Below are positions 1-50,075 of a stretch of DNA of 50,075 bases, one piece after another (the first letter of the stretch is position 1; every line of letters starts with the position of its first letter). A program made the position numbers and the translations under genes. This DNA is from an uncultured Oscillibacter sp. Its GTDB lineage: Bacteria; Bacillota; Clostridia; Oscillospirales; Oscillospiraceae. The notes beneath the pieces were generated by a model, which worked only from the letters and a program-made list of their open reading frames with translations, did no database searches and was not told where the DNA came from. Where the stretch lies: contig CANDBG010000013.1 in NCBI GenBank assembly GCA_947382875.1, forward strand, positions 1-50,075, in the 5' to 3' direction.

Positions 1-390
1 GGCTTCGCCGTGGTGGCGGAGGAGGTCCGGCGTCTGGCATACAACAGCGCCGAGGCGGCCCAGAGCGCAACCAAGGTGGTCGAGGGCACCCGGTCCATGA
101 TTCAGACCGGCGTGGACCTGACGGCGGACACTGCCGGTTCGCTGGAAGCGATTTCGGCGGTCTCCGGCGAGATCAGCGCGATTTCCGACCAGCTGGCGGA
201 GGCCGTGCAGGGACAGGAGAGCGCGTTGTCGATCATGGAGGAGCGCATTGAGACCATTTCCGCCATTGCCGACCGGAACCTGCAAAATGCCGGGGAAACG
301 GAACAGTCCAGCGGCCTGCTGGCAAAGGAGGCGGAGGCCCTTCAGCGGCAAGTGGAAAAATTTGTATTGAAACAGGAGGGCGGGCGATGA
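1..390 (+). CDS. methyl-accepting chemotaxis protein, C-terminal fragment
   Basis: The open frame enters from the left edge and ends at TGA 388-390, so only the last 129 residues are visible. It starts inside the conserved MCP hairpin tip and return helix (GFAVVAEEVRRLA, then heptad-repeat helix). This part of an MCP packs as an antiparallel coiled coil and carries the CheA/CheW contact and adaptation sites. The sensor domain and membrane segments lie outside the window. The stop overlaps the next start as ATGA, so the downstream lipoprotein is translationally coupled to it. Family assignment is secure; the ligand is unknown. Confidence 0.93.
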   Translation, partial: GFAVVAEEVRRLAYNSAEAAQSATKVVEGTRSMIQTGVDLTADTAGSLEAISAVSGEISAISDQLAEAVQGQESALSIMEERIETISAIADRNLQNAGETEQSSGLLAKEAEALQRQVEKFVLKQEGGR

Positions 391-827
391 AACGGATTTT
401 AAGTCTGGCCGCTGCGCTTTTGCTGGCTGTTTTGCTGACGGCCTGCGGCGGCGGTTCGGAGCTTCAGGACGGCTATTACACCGCCCAGGCCGCGGAGTAC
501 AGCCACGGCTGGAAGGAGTACATCACGATTCTGGTAAAAGGCGGAAGTCTGATTTCCGTGGAATACAACGCGGAAAACGCCAGCGGGTTCATCAAGAGCT
601 GGGATAACGCCTATATGCAGACAATGCTGCACGTCCAGGGCACGTATCCGAATGAATATACCCGTTATTACGCCGGGCAGTTCCTGGAAGGCCAGGGGAA
701 GGGGAACATTGACGCGCTGACAGGGGCTTCCAACTCCTACGGTTCCTTTCAAAAGCTGGCGGCGGCGGTGCTGGAACAGGCCCGGAAGGGCGACTCCAGC
801 ATTGTCGTGGTCGACACGGAGCATTGA
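387..827 (+). CDS. FMN-binding-domain-like lipoprotein
   Basis: 146 residues. The signal peptide ends in a lipobox (LTAC, Cys20), followed by a GGGS spacer, so the product should be lipid-anchored outside the membrane. Residues 109-115 read DALTGAS, matching the D-x-x-[ST]-G-A-[ST] motif of small FMN-binding domains that ApbE can flavinylate; the candidate acceptor is Ser115 rather than the more usual Thr. The gene overlaps the MCP stop by 4 bases. Such lipoproteins serve extracellular electron transfer or act as small binding proteins; a role as flavin or redox partner of the receptor is inference. It could also be a degenerate relative that no longer binds flavin. Confidence 0.72.
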   Translation: MKRILSLAAALLLAVLLTACGGGSELQDGYYTAQAAEYSHGWKEYITILVKGGSLISVEYNAENASGFIKSWDNAYMQTMLHVQGTYPNEYTRYYAGQFLEGQGKGNIDALTGASNSYGSFQKLAAAVLEQARKGDSSIVVVDTEH

Positions 828-847
828 ATCCCTTAAACTGTCAAAAA

Positions 848-981
848 AGCCTCCCTCTCTGAGGGAGGCGGCACGGCGAAGCCGTGACGGAGGGAGTTTT
901 CTCCCAAGGTTGCAAAAATTTGCTGATTCCCTCCCTCAGTCACCGCCTGCGGCAGTGACAGCTCTCTCAAAGGGGGAGCCA
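848..981. repeat. palindromic GC-rich intergenic repeat (MITE/REP-like)
   Basis: An imperfect palindrome of about 134 bases. The left end is GCCTCCCTC-tct-GAGGGAGGC followed by a GCCGTGAC-GGAGGGAG block. The right part carries the approximate reverse complement (CTCCCTCAGTCACCGC) and closes with GGGGGAGCC. Both inner and outer arms can pair. There is no coding potential. From general familiarity, such CCTCCCTCAGTCACCGC elements recur between genes in gut Oscillospiraceae; this copy has no second full copy in the window. Confidence 0.6.
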
Positions 982-1014
982 AAACGGTGGAGCAGAAATT
1001 TTTTGACACGCTGG

Positions 1015-1052
1015 AAAAACCGCTGTTTCCAGAAGGAAACAGCGGTTTTTTG
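1015..1052. terminator. bidirectional intrinsic terminator
   Basis: Perfect 16-bp arms (AAAAACCGCTGTTTCC / GGAAACAGCGGTTTTT) with the loop AGAA, A-rich on one side and T-rich on the other. It serves the lipoprotein gene from the left and the convergent membrane-protein gene from the right. Confidence 0.9.
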
Positions 1053-1081
1053 CAGGGAAGCCGTCTGACGGCCAAATCGGT

Positions 1082-1339
1082 TTATACTCCGTAACGCATG
1101 AAAAAGCCAAACAACACGATTACCAGGATACTGCCAATCCGTATGCCCTTTTCCAGCTTGTCATGTTCTTTCCAGTCCCAACCTTCCGGCCAGATGGGAT
1201 TCAGCACAAAGAGTAATCCGGCCAGAATCCATCCGATGTTGCAGAACACGCCTGCCTTGAAAAAATGCCCGAACAGAAATGCGCACGCCAGAACCGCAAG
1301 AGCCATATGCCCCTGCACACGAAACGATAACGGTTTCAC
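1082..1339 (-). CDS. small hypothetical membrane protein
   Basis: 85 residues starting at GTG 1339, with GGAGGG seven bases upstream. Three hydrophobic stretches can be seen: roughly 10-30, 33-48 and 67-84. A charged WDWKEHDKLEKG loop lies between the second and third. I do not recognise the family. It stands alone, convergent with the lipoprotein gene and divergent from the YmdB-type gene, with its own promoter. Confidence 0.7.
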   Translation of the reverse strand: MKPLSFRVQGHMALAVLACAFLFGHFFKAGVFCNIGWILAGLLFVLNPIWPEGWDWKEHDKLEKGIRIGSILVIVLFGFFMRYGV

Positions 1340-1372
1340 AACAAATCCCTCCTCCGTAAATTGGTTTCTTTT

Positions 1373-1401
1373 ATTATATCACAGGGCTTGCGTTGTGTCC
1401 A
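1373..1401 (-). promoter_or_regulatory. sigma-A promoter of the small membrane protein gene
   Basis: On the minus strand, TGGACA-N17-TATAAT with a TG-n extended -10. It lies about 35 bases upstream of the GTG start. Confidence 0.65.
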
Positions 1402-1473
1402 TACAGTTTTGGAAACCTTTTGAAATTCCGTCCGCGCTATATTTCCAAAAAACGCGGTCCGCTGGCGGAACGG

Positions 1474-1502
1474 TTGCAAACGATGCATTTTTTTGGTATA
1501 CT
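1474..1502 (+). promoter_or_regulatory. sigma-A promoter of ymdB
   Basis: TTGCAA-N17-TATACT with an extended -10 (TTGG before TATACT), about 44 bases upstream of the chosen ATG. Confidence 0.6.
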
Positions 1503-1545
1503 GTATCTTATACAATCGAATCCCGATGAAAACGAGGAAACTGCC

Positions 1546-2319
1546 ATGCTGTATCACATTCTGGCCGTCGGCGACGTGGTGGGGGAGTCTGGCCTGCGGC
1601 ATCTGGAAAAAAATCTGCGTCCTGTGCAGAAGCTGAAAACCATTGCGTTTACCGTCGTGAATGGCGAAAACGCGTCCGGCGTGGGCCTGACCCGCGAGCA
1701 GGCCGAGCGCATCCGCGATGCCGGAGCCGACGTTGTGACGCTGGGCAATCATGCCTTTGGAAAAATGCAGATCCGCGATTTCCTGGACGACACCCCCTGG
1801 ATTCTGCGTCCGGCCAATTACACGGGCCGCGCTCCCGGACACGGCTGCGGAACCTTTGACCTGGGCCGCGTGCAGATTTGCGTGATGAACCTGATCGGAC
1901 GCTGCGGTCTTGCCTGGGGCGCGGACAACCCCTTCACAACGGCGGACCGTCTTCTGAAGGAAAACCGCGCCGATTTTACCCTGGTGGACTTCCACGCCGA
2001 GGCCACCAGCGAAAAGTTAGCGCTGGGCTATTACCTGGACGGCCGTGTATCGGCCCTCTGGGGGACCCATACCCATGTGCCGACCGCCGACGAACAAATC
2101 TACCCCAAAGGAGCCGGCTACATCACGGACCTGGGAATGACCGGGGCCGTTGATTCCGTTCTGGGCGTTGAGCCGTGGCAATCGGTGGAGGGCTTTTTAG
2201 GCGGGCTTCCGGGTCGTTACAAATACCCGGAAGGGCCGTGCAAAATGCAGTGCGCCATATTTACCCTGGACAGCGAAACCAAACGCTGTACCGCTGTGGA
2301 GCGTATGGACATCCGCTGA
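1546..2319 (+). CDS. ymdB: YmdB-family metallophosphoesterase
   Basis: 257 residues from ATG 1546 (GAGGAA upstream); a longer in-frame extension to 1393 would run through the promoter and is rejected. It is colinear with the YmdB/TIGR00282 family: metal-binding GDVVGESG near the N-terminus, NGENASG, LGNHAFG, FHAEATSEK, GTHTHVPTAD and the GYITDLGMTG block. YmdB proteins are binuclear-metal enzymes; the Bacillus subtilis one hydrolyses 2',3'-cyclic nucleotides and influences biofilm and colony development. Length is typical. The neighbour downstream is 39 bases away and probably cotranscribed. Family is certain; the physiological substrate here is not. Confidence 0.92.
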   Translation: MLYHILAVGDVVGESGLRHLEKNLRPVQKLKTIAFTVVNGENASGVGLTREQAERIRDAGADVVTLGNHAFGKMQIRDFLDDTPWILRPANYTGRAPGHGCGTFDLGRVQICVMNLIGRCGLAWGADNPFTTADRLLKENRADFTLVDFHAEATSEKLALGYYLDGRVSALWGTHTHVPTADEQIYPKGAGYITDLGMTGAVDSVLGVEPWQSVEGFLGGLPGRYKYPEGPCKMQCAIFTLDSETKRCTAVERMDIR

Positions 2320-2358
2320 CAAGGACGGCGTATATCTTATAGAAAAGAGGAGCAAATC

Positions 2359-2838
2359 ATGTCCATTGAAAAAGTAAGAGCGTATCTGGAACCCCTAAAC
2401 GTCGCGGACCGGATTCAGGAATTTGACGTATCCTCCGCTACTGTGGAGCTGGCGGCGCAGGCCCTCGGCGTAGAGGGCGCGCGGATTGCCAAGACGCTGA
2501 GCTTCAAGGTCGACGGCGCACCTGTGCTGATCGTCATGGCGGGCGACGCCAAAATTGACAATCCCCGCTACAAGGCGCAGTTTCACACAAAGGCCACCAT
2601 GCTCACCTTTGAGGAGGCGCACAGCCTCGTAGGCCATGACGTAGGCGGGGTATGTCCCTTCGCGCTGCCGGAGAACATCAAGGTCTATCTGGACGTTTCC
2701 CTCCGTCGTTTTGAGACGGTTTTCCCCGCCGCCGGAAACGATCACAGCGCGATTGAACTCACCTGCGAGGAGCTTGAAAAATACGCCTCGAACTTTGTGG
2801 AGTGGGTGGATCTCTGCAAAGCGTGGCGGGAGGGCTGA
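2359..2838 (+). CDS. YbaK/EbsC-type aminoacyl-tRNA editing deacylase
   Basis: 159 residues, a complete single-domain YbaK/ProX-like protein. The family's catalytic lysine fits Lys45 in RIAKTLSFK, and the GGVCPFALP segment (about 94-102) and the AAGNDHSAIE segment are typical. These free-standing proteins deacylate mis-charged tRNAs (Cys- or Ala-tRNAPro in characterised members). A GAGGAG ribosome site precedes the ATG. It lies between ymdB and the YhaO-type gene with short gaps, so all three are probably one transcript. Which tRNA it edits cannot be read from sequence. Confidence 0.88.
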   Translation: MSIEKVRAYLEPLNVADRIQEFDVSSATVELAAQALGVEGARIAKTLSFKVDGAPVLIVMAGDAKIDNPRYKAQFHTKATMLTFEEAHSLVGHDVGGVCPFALPENIKVYLDVSLRRFETVFPAAGNDHSAIELTCEELEKYASNFVEWVDLCKAWREG

Positions 2839-2859
2839 ACATCCGGGAGGAGGCCGACT

Positions 2860-3957
2860 ATGATACCCTTTCTTCACGCCGCCGACTTTCATCTGGACAG
2901 CGCCTTCCGCGCCCTGCCGCCCCAGGAGGCCGCCGCCCGCCGCCGGGAGGGCCGGGAGCTGCTGTTTCGTCTGGCGGACTACGTGAACGAACATGAGATT
3001 CGCCTGGTTCTGCTGGCGGGAGATGTATTCGACAGTCCGTCGCCCTACCGGGAGACCGTGGAGCAGCTGGCGGAAGCGCTGGCGCGTATGGAAGCGATGG
3101 TGTTCATTGCGCCGGGCAACCATGACTGGTACGGACCTGCGTCGCCGTGGGCCGTTCAGGAGTGGCCGGAAAATGTGTACATCTTTACCCGAAACGCCAT
3201 GACCGCCGTGGAAATTCCGGACTGGAATCTGGTCGTACACGGCGCGGCCTTCACGGGGCCGGAACAGACGCAGAGTCTTCTTGCGGGCTTCGCCGCCCCG
3301 CCGGACGGACACATTCACATCGGCCTTCTGCACGGCGAGGCGGAACCGTCGGAAGACCGCTACAACCCCATTCGCCGGGAAGACCTGGCGTCCAGCGGGC
3401 TTGCGTACCTGGCCCTGGGACACATCCATAAATCGGGTGCGGTCTCGGCGGGGAAGACGGTATGCGTATGGCCCGGCTGCCCGGAGGGCCGGGGCTTTGA
3501 CGAGCTGGGCGAAAAAGGCTTTGCCGAGGGCGCCATCGCGCCGGACGGCAAACTGACGATGACGTTCGTCCCCTTTGCCCGGCGGCGTTACGAGGTTTTA
3601 GAGGTGGATGTGACGGGGCGTTCGCCGCGGGAGGCGGTGGAGGCAGTCCTCCCGGCGGAGACCGGGATGGATTCCTACCGGATTGTGCTCACGGGCGAAA
3701 CCGGAGCCCGGGGCGCAGACCCGAAGGCGTTGGAAACGGCGCTGTCGGGCCGCTTTTACGCGCTGGAGGTCCGGGACCAGACCCGGATCGCCGAGGACGT
3801 CTGGGCCAGGGCGGGGGAAAATTCGCTGCGGGGGCTGTTTTTGCAGAATCTGCGGATGCAATGGCAGAAGGCCGCCTCCGACCAGGAGCGGGAACTGTTT
3901 ATGCAGGCGGCGCGGTTTGGTCTGGCGGCCTTGGACCGCCGGGATTTGGATGGATAA
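2860..3957 (+). CDS. Mre11/SbcD-family metallophosphoesterase (YhaO-like)
   Basis: 365 residues. The five metallophosphoesterase motifs are present in order: HAADFHLD at the N-terminus, LLAGDVFDS, APGNHDW, GLLHGE and LALGHIHKSG. The C-terminal third (about 230-365) is the capping and helical part seen in the YhaO branch of DNA-repair nucleases. The usual partner is a large SMC-like ATPase (YhaN or SbcC); none follows here, because a terminator and an SLH gene come next. AGGAGG precedes the ATG. It is likely a Mn-dependent DNA nuclease acting in the cytoplasm, with its partner encoded elsewhere or absent. Confidence 0.85.
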   Translation: MIPFLHAADFHLDSAFRALPPQEAAARRREGRELLFRLADYVNEHEIRLVLLAGDVFDSPSPYRETVEQLAEALARMEAMVFIAPGNHDWYGPASPWAVQEWPENVYIFTRNAMTAVEIPDWNLVVHGAAFTGPEQTQSLLAGFAAPPDGHIHIGLLHGEAEPSEDRYNPIRREDLASSGLAYLALGHIHKSGAVSAGKTVCVWPGCPEGRGFDELGEKGFAEGAIAPDGKLTMTFVPFARRRYEVLEVDVTGRSPREAVEAVLPAETGMDSYRIVLTGETGARGADPKALETALSGRFYALEVRDQTRIAEDVWARAGENSLRGLFLQNLRMQWQKAASDQERELFMQAARFGLAALDRRDLDG

Positions 3958-3963
3958 CGGAAC

Positions 3964-3999
3964 GAGGGGCCTCCTTTTGGAAGGGGAGGTCCTTTTGCT
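3964..3999 (+). terminator. intrinsic terminator after the YhaO-like gene
   Basis: AGG-g-GCCTCC pairs with GGAGGTCCT (one bulged G), followed by TTTTG. It separates the repair-type gene from the SLH gene. Confidence 0.6.
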
Positions 4000-4042
4000 G
4001 TGCCCGGCGGGGTGCGGCATGACAAAAATTTGAAAAACAGGA

Positions 4043-4071
4043 TTGAAAAGCGGCGGGGGGTGTGGTATGAT
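4043..4071 (+). promoter_or_regulatory. sigma-A promoter of the SLH protein gene
   Basis: TTGAAA-N17-TATGAT with a TG-n extended -10, about 55 bases upstream of the ATG pair. Confidence 0.6.
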
Positions 4072-4125
4072 GAAAGAGCTGGAAAAGAAGCGGGGGCCGG
4101 ACCCCTGTTGGAGATGGAGGAATCG

Positions 4126-7100
4126 ATGATGAAACACAGAATTCTAGCGATGCTGCTGGCCGTCGCGCTGGCGTGTACCCTGTTACCCGGCGTCGCGCTG
4201 GCCGTGGACCCAAACGCCCCAATTGAATACGAGGTCCCGGGCGGAAAAATTCTTTTAGATAAATCGTCAGGAGAAATTACAGGATGCAGCGGCAGTCCAA
4301 CCAATGTCATTATCCCTGCAGCAATTGAGGGAATTCAAGTCAAAAAAATTGCGGACGCCGCATTTGCTCAGAAAGCCTCTTTGAAAAGCATGATTCTCCC
4401 CGAAGGAATAACAATTGGAGAAAAAGCTTTTGCCCAATGTACAGGACTTGAATATGTCATAATTTTGGGTGAAAATGGTGTTAACAAGATTCAGAAGGGT
4501 ACATTTGCAAACTGCAATTCGTTAAGCAGGTTTATTGGTCATGTTGATATAATTGAAACCGACGCTTTTGCGGGCCTCCCTAATTTAACAACTGTAATCA
4601 TTCCAGGTGACTGGAAAGCCACAGGAATTACAATTCAGCGGGCCGCCTTTTCCGCTTGTCCTAAGTTAACAAATGTTTATATTGCAGGAAAATACGACGG
4701 AAGCACATTTACTACTCCTGGTTTTATAGGTTGTTCTGTTAATGTTATTCATGTTAATGGAGAGTTTCCCAAAGCGGCTAGAGAGGGGCTTTTTGGAAAG
4801 GGCACAACTGTCACCGCACATACAATAACGAACGCCTATATTGACCAGCGCGCTTCCAGCTGTACAGAGGCTGGGCATATACAGCCGATATGTTCTTGCA
4901 GTGAAATTAAAACTGAAAACGAAACGGAAATTTATTGTTCTTTTAATAATCTTGACATCCCCAAAATCACCTTGCCTGTCTTAGAGCATAGATGGGAATT
5001 TCAAAAAGCAGACCCCGATTTGGGTCCTGCCTTTGACACAGACACAATCTGCGCAGATATAGATGTAATGAATTACTATAAATGTGCCAGCTGCGCAAAA
5101 GATGAAGAACGTAAGGTTGTAATTGTAGCAACCGGAGCCCATGATTTTGACTATGCTGCGGATGCGACTGCCATTCAGGAAGCGACCTGCGCACAATTTG
5201 GCGTAGAAATTCATATGCAGACGTGTCAGGCATGTAAATTGGTACGTCCTGACGAGGCGGATCAAAAGATACTTGCGGAAACTTTTCTGAAGTATTTGGA
5301 ACTTACAGCTTCGACACAAGTTCCTCCCGACACAGGTGTAACGCCCCCGCTTGGCCCAACGACACGAGATACTGTGAACGCCACAGAAGAAGCAATCAAA
5401 GAAGCCTTGGAGACGATGAAAAAGCTTGGCTATGCAGACGAAGATCCAGCAACCAACGAACTAAAACCGGTTTATATTGATAAAATTGATAAGACCGACA
5501 ATCACAAGTGGAATAAAGACGATGGATTTGATCGAATCGAAAGTGTTGAAGAGGGTTTTGATTGCACAAAGGGAGGAAAGGCAGCTGTCATTTTCAAGTG
5601 TACAATTTGCGGCAGTGACATTGAAGTAGAGGATTTTCTGATTGAAGCTGGCGCCCATATTCCTGACTTGGAGAATCCTCCCACGCCGGAAGAAATTGAA
5701 AAAGCAGGTATAAAAGACGAAGTCCATGAGCCAACCTGTACCGAGGGCGGAAACGCGGCCCGTCGTTGTAAAGTGTGCGAAGCCATCTATGTGGAAATGG
5801 ATGCTTCTGCTGCCGGTCATGACTGGGAGGAAGAAAAGGTAGACCCCACTTGTACCGAAGACGGCTATAAGGTTAACATCTGCAAAAGGTGTGGCGTAAA
5901 GGAAGCCAAAGATGTTATCCCTGCCTTGGGGCATGAAATCAAAGAGGATACAAAAGAGCTGGATGAAGAAAAATCTATAGAGCCTACCTGTACCGAGTCC
6001 GGCGTAGATGCTTATAGTGCCGTATGTGAGCGCTGCGGTGAGTTCCACATTGAGGAAGTTCTCCCCGCCCTGGGTCACGAGCCGGGCGAACTGGACGAAT
6101 CCACCCGGAAAGTCACCAAAGAGCCGGCCTGCATTGAGGAGGGCGAAGAAACGGTTACGGCCACCTGTACCCGCCCGAACCGCGAGGGCAAACCCTGCGG
6201 CGAAGTCACCGAGTTCACCTTCCCCCTGCCCGCCCTGGGCCACGATTACCCCGACGAGTGGACCACCACCTCCGACGGCGGAAAACAACGTACCTGTAAA
6301 CGTGAGGGCTGCGGAAACGTTCAGAAGATGAACGCCAACGGCGAACTGGTCGACCCGGACGCCCCCACCACTCCCGACGACGAGGAAGAAGACCCCAATA
6401 AGCTGTACAGCGTCCGCCTGGACAGCTTCTCCAACGGCTCCGTGCGCCGCAGCGATTCCAGCGCGAAGGCCGGTGAAACCGTCACCGTGACCGCCTATGC
6501 CAACGCGGGCTACGAACTCAATACCCTTTACGTCCGCAATGAGGATGATGATCCCGTCAACCTCACTTACAAAGGCGAAAACAGCTATTCCTTTGTCATG
6601 CCCGCCATGAACGTGACCGTCTACGCCGATTTCTCCAAGGCGTACAGCAGCGCCCCAGGCGGGTCAGGAGGCGGCGCTTCCAGCAGCGGGAGCAGCTCCA
6701 ATTCCAACAGCTCCAGCAGCTCCGGAGGGTCCGGAATTCCTGTGAACCGTCCTACGCCCCACGCGGGGGCCTCCGGGCAGATTTATTACGATGTGCCGTC
6801 GAGCCACTGGGCGTCGGGCGAAATTGCCTGGGCTTATCAAAACGGCTATATGGGCGGCACCAGCACAGGCGCATTTGTGCCCGACGGCCGCATTACAAAC
6901 CAGCAAATGTGGCTGGTGCTGGCCCGCTTGACCGGAAACCATCCGGCTAGTATGGCGGAGGCGAGACAGTGGGCGATTCAAAACGCCGTGGCCGAGGGTG
7001 CCAATCCGAGCGTATCCGTGACGCGGCAGCAGATGGTGATTGCTTTGTATCGCTGCACGGCCCTGTTGGGCCGCTCGACGGCTTCCCATGGTTCCCTGGC

Positions 7101-7272
7101 TGGTTACGTGGACAGCAAAAGCGTCCCCAACGCCGCCCGCAACGCCATGACCTGGGCCATCACCAACGGAATTGTCAGCGGTACGGCGGATAAGCGTCTG
7201 AACCCGAACGGGACCATTACACGCGCACAGTTTGCGGTGATTCTCTACCGGTATCATCAGCAAATTCTGTGA
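4126..7272 (+). CDS. secreted BspA-type leucine-rich repeat protein with SLH anchor
   Basis: 1048 residues from ATG 4126 (GGAGGA upstream; the 42 extra upstream codons are not signal-like). In order: signal peptide ending near ALA (about 28); LRR_5/BspA-type repeats (about 40-225); several CTExG...CxxCG...LGH modules rich in paired cysteines (about 240-728); an InlB-B-like repeat (about 758-838, ending VTVYADF); a Ser/Gly linker (844-870); three SLH repeats to the C-terminus (about 888-1048). SLH domains bind pyruvylated secondary cell-wall polymer. The product should be displayed on the cell surface, perhaps as an adhesin. Bases from about 4250 to 5750 are far more AT-rich than the rest of the same gene. 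Confidence 0.9.
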   Translation: MMKHRILAMLLAVALACTLLPGVALAVDPNAPIEYEVPGGKILLDKSSGEITGCSGSPTNVIIPAAIEGIQVKKIADAAFAQKASLKSMILPEGITIGEKAFAQCTGLEYVIILGENGVNKIQKGTFANCNSLSRFIGHVDIIETDAFAGLPNLTTVIIPGDWKATGITIQRAAFSACPKLTNVYIAGKYDGSTFTTPGFIGCSVNVIHVNGEFPKAAREGLFGKGTTVTAHTITNAYIDQRASSCTEAGHIQPICSCSEIKTENETEIYCSFNNLDIPKITLPVLEHRWEFQKADPDLGPAFDTDTICADIDVMNYYKCASCAKDEERKVVIVATGAHDFDYAADATAIQEATCAQFGVEIHMQTCQACKLVRPDEADQKILAETFLKYLELTASTQVPPDTGVTPPLGPTTRDTVNATEEAIKEALETMKKLGYADEDPATNELKPVYIDKIDKTDNHKWNKDDGFDRIESVEEGFDCTKGGKAAVIFKCTICGSDIEVEDFLIEAGAHIPDLENPPTPEEIEKAGIKDEVHEPTCTEGGNAARRCKVCEAIYVEMDASAAGHDWEEEKVDPTCTEDGYKVNICKRCGVKEAKDVIPALGHEIKEDTKELDEEKSIEPTCTESGVDAYSAVCERCGEFHIEEVLPALGHEPGELDESTRKVTKEPACIEEGEETVTATCTRPNREGKPCGEVTEFTFPLPALGHDYPDEWTTTSDGGKQRTCKREGCGNVQKMNANGELVDPDAPTTPDDEEEDPNKLYSVRLDSFSNGSVRRSDSSAKAGETVTVTAYANAGYELNTLYVRNEDDDPVNLTYKGENSYSFVMPAMNVTVYADFSKAYSSAPGGSGGGASSSGSSSNSNSSSSSGGSGIPVNRPTPHAGASGQIYYDVPSSHWASGEIAWAYQNGYMGGTSTGAFVPDGRITNQQMWLVLARLTGNHPASMAEARQWAIQNAVAEGANPSVSVTRQQMVIALYRCTALLGRSTASHGSLAGYVDSKSVPNAARNAMTWAITNGIVSGTADKRLNPNGTITRAQFAVILYRYHQQIL

Positions 7273-7293
7273 GAACTAATTCCAAAAAAGTGC

Positions 7294-7325
7294 AAAAATC
7301 GAGGGCTGAATGCCCTCGATTTTTC
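7294..7325 (+). terminator. intrinsic terminator after the SLH gene
   Basis: AAATCGAGGGC-tgaat-GCCCTCGATTTTT, perfect arms followed by T residues. Confidence 0.9.
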
Positions 7326-7348
7326 ATATGCTTTTGTCAGGTGATTGT

Positions 7349-7519
7349 ATGAAAAATCCAAACTGTGACCCCTTGGCCCTTACGACAGCCGTCAGCGCAT
7401 TGGCTGTGGCGATTGCAAAGCAGGTGAGTGATGAACAGCTGGAATTGATTGCCGCCGTTCTGACGCAGCTGGGCGACACGCTGGCAACCATTGCGGCGCA
7501 GCAGGACTTGTGCCGTTAG
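7349..7519 (+). CDS. DUF6774-type small protein
   Basis: 56 residues from ATG 7349, preceded by AGGTG; the longer reading from 7310 would begin inside the upstream terminator. The sequence is a short Cys-containing start (NCDPLALT), an amphipathic helix (AVSALAVAIAKQ) and a second helix (LELIAAVLTQLGDTLATIAAQ). This pattern matches the small DUF6774 family of gut Firmicutes, recalled from memory. Function is unknown. No neighbour suggests a partner; the next gene is convergent. Confidence 0.7.
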   Translation: MKNPNCDPLALTTAVSALAVAIAKQVSDEQLELIAAVLTQLGDTLATIAAQQDLCR

Positions 7520-7564
7520 ACGTACCGGCTGGTTTCGCCGCGCCTGCAAACACTCTTTCCGACG

Positions 7565-8161
7565 TCACCAGCTGAAATCACACGAAACCCGTTTCTGCTG
7601 AACGTTGAGATTGTTGTAGGAATTGACTTCAAAATACATGGAACCCTCCAAATACCCGGCGTTGAGTTCCGTGAAGCATCCGCTTGCCCAGTTGTTTGTA
7701 CTTCGGCGGTCCAGCCAGGGCAGACGCTTGCGTTCGGCTTTCTCGTCAATCGCGCCGAAATAATATTGGCAGTCGTAGCCCAATGACTGAATGTATGTTT
7801 TGAGCTTTGGGATGTCCGTCTTGATGTAGTCCGAGGAACCGCCGTATTTCAATTCAATAATGGCGGCTATGTCTGTCAAGCAATCGTGCAGGTAGTAGGT
7901 TTCCAGCGCCATACCCATTTCCATTTCACAAATTGCAAGGTCGGCATGGAATCCCAATTGCTGGAAATAGAACTCCGGATAGATATATAGGTTATTTTCC
8001 TCAAGCAAGGGCTGTAAAGCGTTTCGCAAGTGATGATATAAGCTGCATTGAAGGCTTGCCTCAAGCAAAAGGAATCCCGCCCCGTATTCCTTGCAGATTT
8101 CCGTGAGCCAGACGTCCTTAATCGCTTTGTCTATTTTTTTCTTGACTGATTTCTTTATCAT
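7565..8161 (-). CDS. hypothetical protein, possible PD-(D/E)XK nuclease fold
   Basis: 198 residues. The order Glu34 in a helical LLLEASLQ segment, Asp74 in FHADLAI, and Glu103-x-Lys105 in IIELKYG fits an E...D...ExK nuclease core of the PD-(D/E)XK type. The C-terminal half is aromatic-rich (Tyr/Trp) with no motif I recognise. Base composition is visibly lower in G+C than the neighbours. No restriction-modification or defence partner is adjacent; flanking genes are a DUF6774 gene (convergent) and the csaB fusion. The nuclease reading is inference from motif spacing, and it could be an inactive fold member. Confidence 0.5.
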   Translation of the reverse strand: MIKKSVKKKIDKAIKDVWLTEICKEYGAGFLLLEASLQCSLYHHLRNALQPLLEENNLYIYPEFYFQQLGFHADLAICEMEMGMALETYYLHDCLTDIAAIIELKYGGSSDYIKTDIPKLKTYIQSLGYDCQYYFGAIDEKAERKRLPWLDRRSTNNWASGCFTELNAGYLEGSMYFEVNSYNNLNVQQKRVSCDFSW

Positions 8162-8207
8162 AAATAGTTCCCTCTATTTACGAATGATTTTGTATTTTTT
8201 GACAGCC

Positions 8208-8254
8208 GCCGCCCGAACCTCGAATTGTCTTTTAATGTCAGGGGTTCGGGCGGC
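8208..8254. other. 12-bp perfect inverted repeat hairpin
   Basis: GCCGCCCGAACC and GGTTCGGGCGGC are separated by 23 bases. It sits just after the stop of the minus-strand glycosyltransferase gene. A run of six T residues follows only after about eight bases on that strand, so it is a weak terminator candidate. Confidence 0.5.
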
Positions 8255-8262
8255 CGAGGGCT

Positions 8263-10494
8263 TTAGTTTTTAAGAAAAAGTGACCGTGCGGTGTCGGCGT
8301 TGCGGCGTTCCATCTGCTGAAGACGCTCGACTGCCGCCGCCTGTGCAGCGGGGTTGTCTGCGTGTGCGGCCGCAAGGTCGATCATGGATCTCAGATTTTC
8401 TTCCGTTAAGGCGTCCAGGTCCGTAAAAATGTCCTGCCCGATATAGCGGAGAAACGCCGACACCTTCGGGTCGTAGACGACGCCGGCTAAGGGGATTCCT
8501 TGTCCGGCCGCGAAAATCAGCGCGTGCAGACGCATCGAAACCACAATCTTCATCCGCGAAAGCGCCCCGATGATTGTTCCCGCACGGCCTGCGTCGTCCA
8601 GGAAATAGTGCGGAATGCCGTCCAGATTTCGGGTCGCCAAGCGTCCGGCCTCCGAGTCCAGACGGCGTTCGATTGAGACGAAAACCGGTGTCAGGTGATA
8701 CGTCTCGTACGCATACCGGGCCGCTTTTCCAAATAATGGCGCTTTTGCCTCGAAGCCCTCCCAGAGACGCAGTGCAAAACAGATATAATTTCCCTGAGGC
8801 GGTATGCCTGCGCTTAATAATATACTGTCCGTTTCGTCGCTGCTGGCGGGCCGGAGCGTGAGCGCCGGGTCTGCTGTCAGAAGAATTTCCGGTTTCGTTA
8901 TGCCCATGGAATGCAGTTCTTCCAGGGAATCCGGTTCCCGAAGCGTGATGACATCAACGCTCCGGTTCAATACCGCCGCCGCCAGTTTCCGGTGATTTTC
9001 ACGAGTGACCGGCCCAATGCCGCAGCCGTACATCTGAACTTTGCAGCCTGCACGCTTCGCCGCCCATATATTCATCAGATAGAACCACAGAGAACGACGG
9101 GACGTGACGTCTTGTATAAGACTTCCGCCGCCGTTGATATATAGTTTGGAACGGCGCATGGCTCCAAACCAGGCAAATACGTCCGTGCGGCTGACAGCTG
9201 GAACGCGATACGCAAGACGTGTGCTTTTCGGGTTCTTGGACAGCACCATGACTGGGATATCCGGGTCTACGTCCCGCATTTCTTGTAGGATAGCCTCTAA
9301 AATGGCGTCGTCTCCGGCGTTGCCCCGGCCGTAGGCCCCGCAGATTACCACGCCGTCGCGTTTGACTTTGGGGCGGTTGTGACGGCGTTTGATGTCTTCG
9401 TATATGGCCAGCTGCGTGTCAACTGTCCGCTGGATGGAAAACTGAGAGGAGGCTTTTTCATAGAGCCGCTGCCCCATCTCTCGACGCATCGTATCGTTGT
9501 TGCCAAGTGTGGCAAGGTGTTTTCCCAGGGTTTCCCACTCGCCGGGCTGTATGAGAAAACCATTGACTTCCTGGTCAATCAGATAGGGGATACCGCCGAC
9601 GGCGGTTGCAATCGTGGCAAGGTGGAAGCGTGCGCCTTCCGTGAGGGCGTAGGAAAAGGTTTCGGAGAGACTGGTTAATGTGTTGATGTCCAGGGCGCTG
9701 TAAAAGCGGTCCATACCGCCGTTAATCCAGCCTGCAAAGGTAATTTCTTTTTCAACGCCGAGTTCTTTGGCAAGAGCCGTTAATTTTTCACGTTCTTCGC
9801 CCTCGCCCGCGATGACCAGCCGCAGACGGGGACATTCCCGGAATCCGGCGGCAAAGCCGCGAATAAGGGTGGACATATCTTTGACGGGATTTAACCGGGC
9901 GGCGATGCCGACAACGACTGAATTTTCGTCGACCTCCGCGCCGAGGGAGCGCAGGTATTCCAGGCGGTCTCCTTGGGGCGGAGCGGGTGTAAAGTCGATG
10001 CCGTTGTAGATGGCGAAGAAGCGGTCGGGGGGGAACCCACGGGAGATCAGGAGGTCGACCATGGCATCCGAGACGCCGATGCGGAAGTCCAGGCGGCGTA
10101 AGGCCCAGGCGTTGATGGTGCCGAAGGTAAGGCGTCCGAAAAAGCGGCCCATGTAGTCGATTTTGTAGTCGCTGTGGACGGTAGTGACGACTGGAAGTCC
10201 GGTTGATTTGCGGAGGAGGGCGCCGATCATGTTGGCGCGTGCGCCGTGGCAGTGAATGATTTCGTAACCGCCCTCGCGGATATAGCGGGTAAGTTTCCGA
10301 CGAATTCGGAGAACGTTGTTTCCCCCCATAATTTCCGTGGGGATGTTCATACTTCTTGCTTCTTGCGCAAAGGGACCGTCCCGGAAGCAAACCAATTGTG
10401 CTGTAATTGTCTTATTCAAATTTTGCAGCAAACTCAACACATGGGTTTTGGCTCCGCCGGAGTCGCCCCCACTGATTAAGTGAATTACTTTCAT
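8263..10494 (-). CDS. GT4 glycosyltransferase fused to CsaB polysaccharide pyruvyl transferase
   Basis: 743 residues joining two enzymes normally encoded separately. Residues 1-370 are a GT-B glycosyltransferase of family 4: N-terminal SGGDSGGAKTH, HCHGARAN, VSDAMVD, GIAARLNPVKD and SETFSYALTEGARF. After a basic linker (about 370-380), residues 381-735 are a CsaB-type pyruvyl transferase: GRGNAGDDAIL, INGGGSLIQD, GCGIGP and MRLHALIFAAGQGIP. CsaB adds ketal pyruvate to the secondary cell-wall polymer recognised by SLH domains. The first half may add a sugar of that same polymer (inference). It is cytoplasmic. GGAGG lies 11 bases before the ATG. The SLH protein 1 kb away and the DUF4330 gene upstream fit an S-layer-anchoring locus. 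Confidence 0.92.
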   Translation of the reverse strand: MKVIHLISGGDSGGAKTHVLSLLQNLNKTITAQLVCFRDGPFAQEARSMNIPTEIMGGNNVLRIRRKLTRYIREGGYEIIHCHGARANMIGALLRKSTGLPVVTTVHSDYKIDYMGRFFGRLTFGTINAWALRRLDFRIGVSDAMVDLLISRGFPPDRFFAIYNGIDFTPAPPQGDRLEYLRSLGAEVDENSVVVGIAARLNPVKDMSTLIRGFAAGFRECPRLRLVIAGEGEEREKLTALAKELGVEKEITFAGWINGGMDRFYSALDINTLTSLSETFSYALTEGARFHLATIATAVGGIPYLIDQEVNGFLIQPGEWETLGKHLATLGNNDTMRREMGQRLYEKASSQFSIQRTVDTQLAIYEDIKRRHNRPKVKRDGVVICGAYGRGNAGDDAILEAILQEMRDVDPDIPVMVLSKNPKSTRLAYRVPAVSRTDVFAWFGAMRRSKLYINGGGSLIQDVTSRRSLWFYLMNIWAAKRAGCKVQMYGCGIGPVTRENHRKLAAAVLNRSVDVITLREPDSLEELHSMGITKPEILLTADPALTLRPASSDETDSILLSAGIPPQGNYICFALRLWEGFEAKAPLFGKAARYAYETYHLTPVFVSIERRLDSEAGRLATRNLDGIPHYFLDDAGRAGTIIGALSRMKIVVSMRLHALIFAAGQGIPLAGVVYDPKVSAFLRYIGQDIFTDLDALTEENLRSMIDLAAAHADNPAAQAAAVERLQQMERRNADTARSLFLKN

Positions 10495-10531
10495 TCTACA
10501 AAAACCTCCCTTCTAAAGTGGAACCTCTTTG

Positions 10532-10680
10532 TTCCCCTGCGGGGAACGCGGCTTGCGCCGCGGGATGATGGCTTGCCGCTCATCGGCGGCTGGGCAGTCC
10601 CACCCCCCATTTTCTCTTTTTCTTCGCCAAGAAAAAGAGAAAACGGGCCGTGGACGGTCCAAAAGAGAAAAAGACGCTGG
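10532..10680. repeat. dispersed repeat A, copy 1
   Basis: Positions 10532-10654 match 49953-50075 with two mismatches over 123 bases, and the second copy is cut by the window end. The element contains GC-rich palindromes (TTCCCCTGCGGGGAA-like; GCGGCTTGCGCCGC) and a perfect 15-bp hairpin, TTTTCTCTTTTTCTT-cgcc-AAGAAAAAGAGAAAA (10610-10643). It lies just upstream of the csaB-fusion gene. Confidence 0.85.
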
Positions 10681-10683
10681 TAA

Positions 10684-10776
10684 GACTGGTGGAAATCTGT
10701 TGGATTGTGCCCCTGTCGACTGGAAGTCCGTCACTGACTTGACTCTGCCACAGATACCGCTGCCGCTCTGCCGGTG
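10684..10776. repeat. direct repeat B, unit 1
   Basis: A 93-base unit starting GACTGGTG and ending ATACCGCTGCCGCTCTGCCGGTG. It is repeated at 10798-10890, an offset of exactly 114 bases, with scattered substitutions. No coding potential seen. Confidence 0.75.
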
Positions 10777-10797
10777 CGCGAAATGGATTCTTGTTGA

Positions 10798-10890
10798 GAC
10801 TGGTGAAAACTTGTTGGCTTTATGCCACTGTTGCTAGAAGTGCATCACTGACTTGACTCTGCCTCTCATACCGCTGCCGCTCTGCTGGTG
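10798..10890. repeat. direct repeat B, unit 2
   Basis: Second copy of the 93-base unit at 10684-10776. Its last bases (CCGCTGCCGCTCTGCTGGTGGGC) recur as an approximate reverse complement near 11079-11110, making the region partly mirror-symmetric. Confidence 0.75.
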
Positions 10891-11187
10891 GGCAAAAGGG
10901 CTGGGTATAAAAATTCCGTTCCTCACAGCAATGACGGTTGAAAGGGTTGGGGGGAACAGAGACCGAAGGCCAATCTTTTTCGTGCACTGCAGCAACAGAG
11001 TTAGATGCACAGGTAAGTCGATTTGATCTTCTCGTTTGGTTTCCTCCAAGCGATTTCAACCGCCTGATTCCACCATGCTGTTTCGCCCACCAATGCAGCG
11101 GCAGCGGTGTTAGACGCAACGGCAAGTCGATTTGGACTTCTCGTTTCCACAAGCAGAAATCCGCAGTCTTGCACCGCACCTAACAAA

Positions 11188-11316
11188 CGCTCTTTTCTTT
11201 TGGACCGTGAACGGCCCGTTTTCTTTTCTCTCGTAAGAGAAAAGAAAATGGGGGGTTCATATTTGGTCCAGCCATTGAAAATGGCTGTCTTGCGCCCGCG
11301 CCGCGAGGCGCGCCCC
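11188..11316. repeat. inverted, diverged copy of repeat A
   Basis: Positions 11188-11259 are the approximate reverse complement of 10605-10680: the GGACCGT...ACGGCCCG block, a TTTCTTTTCTC/GAGAAAAGAAA hairpin, then ATGGGGGG. Farther out, CGCCGCGAGGCGCGCC (near 11299-11314) reappears in reverse complement at 49919-49936, flanking the second copy of repeat A. Between 10891 and 11187 I see only further degenerate repeats, such as two AGTCGATTTG...CTTCTCGTTT blocks about 107 bases apart. Confidence 0.65.
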
Positions 11317-11351
11317 CCACTGCTGACAGCAGTGAAAATAAAAAATAGCAC

Positions 11352-11411
11352 TTGTTTCTTGGAGGAAAATATTATACAATAACTTTTAGATTTTGTCCAC
11401 AGAAGGACAAA
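11352..11411 (+). promoter_or_regulatory. promoter and possible operator of the DUF4330 gene
   Basis: TTGTTT-N17-TACAAT at 11352-11380. Downstream, TTTGTCC-acagaa-GGACAAA (about 11392-11411) is a perfect 7-bp inverted repeat placed near the predicted transcription start, where a repressor could sit. The promoter is moderately supported; the operator is speculative. Confidence 0.45.
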
Positions 11412-11457
11412 CATAAAATCAAAAGCAGGGCGTACGCTCTACCAATGGAGGTCTAGC

Positions 11458-11937
11458 ATGGAAAAGAAAGCATTCCGAATCGGTAAACTAAACATCGTAG
11501 ACATGGTTGCCATCGTCTTAATCCTCTTAGTCATTGCCTACGGCGCATGGCGGCTCCTCGGTGGCAACGAAGCTCCCCCCGAAAAAATCGAGATCACCTA
11601 CACTGTCCGCGTCCAAAACGTCGCCTCCGAACTCTACGAAAATTGCCGGAGCCATCTGCCCTCTACCTTAATGGCCTCCGGCGCACACCTCCCCGGCCAA
11701 ATCGTCGACGTCGAAAAAACCCCTTACCTCGTCCTCGGCCCCGACGGCCAGTGGTACGAAGACCCCGACCACATCAACCTCTATTTCACCTGTACCGCTT
11801 CCATCAACAAAGAAAACGTCATGACTACCAAAATCGGAGAACAGGAAGTCCGTGTCGGAAAAACGGACTACATCATGAAAAGCGAATTTATCGAATTCCA
11901 AAACTGCACAGTTTTAGACGTGGACTGGGGTTTCTGA
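11458..11937 (+). CDS. DUF4330 domain protein, single membrane anchor
   Basis: 159 residues. Residues 1-13 are basic and cytoplasmic, about 14-33 form one transmembrane helix (VDMVAIVLILLVIAYGAWRL), and the remainder is an extracytoplasmic beta-rich domain (ITYTVRVQNVASELYENC, GQIVDVEKTPY, FTCTASI). The whole matches DUF4330. GGAGG precedes the ATG. From memory, DUF4330 genes often neighbour csaB and glycosyltransferase genes in clostridia, as here across the repeat region. A role in cell-wall polymer assembly or export is therefore plausible but unproven. Confidence 0.78.
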   Translation: MEKKAFRIGKLNIVDMVAIVLILLVIAYGAWRLLGGNEAPPEKIEITYTVRVQNVASELYENCRSHLPSTLMASGAHLPGQIVDVEKTPYLVLGPDGQWYEDPDHINLYFTCTASINKENVMTTKIGEQEVRVGKTDYIMKSEFIEFQNCTVLDVDWGF

Positions 11938-11956
11938 CACTTTTTCACAGATTCTG

Positions 11957-11995
11957 AAAGCGGACGTTTCTGCGTCCGCTCTTTTCTTTAAAAAA
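11957..11995 (+). terminator. intrinsic terminator after the DUF4330 gene
   Basis: AGCGGACG-tttctg-CGTCCGCT followed by CTTTTCTTT. Confidence 0.8.
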
Positions 11996-12043
11996 ATTTT
12001 TCGGATTTGTAAATTTTCTTCTACCTATTTTCCAAAGATGTGG

Positions 12044-12049
12044 TATAAT
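12044..12049 (+). promoter_or_regulatory. extended -10 promoter of the 5'-nucleotidase gene
   Basis: TGTGGTATAAT with the hexamer at 12044-12049; no good -35 is seen at the proper distance. A strong AAAGGAGG ribosome site (12098-12105) precedes the start at 12112. Confidence 0.5.
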
Positions 12050-12111
12050 GGATTTGACTGGCAGGCGCTTGCCCCTCGTTTGCCTGCCGCATTACAAAAG
12101 GAGGTACAAGA

Positions 12112-14070
12112 ATGAAGCGCAAAAAACTTCTCTCTCTGCTGCTCACCGCGGCAATGCTGTTCTCCTTGGCCGTCTCCGCCCACGCGGCGGAAGCCGAAGA
12201 CGGCGACACCATGGAAAACGCGATTGTCATCCTGCATTCCAACGATGTCCACGGCGCAATTGATGGCTACGCCAAAGTAGCCGCCCTGAAAAAAGCCTAC
12301 GAGGAAGCCGGCGCTTATGTCCTGCTTCTGGACGCGGGCGACTTCATCCAAGGCGATCCCACCGTCAGCACCAGCCAGGGCAAAACCGCCGTCGAACTCA
12401 TGAATCTGGCCGGCTACGACGCCGCCACCATCGGCAATCATGAATTTGACTACGGTTATGCCAACTTCCAGGAAATTTCCAAGGACGCAAAATTTCCCAT
12501 CGTTTCTGCCAACGTTCTCCTGAACGGCAAGGCGGAAAGCGCACATACCATCTTCACCGCCCCTGACGGCACCAAGATCGGCGTGTTCGGCCTCACGACC
12601 CCCGAAAGCGGCACAAAAGCCCATCCTGCCAAGATTCAAGGCGTGACCTTCCTGGCCGGTGACGAGCTGTTCAAGGCCGCACAGGCGGAAGTGGACGCTC
12701 TGCGCAAAGAGGACTGCAAGTATGTCATCTGTCTGGCCCACCTTGGCATTGACGATGAGTCCGTCGGAAATCGTTCCATCGATCTGCTGGAAAAAGTGAC
12801 TGGCATCGACGTATTCATCGACGGTCACTCCCATTCCACCGCCGAGGAAGTGGCCGAGGCTGCTGGCGAAACGTCCAGCAAGCTCCCCGCTCAGGGCTTT
12901 GTGAACGGTGAGACCGTTCTCGTAACCCCCGCTGAGGGCAAGACCCTGATTTCCTCCACGGGCACCAAGTTCGCCAACGTTGGCGTAATTACGCTTGGCG
13001 AGGGCACGGCCCGCAGCATCCCCCTGGAATCCATCACCCTGACCCCTGATGCGGACATTACGGCCCGTGCCGCCGCTGTCCAGAAGCAGATTGACGACGA
13101 TTATGGTACCGTATTCGCCAAGACCGAAGTGAACCTCAACGGTGAAAAAGACCCCGGCAACCGTACCGAGGAGACCAACCTGGGCGATCTGATTACCGAC
13201 GCTCTGGTTTGGGGCGCAAAGAAGAACGGTGAGGAAGTCGACGCGGCCATCACCAATGGCGGCGGCATCCGTGCGCCTATCGCAGCGGGCGACATCACCA
13301 AGAAGGATGTGAACACCGTTCTGCCCTTCGGCAACACCCTGAGCATTGTCAAGGTCACTGGCGCGGAGCTGCTGGAAGCACTGGAAGCCTCCACTTTCTG
13401 CACCCCGACGGCCGTCGGCGGTTTCCCGCAGGTCAGCGGCATTGAGTTCACGGTGAACACCGCCGCCGCGTTCGATGAGGGCGACCTCTATCCCGGTTCT
13501 ACTTACCACAAGCCCAACAGCATCCAGCGTGTTACCATCACGACCGTAGGCAACAAGGCGTTTGATGAAAAGGCTACCTATGCCATTGCTACCAACGACT
13601 TCATGGCCGCTGGCGGCGATACCTATTATGCCTTTGCTGCGGCTTCCGTCAACTATGACTTGGGCGTTCCCATGGACGAAGTGCTGATGGACTACATCAC
13701 CGACGAGCTGGACGGCGTTGTAACCGCTGACGCTTACGGCGAACCCGGAAGCCGAATCAGCATTACAGAAGCCGCGTCGGAGACGCCCGCTCCCGCGCCG
13801 GAGCCGACTCCCGAGCCAGAACCTGCGCCCGCTCCTGCCCCCGAACCGGAACCCGCTCCCGCACCGGAACCGGAACCCGTTCCTGATCCCGCGCCCGTGA
13901 ATCCCGGCAGCACGTATACCGTAAAGTCCGGTGACTGCCTGTGGCGCATTGCGCAGAGAGTGTACAACAATGGCGCCCGCTGGCGCGTGATCTACGACGC
14001 CAACAAGGCCATTTTGAAGAACCCCGATTCTCTGCAAATCGGTCAGGTGCTGACCATCCCCGCGCTGTAA
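12112..14070 (+). CDS. secreted 5'-nucleotidase/UDP-sugar hydrolase with LysM domain
   Basis: 652 residues. Signal peptide 1-26 (cleavage near AHA-AEA); calcineurin-like metallophosphoesterase about 37-300 with HSNDVHG (Asp45, His47), DAGDF (Asp77), GNHEFD (Asn109, His110) and GHSHS; 5'-nucleotidase C-terminal domain about 335-540 with NGGGIR and NTLSIVKVTG; an acidic Pro-Glu-Ala linker about 560-600; one LysM module at the C-terminus (YTVKSGDCLWRIAQRVY). The enzyme dephosphorylates extracellular nucleotides or nucleotide sugars for salvage; LysM tethers it to peptidoglycan. It is monocistronic between its own promoter and terminator. Confidence 0.94.
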   Translation: MKRKKLLSLLLTAAMLFSLAVSAHAAEAEDGDTMENAIVILHSNDVHGAIDGYAKVAALKKAYEEAGAYVLLLDAGDFIQGDPTVSTSQGKTAVELMNLAGYDAATIGNHEFDYGYANFQEISKDAKFPIVSANVLLNGKAESAHTIFTAPDGTKIGVFGLTTPESGTKAHPAKIQGVTFLAGDELFKAAQAEVDALRKEDCKYVICLAHLGIDDESVGNRSIDLLEKVTGIDVFIDGHSHSTAEEVAEAAGETSSKLPAQGFVNGETVLVTPAEGKTLISSTGTKFANVGVITLGEGTARSIPLESITLTPDADITARAAAVQKQIDDDYGTVFAKTEVNLNGEKDPGNRTEETNLGDLITDALVWGAKKNGEEVDAAITNGGGIRAPIAAGDITKKDVNTVLPFGNTLSIVKVTGAELLEALEASTFCTPTAVGGFPQVSGIEFTVNTAAAFDEGDLYPGSTYHKPNSIQRVTITTVGNKAFDEKATYAIATNDFMAAGGDTYYAFAAASVNYDLGVPMDEVLMDYITDELDGVVTADAYGEPGSRISITEAASETPAPAPEPTPEPEPAPAPAPEPEPAPAPEPEPVPDPAPVNPGSTYTVKSGDCLWRIAQRVYNNGARWRVIYDANKAILKNPDSLQIGQVLTIPAL

Positions 14071-14079
14071 GGAACACAA

Positions 14080-14113
14080 GAGAAGCCTGGAGCACTGCTC
14101 CAGGCTTCTGCTT
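14080..14113. terminator. intrinsic terminator after the 5'-nucleotidase gene
   Basis: AGAAGCCTGGAGCA-CTGCTCCAGGCTTCT followed by GCTTTGT. It lies between convergent genes and probably serves both. Confidence 0.8.
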
Positions 14114-14117
14114 TGTC

Positions 14118-14975
14118 TCAGCGGTACATCAGGCGGCACAAAAGCGGTTCAAAATCAACGCCTTCCCGTAAGGGCAGGTCCTGTGAGACCGTACGTTCTG
14201 CGCAGGCGTGTATGAATTCAACGGCTTCCCCTGCGGCATCTGCCAGAGGGCGGCCCTGAACCAGCGCGCCGGTCAGGACGCTTGCAAATACGTCGCCGGT
14301 GCCATGCAGCGGGTGAACGACGAACTTCGTTTGAACGGCTTCCGTTTTTCCGGTTTTGGCGTCGAAGCACATTGCGCCGGTTTTCCCCGGCGACAAAGAT
14401 GCCCCCGTCAGGGCGACAGACCGTTTTCCGTTCAGGCTCAGGTCCTCTGCCAGACGGCGGAGGGCTTGTTCGTCGTGTGCGCTGTGGACGCCGCCGCCAG
14501 GCAGGTCCTTGTAGTCCCGGCCAAGAAGAAAAGCGGCTTCCGTCAGGTTTGGCGTGATGACGTCGGCCAGCTCCGCCAGACGCGTCATGCCCGCGCACAT
14601 GGCGGGTGTGTAGGTTTGATAGGGCCGTCCGTCGTCCCCCATCACGGGGTCGACAACAACAACGGTTTCACCGGTTCGGAAATCCCGGATGAAGTCGGAA
14701 ACAATGTCGATTTGTCGTTCACTGCCTAAAAACCCGCTGTAAATGGCGTTGAAGCGGAGCGACAGCGATTTCCAATGTTCGGAAATTTTGGGCATTTCTT
14801 CCGTCATGTCCAGGAAGGTGAAGCCTTGAAATCCGCCGGTATGCGTGGAGAGAAAGGCGGTAGGGAGCGGGCAGCACTGGACGCCCATTGCAGACAGTAC
14901 AGGAATAGCGACCGTAAGGGAGCAGCGGCCAAAGCCGGAGAGATCATGAATGGCAGCGACGCGGGGTGTTGGCAT
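14118..14975 (-). CDS. pyridoxamine/pyridoxal kinase
   Basis: 285 residues from ATG 14975 (GAGGAACCTCCC upstream). The 96 extra upstream codons would read across the promoter and the divergent intergenic repeat, so they are rejected. It belongs to the PdxK/PdxY branch of ribokinases: N-terminal DLSGFGRCSL, FLSTHTGGF, VVVDPVMGDDG, ITPNLTEAAFLLG and the anion-hole/base motif LHGTGDVFASVLTG. It phosphorylates pyridoxal or pyridoxamine with ATP to salvage vitamin B6 cofactor in the cytoplasm. It is a single-gene unit, divergent from the barnase gene. Confidence 0.92.
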   Translation of the reverse strand: MPTPRVAAIHDLSGFGRCSLTVAIPVLSAMGVQCCPLPTAFLSTHTGGFQGFTFLDMTEEMPKISEHWKSLSLRFNAIYSGFLGSERQIDIVSDFIRDFRTGETVVVVDPVMGDDGRPYQTYTPAMCAGMTRLAELADVITPNLTEAAFLLGRDYKDLPGGGVHSAHDEQALRRLAEDLSLNGKRSVALTGASLSPGKTGAMCFDAKTGKTEAVQTKFVVHPLHGTGDVFASVLTGALVQGRPLADAAGEAVEFIHACAERTVSQDLPLREGVDFEPLLCRLMYR

Positions 14976-15011
14976 GGGAGGTTCCTCTTTTCTGAATGAC
15001 CAATTTTGATT

Positions 15012-15040
15012 ATTATACCAGCTTTCCATGCAAAAGTCCA
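15012..15040 (-). promoter_or_regulatory. sigma-A promoter of the pyridoxamine kinase gene
   Basis: Minus strand TGGACT-N17-TATAAT with extended -10 (TGgTATAAT). The -35 lies in the left arm of the 11-bp inverted repeat described separately. Confidence 0.65.
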
Positions 15041-15121
15041 TATCGCATCTGGCAGGGGCGGAATTGTGTGTTCGCCCTTTTCCTTCGCAGCGGCGTTTTA
15101 CAAAGGATGTATGGACTTTTG
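15031..15121. repeat. 91-bp element with 11-bp terminal inverted repeats
   Basis: CAAAAGTCCAT (15031-15041) and ATGGACTTTTG (15111-15121) are perfect inverted ends. The interior holds a copy of the GGGGCGGA...TTCGCCC repeat (15052-15078). Both ends supply the -35 hexamer TGGACT of an outward promoter. Confidence 0.5.
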
Positions 15122-15140
15122 AAAAGAAATATGATATAAT
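15112..15140 (+). promoter_or_regulatory. sigma-A promoter of the barnase-barstar pair
   Basis: TGGACT-N17-TATAAT with TG-n extended -10, 31 bases upstream of the ATG at 15172; AAGGAAG gives the ribosome site. Confidence 0.7.
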
Positions 15141-15171
15141 ATCTGCAATTTTTGAACAAGGAAGATGAGAA

Positions 15172-15759
15172 ATGAAACGATTGCTATGCAGCTTCCTGGC
15201 CATGGTGATGATTTTCGGCCTGACGTCCTGCGGAATGGAAGAAGGAAATTTGCCCTCTGACAATCCGAATCAGGTGGTAGACTTACCGGAGGACCGTACC
15301 GAAGCGGACAGCCCGGGCGAGCCGGAAGACCTGGACATACCAGAGACGCCGCCGGAAGAAACGCCCGATGATTTTGAGGCGTCCGGCGAAGACGAGCCGC
15401 CGCTCCCGGAGGACGGCGCATACACAACCAAGGAAGACGTTGCCCTGTACATCCATTTGTACGGCCAGCTCCCGTCGAACTTCATCACGAAAAAAGAGGC
15501 GCAGGATTTGGGCTGGTCCGGCGGTTCGCTGGAACCGTACGCGCCGGGAATGTGCATCGGAGGCAACCGGTTTGGAAATTACGAAGGGCTTTTGCCCGAT
15601 GCAGAGGGCCGAACGTTCACGGAATGCGACATTGACACACTGGGCGCGAACAGCCGCGGAGCAAAACGGATTGTGTTTTCAAACGACGGGTTAATCTACT
15701 ACACTGAAGACCATTATGAGTCGTTTGAGCTGCTGTATGGAGACGAAACGGATGGCTAG
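15172..15759 (+). CDS. lipoprotein barnase-family ribonuclease
   Basis: 195 residues. Signal peptide with lipobox LTSC (Cys20); residues 21-82 are an acidic Pro/Glu/Asp-rich spacer; residues 83-190 align along their whole length with barnase. The ribonuclease residues are all present: Lys107 (ITKKEAQ, barnase Lys27), Glu151 (FTECDID, Glu73), Arg162 (Arg83), Arg166 (KRIVFS, Arg87) and His181 (EDHYESF, His102). The family cleaves RNA after guanosine. Most barnases are freely secreted, so a lipid anchor is unusual and suggests surface display. Barstar follows with an 8-base overlap. It is probably an active toxin; its biological target is unknown. Confidence 0.92.
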   Translation: MKRLLCSFLAMVMIFGLTSCGMEEGNLPSDNPNQVVDLPEDRTEADSPGEPEDLDIPETPPEETPDDFEASGEDEPPLPEDGAYTTKEDVALYIHLYGQLPSNFITKKEAQDLGWSGGSLEPYAPGMCIGGNRFGNYEGLLPDAEGRTFTECDIDTLGANSRGAKRIVFSNDGLIYYTEDHYESFELLYGDETDG

Positions 15760-16042
15760 GATCGTTTTGGACGGGGCGGCAATCGAAAGCCGTACGGAAG
15801 CGCTGGAAGCCTTTGCCCCATATTTTCCGGATTATTACGGCCGAAACCTGGACGCCCTCTGGGACTGCCTGACCGACTTCCCGGAACCGCTGGAAATTCG
15901 TGTGCGAAATTCCGGATTGCTTCAAGAAAACCTTGGACCGTTTTGGCTGTGTCTGCAACGGGTTCTGGAACAGGTTCAAACGGAAAAAACGTCCATTGCG
16001 GTTGTAATGGACGATGGAGAAATGAATACCACATCAAAATGA
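15752..16042 (+). CDS. barstar-family ribonuclease inhibitor
   Basis: 96 residues from ATG 15752; GGAGACG lies 8 bases upstream, inside the end of the barnase gene. Start and stop overlap by 8 bases, so translation is coupled. The YYGRNLDALWDCLT block is the diagnostic barstar segment: Tyr28/29, Asp34 and Asp38 correspond to the Tyr29, Asp35 and Asp39 that plug the barnase active site. The C-terminal IAVVMDD strand also fits. The cytoplasmic protein should protect the cell from barnase before export. An upstream in-frame ATG at 15737 is possible but has poorer ribosome spacing. Confidence 0.95.
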   Translation: MARIVLDGAAIESRTEALEAFAPYFPDYYGRNLDALWDCLTDFPEPLEIRVRNSGLLQENLGPFWLCLQRVLEQVQTEKTSIAVVMDDGEMNTTSK

Positions 16043-16076
16043 GACAGAGGGGTTTGCCCCTTCTGTCTCATTTTTT
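16038..16076. terminator. bidirectional terminator between barstar and leuB
   Basis: AAAATGAGACAGA-GGGG-ttt-GCCCC-TTCTGTCTCATTTTTT: long arms with A- and T-runs on either side, serving the convergent genes. Confidence 0.9.
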
Positions 16077-16082
16077 ACAAAG

Positions 16083-17153
16083 TCAAATTCGCTTGCGGAT
16101 TTCCGCGCCCATCTCCCGGCAGCCAACCAGCGTACCGCCGGTTTGAAGAATATCGCCGCAGCGGAAGCCGGCTTTCAGGGTCTCGTCTACCGCCGCCTCA
16201 ATTGCGTCGGCTTCTTTCGCCATGTCGAAACTGAACCGCAGCATCATCGCCGCCGCCAGAATCGTACCGATTGGATTGGCTTTGTTCTGCCCGGCGATGT
16301 CCGGCGCGGAACCGTGAATCGGCTCATACAAGCCGCGCGTACCGGCCCCCATGCTGGAAGACGGAATCATTCCAATGGAACCGGTAATCTGGCTGGCTTC
16401 GTCGGAGAGAATGTCACCGAACAGGTTCTCCGTAACCAGCACGTCAAACTGACTGGGGTCGCGTACGAGCTGCATCGCGGCATTGTCCACATACATATGC
16501 AGCAGCTCCACATCCGGGTATTCCGCCGCGACTTCCGTCACGACCTTCCGCCACAGGCGGGAGGTGTCCAGCACGTTGGCCTTGTCCACGGACGTAACGC
16601 GTCTGCGGCGTTTCCGCGCGGTCTGGAAGGCCGCATGCGCCACCCGGCGAACCTCATGCTCACGGTACGACATAATGTCCACAGCCTTTTTTTCTCCGTC
16701 CGCTTCGACGGTGCTGTGTTCGCCGAAATACACGCCACCGATCAGCTCGCGAACGACGATAAAATCAATGCCGTTGGCGGCAATGTCCGCCCGCAGCGGG
16801 CAGGCGGAAGCAAGTTCCTGGAACATCCGGGCAGGCCGGATATTGGTGTAAAGCTCCATGGCGGCGCGGAGCTTCAGCAATCCCCGTTCCGGACGGTTCG
16901 CGGGAGGCTGTGCGTCCCACTTGGGACCGCCCACCGCACCCAGAAGAACGCTGTCCGCGGCAAGGCAGGTTTCCAGGCTGGAATCCGGCAGCGGCACGCC
17001 AAATTCGTCAATGGCGCAGCCGCCCATCGGGGCCTCCCGGTAAGTAAACGTATGGCCGAATTTGGCCGCCGCGGCGTCTAAAACATCAATGGCCTGGCTT
17101 ACGATTTCGGGGCCGATTCCGTCGCCCCGGATGACGGCTATGGTTTTGTTCAT
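16083..17153 (-). CDS. leuB: 3-isopropylmalate dehydrogenase
   Basis: 356 residues. N-terminal [12 protein letters not shown], substrate loop with [21 protein letters not shown] context, catalytic Tyr in [12 protein letters not shown], the Lys/Asp residues in the [13 protein letters not shown] and ILSDEASQ segments, and the NAD-binding [12 protein letters not shown] motif. It oxidatively decarboxylates 3-isopropylmalate to 2-ketoisocaproate in leucine synthesis. ATGA overlap with the leuD stop shows coupling. It is the last gene of the leu operon, ending at the terminator shared with barstar. Confidence 0.97.
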
Positions 17154-17647
17154 GCGTTCCCCTTTCCGGCCTTCAAGGAGGCCATCAAACCGCCCTTTTC
17201 GATCATGTCCTTGATGAACGGCGGGAAAGGTTCCGCCTGATAGGTCTCGTTTTTCGTGAGGTTCGTAATCACGCCGGTGTCGAAGTCCACAGCCACCTTG
17301 TCGCCGTTTTCAATGGCGGAGCTGGCGGCGGGACACTCCAGAATGGCGAGACCAATGTTGATGGAATTCCGGTAAAAAATCCGGGCGAAGTTGGCGGCAA
17401 TCACGCAGCTTACTCCGCTGGCCTTGATGGCGACCGGGGCGTGTTCCCGCGAAGAGCCACAGCCGAAGTTGACTCCGGCGACGAGAATGTCGCCCGGCTG
17501 GACCTTCTTCACGAACTCCTTGTCAATGTCCTCCATGCAGTGGGAAGCCAGTTCCTTATGGTCCTGGGTGTTGAGGTAACGGGCGGGGATGATGACGTCG
17601 GTGTCGATGTGGTCCCCGTATTTGTGGGCGGCGCCCTGTACATTCAT
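17150..17647 (-). CDS. leuD: 3-isopropylmalate dehydratase small subunit
   Basis: 165 residues, the short clostridial/archaeal-type LeuD. The swivel-domain signature [14 protein letters not shown] and the N-terminal [11 protein letters not shown] are present. It pairs with LeuC to isomerise 2- to 3-isopropylmalate. AAGGAGA precedes the start; the stop overlaps leuB. It is separated from leuC by the methyltransferase gene, which is an unusual arrangement since leuC and leuD are normally adjacent. Confidence 0.96.
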
Positions 17648-17707
17648 GTGTAAATCTCCTTTTCCTGCATTACAAAATAAGCAAATGGCAAATGAACGAA
17701 ATCCGTA

Positions 17708-18463
17708 TTAAAAAGGCTTTACGGCCTTGCACCGCAGCCGGACATAATCCGCATACCAATTTCTGTCATGGTACAGCGCGGCGTTCAATTCTGCTGCCGC
17801 CGATTGGATGATTTCTTCGGCAAGGGTCTGGGACAAGCCTTCAAAGGGCGTTTTCACAAACATACGAATCCAATCGCACAGGCCGTCTTCCCCTGTGAGC
17901 TTTGTGGGACGGTCCAGCAGAAGTGCAGACCTTACAAGAAACCCGCCCTGCTCCAGAAGCGAGGTATATTCCCCGATTTTCGGGAAATAAAACGGCATGA
18001 CATAGGTTCGGTTCCGGGCTTCAAACGCTCTGCGCAGCGCGTCATGAATCCGGGCGTTGTTGCCGTATCCGCCGAACTCAAACACAAACTGCCCGCCGGG
18101 TTTCAGAGCGTCAAAAACATGAGCGATCAATTGCGGCTGTTTTTCCCGTTCGATCCAGTGAAGCACCGCGTTGGAAAACACGGCGTCAAACGTCCGGTTC
18201 GTTTGAAAGCGCACGGCGTCCGCTTGGGTGAAACGCAGTTCCGGATAGCTTGCCCGTGCCGCTTGGAGCAACTCGGCGGAAGCGTCTAGCCCTTCCGCGT
18301 CGTGTCCGCGTTCGGCAAGAGCCTTTGTCAGCACGCCGCTGCCGCAGCCAAGGTCCAGGACCGCTAAGTTTTCCCCGTCTATCCAATCCAGCAAAGAACT
18401 GCCGTATTGAGAGACGAAGGAAAAATCACGGGTATATTTTTCCGCGTCCCATTCGATGTTCAA
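17708..18463 (-). CDS. class I SAM methyltransferase of the trans-aconitate methyltransferase type
   Basis: 251 residues. SAM motif I LAVLDLGCGSGVLTKAL (about 34-50), an acidic second motif (EGLDASAELL), the post-motif segment FDAVFSNAVLHWI typical of Tam-like enzymes, and GGQFVFEFGG. Bacterial Tam and yeast Tmt1 methylate trans-aconitate, and Tmt1 also methylates 3-isopropylmalate, a leucine pathway intermediate. The gene sits between leuC and leuD, in the same direction with 26- and 60-base gaps. Methylation of isopropylmalate or of a dehydratase side product is therefore an attractive inference, but the substrate is unproven. Confidence 0.85.
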   Translation of the reverse strand: MNIEWDAEKYTRDFSFVSQYGSSLLDWIDGENLAVLDLGCGSGVLTKALAERGHDAEGLDASAELLQAARASYPELRFTQADAVRFQTNRTFDAVFSNAVLHWIEREKQPQLIAHVFDALKPGGQFVFEFGGYGNNARIHDALRRAFEARNRTYVMPFYFPKIGEYTSLLEQGGFLVRSALLLDRPTKLTGEDGLCDWIRMFVKTPFEGLSQTLAEEIIQSAAAELNAALYHDRNWYADYVRLRCKAVKPF

Positions 18464-18489
18464 ATTGGGTTATCCTTTCTGTCCAGCTC

Positions 18490-19749
18490 TTAAAGGTCGG
18501 CGGGATGGCAGATGTGTCCGGCGATGCCGGAAGCCGCCGCCACCGCGGGCGAGGCGAGATAAACTTCGCTGTCCACGTGGCCCATACGGCCGACAAAATT
18601 CCGGTTTGTGGTGGAAACGCACCGTTCTCCGGCAGCCAGAATGCCCATGTAGCCGCCCAGGCAGGGACCGCAGGTAGGGGTCGAAACCACGCAGCCTGCG
18701 TCCATGAAAATGTCGGTGTAGCCCTGACGCATACACTCGCGGTACACGCTCATGGTGGCGGGAATGATAATGCCCCGGACGCCTTTGGCAAGATGCTTTC
18801 CCTTCAGAATGGCGGCGGCGGCGGCCATGTCGGGGAGCTGGCCGTTGGTGCAGGAGCCAATCACAATCTGGTCAATAAAAATTTCCTTGCCCTCCCTGGC
18901 GGGGTGAGCGTTTTCCGGCAGGTGCGGATAGGCGACCGTACAGTCGACCTGGCTCAAATCCATTTCCACGGTCCGCTCATACTCCGCATCCGGGTCAGCC
19001 TCGAAGGCGGTCCAGGAACGGTCGACGCGGCCTTCCACATAAGCGCGGGTAATGTCGTCCACCGGGAAAATGCCGTTTTTCGCGCCTGCTTCAATGGCCA
19101 TATTGGAAATGGTCAGACGGTCGTAGATGCTCAGCTCCGCCACACCGGGACCGGTGAATTCCAGAGACTGATACCGCGCCCCGTCCACGCCGATTTTGCC
19201 AATCAGCGTCAGAATGACGTCCTTGCCGGAGACAAAGGGCTTCCGCTTGCCGGTAAGATGCACGCGAATTGCCGACGGCACCTTGAACCAAAGCTCGCCG
19301 GAGGCCATGGCCGCAGCCATGTCGGTGGAGCCGCCGCCGGTGGAGAACGCGCCCAGCGCGCCGTACGTGCAGGTGTGGGAGTCTGCGCCGATGACGGTTT
19401 CCCCCGGAGCCACAAGGCCCTTTTCCGGCAGAAGGGCGTGCTCAATGCCCATTTCGCCGACGTCAAAATAATTGTCGATGTCAAAGCGCCGCGCGAACGT
19501 CCGGCACTGCTTGCACTGCGTCGCGGCCTTGATGTCCTTGTTAGGAACAAAGTGGTCCATCACCAGAGCGATTTTGCTCTTGTCGAAAACGTGGTCAAAG
19601 CCCGCCGCCTCAAATTCGTTGATGGCTACGGGGGTGGTAATGTCGTTGCCCAGAACCAAATCCAGCTTTGCCTGAATGAGTTGTCCGGCCCGGACGCTTT
19701 CCAGTCCTGCATGTTTGGCCAGGATTTTTTGTGTCATGGTCATTCCCAT
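18490..19749 (-). CDS. leuC: 3-isopropylmalate dehydratase large subunit
   Basis: 419 residues from ATG 19749. AAAGGAG lies 11 bases upstream; a GTG at 19761 overlaps that ribosome site and is less likely, while ATGs at 19743 and 19737 remain possible. It is an aconitase-superfamily protein with the 4Fe-4S cysteines in GSCTNGQ and [14 protein letters not shown], plus [15 protein letters not shown]. It works with LeuD. It follows leuA by 8 bases, so the two are tightly coupled. Confidence 0.96.
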
Positions 19750-19757
19750 TGCATTGG

Positions 19758-21296
19758 TCACTCCTTTGTAGGGTATCCGGTATTTTCCATCATTTTATTG
19801 ATGCCGTTGACGTAAGCGCGGATGGAAGATTCAATGATATCGGTCGAAAGGCCGGTACCGGTGTAGCGTTCGCCGTCGGGGGCCTCCAGCTTGACCACGG
19901 CTTCGCCAATGGCGTCCTCGCCGTCGGTAACGGCGTTGAGGCTGAACCCTTCCAGACGGACGTCCAGGCCCAGCATCCGGTTAATGGCCTTGAAGGAGGA
20001 GTCCAGGGGTCCGGTGCCGATGGCAACTTCTTCCAGGATTTCGTCCTCCCGCTGGAGCTTGATATAGGCCGTGTTCGGCATACCGTCGCCGGCGTTGACC
20101 ACGTGACTCACCAGACGGCACGCCCCGGCCTGAATGTTAATGGTGTTGTTGCGGCGGTGGAGAACCAGGGCTTCCAGGTCGGAACCGGTGATGTTCTTTT
20201 TCCGGTCGGCCATAGTCTTGAAACGGGCAAATACGCCTTCCAGCTCATCGTCGGTGAGTTCATAGCCCATGGAGGCCAGTTTTTCCTGCAGGGCGTGTTT
20301 GCCGGAGTGCTTGCCAAGAACCAGGGTGTTCTGCGGAATGCCGACTTCAGCGGAATTCATGATCTCGTAAGTCTGCGCGTTGGCAATGACGCCGTGCTGG
20401 TGGATGCCGGACTCATGCGCGAAGGCGTTCGCGCCGACGACGGCTTTGCTGGGAGGAATCGGAACGCCGGTAATGGTGCTGAGGAGTTTGCTGCTGCGGT
20501 AAATCTGCCGGGTGTTGATCTGGGTATCGGCATTATAAAAGTCACGGCGGGTATGGATGGCCATGACGATTTCTTCCAGACTGGCGTTGCCGGCCCGTTC
20601 CCCAATGCCGTTGACGGTGCATTCCACCTGTGTCGCGCCTGCCTGAACGGATGCCAAGGTGTTTGCAACGGCCATACCCAAATCGTCGTGGCAGTGGACG
20701 GAAATATCCACCTGATCGATTCCGGTCACATTTTCCCGCAGATAAGCAATCAAATCGCCCATTTCCTGGGGCGTGGAGTACCCCACGGTGTCCGGGACAT
20801 TCAGCGTGACAGCGCCTGCGGCGATGGCGTTGGCGTAGCACTGGGCCAGAAACGCCCGGTCCGAACGGGAGGCGTCTTCGGCGGAGAATTCGATGTCGTC
20901 GCAAAAGCTCTTGGCATAGGCAACCATTTCGCTGATGCGCTGCAAAACCTGTTCCCGTGTCATCTGCAGCTTGTATTGCATATGGATATCGCTGGTGGCA
21001 AGGAAAACGTGAATACGGGGATGGCTGGCGTTTTTCACGGCGTCCCAGGCGGCGTCGATATCGCCCTTGGTGCAGCGGGCGAGGCTGGCAACGGTACAAT
21101 TGGACACCGCGGCGGCAATGGCCTGCACGCTTTTGTGATCCATTGGGGAGGCGATGGCGAAACCGGCTTCAATGATATCGACGCCGAGCTTTTCCAGCTG
21201 CTTTGCCATTTCAATTTTTTCCGCTAAATTCATGCTGCATCCGGGCGACTGTTCGCCGTCCCGGAGGGTGGTGTCAAACACTTTGATGTGTTTCAT
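19758..21296 (-). CDS. leuA: 2-isopropylmalate synthase
   Basis: 512 residues from ATG 21296 (AGGAAGG upstream); an in-frame extension to 21719 runs antisense through the DUF6891 gene and is rejected. HMGL-like TIM barrel ([17 protein letters not shown]; metal-binding [27 protein letters not shown]) and a C-terminal LeuA dimer/regulatory domain (about 380-510). It condenses acetyl-CoA with 2-ketoisovalerate, the committed step of leucine synthesis; the C-terminal domain normally gives leucine feedback inhibition. Confidence 0.97.
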
Positions 21297-21387
21297 ACAA
21301 ATGGACCTTCCTTCCTGAAAAAATGGTTTTGAAAAATACAAATCCGAATGCGTGTGATTGCCCTGCAGACCGGAACCGGTTGATCGC

Positions 21388-21996
21388 CTATTCATCATCG
21401 CTGTAATGCTTATCCCATTTGAAATCCCGGATACCGATTTTTGTTTTAGCCGTTCCGTCCCACTGTACGCAGAATCCGGCGGCCTTGAAGGCATCCGCAA
21501 TGGTCTGCCCGATTTCTTCGGCGGTTGGATTTTCAAAGTAATTGCCGAAGGAGAAATAAAACAGGGCGCCGTCCTCATCCAGAATATGCTGCAGGTCCTG
21601 TTCTGTGTAAAAACAGCAGCCTGCAGCCCGTTCCCCTTTTTCGTGGAGTTCTGAGGCAGTTTCATTGCAGTCTTCAAATCCCTCGGACTGCGTATATCCC
21701 GCGCAGTGCAGAGCGACAATCCCCTGCTTTCGCAGAGAAGTGAACACAGAATCCAATTTCAGGAAATTCTCCTGGTTTTCCGTATTTTGGAATTCGCTGC
21801 GGAGCGTTTCGATGATTTCCAGAAAATCCTCTTCCGGTATCTTCTCACATTCGTCCGGGTAGTTTTCTTCGATGTAATCCGTACAGTCTTCCGAAATTTC
21901 GTCGTTGGACAAAAAGCCGGCCTTGATCGCGTCCAGAATCATTTTTTCCAATTCGTCCGCACAATCTTCCTCCCCGATTTTATTTTTCCACTCCAT
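21388..21996 (-). CDS. DUF6891-like acidic protein in the leu operon
   Basis: 202 residues, strongly acidic (many Glu/Asp) and Cys-containing, with no signal peptide or membrane segment. The second half (about 90-190) has the layout I associate with DUF6891: an LRKQGIVALHCAGYTQSEG block, a GCCFYTEQDLQ block, then ALFYFSFGNY and a C-terminal AGFCVQWDGTAKTKIGI. Function is unknown. It is the first gene after the leucine T-box, 91 bases ahead of leuA with no terminator between, so it should be regulated by leucyl-tRNA charging. GGAGGAG precedes the ATG. Confidence 0.68.
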   Translation of the reverse strand: MEWKNKIGEEDCADELEKMILDAIKAGFLSNDEISEDCTDYIEENYPDECEKIPEEDFLEIIETLRSEFQNTENQENFLKLDSVFTSLRKQGIVALHCAGYTQSEGFEDCNETASELHEKGERAAGCCFYTEQDLQHILDEDGALFYFSFGNYFENPTAEEIGQTIADAFKAAGFCVQWDGTAKTKIGIRDFKWDKHYSDDE

Positions 21997-22035
21997 AAAA
22001 ATGCTCCTCCTGTTTGTGAAAGAATCCGAATGGAA

Positions 22036-22330
22036 ATAAAAAAGCCTCCGTCTCTTGGGAAAGAGACGAAAGCAACGGCTTCCGCGGTACCACTCTTATT
22101 GGCATAAAAAATGCCCGCTTTCGGCATCAGCCCGGCTGTCCCGGACGAATCCCGCCTCGCATGGTAACGGTGAGGAACCCCGTTTCCGCCTAAGCCGTTT
22201 GAGAGGGCCTCAGCGGAAATGCTCAAGGGCCAGTGACGCGCAACTCTCCGCGCTGCCTTGCAGCAACCGGCAGTTCTCTGGACGCGGGGACGAGAAGGCT
22301 TTTTCCCTGTCATTGCATTTAAATATTTGC
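22036..22330 (-). promoter_or_regulatory. T-box leader, predicted leucine specifier
   Basis: On the minus strand the conserved AAGAGTGGTACCGCGGAAGCC T-box sequence is followed by a terminator (CGTCTCTT-tccc-AAGAGACG, then GGAGGCTTTTTT). Upstream, the AGAGAACTGCCGGTTGCTGC stretch is a typical distal stem I. Aligning to the usual specifier-to-GAGC spacing places CTG at 22231-22233, followed by a purine as required: Leu. ACT or TGG are adjacent readings with less support; TGG lacks the following purine. Uncharged tRNALeu would bind and stabilise the antiterminator, raising transcription of DUF6891-leuA-leuC-MT-leuD-leuB. Confidence 0.85.
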
Positions 22331-22336
22331 AGATAC

Positions 22337-22365
22337 ACTTTACAAGATTTTTCCCCGTTTGTCAA
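22337..22365 (-). promoter_or_regulatory. sigma-A promoter of the leucine operon
   Basis: Minus strand TTGACA-N17-TAAAGT, immediately upstream of the T-box. Confidence 0.85.
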
Positions 22366-22371
22366 CCCTAA

Positions 22372-22647
22372 ATTTTTTGCGGGACCGCAAAAATCAGAGC
22401 CGGAAGGCTCAGCATTGAAACCGCAGGAAACGGCTCTACCGTCGAGGTTATCGGCAGCCGCCAGGACGTAATCTTCAACTGGATTGCTTTGACGGACCAG
22501 CTCTGCAAACTTCTCGCTACACTGCCCGTCATGTTGGCCGCTGCCATGCCCCAGATGATTGCGGATTACGAGCGGTCCGAGTTTAAGGACGCCACAATTA
22601 CCGACAATCTCAGCGGCAATAAGCACAAGGATGGTGGCCAGCCGTGA
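22372..22647 (+). pseudogene. 3' fragment of an unrecognised, phage-like gene
   Basis: The frame is open from just after TAA 22369 to TGA 22645-22647 but has no start until an internal ATG at 22531; it abuts the leu promoter. The translation is well-formed protein (LSIETAGNGSTVEVIGSRQD..., DQLCKLLATLPVMLAAAMPQ). I do not recognise the family; the style suggests a small prophage or conjugative-element protein. The stop overlaps the next start as GTGA, typical of packed mobile-element operons. Confidence 0.5.
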
Positions 22648-22725
22648 AGATGGCCCTTCAGGGCAACACCCTGCTCATAAAGGACGCCGACAACGTCCAG
22701 TTCACGGTCATCAAGAGCTGGGGGA
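22644..22725 (+). pseudogene. 5' stub of a phage-like gene cut by IS30 sequence
   Basis: From GTG 22644, about 26 residues (KMALQGNTLLIKDADNVQFT...) read as a plausible protein start coupled to the fragment before it. Then the sequence changes to IS30 transposase in a different frame near 22722. The rest of the gene is missing. Confidence 0.4.
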
Positions 22726-23052
22726 ATGGGGAAGGACTTCCAGCGGATATTCCAGACGATCACCGTGGACAACGGCTCCGAATTCCAGGACTGCGCTGGA
22801 ATGGAAAAGTCCCTCCGGCGCAGGACACCCCGCACCAGAATATATTACTGCCACCCCTACAGCGCCAGCGAAAGAGGGAGCAACGAGAACATGAACCGGA
22901 TCGTCCGCCGCTTCTTTCCAAAGAGAACCAACTTCGACAGCGTGACAGCGGCGGAAGTGGCGGAGGCCGAAGCCTGGATGAACAATTACCCCGGGGCCAT
23001 CCTGGGATGGCGTTCAGCCGGAGCGCTGTTCGGGGAACAGCTGGCCGCCTGA
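22726..23052 (+). pseudogene. IS30-family transposase, C-terminal remnant
   Basis: 108 residues beginning mid-protein. ITVDNGSEFQD carries the second Asp of the DDE catalytic core, YYCHPYSASERGSNENMNR carries the final Glu, and ILGWRSAGALFGEQ is the usual tail. The N-terminal helix-turn-helix and the first Asp are absent, so it cannot transpose. A hairpin (CGCCAG...CTGGCG then TTTT, 23143-23173) follows. Confidence 0.85.
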
Positions 23053-23238
23053 CAACTGAAGACGTACCGACAGGAGCCGGAGCCAATATGGGCACTGGTG
23101 GTTTCTATGCGCCTTCATCCAGGCCAGGCCGGGGAAAAACGACGCCAGAAGGCCGACGGTCTCCTGGCGTTTTACAGGCAATTAAAAAATTTTTACAGGA
23201 TTTTCTAAGTTTTTCTTGACTTTTTGGAGACAGCCGCA

Positions 23239-23262
23239 GAGGCGGGCCTGTGTGTCCGCCCG
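23239..23262. repeat. GGCGGGC...GTCCGCCC short repeat, copy
   Basis: One of four related hairpin-forming repeats in the window (also 15052-15078, 23348-23375, 30371-30398). The central CCTGTGTGT is shared. The two copies here are in opposite orientation, about 110 bases apart. The rest of 23053-23382 holds no gene that I can support. Confidence 0.55.
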
Positions 23263-23347
23263 TATCTTCCGGCCTCAATTTTCCATGGTTTACAGCGGAA
23301 TGTGCAATGACAGACGCCCGCTTTTACCATCTGGACATTCGCGGAAA

Positions 23348-23375
23348 AAGGGCGGGCACGCAGGTCCGCCCCTAC
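23348..23375. repeat. short GC repeat acting as probable terminator of the sensory operon
   Basis: On the minus strand GGGGCGGACCTGCGTGCCCGCCC is followed by TTTTT, so the repeat folds as GGGCGG/CCGCCC plus a T-run directly downstream of the second binding-protein gene. Confidence 0.5.
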
Positions 23376-23382
23376 ACCGGCG

Positions 23383-24699
23383 TTACCGTTCCAAAGCGGC
23401 ATTCTGCAGCTCGTCAAAGGCGGTCATACATTCGTCCACACTGGCGCCGTTCAGTAGGTCGCGCACAATCAGGCAGGTATTGCCCCATTGCTCCACGTTC
23501 ATTCCCGCATTAGCGCCCAGCACATAAATTCCTTCCTCAATCCGGTCATTGAGCGGCTGCAAGGCGGGAACACAGTCCACCTTCACGTTTTTCGACGGAG
23601 AAATGACCCGGTTCGTCTCGGAGTAAATTTGCAGCGCCTCGTCCGAAAGCATCACATTCAAAAGGTCTGCCGCATCCTCCTGGTGCTCCGCCTCCGCGCC
23701 GATGCCGAACCCGGTCATGGAGATTACCGGCATAGGTCCCCGGCTGCTGGGAAACCCGATTACCTGCATTTCAAAATCCGTTTTTCCATAGGCGGTCTCG
23801 GTGTTTGCCGCGCCCCAGTAAGCCATGACAATTGGGGTTTTCCCCACCAGGAAATCCGGCCGTTCCACCTCAATCGCCTCGCTGACGCTGGCCTTCTCCG
23901 CGTCAATATAGCCGCGGTCAATCAGCTCCTTGAGAAAATCGAAGCCAGGACGCATATAGTCGCTGTACCGCGTTTCCCCGCGGTCAAGCGCTGCGATCTC
24001 CGCCTCGGTGTTTCCGCCGTTGTACAAATCCGCGTACGCCTGGGCGAAAACGAAGGTCTCTAACCACCAGCGGTTCGCGCCGACAGGCGTTTCGATTCCG
24101 TTTTCCTGAAACACGCGGCAGCACTCCAAAAATTCCTCCGGTGTCTCCGGCAATGGCAGCTCATATTGATCGAACAGATCCTTGTTCACAAACAGGCCGT
24201 AGGCGACTACTTCCTGTGGCACCGCCACCAGTTTTCCGTCGACGGTGTTGGCAACGCGGACAATCTCCCGCAGATTCTTCACATTGTCCAGCCCTGAGAG
24301 GTCCATCAATTTTCCTTCCGCGCCCAGTATCAGAAGTGTATCCGGGTTCAGCAGGTAGATGTCATCCATGTTATGCCGCGCCCGGTCCAGGGTCACATCG
24401 TCATAGGTCTTGTCCTGATAGCTCTCCGCGGTGTATGTCCGGTAAACCATTTTTGTGCCCAGGCGTTCCTCCGCCATGATGATGGTCAGATCACACGCGT
24501 TCCGGGCGACATTTTCCGCGTTGGGGTCCGTTTTCTCCATCGGACTGAACAGGTTCACAAGCCGTTCCTCCTCTTCCTCCTTCGGAAGAACATTGACGGA
24601 ATCCGGTTTGCCTCCGCAGGCAGCCAGGGAACTCACCATCAGTCCAGCCAGACAGGCCGAAAGCCATCTTCGGGCCTTCTTCTTGTTCCACTTTTTCAT
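23383..24699 (-). CDS. extracellular solute-binding lipoprotein (ABC type), orphan copy 2
   Basis: 438 residues from ATG 24699 with AAAGGAG five bases upstream; the GTG at 24714 would place the ribosome site inside the gene. Signal peptide with lipobox SSLAAC. The fold is a family 1-type binding protein: early DITIIMAEERL-like segment, LDGKLVAVPQEVVAYGLFVNKDLFDQYELPLPETPEEF in the middle, and FGIGAEAEHQEDAADLLNVML near the end. No ABC permease or ATPase is linked. It is the last gene of a four-gene operon and its start follows the kinase stop. It probably presents a ligand, sugar or peptide-like and unknown, to a sensor. Confidence 0.82.
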   Translation of the reverse strand: MKKWNKKKARRWLSACLAGLMVSSLAACGGKPDSVNVLPKEEEEERLVNLFSPMEKTDPNAENVARNACDLTIIMAEERLGTKMVYRTYTAESYQDKTYDDVTLDRARHNMDDIYLLNPDTLLILGAEGKLMDLSGLDNVKNLREIVRVANTVDGKLVAVPQEVVAYGLFVNKDLFDQYELPLPETPEEFLECCRVFQENGIETPVGANRWWLETFVFAQAYADLYNGGNTEAEIAALDRGETRYSDYMRPGFDFLKELIDRGYIDAEKASVSEAIEVERPDFLVGKTPIVMAYWGAANTETAYGKTDFEMQVIGFPSSRGPMPVISMTGFGIGAEAEHQEDAADLLNVMLSDEALQIYSETNRVISPSKNVKVDCVPALQPLNDRIEEGIYVLGANAGMNVEQWGNTCLIVRDLLNGASVDECMTAFDELQNAALER

Positions 24700-24710
24700 G
24701 ACAGCTCCTT

Positions 24711-27254
24711 TCACCTCACATATTGTCGGATGACCCTTTTCAGCAATTCCATATCCAGTGGTTTTGCAACATGGGCATTCATACCAGCATCCAGCGCCGC
24801 CTTTTCGTCCTCGGCAAACGCGTTTGCCGTCATGGCAATAATGGGAATCCGCTTTGCGTCCTTTCGTTCCAGAGCCCGAATGGCCTGCGTGGCCTGGTGT
24901 CCGTTCATCACCGGCATTTGCACATCCATCAGGATTGCATGGAACTCCCCTTCCGCCGCCTGCTGGAAGCGTTCCACCGCCAGACGGCCGTTTTCCATAA
25001 TTTCACAGGACGCGCCTTCCGCTTCCAGAAGCTCCATCAAGATTTCCGCATTGATCTCATTATCCTCGGCCACCAGGAAATGCAGGCCCTCCAGGCCGCC
25101 GCTATCCGGCTCCGCAGGAACCTCGGCATCTTTTTCTGACCATATTTCCTCCATTTTTTCCTGGAACGCCGACACAAAAAACGGTTTTGCCAGTACACTG
25201 ACGCGTTTGATGGAAAGCGCTTCATTCAAATCCGCGCCGGCTTCTGCCAGAAGCAGAATCGGCACGGTGTCCGGGAGGGCTTCCCGCAGTTGTTTTACCG
25301 CCGCTGTACCATGGACCTCCCAGTTCAGCAGGGCAAGCTGGTATTCCGCTCCGCTCTTGATCCAGGCGTCGGCTTTTTTCTCGTCGGACAATATGTCCAA
25401 TTGTATACCGCTGTCGTTCATCAGCGCCTGAATGTTTTCCCGGCTCTCCGGGTCTCCGTCCACCGCCAGAATGCGGGAAATTCCCCACCGTTCCCAGAAC
25501 TGACGGCTGTCCTGCCCTTCCAGGATACGAAGCTCCAGCTCCACGCGGAACAGGGAACCGCGGTTCACTTCGCTGAACACCTCAATCGTTCCGCCCATCA
25601 TCTCCACAATGCTCTTGGTAATCGCCATGCCAAGACCGGTACCCTGCACCTTGTTTGTGGTACTGTTTTCCGCACGGGTGAAAGCGTCAAAGATGGTTTT
25701 CAGGTATTCCGGCGTCATGCCGTAGCCGGTGTCCTCCACCTCAATGCAGATATGCTCATACTGGTTGGAACGCTGCTTCAAGCCAATGATCCGGAACCAG
25801 ATTTGTCCGTTCTCCGGCGTGTACTTCACCGCGTTGGACAGGAGGTTGATAAGAATCTGATTGATCCGCGTCTCGTCGCCAATCAGGTACTCATGCCGGA
25901 CGCCCGTGACGCTCAAATGAAAGCTCTGTCCCCTTGCCGCCGCCATTGGCTGAATGATGGCGTCCACCGACGAAATCACGTCATTCAGTGCAAACTTCTC
26001 AAAATTCAGCACAACTTTTCCGCTCTCGATTTTGGAGACATCCAGAATATCGTTAATCAGGCTTAGAAGATGCTGACCGGAGGACAGAATTTTTTTCGTA
26101 TATTCCCGCACCTTGACCGGATTTTCCGCCTCTTTGCTCAGGAGGGTCGCAAAGCCCAGCACGGCGTTCATCGGCGTACGGATATCGTGGGACATATTGG
26201 AGAGAAACGTGGTTTTCGACTCACTGGCGATCTGGGCGGCTTGCAGAGCATCCGCCAGCTGCTGGCTGTGAATCTTCCGCTCCTCCTCCCGTTCCTTCCG
26301 AATCTTATCCCGTTCCCGCCAGCTGAGGTAATACAGCAGAACGCACAGCATAAACGCCGTCAGCATGGCGGCTACAACAATCAAAATGCTCTGGTTGACG
26401 GTTCGGCCCTCCTGCTGGATGGCCTCTACCGGCACATATCCCACCAGAAAAATCGTTCCATCGTTCACGGGCCACATGTAGTTGAGTGCATGAACTCCCT
26501 GGATATCGTGGTAAAACAGGATATTTTTCCCGCTGCTCAAGCATCCCTTCACTTCCGCCCGAATCTGTTCGTCCTGAATGTCGTTGGCCCGGTAAAAGTC
26601 ATCCAGGTTCAGATGCCCGGCGTTCCGCTGCCCCATGCCCTTTGGCTTCAGGACAAACCGTTCACTCTCCGCATCCATCACATAAATGCACGCCTGCATA
26701 TTATAGAATCCGTTTGGAAGGGAGGCGTCAATGGCATCATAAATATATTCGCCATACAGCGTGCCAATCACCTTTCCGTCGCGCTCGACGGGACATTGAA
26801 TGGTATAGGCCCACGCGCCCAAATAATTCACATAGGATCTGGAAACCGGCAGATCCAGAATACTCCCACCGCCGGAAAAGTCCAGGCTGCCAGCATCAAA
26901 AGGTTCGCCGTCGTTGGAAACGCCCACCGTTTCCCCGGACAAAATCAGCGACATTTTTGCCATGCTCTTGTTTCGCTCACAGGCGAGAATGTATGCCTCC
27001 GGAGACTCCACCCGTGCAACCTCCTGGGCAATGAGCATCTGAAATTCCGCCTGACTGCGGAAAATCGCCTCAATGGTACATTGAATCAGGTCCAGGCTTT
27101 CGCTCAGGTTCTGGACCGCCGCCGCAGACATTTCCTGTGTGATTTTCCGCGAAATACCGGTAACAATCGTCCCCAAAATACAGAAAACCAACACAATCGA
27201 GAGAAAAAAGGACGGCCTTTTCAGTTTTAACCGTTTGCCTGGCTTCTTTTTCAT
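24711..27254 (-). CDS. hybrid sensor histidine kinase with degenerate and intact receivers
   Basis: 847 residues from ATG 27254 (GGAG seven bases upstream). Transmembrane helix about 14-34; extracytoplasmic Cache-like sensor about 36-286 (YLGAWAYTIQCPVERDGKVIG); second helix about 288-311; coiled coil; HisKA with His356 in SNMSHDIRTP; HATPase with NLLSNAVKYTP, EDTGYGM and GTGLGMAI. A first receiver-like domain (about 593-700) reads LALLNWEV where the phospho-Asp should be (Asn644). The last receiver (about 723-845) is intact, with LMDVQMPVMNG (Asp777) and AKPLD. No HAMP is evident and no response regulator gene is linked. It sits between an MCP and a binding-protein gene. Confidence 0.92.
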   Translation of the reverse strand: MKKKPGKRLKLKRPSFFLSIVLVFCILGTIVTGISRKITQEMSAAAVQNLSESLDLIQCTIEAIFRSQAEFQMLIAQEVARVESPEAYILACERNKSMAKMSLILSGETVGVSNDGEPFDAGSLDFSGGGSILDLPVSRSYVNYLGAWAYTIQCPVERDGKVIGTLYGEYIYDAIDASLPNGFYNMQACIYVMDAESERFVLKPKGMGQRNAGHLNLDDFYRANDIQDEQIRAEVKGCLSSGKNILFYHDIQGVHALNYMWPVNDGTIFLVGYVPVEAIQQEGRTVNQSILIVVAAMLTAFMLCVLLYYLSWRERDKIRKEREEERKIHSQQLADALQAAQIASESKTTFLSNMSHDIRTPMNAVLGFATLLSKEAENPVKVREYTKKILSSGQHLLSLINDILDVSKIESGKVVLNFEKFALNDVISSVDAIIQPMAAARGQSFHLSVTGVRHEYLIGDETRINQILINLLSNAVKYTPENGQIWFRIIGLKQRSNQYEHICIEVEDTGYGMTPEYLKTIFDAFTRAENSTTNKVQGTGLGMAITKSIVEMMGGTIEVFSEVNRGSLFRVELELRILEGQDSRQFWERWGISRILAVDGDPESRENIQALMNDSGIQLDILSDEKKADAWIKSGAEYQLALLNWEVHGTAAVKQLREALPDTVPILLLAEAGADLNEALSIKRVSVLAKPFFVSAFQEKMEEIWSEKDAEVPAEPDSGGLEGLHFLVAEDNEINAEILMELLEAEGASCEIMENGRLAVERFQQAAEGEFHAILMDVQMPVMNGHQATQAIRALERKDAKRIPIIAMTANAFAEDEKAALDAGMNAHVAKPLDMELLKRVIRQYVR

Positions 27255-27367
27255 CGGCAATCTCCATTCCGGCGCACAAAAAACGCTGCGCCTGAATTTC
27301 TTGAACGATTGAACCGTTCCGTTCGCTTGTAAAAACGGAACGGAAAAAAATTACATATGGAACCAGC

Positions 27368-28954
27368 TTACAGGTTTGCAAACACATCTACCTGATGCTG
27401 CAATTCGCCAACAATCTCCTGGTTGGTATCCATTCCGGCGGTAATACCCGCCATGTCCTCTACCAGAACATGCGTGCTTCCAGCCACGCCGGTGACGCCG
27501 GAGACCGCGCCGTCCACGGCGCTGGAAATGCTGGATATGGAGGCCGCGACCTCGGCCATTGCCATACGAAGACGTTCCGCCTGCTGGTTGAAGTCCTCCA
27601 TGGAATGTTCAATATATGCCGCGTCGTCCCGGTACTGCCGTCCGGATTGCACGGAGCGTTCCAGCTGCGTCAGAATGGCCTGCCCCAGATAATCGGCCAG
27701 TTCCTGAGCGCTGCCCGCCAGATAGTTCACCGCGCTGGTCACGACGCCGCTTACCTCCTGAATATGGTTTGCGGTTTCCGCGCAGGAGTCGGCCAGACGC
27801 CGGATTTCCTGCGCCACCACGGCGAATCCCTTTCCCGCTTCCCCGGCGCGTGCGGCCTCTACGGACGCATTGATCGCAATCAAATCCGTCGACGAGGAAA
27901 TCGAGAGAATATCTTCCGTCAAAATGCTGATTTGATCCACATTCCGGCTCTTTTCGATGGCCTGATGGAGCAGGGACAGGATTTCCCCGGTTTTTTCCTG
28001 TACCGTCTCCATCTCCGTCCGGGCGGACTGTTCCATTTCCTCCGCCCGGCCCCGCATTTCCACGGAATACGTGGTAATCGCGGCGCATTCCTCCGCCATA
28101 CGGTCGGCGTCCTCCTGGGTGCCGGAGGCGCTGGCCGTGATGGCGGCGGTATTTCCGGCGATTTCCTCCAAGGCGGCGGAAAGCTGCTTGGTCAGGACCG
28201 AAAGGCTCTGCGCACTGCGGTTGGAGGTCCGAGTCCGCTTGCGGACCTCGCCCACGACGCCACGAATCCGCTGGGAGCTGTCCTGCAAAGTTCCCATCGC
28301 GCCTTGAATCGGCGCAATGACGTATTTACGGATAATTCGCAGCGCCGCCCACACCAGGAGCACGCCTGCCGTGAGCGTAGCGGCGCTGGTAATCAGGGAG
28401 GTGACATAAACAAAAAACAGATGATCCTGAGCGTTTTCCGCTTGGGCGCTGACCGAGCTGGAAAGCGTGTCAATACAGGTTTCCGCCGCACTGCTCCGGG
28501 CGGCCACGCCGCCGTTTGCCATGGCATAAGCGTCCTGGGTTTTGCTGTCCGCGCTGGCGCAGACCAGGGAAACCAAATCGTGCTTGAATTCCTCGTATTC
28601 CAACAGCAGCGTTTGATAAACTTCCGCGTCGGCTTCGGAGACAAACGGCGCATAGTCGGTCAGCTGTCCGTCCAGCAGCGCCTCTTTTTCCTTGATCTCC
28701 TGAACCAGTTCAATCATGGTAGCGTGATCCGCCGCCACGATATGGGACAACGCCAGACGGTGAATGTCCATCATGGAACGCCGGATATCCTCCAGCTGCG
28801 CCTCGCTGACCATGCATTCGTCCACGATGCTCCCGGCGTTGGCGTGGACGTTGTTGATGCTGAATACCGCGAGGAGATTGGACAGCAGCGTTACGATTCC
28901 CAGAAGAACGACGGGAAGAATCAAACGCTGTTGCAACGTGAGCTTACCTTTCAT
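27368..28954 (-). CDS. methyl-accepting chemotaxis protein
   Basis: 528 residues from ATG 28954 (GGGAGG upstream). Transmembrane helix about 12-33, an extracytoplasmic four-helix-bundle-type sensor of about 150 residues, second helix about 180-202, then directly a long signalling coiled coil. The hairpin tip is [20 protein letters not shown], slightly divergent from the usual [19 protein letters not shown] clear HAMP domain is not visible. It lies between the first binding-protein gene and the hybrid kinase, suggesting receptor and kinase share an input. No che or flagellar genes are in the window. Confidence 0.92.
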
Positions 28955-28997
28955 AAGTGGTTCCCTCCCAAACGAATGGATATGCAAATCCGGATGC

Positions 28998-30230
28998 TTA
29001 CCGGGCCGTCACGCCCTCAACCATGTGATCGAGCTGGGCCTGAAGCGACGCGCCGGAGGGATTTCCCCGGGCGCAGTTCATGGCGAATTCCGTCACCGGG
29101 TCCCAGAACTTGCCGCCCACCCGCTGAAGCTGGGAGAACTCTGACTGCGCCAACAGCGCGGCGATGGCCGGTGAAGCCTGGACCTCCGGTGAATTGGCGG
29201 CGTTTTTGTTGGACGGCCCCTGTCCCCGCATCTGGAAGCGAAGCCGTTGATTTTGCTCATTGGTAATCCATTCCGCCAGACGCGCCGCCCATTCCGGATG
29301 CTGGGAGTAAGCGTTCACGCCGATGAGCTTACAGCCGGAGAAAGACGCCATCTGGACGTTTTCCCCTTTGCAGGTAAAAGTTGGGAGCTTGGCGGCCCCG
29401 GCGTTTTCACCCCAGGCTTCCTGAATCGCCACGGCATTCCATACGCCGCTGATGCCGGCAATAACGGAACCGTTCCGCACCCCCTCCATGAATTCCGTAT
29501 CCGTGCGGCTTGCGAAGCCCGGACTTGCCGAAATTGCCAGCATCGCCTGCGCCACGTCCACGCCGGTAATGGGACCTTCGGTGCTGTTCCAGGTACAGTA
29601 ATTGGTGATACCGTCTTCATTCAGGCCCACCGTTAAACCGGTGTTTCCAAAAAATGCGTACACATACCATGCGGAAGACCAGTCCATGGAAACGAGGCGT
29701 CCGGCAGCCGCGGCAGCGTCCAGCATTTGATTCAGGTTTTGGACGTCCTCCTCTGAGAAAAAAGCTTTGTTGTAGTATAAAAAGTAACCGTTATCCGCCG
29801 TCAGGGGGTAGGCGTAGAGGGTCCCCCGCACGCTGGCCGCTTCCACGGCGGCGGTAAGGTTCGCCCCATTGATTTCCTCAGCGTTTTCGATAGGATCAAG
29901 TCCTCCGGCGGCCGCCAGTGCGGAAACCTGATCGTCCGCGAACGCGAATACATCCGCGCCGCCCTCCAGGTCGCCCAGGAGAACGTCCTTGCAGTTGGAC
30001 TCGCTTTGCGGCTGGTATGTAATCTGAAAGCTGGCCTCGTTTGCGTACTGGGTTTGGAAGGAGGCGAAAATTTCCTGAAGCAGGGCTTCATCCTCCTCCG
30101 CGCCCCAGACCGTCAGCGCAACGCTTTGACGTTCCGGGCCGCTGGTATCTGCGGGCGGGGCCTCCTGACCGCAGGCAGAGAGAAGCAGGAACATTCCAAT
30201 AGACAGGAGCAGAGAAAAATTTCTTTTCAT
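28998..30230 (-). CDS. extracellular solute-binding lipoprotein (ABC type), orphan copy 1
   Basis: 410 residues. Lipobox LLSAC (Cys20); mature start about [10 protein letters not shown]; then [24 protein letters not shown], typical of family 1 (maltose-type) binding proteins, and later [22 protein letters not shown] and GFGNTG-like lobes. It is the first gene after the promoter and is followed within about 45 bases by the MCP. No transporter partner is linked. Sequence divergence from the second copy suggests two ligands or two ligand classes. Confidence 0.84.
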
Positions 30231-30298
30231 AGCGTCAGACCCTTCCGGTTGATTCCGAGGCGCCAGGCGAGCGCCGAAGCTGAAACAGGTTTGCGGTA

Positions 30299-30327
30299 AT
30301 TATACCATTTTTTTCTGCGCTTGACAA
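30299..30327 (-). promoter_or_regulatory. sigma-A promoter of the binding protein-MCP-kinase operon
   Basis: Minus strand TTGTCA-N17-TATAAT with extended -10 (TGgTATAAT), about 70 bases upstream of the first ATG. Confidence 0.75.
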
Positions 30328-30370
30328 CGGGTTTCTCTGCGCTGTGCGCATCAATTGGAGATTTTCTCAT

Positions 30371-30398
30371 GCAGGGGCGGACCTGCGTGTTTACCCTT
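30371..30398. repeat. GCAGGGGCGGACCTGCGTGT short repeat, copy
   Basis: Member of the family at 15052-15078, 23239-23262 and 23348-23375, here with a degraded right arm (TTTACCC instead of TTCGCCC). Confidence 0.5.
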
Positions 30399-30464
30399 CC
30401 TCCCGCGAACGCCCAGACCGGAGAGACAGGCGCCCTCCGCAGCGTATTGTCTTGTAAAATATGG

Positions 30465-30502
30465 AAAAAAGTCCGCGGCTGGTTTGCCGCGGACCTTTGT
30501 TT
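30465..30502. terminator. intrinsic terminator after the sodium symporter gene
   Basis: AAAAAAGTCCGCGGC-tggttt-GCCGCGGACCTTTGTTTT: strong arms with A- and T-runs, so usable from both sides. Confidence 0.85.
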
Positions 30503-30521
30503 TGATTATATAAAGCAGGGA

Positions 30522-31844
30522 TTAAAAAGCAACCTTCAGGAATAGCGCCACGAGGCAAAGAATCACCGCACAGGGAACATAGACGTAACGTCCGAGGTTA
30601 TACCAGAGGGAGGTTGGCGGTTTTTTCGCGCCCCGTCCAACTTCGTCCATCAGGTCATCCCGCTTCATGATCCAGAACCAGGAGATTGCACCCAGGGTTG
30701 CGCCGATAGGAATGATATAAATGGAAACAATATCCATCCATGGACCCCATTTGAAGATTGGCTCCATATGCAGGCCGATTCCAAGGCACACGGCGCACAG
30801 GATCACGAGCACCATTTTCCGGTTGAGCTTTGGGAAGCGGTGCAGCAACGACTCACCAACGGCTTCAAACATATTCTGGAGGGAGCTGACGCCCGCGAAA
30901 ATCATAGCAGTATACAGGATAATTGCGAACAGCCGCCCGAGTGGAATATCCTGCAAGATACGCGGAAGGGTCACGAACAGAAGCGAGGGTCCCGCTCCCA
31001 CGTCCAGCCCGTAGGCGAAGCAGGCAGGAATGATGACCAGCGCCGCAACCATAGCCGCGATGGTGTCAAACAAGGCGGTACGTTTCGCTAATGCCGCGAC
31101 ATCTTCCTCTTTTCCCAGGTACGCGCCATAAACGATCATACCGCTGCCGGTGATGGAGAGGGAGAAGAAGGCTTGTCCCATAGCCCAGATCCATACCATC
31201 GGGTCCATAAGTTCCTGCCAACGGGGCGTAAACATATAGCGGTAGCCCTCGACGGCCCCTGGCAGAAGCGCCACGCGAACCGCCAGGATTGCGAAGATAA
31301 TGAAGAAAAGAGGCATCATGACTTTGTTGCTTTTTTCGATACTTTTCGCGCCCAGGAGCAAGGTAAGCAGCGTCCCGACGACCACAATCGCATGGAAAGG
31401 GATCACGGAGTAATCGGAGAGCGAAAAAGTTTCAAACCACCCGGCGGTGTCCACGGTCATCAAGGTGCCGTCCAGGGAATTCGCGAAAGCCTTGAGAACA
31501 TAGGAAATAATGACAGCGTAGCCAATAGCGATACACATAGAGCCGGCCAGCGGCAGCCATCCCAGCAGACCGCCGGCGCGTCCCAGTTCTTTTTTGCGGG
31601 TGGCCCAAGCCATTTCATAGGAACCAAGGGTGCCGGTTCTTGCCCGCCGCCCCACGGCGTACTCTGCGGACAATCCCACGATACTGAAGAGCACAATGAA
31701 GACGAGGTAAGCGAAAAGGAAAGCGCTGCCGCCATAGGCGCCCATTTTAGCCGGAAAGCCCCAGACATTGGCCATTCCGACGGCGGAGCCGACAGCGGAG
31801 AGCACAAACCCCCAACTGCTGGTAAATTTACGATCTTTACTCAA
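30522..31844 (-). CDS. sodium-dependent transporter, neurotransmitter:sodium symporter family
   Basis: 440 residues from TTG 31844, which has GGAGGAGG seven bases upstream; the GTG at 31865 would lie on the ribosome site. The first helix has the NSS signature (SAVGSAVGMANVWGFPAKMGAYGGSAFL), with the Gly-rich unwound sodium/substrate site, and about 11 hydrophobic helices follow. Bacterial members such as LeuT, MhsT and TnaT import amino acids with sodium. Substrate cannot be told from sequence. It is a single-gene unit. Confidence 0.93.
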   Translation of the reverse strand: MSKDRKFTSSWGFVLSAVGSAVGMANVWGFPAKMGAYGGSAFLFAYLVFIVLFSIVGLSAEYAVGRRARTGTLGSYEMAWATRKKELGRAGGLLGWLPLAGSMCIAIGYAVIISYVLKAFANSLDGTLMTVDTAGWFETFSLSDYSVIPFHAIVVVGTLLTLLLGAKSIEKSNKVMMPLFFIIFAILAVRVALLPGAVEGYRYMFTPRWQELMDPMVWIWAMGQAFFSLSITGSGMIVYGAYLGKEEDVAALAKRTALFDTIAAMVAALVIIPACFAYGLDVGAGPSLLFVTLPRILQDIPLGRLFAIILYTAMIFAGVSSLQNMFEAVGESLLHRFPKLNRKMVLVILCAVCLGIGLHMEPIFKWGPWMDIVSIYIIPIGATLGAISWFWIMKRDDLMDEVGRGAKKPPTSLWYNLGRYVYVPCAVILCLVALFLKVAF

Positions 31845-31922
31845 GAAAGGACCTCCTCCTGACACAATTTTCTTTCAGTGTCCCATGTTCGTGGTGATTT
31901 GTCAAGTCCCCAGTCGAAAAAA

Positions 31923-31975
31923 GTCCAGGGACTCTGCCCCTGGACCCCGCCAGGGGGCCAAGCCCCCTGGACCCT
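31923..31975. repeat. GTCCAGGG...CCCTGGAC palindromic intergenic repeat
   Basis: Nested GTCCAGGGactctgCCCCTGGAC and CCAGGGGGCcaaGCCCCCTGGAC hairpins. Related GC-rich 'GGGGTCCAGGGG' sequence occurs at 44913-44962, and a looser relative near 46214-46258. Confidence 0.55.
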
Positions 31976-31996
31976 TAAATGCGCCGCTTCGCGGCT

Positions 31997-33040
31997 CTAA
32001 TCAGCAGTAACCAAAATGTCTCCATCCTCCACCACCAGCGTCACGTCATCGGACGCCGCTTTCAGCGCCGCCGACAACGTTTCCACATTTTCAGGAGCGG
32101 TTTTCGTATATACCCGGTCGACAAACGGCAGAATTCTAGTCAATTCCAATCCGGAAAGTTCATCTTTTCCCACAGAGATAACAATTTCCGGCACTTCAAT
32201 GGACAACGCAATATCGTAGGATTCCAACGCTGCGCGCATCGCCTCCACAAAGCCCGCCAGATTAACTTCCTTAGGCGTTTCGCCATAAGCGACTTTATTC
32301 AGCTTACCTTCCGTCGGATAACTCACATCTGTGAGCAGGATCTCGTCGAAGCCCAGCGCCGCAAGCTCCTTAGCAAGTCCGGCCAGATAATCCCGCGCGC
32401 CCTGCTTACTGGCGTCTAACCACTGGGTATTTTTCAAGTCATAGAAAATATAGCCGCCGGTGTTTTTCAATCCCCGGCCCTCGACGTCGGCATTGGCCGC
32501 CCGTGAATCATGGAGGCACCCCAGACGCGCAATCGCGTAAAGGTCCTCGTTTGCCGTCACCGCCGCAAGGGCGGCCGCCGTATCGGCTTCCGTCTTCACC
32601 GCGCCCGACACGGCCCCAGCCGCGTCAAAGTAAATACGGCCTGCGCCGTCCTTGAGCGTCAGGGCCACGGCATTACAGTTCTCCGGCTTTGCCGCGAGCG
32701 CCGCCTCCCAGCCCGACACCGTCAGGGCCTCCGACGGTAAAGAAAACGCCGTAATACTCACGATTTCCGGCGTTTCCTCCGGCGGCGGCTCCACGGGGTC
32801 CTGTACAATAACGACCGGGTCCTCCGGCAGCGGGTCCTGCACAGTGGACGGCGGTGGTTCATCCTCTGTCTGCCAGGGCGTGACCATCATAGGCCGGCCA
32901 TCTTCATCGTACATGACATATCGTTGCAGATAGATCACGGCGCCCGCTGTAAATATGACCAGCACCAGCAAAATTGCCAATGCGATTTTTGCTTTGGACA
33001 CGCGGCCCCGGTAACTGCTATAACCTCTGGGTCCGGCCAT
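31997..33040 (-). CDS. membrane-anchored putative glycoside hydrolase (DUF4015/GHL13-like)
   Basis: 347 residues. Basic N-terminus, one transmembrane helix (about 19-38), an acidic Pro/Glu-rich spacer (about 58-90), then a barrel-like domain: CNAVALTLKDGAGRIYFD, YAIARLGCLHD, GYIFYDLKNTQWLDAS, GFDEILLTDVSYPTEGK and a final strand. The WLDAS...FDEILLTDVSYP arrangement fits the putative hydrolase family (COG1306). It would act outside the membrane on a polysaccharide. The family's catalytic evidence is weak, so activity is inferred. It follows the PHP gene in the same direction. Confidence 0.75.
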   Translation of the reverse strand: MAGPRGYSSYRGRVSKAKIALAILLVLVIFTAGAVIYLQRYVMYDEDGRPMMVTPWQTEDEPPPSTVQDPLPEDPVVIVQDPVEPPPEETPEIVSITAFSLPSEALTVSGWEAALAAKPENCNAVALTLKDGAGRIYFDAAGAVSGAVKTEADTAAALAAVTANEDLYAIARLGCLHDSRAANADVEGRGLKNTGGYIFYDLKNTQWLDASKQGARDYLAGLAKELAALGFDEILLTDVSYPTEGKLNKVAYGETPKEVNLAGFVEAMRAALESYDIALSIEVPEIVISVGKDELSGLELTRILPFVDRVYTKTAPENVETLSAALKAASDDVTLVVEDGDILVTAD

Positions 33041-33148
33041 GTTCGTTTCCTCCTCTGCCGTTTTTGGCGTTATAGAATATCCGTCCGTCTCTCAAAGATT
33101 TTCCATGCTATATTGTACGCCAAATTCGACAAAAAATCAATCAAATAA

Positions 33149-33961
33149 TCAGAATAAATCATGCCAGACCGGTTTCATTTCCCGGAAGGTACAAAACCGC
33201 GTAAAACCACACGCTTTCAAAAGCGCCTGATTTTCCGGAATCCGGCATTCGGCCATTTCCGCCTGGTGGGAATCGGAACCCAGGGTAATGATTTCGCCCC
33301 CCAGGGACCGATAAAGTTTCAGCCATTTTTCGTCCGGCAGGGGCGAACGGCCCCGGTTGGTATTCAGCTCAATTCCCAGCCCCCGGTCAATGAGGATTTG
33401 GAGAATTTCCCGCACTTCCTCCTCGAAGCGGTCAAAGGTAAGGTGAAACCCATGGTATTCGTTCAGGTAGCGCAGCGGGAGCGTCAAATGTCCCAGCACA
33501 GAAAATTTCCCCCACTCCGCCAGGGCCTTGACCTCTCTCAAATACGCGGCAATGCCCTCATAGGCGCTTTCATCGTCCGCCGGGTCGAAGATATAAAGGT
33601 TTGTACAACCCCAATCTTCTGGAAGCATATGCACAGAACCGATGATAAAATCCAGCGGCGGCATATCCGACAGAATTTTTTCCGTGTGAGGCAAATCCAT
33701 TTCGGCGTCGCCTAGCTCGATTCCCAGGCGCAGGGTGATTTGACCACCCATAGCCCGCTGCGCCTCGTAGAACTCCGCCAGCAGCGCGCCCCAGTCATAG
33801 GAAGGAATCCGGTAATTGGTCCCCACCATCACCGGCTGCACATGGTCGGTAAAGCACAGTTCATCGAACCCCGCCGCGACGGCGGCTCGCGCCACATCCG
33901 TCATAGACCGGTTCGCGTCAGGGGAGATACGAGAGTGTAAATGATAATCCGCCAGGTACAT
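33149..33961 (-). CDS. PHP-domain phosphatase, histidinol-phosphatase type
   Basis: 270 residues with the metal-binding motifs of PHP enzymes in order: DYHLHSRIS at the N-terminus, CFTDHV, GIELGD, GSVHML, LGHLTLPLRY, IELNTNRG and LGSDSHQ. Length fits HisJ/HisK-type histidinol-phosphate phosphatase, though other PHP phosphoesterases look alike. It begins 6 bases after the dnaJ stop, so it is probably read from the heat-shock operon, which is unexpected for a histidine enzyme. No other his genes are nearby. Confidence 0.85.
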   Translation of the reverse strand: MYLADYHLHSRISPDANRSMTDVARAAVAAGFDELCFTDHVQPVMVGTNYRIPSYDWGALLAEFYEAQRAMGGQITLRLGIELGDAEMDLPHTEKILSDMPPLDFIIGSVHMLPEDWGCTNLYIFDPADDESAYEGIAAYLREVKALAEWGKFSVLGHLTLPLRYLNEYHGFHLTFDRFEEEVREILQILIDRGLGIELNTNRGRSPLPDEKWLKLYRSLGGEIITLGSDSHQAEMAECRIPENQALLKACGFTRFCTFREMKPVWHDLF

Positions 33962-33967
33962 CGTTCG

Positions 33968-35095
33968 TCACTTCTTTTTCTTGAAAAATTTCTTCCGCTC
34001 CTCGAAGGTTCCGCTCTCACCCATAGACTCTGCAAATTTTTTCAAAGCATCCTTCTGCTCACGGTTGAGACCTTTGGGCGTTTCGATGTAAACAGTCACA
34101 TACTGGTCGCCCCGGCCCCGGCCATTGATGGAGGGAATTCCCTTTCCTTTCAGACGGAACGTCGCGCCGCTCTGAGTGCCCTCCGGGAGATCATACTTGA
34201 CTTTTCCATCAATCGTAGGAATTTCCAGCTCCGCGCCCAGCACGGCCTGGGTAAAGGTCACGGGCACTTTCAGCAGCACGGAAGTTCCTTCCCGGCGGAA
34301 CAGCTCATGCGGCCGTACAGTAATCGTAATCAAAAGGTCGCCCGCCGGACCGCCGTTTTTACCGGCGCTGCCCTGTCCCCGAATCGAGATGGTCTGACCG
34401 TTGTCGATGCCGGCGGGGATACTGGCCTGGATGGTTTTGCGGCCCCGGATGGCGCCCGTTCCACGGCAATCCTTACAGGGCTGCTGAATGATCTTGCCCC
34501 GCCCGCCGCAGCGCGGGCAGGCGCTGGTAGTGGCAAAAATTCCCATCGGCGTCTGACGCCGCACCTGAACCGTACCGGTTCCATGGCACTCGGAACAGAC
34601 TTCCGGCGCGGTGCCGGGTGCGCAGCCGGTACCCTGACAAGTGGAACACGCCTCAGCCCGTTCCACGGCAACGGATTTTTCACAGCCGAAGGCGGCTTCT
34701 TCGAAGCTGATGGTCAGAGACATCCGAATGCTCTCGCCCCTCTGCGGAGCGTTGGGGTTTGCGCGGCGGCCGCCGCCAAAACCGCCGAAGAAGCTGCCGA
34801 AAATATCGCCCAGATCACCGAAATCGAAGCTGCCGTCGAACCCGCCGCCTGCGCCGAAGTTCGGGTCCACGCCTGCGTGACCGAACTGGTCATAGCGGGC
34901 TTTTTTTTCGGAGTCCGACAGCACCTCGTAAGCCTCGTTGATCTCCTTGAACCGGGACTCAGCGGCGGCGTCGCCGGGGTTGAGGTCGGGATGGTTTGCC
35001 TTAGCCAGTTTGCGGTAAGCCTTTTTAATTTCCTCGTCCGAAGCGCCCCGGCTGACGCCCAGAATTTCATAATAATCGCGTTTTTGCTCTGCCAT
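33968..35095 (-). CDS. dnaJ: chaperone protein DnaJ
   Basis: 375 residues. J-domain 1-70 with the HPD motif ([11 protein letters not shown]), Gly/Phe-rich linker, four CxxCxGxG zinc repeats ([32 protein letters not shown]), then two C-terminal beta domains. It stimulates the DnaK ATPase and delivers unfolded clients. It is the last chaperone gene of the operon. Confidence 0.98.
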
Positions 35096-35192
35096 AAATT
35101 TCCTCCAAATGCACGGCGCTCAAGAAAGGCCGTAATGCGCCTCAAAGGGGCGGGGATGTAAAAAATCCCCGTCCCCATTGATACAACGTTGT

Positions 35193-37025
35193 TTACTTCT
35201 GTTCGTCGTCATCCACGACCTTGTAATCCGCGTCATAATACTGACCGTCCTGAGCGGGGCCGGCGTCCGGGCCGGGCTGAGCGCCCTGAGGATTCGCCTG
35301 CTGATAGAGCTTTTCGCTCACGGCGTAAAACGCCTGCGTCAGCGCCTCGGTGTCGGCCTTGATGGCGGCAGTATCGTTGCCCTTGAGGGTTTCCTTGAGC
35401 TTGTCAAGCGCGCCCTGCACTTTTCCCTTGTCGTCGGCAGGAATCTTATCGCCCATTTCCGTCAGGGTCTTTTCGCACTGGTAGACCATCTGATCCGCCT
35501 GGTTGCGGGTTTCAACGTCTTCTTTCAATTTCTTGTCCTGGGCGGCATACTGCTCGGCTTCCTTCACAGCCTTCTCAATGTCCTCCTTGCTCATGTTGGA
35601 GGAAGAAGTAATGGTGATATGCTGTTCCTGGCCAGTACCCAGGTCCTTTGCGGAGACCTCCACAATGCCGTTTGCGTCGATGTTGAACGTCACCTCGATC
35701 TGCGGCACGCCGCGGCGGGCGGGTGCGATGCCGTCCAGGTGGAAGCGGCCCAGGGACTTGTTGGCAGCGGCCATTTCCCGTTCGCCCTGAAGCACGTTGA
35801 CCTCCACACTGGTCTGATTATCAGCGGCAGTAGAGAACACCTGACTCTTTTTCACCGGAATGGTGGTGTTGCGGTCAATCAGGCGGGTCATGACGCCTCC
35901 CTGGGTTTCGATGCCCAGAGACAGCGGGGTAACATCCAGCAGGAGCAGGCCCTTCACGTCGCCGGTCAGGACGCCCGCTTGAAGCGCCGCGCCCATGGCG
36001 ACGCACTCGTCGGGGTTGATGCCCTTGAATGGATCGCTGCCGGTAAAGGACTTCACGGCCTCCTGCACGGCGGGAATCCGGCTGGAACCGCCCACCAGCA
36101 GGACCTTGGAAAGATCCGAAGGTTTGAGGCCCGCGTCGCTCATGGCCTGCCGCACTGGGCCCATGGTTGCATCCACCAGATGCGCGGTCAGCTCATTGAA
36201 CTTGGCGCGGCTGAGGGTTACGTCGAGGTGTTTGGGACCGGTTGCGTCAGCGGTGATATAGGGCAGGTTGATGTTCGAGGTCGTCACGCCGGACAGCTCA
36301 ATTTTCGCCTTTTCGGCGGCCTCTTTCAGACGCTGCATGGCAACTTTATCCGTAGAGAGGTCCACGCCGTCGCTGCGCTTGAACTCGGAAACGAGCCACT
36401 TCATGACGCATTCATCGAAATCGTCGCCGCCCAGACGGTTGTTGCCCGCAGTGGCCAGAACTTCAATCACGCCGTCGTCAATGTCCAGAATGGACACGTC
36501 GAAGGTGCCGCCGCCCAGGTCGTAGACCATAATCTTCTGCGCCTGTTCCTTGTCCACGCCGTAAGCCAGCGCGGCGGCGGTGGGTTCGTTGATAATGCGC
36601 TTCACGTCGAGACCGGCAATGCGTCCGGCGTCCTTGGTGGCCTGCCGCTGGGAGTCGGTGAAGTACGCGGGGACGGTAATAACGGCTTCTGTCACGGTTC
36701 CGCCCAGATAGCTCTCGGCGTCGGCCTTGAGCTTTTGAAGAATCATGGCGCTGATTTCCTGAGGCGTATAGGCTTTGCCGTCAATGGTTTCCTTGTGGTC
36801 GGAACCCATTTCGCGCTTGATGGAGGAGATAGTGCGGTCAGGGTTGGTAATGGCCTGCCGCTTGGCGACCTGTCCCACCATACGCTCGCCGGTCTTGGAG
36901 AACGCCACCACCGACGGCGTGGTGCGATTGCCCTCCGCGTTGGCGATGACGACGGCCTCGCCGCCCTCCATGACGGCGACACAGGAGTTGGTAGTACCCA
37001 AATCAATACCGATAACTTTCGACAT
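35193..37025 (-). CDS. dnaK: chaperone protein DnaK (Hsp70)
   Basis: 610 residues from ATG 37025 (GGAGG upstream; an ATT-like extension to 37040 is not needed). ATPase domain starts [12 protein letters not shown]; phosphate loops [12 protein letters not shown] and [12 protein letters not shown]; substrate-binding domain from about 385 ([14 protein letters not shown]); lid; a Gly/Pro/Gln-rich tail ending DDDEQK. It is the central heat-shock chaperone, working with the adjacent grpE and dnaJ products. Confidence 0.98.
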
Positions 37026-37080
37026 AATAATTGCCTCCAAATTTATTCAAACAAATTGTATTTTACAGATTAGGTGTTTC

Positions 37081-37698
37081 TTAATTTGCCACTTGAACAA
37101 GGGCATGCCGGATAACTTTATCTCCCAGCAGGAACCCGGCTTGCAGAACCTGGGAAACCATGTTCTCTCCGAAGTTTTCATCCTCGATATGCATAACGGC
37201 GTTATGCCGTTCCGGGTCGAATTCCGCGCCCTCGGCTTCAATTTCCGTCACGCCCAGCTTCTTGAGAATGTCCTGGTATTGGTGAAAAATCATAATTAAA
37301 CCTTTTTTGTGGGGAGAGTCCTCATCACCTTCGGCTTTGGCGGCCCGTTCCAGGTTGTCGTAAACCGCCAGGAATTCCTTGATGGTATCTGACTTTGCAT
37401 CCTGGTACAGGGAATCCTTTTCCTTGGCCGTACGTTTGCGGTAGTTTTCATATTCCGCCGTCAGACGGATGAACTGGTCCTTTGTGGCTTCCAGCTGCTT
37501 GACCGCCAGTTCCATTTGTTCGGCCTGTTCCCGGGTAAAGGTGATGCCCTTTTCCTTTTTCTTACGGCTCTTTTCCTTTCCCTTCGGCTCCTCGGGCTGA
37601 GGGGCGGCTTCCTCTGCCGTTTCGGATGTTTCCGGCGTTTCCTCCGTTTCCGGAACCGCCTGCGCCTCGTCTTCCGGACGCTTTACTTCTTCACTCAT
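37081..37698 (-). CDS. grpE: nucleotide exchange factor GrpE
   Basis: 205 residues. Long acidic, disordered N-terminus (Glu/Pro-rich to about 45), then coiled coil (QLEATKDQFIRLTAEYENYRKR) and a C-terminal beta domain (HNAVMHIEDENFGENMVSQVLQAGF). It releases ADP from DnaK. AAAGGAGG lies upstream; the start abuts the hrcA stop. Confidence 0.97.
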   Translation of the reverse strand: MSEEVKRPEDEAQAVPETEETPETSETAEEAAPQPEEPKGKEKSRKKKEKGITFTREQAEQMELAVKQLEATKDQFIRLTAEYENYRKRTAKEKDSLYQDAKSDTIKEFLAVYDNLERAAKAEGDEDSPHKKGLIMIFHQYQDILKKLGVTEIEAEGAEFDPERHNAVMHIEDENFGENMVSQVLQAGFLLGDKVIRHALVQVAN

Positions 37699-38742
37699 TT
37701 ATGGTTCCTCCTTTGGGGGTAATTCCTGTTTTCCAAACAAACGCGTCAGCCCTTCCGCGAACCCGGAGAGCCGGGCGGCCACGGCTGCGTAATCCATGCG
37801 CGTGGGTCCCACCACGCCGATCAAGCCCCGCATTCCGCCGCCGATGTCGTACCCGGCGACGACGACGCTGGTATCCTTCAGCGCCGCGCTGACGTTCTCC
37901 GGGCCAATCAAAATTTCCATCTGACGGTTTGCCTCCGGAATGGGGAGATCTTCCTTGCTGTCCGACAAAAAGCTCATCAGCTCATGGGCTTTGTCGGCGT
38001 CCCGGAACTCCGGGAGCTTCAAAAGCTGACTGGCGCCGGCGGTAAAAATTTCCCGCTGACCGGCGGCCTCCAGGGTGTCCGACGCGTAGGCCACAATCTG
38101 GGACAGCAGCAAAAACAACTGGGGACTCAGCTGGTCCGCCGAGGCCATAAGACGTTCGTTCATCTCCGAAGCGGAAACGTTGGTAAAGCGGCTGTTGAGA
38201 AACGCCGCCAGATTCGGCAGCTGGTCCGTCCCGACTTGCAGCTGCATCCGAAGCAATTGGCTTTTCACTCGGCTCTCGCCGGTCATCATTACCACGATGC
38301 AGCTCCACTCGTCCACCGAAAGGAGCTCGAAACGCCGGGCGGTTTCCGCGCCGCTGCGGGCGGCGGTGATATAGGACGGATACCGCGTCAGGGCGGACAC
38401 CGCGCGTCCCGCCTGGGACAAAAGCCGGTCCAGCTCCTCCATTTTCACGTGAAGCGCCTGATTGATTCTCTCCGTTTCCGCCTCCGAAAGCCGCTGTTTC
38501 TCCATCAGCTCGTTGACGTACAGCCGGTAGCCCTTTGGGGAGGGCATCCGGCCCGCCGATGTGTGGGGCTGTTCCAGGTAGCCCTGTTCGGCCAGCTCGG
38601 CCAGTTCGTTCCGGATTGTCGCGGAGCTGACGCTTCCGGCCATGGCGGCGGCGATGGCCTTGGAACCCACCGGTTCCGCGGTCCGGATGTAGGATTCCAC
38701 CACGACCTTTAGTATTTGCCGTTTTCGCTCTGACAGCTCCAC
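37699..38742 (-). CDS. hrcA: heat-shock repressor HrcA
   Basis: 347 residues from GTG 38742; extension to 38793 would run into the CIRCE operator. Winged-helix N-terminus (LSERKRQILKVVVESYIRTAEPVGSK; SSATIRNELAELAEQGYLEQPHTSAGR) and a GAF-like dimer domain. It binds CIRCE to repress this operon and needs GroEL for activity in other Firmicutes. The gene is autoregulated by the CIRCE about 45 bases upstream. Confidence 0.95.
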   Translation of the reverse strand: MELSERKRQILKVVVESYIRTAEPVGSKAIAAAMAGSVSSATIRNELAELAEQGYLEQPHTSAGRMPSPKGYRLYVNELMEKQRLSEAETERINQALHVKMEELDRLLSQAGRAVSALTRYPSYITAARSGAETARRFELLSVDEWSCIVVMMTGESRVKSQLLRMQLQVGTDQLPNLAAFLNSRFTNVSASEMNERLMASADQLSPQLFLLLSQIVAYASDTLEAAGQREIFTAGASQLLKLPEFRDADKAHELMSFLSDSKEDLPIPEANRQMEILIGPENVSAALKDTSVVVAGYDIGGGMRGLIGVVGPTRMDYAAVAARLSGFAEGLTRLFGKQELPPKEEP

Positions 38743-38786
38743 AATACACACCCCGGCGCATGAAATGCGTTTTTCGTTTTCGTATT

Positions 38787-38813
38787 TTAGCACTCCTTTT
38801 CCAAGAGTGCTAA
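38787..38813. promoter_or_regulatory. CIRCE operator
   Basis: Perfect TTAGCACTC-N9-GAGTGCTAA, the HrcA binding site. It lies just downstream of the -10 hexamer, so bound HrcA would block transcription initiation of hrcA-grpE-dnaK-dnaJ. Confidence 0.98.
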
Positions 38814-38817
38814 AAGG

Positions 38818-38846
38818 AGTTTACCACCCTGCCCCTTCCTTGTCAA
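38818..38846 (-). promoter_or_regulatory. sigma-A promoter of the hrcA operon
   Basis: Minus strand TTGACA-N17-TAAACT, with the CIRCE directly after the -10. Confidence 0.85.
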
Positions 38847-38997
38847 TGGATGGATATAAACATTTTGTAAACAAACCGCGGCCTTTTTGCAAATCCTGCT
38901 CCGTCAAATCCCTTACTTTTACAGCCTGTGAAGGATATTTGTCTGGAATTCGTCAGAATAGGTGATAATACTCATGATTTCTTATGCTATTTATGCA

Positions 38998-39026
38998 TTG
39001 TTTTTCCATATGCGACCGTCTATAAT
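38998..39026 (+). promoter_or_regulatory. promoter of ppdK
   Basis: TTGTTT-N17-TATAAT, 66 bases ahead of the start codon; the -10 is a perfect match. Confidence 0.6.
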
Positions 39027-39092
39027 AATAACGCTGTTTTTTTATCTCGCTTTTTGGAATCCTTTCTATAAATTTGATACGGAGGAATGAAC

Positions 39093-41723
39093 ATGAGCAA
39101 AAAATACTGTTACCTTTTCACCGAGGGCAACGCCAATATGCGTGAGCTTCTGGGTGGAAAGGGCGCAAACCTGGCGGAAATGACCAACATCGGACTTCCC
39201 GTCCCCCAGGGCTTTACCATCACGACGGAAGCCTGCACCCAGTACTATGAGGACGGCCAGAAGATCAACGACGAGATCTTTGCCGAAATCATGGAGTATG
39301 TGGCAAAAATGGAGGAAATCACCGGCAAGAAGTTCGGAGATCCCGAGAATCCCCTTCTGGTTTCCGTACGCTCCGGCGCGCGGGCCTCGATGCCCGGCAT
39401 GATGGACACCATCCTCAACCTGGGTCTCAATGAAACTGTGGTGGACGTGCTGATCCGCAAGTCCAACAACCCCCGCTGGGCATGGGACTGCTACCGCCGC
39501 TTTATTCAGATGTATTCCGACGTCGTTATGGAAGTCGGTAAGAAATATTTCGAGCAGCTCATTGACAAAATGAAAGAGCAGAAGGGCGTTTCCCAGGACG
39601 TCGACCTGACTGCTGACGACCTCAAGGAGCTGGCCGGTCAGTTCAAGGCCGAATACAAGGCCAAGGTTGGAACCGATTTCCCCTCTGACCCGAAAGACCA
39701 GCTTATGGGCGCGGTCAAGGCCGTGTTCCGCTCCTGGGACAACCCCCGCGCCAACGTTTACCGCCGTGACAACGATATTCCGTATTCCTGGGGCACGGCG
39801 GTCAATGTGCAGTCCATGGCCTTCGGCAACATGGGCGACGACTGCGGTACCGGCGTCGCCTTCACCCGGAACGCCTCCACGGGCGAAAAGACCCTCGACG
39901 GCGAATTCCTCACCAACGCTCAGGGCGAGGACGTGGTTGCCGGCGTGCGCACGCCTATGCCCATCAGCGAAATGGCCGTGAAATTCCCCGAGGCGTTCGC
40001 GCAGTTCAAGGACGTCTGCAAAATCCTGGAAGACCATTACCGGGATATGCAGGATATGGAGTTCACCGTGGAGCACGGAAAACTCTATATGCTCCAGACC
40101 CGTAACGGCAAGCGCACCCCCGCCGCCGCAATGAAAATTGCCTGCGATCTGGTGGACGAGGGCATGATTGATGAGAAACAGGCCGTGCTGATGATCGAAC
40201 CCCGGTATCTGGATGCCCTGCTGCATCCCCAGTTTGACGTAAAGGCTTTGAAAGAAGCCGAAGTCATTGGTTCCGCTTTGGGCGCGTCCCCGGGCGCGGC
40301 CAGCGGTAAGATCGTGTTCTCTGCCGAGGACGCCAAGGAATGGGCTTCCCGCGGGGAAAAGGTGGTTCTGGTTCGCCTTGAGACCTCCCCTGAGGACATT
40401 GAAGGCATGAAAGCCGCACAGGGCATCCTGACGGTTCGCGGCGGCCGTACTTCTCACGCAGCGGTCGTGGCGCGCGGCATGGGTAAATGCTGTGTTTCCG
40501 GCTGCGGCGACATCAAGATGGACGAGGCAAATAAACAGTTCGAGCTGGGCGGCAAGACCTACGTGGAAGGCGACTGGATCAGTCTGGACGGTTCCACCGG
40601 TAAAATTTACAGCGGCGCGGTTCCCACGGCAGAGGCGAACATCGGCGGTGAATTTGCCCGCGTGATGGCCTGGGCGGACAAGTACCGCCGTCTGGAAGTA
40701 CGCACCAATGCCGACACCCCCTATGACGCTGCACAGGCCCGTAAGTTCGGTGCGCAGGGCATCGGTCTCTGCCGGACAGAGCATATGTTCTTCAACGAGG
40801 ACCGTATCCCTGCCATCCGGGAGATGATCTGCTCGGACACCGTGGAGCAGCGTGAAAAGGCTCTGGCGAAGCTGGAACCTATGCAGCAGAGCGACTTCGA
40901 GGGCATCTACGAGGCCATGGAGGGCACTCCTGTTACCATTCGCTTCCTGGACCCGCCCCTACATGAGTTCGTTCCCACCGAGGAGGCCGACATTGCACAG
41001 CTGGCCGAGGAAATGGGCAAAACCGTGGAGGAAATCAAGGCGATCATTGCCGGTCTGCATGAGTTTAACCCGATGATGGGGCATCGCGGCTGCCGTTTGA
41101 GCGTCACCTTCCCGGAGATTGCCAGAATGCAGACCCGTGCGGTCATTAAGGCTGCACTGGCCGTCCAGGCCCGGCACCCGGACTGGAAAATGGTTCCCGA
41201 GATTATGATTCCCCTGGTGGGCGAACTGAAAGAGTTCGCTTATGTCAAGAGCATTGTTACCAGCGTGGCCGACGCCCTGATTAAGGAAGCCGGCGTTGAC
41301 TTGGAATATAAGGTCGGCAACATGATCGAAATTCCCCGCGCTGCGATGTGCGCCGACGACATTGCGCCGATTTCCGACTTCTTCTCCTTCGGCTCCAACG
41401 ACCTGACCCAGTTGGTCTTTGGCTTCAGCCGCGACGACGCGGGCAAGTTCCTGGATGCTTACTATGACAAGAAGATCTACGAGAACGACCCCTTTGCCAA
41501 GCTGGATCAGCATGGCGTAGGCCGCCTGATCTCCAACGCCGCCCGCTGGGGCCGGAGTACGCATCCGGATATCCATCTGGGCATCTGCGGCGAACACGGC
41601 GGCGACCCGTCCTCTGTGGAGTTCTGCCACCGGATTGGTCTGGATTATGTGTCCTGCTCTCCGTTCCGGGTCCCCATTGCCCGGCTCTCCGCGGCGCAGG
41701 CGGCCATTAAGGACTTGAAATAA
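39093..41723 (+). CDS. ppdK: pyruvate, phosphate dikinase
   Basis: 876 residues from ATG 39093; GGAGG is 7 bases upstream, while ATG 39087 is only one base from it. N-terminal nucleotide-binding domain (LLGGKGANLAEM), central phosphohistidine domain with His455 in GGRTSHAAVVARGMG, C-terminal PEP/pyruvate barrel with the catalytic Cys in GICGEHGGDPSSV. His455 matches the numbering of the Clostridium symbiosum enzyme. It interconverts ATP+Pi+pyruvate and AMP+PPi+PEP; in anaerobes it works in PPi-linked glycolysis or gluconeogenesis. Single-gene unit. Confidence 0.98.
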   Translation: MSKKYCYLFTEGNANMRELLGGKGANLAEMTNIGLPVPQGFTITTEACTQYYEDGQKINDEIFAEIMEYVAKMEEITGKKFGDPENPLLVSVRSGARASMPGMMDTILNLGLNETVVDVLIRKSNNPRWAWDCYRRFIQMYSDVVMEVGKKYFEQLIDKMKEQKGVSQDVDLTADDLKELAGQFKAEYKAKVGTDFPSDPKDQLMGAVKAVFRSWDNPRANVYRRDNDIPYSWGTAVNVQSMAFGNMGDDCGTGVAFTRNASTGEKTLDGEFLTNAQGEDVVAGVRTPMPISEMAVKFPEAFAQFKDVCKILEDHYRDMQDMEFTVEHGKLYMLQTRNGKRTPAAAMKIACDLVDEGMIDEKQAVLMIEPRYLDALLHPQFDVKALKEAEVIGSALGASPGAASGKIVFSAEDAKEWASRGEKVVLVRLETSPEDIEGMKAAQGILTVRGGRTSHAAVVARGMGKCCVSGCGDIKMDEANKQFELGGKTYVEGDWISLDGSTGKIYSGAVPTAEANIGGEFARVMAWADKYRRLEVRTNADTPYDAAQARKFGAQGIGLCRTEHMFFNEDRIPAIREMICSDTVEQREKALAKLEPMQQSDFEGIYEAMEGTPVTIRFLDPPLHEFVPTEEADIAQLAEEMGKTVEEIKAIIAGLHEFNPMMGHRGCRLSVTFPEIARMQTRAVIKAALAVQARHPDWKMVPEIMIPLVGELKEFAYVKSIVTSVADALIKEAGVDLEYKVGNMIEIPRAAMCADDIAPISDFFSFGSNDLTQLVFGFSRDDAGKFLDAYYDKKIYENDPFAKLDQHGVGRLISNAARWGRSTHPDIHLGICGEHGGDPSSVEFCHRIGLDYVSCSPFRVPIARLSAAQAAIKDLK

Positions 41724-41741
41724 TTTCCAATATTCGTGAAA

Positions 41742-41775
41742 CAAAGGGCGTACCGGTTTCGGTACGTCCTTTTTC
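41742..41775. terminator. intrinsic terminator after ppdK
   Basis: AAAGGGCGTACCG-gttt-CGGTACGTCCTTTTT, arms paired with one G-T wobble, then T residues. Confidence 0.85.
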
Positions 41776-41782
41776 GTCCTGC

Positions 41783-41935
41783 TTATTCCCCCTCTTTGAT
41801 GTAAGCATCCTCTGCAGCTTTTTGACCTTCCTTTAACTTCTGTAATGCCTTTCCATAATTTTGAGCATCCATTTCCTCAATTTCATCCGTCACAGCATTG
41901 AACAACAGTGTATAGCTTTTGGGTAAACAATCCAT
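41783..41935 (-). CDS. small acidic protein, function unknown
   Basis: 50 residues from ATG 41935 with GAGGTGAT four bases upstream. It begins MDCLPKSYTLLFNAVTDEIEE and is helical and charged (many Glu/Lys/Gln), with no signal or membrane segment. I do not recognise a family; the ribosome site and clean codon pattern support it as a real gene. It is convergent with ppdK and divergent from the ribbon-helix-helix gene. Confidence 0.65.
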   Translation of the reverse strand: MDCLPKSYTLLFNAVTDEIEEMDAQNYGKALQKLKEGQKAAEDAYIKEGE

Positions 41936-42013
41936 TTTTATCACCTCGCGAAAATTGTATCACAAAAGCGGCTCAAACGGAATACAAAAAACAGAGAAAT
42001 TTCGCGCTATAAT

Positions 42014-42042
42014 TTGTTTAACAAATGCATAACATATATTAT
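42014..42042 (+). promoter_or_regulatory. promoter of the small RHH gene
   Basis: TTGTTT-N17-TATTAT immediately before the GAGGTG ribosome site. Confidence 0.45.
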
Positions 42043-42057
42043 ACGAGGTGAAAGCGA

Positions 42058-42240
42058 ATGGCATTCAAAATACCCAATATCCCTCCGACCACCAGCAAAG
42101 GCATCCGCTTCCCTAATGACGTAATCGAACAGGTCGAGGAAGCCATCCGCGGAAAAGATTGTACCTTTTCCGCCTTTGTCGTGGCGGCTGTACGGGCCGC
42201 GCTGGAAAGTCTTCAAGAGGAAGATTCCGCTGAACAATAA
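42058..42240 (+). CDS. YlcI/YnfO-type small protein, probable ribbon-helix-helix regulator
   Basis: 60 residues. The TTSKGIRFPNDVIEQVEEAIRG segment gives the RHH beta strand and first helix, and TFSAFVVAAVRAALESLQ gives the second, as in Arc/CopG-like YlcI/YnfO proteins. Such proteins bind DNA as dimers, often as antitoxin or mobile-element repressors. No toxin gene is adjacent, so an antitoxin role is not supported. GAGGTG precedes the ATG. Confidence 0.7.
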   Translation: MAFKIPNIPPTTSKGIRFPNDVIEQVEEAIRGKDCTFSAFVVAAVRAALESLQEEDSAEQ

Positions 42241-42253
42241 ACTGTTCGCGAAC

Positions 42254-42292
42254 AAAAATGCCCTGTGCCAAACGGCACAGGGCGTTTTTTTC
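42254..42292 (+). terminator. intrinsic terminator between the RHH gene and the ABC operon
   Basis: AAATGCCCTGTGCC-aaac-GGCACAGGGCGTTTTTTT. Convergent placement suggests use by both sides. Confidence 0.9.
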
Positions 42293-42308
42293 GTAAAAAT
42301 AAATGAAC

Positions 42309-43073
42309 TTATTGGGTCGATATGCGGTTGAACATCAACAGAATGTCCTCCATCGACGTCTTTTTCTTCTCCTCTCCGGACCGGTCCAGAACAATCGTGC
42401 CCTGATGCATCATTAGAATCCGGTCCCCGTACTCTGCCGCATGACGCAGATTGTGTGTTACCATCATGGCCGTGAGGCCCTTTTCCCGTATGATCTTGTT
42501 TGTCAGGACCATGATGACCTCCGCCGTTTTTGGGTCCAGGGCCGCCGTGTGTTCGTCCAGAATCAAAAAGCGCAGGGGCGTCATAGACGCCATCAGGAGC
42601 GATACCGCCTGCCGCTGCCCTCCGGAAAGCGACCCCATCTTTACATCCATTTTGTCCTCTAAACCTAAGCCTAACGCCTGAAGCTGCTCCTGATAGAATT
42701 TTATCCGGCTTCGGTTGACTGCACGGGTCAGATTGAACGGCTTGCCTTTATTATCCGCCAATGACAGATTCTCCAACATCGTCAGGTCCGGGCACACACC
42801 CGCTGACGGGTCCTGATATACCCGCCCCATGTTCGCGTACCGCTGGTAGTCCTTCCGCTTTACAATGCTCTCGCCGTCAATGCGCACGTCGCCGCTCTCA
42901 ATCGGGATCGTACCGCAAATGATGTTTAACAGAGACGTCTTGCCGCTGCCATTGCCGCCTACAATCGCTATGAACTGCCCTTCCTCTACCACCAGGGAGA
43001 AATCCTGAAACAATTTTTGCTCCATGACCGTGCCTGGATTGTATATCTTTGTAATCTTCTCAACTTCAAGCAT
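42309..43073 (-). CDS. ABC transporter ATP-binding protein, Trp-responsive set
   Basis: 254 residues. Walker A GGNGSGKT (39-46), Q-loop near 87, signature LSGGQ (149-153), Walker B ILDE (171-174), H-switch His207. It is the ATPase of a TrpX-type three-part importer and overlaps the permease gene end by 8 bases. It is the last gene of the operon controlled by the Trp T-box at 46306-46594. Confidence 0.93.
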   Translation of the reverse strand: MLEVEKITKIYNPGTVMEQKLFQDFSLVVEEGQFIAIVGGNGSGKTSLLNIICGTIPIESGDVRIDGESIVKRKDYQRYANMGRVYQDPSAGVCPDLTMLENLSLADNKGKPFNLTRAVNRSRIKFYQEQLQALGLGLEDKMDVKMGSLSGGQRQAVSLLMASMTPLRFLILDEHTAALDPKTAEVIMVLTNKIIREKGLTAMMVTHNLRHAAEYGDRILMMHQGTIVLDRSGEEKKKTSMEDILLMFNRISTQ

Positions 43074-44007
43074 GGATAATCGCTTCCCCCTTCCGTCCGG
43101 ACAGTACCAGCACCAGAAGAAACAGCGCCGCTGTAATCAGCTTCATCATATTCGCTGGCAGTCCGGCGCTCAGAGCCGCCTGTACGCAGAGCTTATACAA
43201 TATGCTGCCAAATATGACCGCCGTCGTCCCGGCAGGAACCGCCAGCCAACGCAGCGCTTTCCGGTTCCGCAGCGCACGGGCCGCCGGTGACGCTGCGTAG
43301 AAATTCAAAATGGATATGCCGATGATGACCGCCGCTAATCCATACACCAGCTGTCCGGTGCCCATCGTCGCGGAAAAGCTCCGCTGCTCATGACAGACAA
43401 TGCATCCGCCCAGAGCTACTAATGCATTCGATACGACCAGTCCCAGCAGTTTTACCGAACCGCAGTCTTTCGCGAGCGTCGTTACCAAGCCTGGGTTATT
43501 TCCTACCGCGCGAAGAAGCAAACCCGATTTCGTACGGAAATAGGCATCCAGCGCCAGCTTTACTACGATTACTACCACCAGAGATACGACCAGCTTACGA
43601 CCCATCGTGTTCATATTTCCAAACACTGCCATCACTGGCCCTGATGTGAAAATCGTGTCGATGTCCCGGGGAACCGTCAGGTTTGAACCGGCAATCTGCA
43701 GGTTGATCGAAAATAATGCCGTCATGGTGATGATACCCGCCAGCAGATTGCGTACGCCCAGCTTTACGTGTACTACGCCTGTGAAAAAACCTGCCGCCGC
43801 TCCTGCTGACATCGCAAGCGGAAGCGTCAGCCATGCGTTAACCCCGTTCGTCAGAAGTACGGCCGTTACCGCCGCTCCTAATGGAAACGTGCCGTCTACG
43901 CCAAGGTCCGGGAAATCTAAAATTGAATAGGTGATATATACCCCAAAGGATATCAATGCGTATATCAGCCCTTGGGTCAGCGTACTGATTAACAGCTCTG
44001 TCAGCAT
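43066..44007 (-). CDS. ABC transporter permease, Trp-responsive set
   Basis: 313 residues, almost entirely hydrophobic with about 9-10 predicted helices, including the N-terminal TLTQGLIYALISFGVYITYSILDFPDLGVDGTF block seen in the branched-chain-permease-like TrpY family. The ATP-binding gene follows with an 8-base overlap. It should form the membrane channel. The FAH-family gene lies upstream, 33 bases away. Confidence 0.93.
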   Translation of the reverse strand: MLTELLISTLTQGLIYALISFGVYITYSILDFPDLGVDGTFPLGAAVTAVLLTNGVNAWLTLPLAMSAGAAAGFFTGVVHVKLGVRNLLAGIITMTALFSINLQIAGSNLTVPRDIDTIFTSGPVMAVFGNMNTMGRKLVVSLVVVIVVKLALDAYFRTKSGLLLRAVGNNPGLVTTLAKDCGSVKLLGLVVSNALVALGGCIVCHEQRSFSATMGTGQLVYGLAAVIIGISILNFYAASPAARALRNRKALRWLAVPAGTTAVIFGSILYKLCVQAALSAGLPANMMKLITAALFLLVLVLSGRKGEAIIHA

Positions 44008-44040
44008 GGTTGACGCCTCCTTGTATTATTTTGGCGAAAT

Positions 44041-44880
44041 TTAGAGAATTGTATTACGCAGGACGCCAATTTTCTCGATCTCACATTCGATTACGTCTTC
44101 CGAATTCAAAAACTTCGGCGGGTCAAAGCCCATGCCTACCCCTGCGGGTGTACCCGTTGCAATAATCGTTCCGGGGAGCAGCGTCATGCCTTGGGCCAGT
44201 TCGGAGATAATGGCTGGGATACTGTGAATCAAAAGCGAGGTGTTTGAATTCTGCCGCAGTTCGCCGTTGACGCGGGAACAAATCTTTAACGCAGGCGGAA
44301 ACGCGATTTCGTCCGCGGTCGTAATGCAGGGACCCATGGGAGTGAAACCGTCCAGGCTCTTGCCGAAATACCACTGCATATGTCCCGTTTGCACGTCGCG
44401 GGCGGAAACGTCGTTCAAAATCGTGTAGCCGAAAATGTAATCTCCGGCGGCCTCCGGCTTTACGTTCCTTGCTTCCCTGCCGATGATAACCGCTAACTCC
44501 GCTTCGTAGTCCAAACGCTCTACCAGGTCCTTGTGCCTTGGGATGTACCCGTCCGGCATGTTTGCTTCCGATACCCGCTTTGAGAAATATACGGATATCG
44601 GCTTCTCCTTTGAAAAAGCTCTGCCATTATAACGGGCGGATTCTTCCGCGTGGTCCACATAGTTCATTCCTAAGCAAATCACATCCTGGCGGGGACGCGG
44701 AATCGGCGCCAGAAGCGTTACGTCGGCGAACGAAACCGTTTCGCCGGTTGCCTTGAGTTTCGATGGCACGGCGCTCTCAATTAAAGTGTTCATGTCCGCG
44801 TAGGGTAAAAATTCCACACCGGCTTTCGTCAGAGCGCCTACGCGCTCCGCACCTTTGTAAATGCAAGTTACCAGTTTCAT
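44041..44880 (-). CDS. fumarylacetoacetate hydrolase family protein
   Basis: 279 residues. Typical FAH layout: variable N-terminus, DVICLGMNYVDHAEES, IPVYF-like SKRVSEANMPDG, metal-binding Glu/Asp in LDYEAELAVIIG and GYTILNDVSARDVQ, KSLDGFTPMGPCI, TLLPGTIIATGTPAGVGMG. Members are acylpyruvases, oxaloacetate decarboxylases/tautomerases or diketone hydrolases with Mg or Mn. It lies inside a tryptophan-responsive transporter operon between the binding-protein and permease genes, which is odd. Substrate unknown. Confidence 0.88.
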   Translation of the reverse strand: MKLVTCIYKGAERVGALTKAGVEFLPYADMNTLIESAVPSKLKATGETVSFADVTLLAPIPRPRQDVICLGMNYVDHAEESARYNGRAFSKEKPISVYFSKRVSEANMPDGYIPRHKDLVERLDYEAELAVIIGREARNVKPEAAGDYIFGYTILNDVSARDVQTGHMQWYFGKSLDGFTPMGPCITTADEIAFPPALKICSRVNGELRQNSNTSLLIHSIPAIISELAQGMTLLPGTIIATGTPAGVGMGFDPPKFLNSEDVIECEIEKIGVLRNTIL

Positions 44881-44912
44881 CGTACATCCTCCTTAAAAAG
44901 TTCTGTTGACGG

Positions 44913-44962
44913 GGTCCAGGGGGGTCGCCCCCCTGGCGGGGGGTGCAGGGGGGCGGATGCCG
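44913..44962. repeat. GGGGTCCAGGGG-type GC-rich repeat
   Basis: GGTCCAGGGGGGtcgCCCCCCTGGC plus a CAGGGGGGCG...CCGCCCTG hairpin, between the binding-protein and FAH genes. Related to 31923-31975. On the minus strand it does not end in a T-run, so read-through is expected. Confidence 0.5.
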
Positions 44963-44968
44963 CCCTGC

Positions 44969-45979
44969 TTACCCGTTGGCTTCAATTGCACTTGCTTCAA
45001 TCGCTTCCGGAACCGCTAAGCCCATCGCGTCCAAAGCCTCCGAATTGATATACAAATCGTAATTCTCTATGATCTCATAAGGCAGGTCTTCACATGTCGC
45101 TTCGCCGCGAAGTACCTTCGCCGCCATTTGGCCCGTCTGCCTGCCTAACTTTATATAATCCAGTCCGGCGCCCGCTACACAGCCAATCTTCATTTGTTCT
45201 ACCTCTGACCCATATACCGGTACCCCCGCTTCGTTCGTCTTTTCCAATATCGCCGGAAGAACGCCTACTACCGTATTATCTGTCAGGTTCGAAATGCAGT
45301 CTACCCCTTTCGATATCAACGTATCTACCGCTTGTGTCACTTCTGACTGCTCCAATACGCCTACTGCCTCTACCTTGAGTCCATAGGCGGCCGCCTTCTC
45401 CTCATATATCCCTACCGAATACACCGAATTCGCTTCGCTCGTCGTGTAAACAATGCCTACCGTCTCCGCATTGGGCTGAAGCTGGTGGATCAAATCCAAT
45501 TGCGCTTCTACCGGCAGTACGTCCGATGTGCCTGTGATATTGCCGGAATCCAAATTCGCCCCTACCGGGTCCGTGATCGCTGTGAAAATTACCGGAATAT
45601 CCTTGTCTTCCGCCGCCGCATAACACGCCGTCGCGGACGGCGTTGCAATCGCTACCATCAGGTCTACGTCCATCGCCGAAAACGTTGTGCCAATCTGCGT
45701 CGCTATGTTGTCATCAAAACCCGCGTTCTGATACTCTACCGTATAATCCGTTCCTTCTTCAAGTCCCGCTTCCTCCAAGCCTTGAAGGAAGCCGGTGCGG
45801 CAGTTATCCAATGACGCATGCTCGCCATACTGCGATATTCCAATTACCAGAGGCTTGCTTTCGCCGTCATTTGGGGTGTCCGGAGTGTCTGTTTCGCCGG
45901 AACCGCCGCCGCACGCCGCCAGAGAAAGCATCAGGGACAATGTTAGAAGGGCCGCGTAAAATTTCTTCATTTTCATCAT
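44969..45979 (-). CDS. ABC substrate-binding lipoprotein, TrpX-type, Trp-responsive set
   Basis: 336 residues from ATG 45979 (AGGAG upstream). Lipobox LAAC then GGGSGETDTP. The mature part is the PF04392-type binding protein: VIGISQYGEHASLDNCRTGFLQGLEEAG, VAIATPSATAC, VIFTAITDPVGANL, GTSDVLPVEAQLDLI, VGIVYTTSEANS. The family includes the streptococcal TrpX. First gene of the operon after the Trp T-box; ligand most likely tryptophan because of that T-box. Confidence 0.92.
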   Translation of the reverse strand: MMKMKKFYAALLTLSLMLSLAACGGGSGETDTPDTPNDGESKPLVIGISQYGEHASLDNCRTGFLQGLEEAGLEEGTDYTVEYQNAGFDDNIATQIGTTFSAMDVDLMVAIATPSATACYAAAEDKDIPVIFTAITDPVGANLDSGNITGTSDVLPVEAQLDLIHQLQPNAETVGIVYTTSEANSVYSVGIYEEKAAAYGLKVEAVGVLEQSEVTQAVDTLISKGVDCISNLTDNTVVGVLPAILEKTNEAGVPVYGSEVEQMKIGCVAGAGLDYIKLGRQTGQMAAKVLRGEATCEDLPYEIIENYDLYINSEALDAMGLAVPEAIEASAIEANG

Positions 45980-46084
45980 TCATTCTCCTATCTTCTTTTC
46001 GATTTTTACCTTATATGCAAATCAAGGGTTGAACAGGCTGCAATTCAGGCTGTTTGCCGGCTGACGCGGCAAATGCGCAGATGG

Positions 46085-46163
46085 ACGCCGCGCCTTGCAA
46101 TTTCTATCGGAGGTCATTGCCGGAAACACTCCGCAGACCACTGGTACCTCTGTGGCGCGGCGT
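46085..46163 (+). other. structured intergenic element with terminator-like end
   Basis: ACGCCGCGCC (46085-46094) and GGCGCGGCGT (46154-46163) are perfect 10-bp arms, followed on the plus strand by TTTTT. The loop contains further pairing (GAGGT/ACCTC; CCAC/GTGG). It lies between the Trp T-box and its first gene, on the opposite strand. It looks like a dispersed repeat or small RNA remnant; the open frames across it look spurious. The rest of 45980-46305 holds GC-rich repeat sequence and no gene. Confidence 0.4.
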
Positions 46164-46305
46164 TTTTTCGCTGCGGCGGGACGAAGGTTGAATTCCGCCT
46201 CTGCGGAGGCGGCCAAAGGGCTTTGCCCTCTGGACTCCCACAGCCTTTGAAAAGGCTGGCGAAACTTTTTTCTGCGCTTCGCTCTCGTTTTTTGCTGCTT
46301 TCAGG

Positions 46306-46594
46306 AAAACAAAAAAGTCCCGTCCCAATTTGGGACAAGACTTCCATCCTGCGGTGCCACCCAAGTTGACGCTTTCGCGCCCGCTCGTCTCACATACTTC
46401 CATATGCGCCGCGCTGGTAACGGGTGCGGTCCCCGTCAGCCGCTACTGGACACTTCTACAAGCATCGTTCACTCTGCCCTCGCAAGTCCATTCGCTGGAA
46501 CGCCTCCCGCAGCGGTTCCACCTCTCCGCCGCTCTCTGCCGAAAGACTTCTTTCCAGGTACTTCTCTTGCTCACAGGTTTTCCTTGATTGCCTT
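46306..46594 (-). promoter_or_regulatory. T-box leader with tryptophan (UGG) specifier
   Basis: Minus strand: stem I with the AGAGAGCGGCGGAGAGGTGGAA distal features, then GCGAATGGACTTGCGAGG, where GAA-TGG-A fits the standard specifier loop; TGG is at 46488-46490. Next comes the T-box core GGGTGGCACCGCAGG and a terminator (AAGTC-tt-GTCCC-aaatt-GGGAC-g-GGACTTTTTT). Uncharged tRNATrp should promote antitermination into the TrpX-type binding protein, FAH, permease and ATPase genes. Confidence 0.93.
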
Positions 46595-46596
46595 GC

Positions 46597-46625
46597 ATTA
46601 TACGCAACCGACGAACGAATGTCAA
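46597..46625 (-). promoter_or_regulatory. consensus sigma-A promoter of the Trp-responsive operon
   Basis: Perfect TTGACA-N17-TATAAT on the minus strand, directly before the T-box. Confidence 0.95.
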
Positions 46626-46641
46626 CCGTCGAAATGCACAA

Positions 46642-46676
46642 AAACGGCCCCCGCCCTCTTTTTGCAGGGGCCGTGC
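46642..46676 (-). terminator. terminator of the distal ABC operon
   Basis: Minus strand ACGGCCCC...GGGGGCCGT followed by TTTTTG, after the ATP-binding gene and before the next promoter. Confidence 0.75.
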
Positions 46677-46687
46677 GCACATTTTGG

Positions 46688-47482
46688 TCACGAAAGCAAT
46701 AACTTGTCGTCCGCCTCGTCGGAACCGCTCACCTTGCTGAACAGCTCTAAAAGCTGCGGAACGGTCAGCTTCTTTTTCTCCTCGCCCGACACGTCAATCA
46801 CGATTCTGCCGTCATACATCATAATCAGACGGTTCCCATGCGCAATCGCGTCTTTCATGTTGTGTGTGACCATCATAGTCGTTAAGTGGCTCTCAGCAAC
46901 AATCCGGTCCGACAGTTCCAGGACCTTCGCCGCCGTTTTCGGGTCCAGCGCCGCCGTGTGTTCGTCCAGAAGAAGCAGCTTCGGCTTTTGTAAAGATGCC
47001 ATTAGCAGCGTCAGCGCCTGCCGCTGCCCGCCGGAAAGTAAACCCACTTTGCTCGTGAGACGGTCTTCCAGACCCAGGTCCAGTTTTTGCAGCATTTCCT
47101 GATACCGCGTTTTTTCCGCCTTTGTGACGCCCCAGCTTAAACCTCTGCGCTGTCCGCGGCGGGCCGCAAGCGCCAGGTTTTCCAAAATCTGCATCGTCGG
47201 CGCAGTGCCCAGCATCGGATCCTGGAAAACACGGCCAATATATGGCGCGCGCTTGTATTCCGGCAGGTGCGTTACATTGGTGCCGCCGATGGAAATACTG
47301 CCGGAGTCCACCGGCCATGTGCCCGCTACCGCGTTGAGCATGGTCGACTTGCCCGCGCCGTTGCCGCCGATGACCGTGCAGAAATCGCCGTCGTTCAGCG
47401 TCAGGCTTACACCCCGCAGGGCTTGTTTTTCGTTTACCGTCCCTGCGTTGAACGTTTTCCAGATTTCCTTGATTTCAAGCAT
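46688..47482 (-). CDS. ABC transporter ATP-binding protein, distal set
   Basis: 264 residues. Walker A GGNGAGKS (39-46), signature LSGGQ (149-153), Walker B LLDE (171-174). It aligns end to end with the ATPase at 42309-43073, so the two are paralogues. It overlaps the permease gene end by 8 bases. Energises a TrpX-type importer. Confidence 0.93.
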   Translation of the reverse strand: MLEIKEIWKTFNAGTVNEKQALRGVSLTLNDGDFCTVIGGNGAGKSTMLNAVAGTWPVDSGSISIGGTNVTHLPEYKRAPYIGRVFQDPMLGTAPTMQILENLALAARRGQRRGLSWGVTKAEKTRYQEMLQKLDLGLEDRLTSKVGLLSGGQRQALTLLMASLQKPKLLLLDEHTAALDPKTAAKVLELSDRIVAESHLTTMMVTHNMKDAIAHGNRLIMMYDGRIVIDVSGEEKKKLTVPQLLELFSKVSGSDEADDKLLLS

Positions 47483-48425
47483 GACGTGCGCCTCCTGTCT
47501 TTACCGCCGGACGAAGATATTTGCCCTTCCAGTAGGGAATCGAGAGGAAAATTGCTACCACCAACGCGGAGAGCAGCTTCAAATAGTTTGCGTTCAGCCC
47601 CATCGCCAGTACCGCCTGGATTACAATGTAATACAAAATTGCGCCGATGGACACGGCCAGTAGCTTCAGTGCAAAATTGTGGAAAATCCGGCTGAACAAT
47701 ACCTGTCCAATGATTACCGACGCAAGCCCAATGACAATCGCACCACGTCCCATGTTGATCTCGCTGGCGCTCTGAAACTGCGCCAGCAGCGCGCCAGAAA
47801 GCGCTACAAGTCCGTTAGAGAGCATCAGGCCCAGAACTTTTGTAAAGTCCGTGTTGATGCCTTGCGCACGCGCCATGTTCTGGTTTGAGCCGGTCGCCCG
47901 AAGCGCGCAGCCCAGCTCTGTACCGAAAAACCAATACAGTACCGCAATGAGCGCAATGGAGAATAGTCCTACAACCAAGATCGGGTGCCGGTAGAAGGGG
48001 CGTGCGCCCTTGGCTACGTCCTGAACAAATCGCAGAGACACCAGCAGTTTATCCAAAAATTCGTTGTTTGTGACGTTAATCGCAACTGTGGATTTCATAT
48101 CCATAATCGCCAGGTTGATGGACCAAAGTCCTAACTGGGTGAGAATTCCGGACAGGATCGCCGGAATGCCGCAGAAGGTGTGCAGAATACCAGTAACCAG
48201 TCCCGCCAGCATTCCCACCGCCAGGGCGGCCAGCATCGCTAACCAGAGGTTTACGCCGTTGGTGAACAGCATCACAAACGCTGCCGCGCCGGTGCAAAAG
48301 GAGCCGTCTACCGTCAGGTCGGCAATGTCCAGCAGCTTATAGGTGATGTATACGCCAATTGCCATGATGCCCCAGATCAATCCCTGGGAAATCGCGCCCG
48401 GCAGCGCGTTGATGAAATTCAACAT
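47475..48425 (-). CDS. ABC transporter permease, distal set
   Basis: 316 residues, about 9-10 helices, starting with GAISQGLIWGIMAIGVYITYKLLDIADLTVDGSF, the same N-terminal block as its paralogue at 43066-44007. It lies 129 bases after the binding-protein gene and overlaps the ATPase gene. Confidence 0.93.
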   Translation of the reverse strand: MLNFINALPGAISQGLIWGIMAIGVYITYKLLDIADLTVDGSFCTGAAAFVMLFTNGVNLWLAMLAALAVGMLAGLVTGILHTFCGIPAILSGILTQLGLWSINLAIMDMKSTVAINVTNNEFLDKLLVSLRFVQDVAKGARPFYRHPILVVGLFSIALIAVLYWFFGTELGCALRATGSNQNMARAQGINTDFTKVLGLMLSNGLVALSGALLAQFQSASEINMGRGAIVIGLASVIIGQVLFSRIFHNFALKLLAVSIGAILYYIVIQAVLAMGLNANYLKLLSALVVAIFLSIPYWKGKYLRPAVKTGGARHA

Positions 48426-48554
48426 AATTGCTTTGTTCCCCTCTCCTTGAACACGGACGGCTTTGCTTTGTGAACCATACGTCTCGTTCTTTCTGAAATT
48501 GGTTTTGCCTCACGGCGGAAGGTGAATTCCCCCTCCCGCCGCATGGCTTCCGGA

Positions 48555-49607
48555 TTATTCGGCAGCGATTACCTCGTAGCCATCGGGGGCCGTCAGGCCC
48601 AGATCGGCGCAAATCGTTTCGTTATACTTCTTGGTGAACTGCGGCGCATATTCAATTGCCATCGTGGAAATGTCCGCCTTGCCGGTAAGGATATCGGCTG
48701 CCATCTCGCCGGCCTTGTAGCCAATGTCATAGTAGCTGATGGACAGCGTTGCCACGCCGCAGCCGCTGCAAATGCCTTCTTCGCCCACGATGATCGGAAT
48801 TCCCGCAGGACGGCAGATGTTGTCAATTACGCCGGTGTTGTCGGCGCAGGTGTTGTCCGTGGGGACGTAAAGCACATCGCTGCTGCTGGCCGCGTTTTGC
48901 ACAACCGACGCCATATCGTTTGTGTCAGAGAACGGGTATTGGGTGCAGGTATAGCCCAGGGTTTCCAATTCTGTCTGAACGTTGTCCACCTGATATTTGC
49001 TGTTCGGCTCGCCGGAGCAGTAGACAAGGCCGACATTTTTCGCGTCAGGGAACCATTCCTTCACCATGGCCGCCTGCTGGTCCAGAGGCGCGAGGTCGGA
49101 GGTGCCGGAAATGTTGTTGCCTACTGTGCCGCTGAAATTGTCGATGCCGAGGGCCACGCCGTATTCGGTAATGGACGTGCCCAGAATGGGGATATCGGCA
49201 GTTGCGGCAGCGGCGGCCTGAAGGGACGCCGTAGCGTTGGCAAGAATCAGGTCTACGCCGGAGGATACAAAGTTGTTGGCAATGGTGGCGCAGGTAGCGG
49301 AATCGCCCGCGGCGTTGTTGATTTCAATTTCGACATTTTCCTCGCCCAGCAGTTCTTTTACGGCGTCCTGGAAGCCTTCGGTTGCGGCGTCCAGGGCGGG
49401 ATGCGGAGCAAGCTGGCACACGCCGATTTTGTAGGTTTCGCCGGAAGCGTCTCCGTCGGAGGTGTTGTCTCCGCCGGAGGGCTCTTGTGTGTCCTGGGAC
49501 TGGGAGGCGTCGGGGTTCTGGGCGGAGCCGCCGTCGTTTCCGCCGCAGGCGGCCAGGCTTAGGACCAGGGCGCCTGCCAGAATGAGTGCAAGCAATTTCT
49601 TTTTCAT
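48555..49607 (-). CDS. ABC substrate-binding lipoprotein, TrpX-type, distal set
   Basis: 350 residues from ATG 49607 (AGGAG eight bases upstream); the extension to 49724 passes through the leader terminator and is rejected. Lipobox LAAC; an Asp/Ser/Gln-rich spacer; mature PF04392-type domain (YKIGVCQLAPHPALDAATEGFQDAVKELLG, ILANATASLQAAAAATADIPILGTSITEYG, GTSDLAPLDQQAAMV, VGLVYCSGEPNS). Ligand probably an aromatic amino acid, by paralogy and by its leader peptide. Confidence 0.92.
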   Translation of the reverse strand: MKKKLLALILAGALVLSLAACGGNDGGSAQNPDASQSQDTQEPSGGDNTSDGDASGETYKIGVCQLAPHPALDAATEGFQDAVKELLGEENVEIEINNAAGDSATCATIANNFVSSGVDLILANATASLQAAAAATADIPILGTSITEYGVALGIDNFSGTVGNNISGTSDLAPLDQQAAMVKEWFPDAKNVGLVYCSGEPNSKYQVDNVQTELETLGYTCTQYPFSDTNDMASVVQNAASSSDVLYVPTDNTCADNTGVIDNICRPAGIPIIVGEEGICSGCGVATLSISYYDIGYKAGEMAADILTGKADISTMAIEYAPQFTKKYNETICADLGLTAPDGYEVIAAE

Positions 49608-49629
49608 GTTACAATCTCCTAACTCGAAA

Positions 49630-49673
49630 AAATTATACAAAAAGCGGCTCTGCCTTCGAAGACAGAGCCGCTT
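49630..49673 (-). terminator. leader (attenuator) terminator of the distal ABC operon
   Basis: Minus strand 12-bp arms AAAGCGGCTCTG / CAGAGCCGCTTT with loop TCTTCGAAGG, then TTTTTG. It stands between the promoter and the binding-protein gene, 30 bases from its start, with only a leader peptide ahead of it. Confidence 0.85.
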
Positions 49674-49691
49674 TCCATAACTGCCGGTACA

Positions 49692-49707
49692 GCCGGGCAG
49701 CTCCGTC
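49692..49707 (-). promoter_or_regulatory. candidate antiterminator strand of the distal ABC leader
   Basis: Starting with the base after the leader-peptide stop, GACGGAGCUGC can pair along 11 bases (two G-U) with GCGGCUCUGUC, the 5' arm of the terminator. Its last bases also pair with CCGGCAG downstream, giving an alternative hairpin. Confidence 0.6.
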
Positions 49708-49782
49708 CTAATTTCCATGCACAAAACGGCCCGCGCAGCGGACCTTGCTAAAGCGGAAATAGGAAGTGAACTGGCTGCGCAT
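49708..49782 (-). CDS. 24-residue leader peptide, Phe/Tyr-rich
   Basis: ATG 49782 with AAAGGGG nine bases upstream, stop TAG 49708-49710. Begins MRSQFTSYFRF, with Phe5, Tyr8, Phe9, Phe11 and Phe20, and ends HGN. It lies between the promoter and the leader terminator, and its stop codon touches the antiterminator strand. No Trp or Leu codons are present. Its role as an attenuation sensor is inferred. Confidence 0.6.
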   Translation of the reverse strand: MRSQFTSYFRFSKVRCAGRFVHGN

Positions 49783-49839
49783 AGAGGTTAGCCCCTTTCG
49801 GCTTTTTGCCGCTTCTGCGGCATCGTTTTTTCTTTTAAC

Positions 49840-49868
49840 ACCATACAGCTTTAAACAGATAAAGTCAA
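49840..49868 (-). promoter_or_regulatory. sigma-A promoter of the distal ABC operon
   Basis: Minus strand TTGACT-N17-TATGGT, about 58 bases before the leader-peptide start. Confidence 0.65.
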
Positions 49869-49917
49869 CCGTCATTTTCAACAAAATCACTTCTTTTTTC
49901 TTTCCTTCCCAGGAAAG

Positions 49918-50075
49918 CGGGGCGCGCCTCGCGGCGAGCAGCGCTTTTTATATTCCCCTGCGGGGGACGCGGCTTGCGCCGCGGGATGGTGGCTTGCCGC
50001 TCATCGGCGGCTGGGCAGTCCCACCCCCCATTTTCTCTTTTTCTTCGCCAAGAAAAAGAGAAAACGGGCCGTGGA
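49918..50075. repeat. dispersed repeat A, copy 2 (cut by the window end)
   Basis: 49953-50075 matches 10532-10654 with two mismatches, including the 15-bp TTTTCTCTTTTTCTT hairpin. The GGCGCGCCTCGCGGCG prefix at 49920-49935 is the reverse complement of sequence near 11299-11314, at the outer end of the inverted copy. The element continues past the window. Confidence 0.85.

Follow-up and report, generated by a model that had tools for sequence, protein, structure and literature searches.

In Proteobacteria, the trp and pheA operons are controlled by leader-peptide attenuators, such as trpL and pheL of Escherichia coli. The leader described here, from an uncultured Oscillibacter sp., resembles trpL and pheL in having a short ORF with regulatory codons, a nearby hairpin 1:2, a candidate antiterminator pairing 2:3, and a terminator 3:4. 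It is unlike them in that it mixes Tyr and Phe codons, its hairpin 1:2 lies wholly inside the ORF, its host is a relative of Clostridium, and it sits mostly on an import operon. Within the Firmicutes, histidine leader-peptide attenuators have been predicted by comparison (PMC9413887, PMC2965389); in the available text of these papers, they differ from the present leader in using His codons, in serving his genes or hisS/hisZ, and in belonging to other lineages. Leader-peptide attenuation in a Firmicute is also described for a Leu-rich attenuator peptide of Staphylococcus aureus (PMC5794164), which, in the accessible part of that report, differs in its amino acid, Leu, and in its connection to branched-chain amino acid synthesis. 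A different control of a TrpX transporter, by a T-box, is found in the available portion of a study of S. suis trpXYZ (PMC9382623): this system is like ours in its related transporter and in its control by tRNA charging, and unlike it in that the tRNA is bound directly and the amino acid is Trp. The neighbouring gene set of our window appears to be under T-box control of this kind. Of the proteins with a solved structure, CD0873 of Clostridioides difficile (6HNI) is most closely related to the binding protein encoded next to the leader, and the two have a Glu/Tyr pocket pair in common.

We compared the leader in the window (the whole 50,075-nucleotide stretch of DNA analysed) with its relatives in other genomes, and conclude that it is very probably a ribosome-mediated transcription attenuator of the trp/phe type, sensing charged tRNA-Tyr and/or tRNA-Phe. 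Ribosome-mediated attenuation is a known mechanism, of which a Phe/Tyr version in Clostridia would be a new member. Our literature search found no Phe/Tyr leader-peptide attenuator in Clostridia; with most subscription journals and all preprints outside its reach, this is weak evidence of absence.

Layout of the leader and its promoter

An earlier note on this DNA had proposed that a promoter, a ribosome site, a 24-codon peptide, an 11-base segment and a terminator precede the binding-protein gene. We found all five on the minus strand, and translation of the ORF confirmed Phe5, Tyr8, Phe9, Phe11 and Phe20. The 11-base segment does begin right behind the TAG stop codon and can form 11 bp with the terminator 5' arm. 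The features are the following.

49826..49889, minus strand: promoter block, with the -35 element TTGACT at 49868-49863, a spacer of 17 nt and the -10 element TATGGT at 49845-49840
49792..49798, minus strand: ribosome-binding site AAAGGGG, 9 nt upstream of the ATG at 49782
49708..49782, minus strand: leader peptide ORF MRSQFTSYFRFSKVRCAGRFVHGN, 24 codons, stop TAG, with homologues in relatives
49750..49761, minus strand: putative regulatory codons TAT TTC CGC TTT (Tyr-Phe-Arg-Phe), numbered -6 to -3 relative to the GTC codon of the hairpin
49728..49744, minus strand: predicted protector hairpin 1:2, GGUCCGC-UGC-GCGGGCC, within the ORF
49723..49732, minus strand: predicted antiterminator segment 2, GGGCCGUUUU, pairing with 49674-49665
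49697..49707, minus strand: post-stop segment GACGGAGCUGC, a possible accessory antiterminator in the window's clade
49665..49674, minus strand: segment 3, AAAGCGGCUC, the terminator 5' arm, common to both structures
49639..49675, minus strand: intrinsic terminator 3:4 with U tract
48555..49607, minus strand: binding-protein gene (PF04392, E 3.4e-52), predicted tyrosine/phenylalanine binder
47475..48425, minus strand: permease gene of the operon (PF02653; Pfam)
46688..47482, minus strand: ATPase gene of the operon (PF00005; Pfam)
46328..46583, minus strand: T-box with specifier UGG (Trp, read by eye) upstream of a second binding-protein set; context, outside the attenuator

A pattern scan matched the promoter to consensus at 9 of 12 positions, and found 9 terminator-like sites in the window against 8.2 in shuffled sequence. 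Since such a scan is no proof by itself, the promoter and terminator calls rest on conservation. When relatives were aligned, the promoter block gave a consensus of about TTTTGTnnAAAATGACGrTTGACTTTATCnnTTTAAAGCTGTATrGTGnAAAAG, in which conservation reaches beyond the hexamers to the spacer and about 20 bp upstream. The extended conservation is perhaps that of an operator for some factor. Allowing up to 2 mismatches, we found the promoter pattern in 63 of 86 genomes of the genus (once in 62, twice in one), and the reversed-pattern control gave 0 matches. Because the pattern is single-copy in all but one of the 63 genomes that bear it, a regulon based on this promoter was rejected. Also rejected was the idea that the upstream block (49889-49826) belongs to a longer in-frame protein, as 11 of 20 matches to the 60-codon frame (E 1.1e-4 or better) contain a stop; in the other 9 the frame stays open. 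Downstream of the promoter, AAAGGAG-like purine-rich stretches occupy the place of the ribosome site in relatives, and the fold of the 229-nt leader beats all 200 shuffles (z -5.13).

Peptide, hairpin and alternative pairings

For comparison within the genus we used A1, an alignment of 37 leaders: 36 from the genus Oscillibacter, including that of the window, and one (L114) from the same family. The ORF, ribosome site and start codon are retained in all 36 genus loci and the one family locus. Codon -5 encodes an aromatic residue in every leader, Tyr in 20 and Phe in 17, and is written in four ways (TAT 13, TTC 12, TAC 7, TTT 5); by contrast, 12 kinds of residue occur at position -8 and 11 at -7. 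Phe occupies position -3 in 29 of the 37 leaders, and an equal number, 29, have a Tyr or Phe codon in the hairpin loop. The peptide carries a conserved VRxAGR stretch, with V in 36 and R, A and G in all 37, and the codons of the hairpin arms (GTC, CGC, GCG, GGC) are fixed to the wobble base, with a lone exception of GCC for GTC. The stop codon follows 30 to 72 nt past the GTC codon. For the most part, the invariant columns of the alignment belong to the terminator or to the hairpin inside the ORF.

Just after the aromatic codons, and inside the reading frame, the 37 leaders carry the hairpin GGUCCGC-NNN-GCGGGCC. It is 100% paired in these leaders, with six of its seven pairs invariant, and near-invariance means that A1 says little about covariation in the hairpin. 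We therefore looked at A4, which holds 33 wider leaders (L009 included) in an alignment that was fitted to the structure. There the hairpin is 92.6% paired, four pairs are changed on both sides, and the loop measures 3, 6 or 9 nt (in 13, 12 and 8 of the 33 leaders) and no other length. Growth of the loop by whole codons is as expected if the hairpin is translated. In L331, L342 and the second leader of L346, an Arg has become Cys along with a change from C-G to U-A, the opposite side having undergone the silent change GCG to GCA. Other distant leaders read GRFAAR, TRLYAG or YFGGF at the hairpin. Since the residues vary while the hairpin pairs persist, it is pairing rather than residues that has been kept. 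A further feature of L337, L339, L275 and L269 is an extra aromatic run past the hairpin, for example YFYFYFYG or VYFYFYFF.

These observations bear on two other ways of reading the conserved hairpin. Nascent-chain arrest peptides, such as TnaC and SpeFL, stall the ribosome themselves, and the VRxAGR end might do so here, perhaps with free Tyr or Phe as a ligand. The near-constancy of its V, R, A and G residues and the aromatic loop codon of most leaders are what one would look for in such a peptide. We nonetheless consider it very unlikely, as the hairpin accounts for the constant residues, the arm codons are fixed down to the wobble base, and the distant leaders change those residues (Arg to Cys, GRFAAR, TRLYAG, YFGGF) and keep the pairing. 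Alternatively, a protein or a small molecule might bind the hairpin, in the manner of a riboswitch, and the short ORF would be incidental. Strong conservation of the hairpin and the alternative pairing would suit such a site, as would L027/L270 (G001), where we found no ORF start codon and a diverged hairpin and terminator remain. However, the frame, the ribosome site and the swapped Tyr/Phe codons are kept, the loops vary by whole codons, and no Rfam family reaches its gathering score anywhere in the window; we give this reading slighter credence still.

The 3' side of the hairpin extends into GGGCCGUUUU, a sequence able to base-pair with AAAGCGGCUC, the 5' arm of the terminator. Segment 2 could thus take part in either 1:2 or 2:3, and segment 3 in either 2:3 or 3:4. 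Across A1, the 2:3 pairing is present in 91.1% of 370 alignment cells, as compared with 45-65% when the segments are slid, and independent of any alignment the 2:3 duplex energy has a mean z of -2.76 (n 37). There is little covariation in 2:3 within the genus: two pairs and three cells are double-changed, numbers that 180 and 66 of 500 shuffles, respectively, also attain, and the pairing owes its persistence to unchanged letters and to G-U substitutions more than to true covariation. In the 33 wider leaders, the mean z is -1.39, with 22 leaders below -1 and 6 above 0; for the pheA/aro leaders, the values are -2.57 (L274), -1.72 (L341), -1.39 (L334), -0.22 (L330) and +0.87 (L343).

The terminator, in turn, covaries clearly in A1, where 7 pairs are changed on both sides in 24 cells and none of 500 shuffles reaches these values; in the structure-fitted A4, 12 of 14 pairs have changes on both sides. 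This result, together with the compensatory changes in the hairpin and the presence of leaders at other aromatic genes, argues against a constitutive upstream terminator that has no regulatory role and is conserved by common ancestry, a reading to which we assign a minimal probability. It draws on four loci (L038, L070, L075 and L081) in which a terminator-like hairpin comes about 40 nt or less after the promoter, with no peptide, upstream of a binding-protein gene.

From these elements we infer how an attenuator might work, including translation of the peptide, stalling, its timing and the direction of the response. When Tyr and Phe are plentiful, the ribosome would pass their codons and continue to the stop codon; hairpin 1:2 could then form behind it, leaving the terminator 5' arm free, and transcription would stop ahead of the transporter. 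When Tyr or Phe is scarce, the ribosome would stall before the hairpin and cover segment 1, for which the model needs codon -4 or -3 in the A site. Segment 2 (GGGCCGUUUU), so freed, would catch the terminator 5' arm (AAAGCGGCUC), no terminator would form, and the import operon would be made.

We next folded truncated transcripts of the 37 leaders with the ribosome masking the RNA to 10 nt downstream of the A site, its assumed footprint. With the mask at codon -4, hairpin 1:2 remains in 5 of 37 leaders and 2:3 forms in 20; with the mask at -3, the numbers are 0 and 24. Pairing 2:3 forms in 5 of 37 unmasked transcripts, in 6 with the ribosome at the stop codon and in 3 with it at codon -5. The ribosome at -5, the most constant codon, thus leaves hairpin 1:2 closed with a 10-nt footprint. 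On full transcripts the terminator prevails in 35-37 of 37 leaders whatever the state, so that antitermination must be kinetic. For the window's own leader, 2:3 was the winner in none of the computed fold states.

In its truncated folds it is the post-stop segment that captures the terminator arm, both unmasked and with the ribosome at -3, and it was this 11-base segment that the earlier note had taken for the antiterminator, covered by the ribosome at termination and free upon an earlier stall. As the sole antiterminator it appears unlikely to us. The duplex of GACGGAGCUGC with the terminator arm in the window is certainly strong (11 bp, 9 Watson-Crick and 2 G-U, -19.8 kcal/mol; z -2.77 for the whole post-stop stretch), stronger than the pairing of segment 2 there, and control windows pair better than segment 2 in 8 of 24 cases in the window and in 7 of 24 in L010. 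The near relative L010 (85% identical over the leader) retains an equivalent segment; it lies within the ORF, however, before a stop codon that comes six codons later, and a ribosome at either stop would be expected to cover it. L011 has a stretch similar to the post-stop segment. Over the whole of A1, the post-stop pairing is present in 68.9% of 267 lettered cells, with 140 of 407 cells gapped, and the invariant columns lie mainly elsewhere; alignment-free, the stretch has a mean z of -0.40 (range -2.77 to +1.58; n 32, as 5 of the 37 stretches are too short).

Thus the post-stop antiterminator does not hold as a general mechanism (68.9% vs 91.1% of cells; z -0.40 vs -2.76), whereas the Tyr/Phe leader peptide, the transporter and the alternative terminator structures stand. 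Of the two pairings put forward for alignment and a covariation check, the terminator covaries (0 of 500 shuffles), and the 11-bp post-stop pairing is not conserved past near relatives. The original proposal appears to have been right in kind, and in its amino acids so far as codons and targets tell. Returning to attenuation through segment 2, we regard the post-stop segment as what may be a clade-specific helper: in the window's clade, it offers the terminator arm a second possible partner, at the stop codon, and may assist or could even dominate. Another long-range pairing is suggested by L274, L330, L334 and L343, in which a stretch past the stop codon (CGAACGAAAGC in L274, for example) looks by eye as if it could pair with segment 1 and the regulatory codons.

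Distribution of the leader and its target genes

A DNA search with the leader matched 48 of 99 genomes, its own included, although many matches were partial. At E 0.1, a model built from the 37 leaders found matches in 75 of the 86 genomes of the genus, many of the weak ones spanning the terminator only; at E 1e-8 or better it found 41 of 86 (the own genome included), among them G001, in which we could find no ORF. The leader occurs in Oscillibacter valericigenes Sjm18-20 (L096) and in several Oscillibacter sp. records. Homologues without the peptide, which were to count against the proposal, do so in part: among 54 loci with the same promoter (the window included, a set short of all 63 pattern-bearing genomes), the peptide element is present at 36, absent from 17 and doubtful at one, L083. 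Binding-protein-like genes with a terminator were also seen at L352 (own genome, G000:C9), L344 and L083; L352 and L083 have a longer upstream ORF, in which aromatic runs are absent.

Outside the genus, 4 genomes from a sample of 394 of the order matched below E 1e-7. With a broader model, R2, a cut-off of 1e-5 gave matches in 41 of 250 genomes of the family, four of which belong to the genus, and a cut-off of 1e-4 gave matches in 13 of 391 genomes of the class, the own genome included. In the order and class searches, too, many of the weaker matches are confined to the terminator. We inspected 31 of these places, 23 of 48 in the family (6 more were already known) and 8 of 18 in the class, along with 11 from earlier searches. 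An aromatic leader was present in 24 of the 31; L344, L345, L347, L349, L350, L351 and L352 were discarded as lacking one. At one of these, L347, the terminator match lies upstream of a gene for a thiamine-pyrophosphate enzyme, by eye acetolactate-synthase-like, and perhaps marks a separate attenuator. The distant relatives keep the hairpin and the terminator despite changes on both sides, and examples of their peptides are SFSYYAFVRFFAGFLF (L274), DSYYYAYVRFFAGFDFYA (L330) and DFTYFYFTYFCVR (L348).

Eighteen of the 24 leaders precede binding proteins, one of which (L323) is the same place as L114. Pfam was run on the non-transport targets and on four of these 18. Prephenate dehydratase is the target in four genomes: at L330, L334 and L341 among the 31 places, and at L274 from the earlier searches. 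At L343, the leader precedes a chorismate mutase-dehydroquinate synthase fusion. At L346, tandem Phe/Tyr leaders (513-662 and 754-909) precede an AMP-binding gene that is phenylacetate-CoA-ligase-like by eye, and at L273, likewise from the earlier searches, a DUF554 membrane protein (473-1386) has an aromatic leader upstream, a hint as to the function of DUF554. In the converse direction, none of 30 pheA loci, the best 30 of a separate pheA search with matches in 124 of 149 genomes, matched the leader model, and the device is therefore not general on pheA. Sequence comparison thus supports the peptide, the positions of its aromatic codons, hairpin 1:2, terminator 3:4, the complementarity 2:3, and the aromatic-pathway targets of relatives.

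Substrate of the binding protein and neighbouring T-boxes

Among solved structures, the window's binding protein is closest to 6HNI (E 6.3e-49), followed by 3LFT (4.8e-40) and 3LKV (9.9e-36), which hold Tyr, Trp and Phe according to the available text of PMC6816091. The same text gives Glu-263 and Tyr-279 of CD0873 as varying pocket residues linked to tyrosine. The window's protein has both residues, as do 59 of 62 distinct leader-controlled binding proteins, the exceptions being two with Asp/Tyr and one with Tyr/Tyr; in these 62 places, L114 and L323 are counted once, and all 18 wider proteins contained the pocket stretch. The pair is present as well in 14 of the 15 no-leader proteins tried (of 17), one having given no score. 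We infer the transported amino acid from this pocket, which fits tyrosine as a ligand of the window's binding protein. The T-box-controlled paralog in the window shares the Glu/Tyr pair, so the pocket residues were rejected as a discriminator of the two paralogs.

That the adjoining paralogous set is under a Trp T-box, as had been suggested, is supported by a match to RF00230 at 46583-46328 (85.5 bits, below the gathering score of 93; E 2.7e-18), with UGG read by eye. No T-box match was found at 49560-49900, even at E up to 5.

A broader proposal, to which we give about an even chance, is that Oscillospirales and their kin have an aromatic regulon in which one leader design reads Tyr and Phe codons jointly, across the importer, prephenate dehydratase, the chorismate mutase-dehydroquinate synthase fusion, the AMP-binding enzyme and DUF554, and beside a Trp T-box paralog, such that neighbouring transporters would be switched by different aromatic amino acids. 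One T-box cannot read Tyr and Phe codons together. If the leader is indeed a Phe/Tyr attenuator, a family of such leader-peptide attenuators would be added to gut Clostridia that also use T-boxes, the leader would be a two-amino-acid sensor, and it would suggest a tentative function for many PF04392 binding proteins and offer a clue for DUF554.

The own genome has 13 T-box matches, 3 of them above the gathering score. One T-box, with specifier UAC (by eye), lies upstream of a tyrosyl-tRNA synthetase gene (Pfam). Another, L360 (G000:C28), lies upstream of a NUDIX gene (Pfam), and its specifier may be UUC, although this reading is uncertain.
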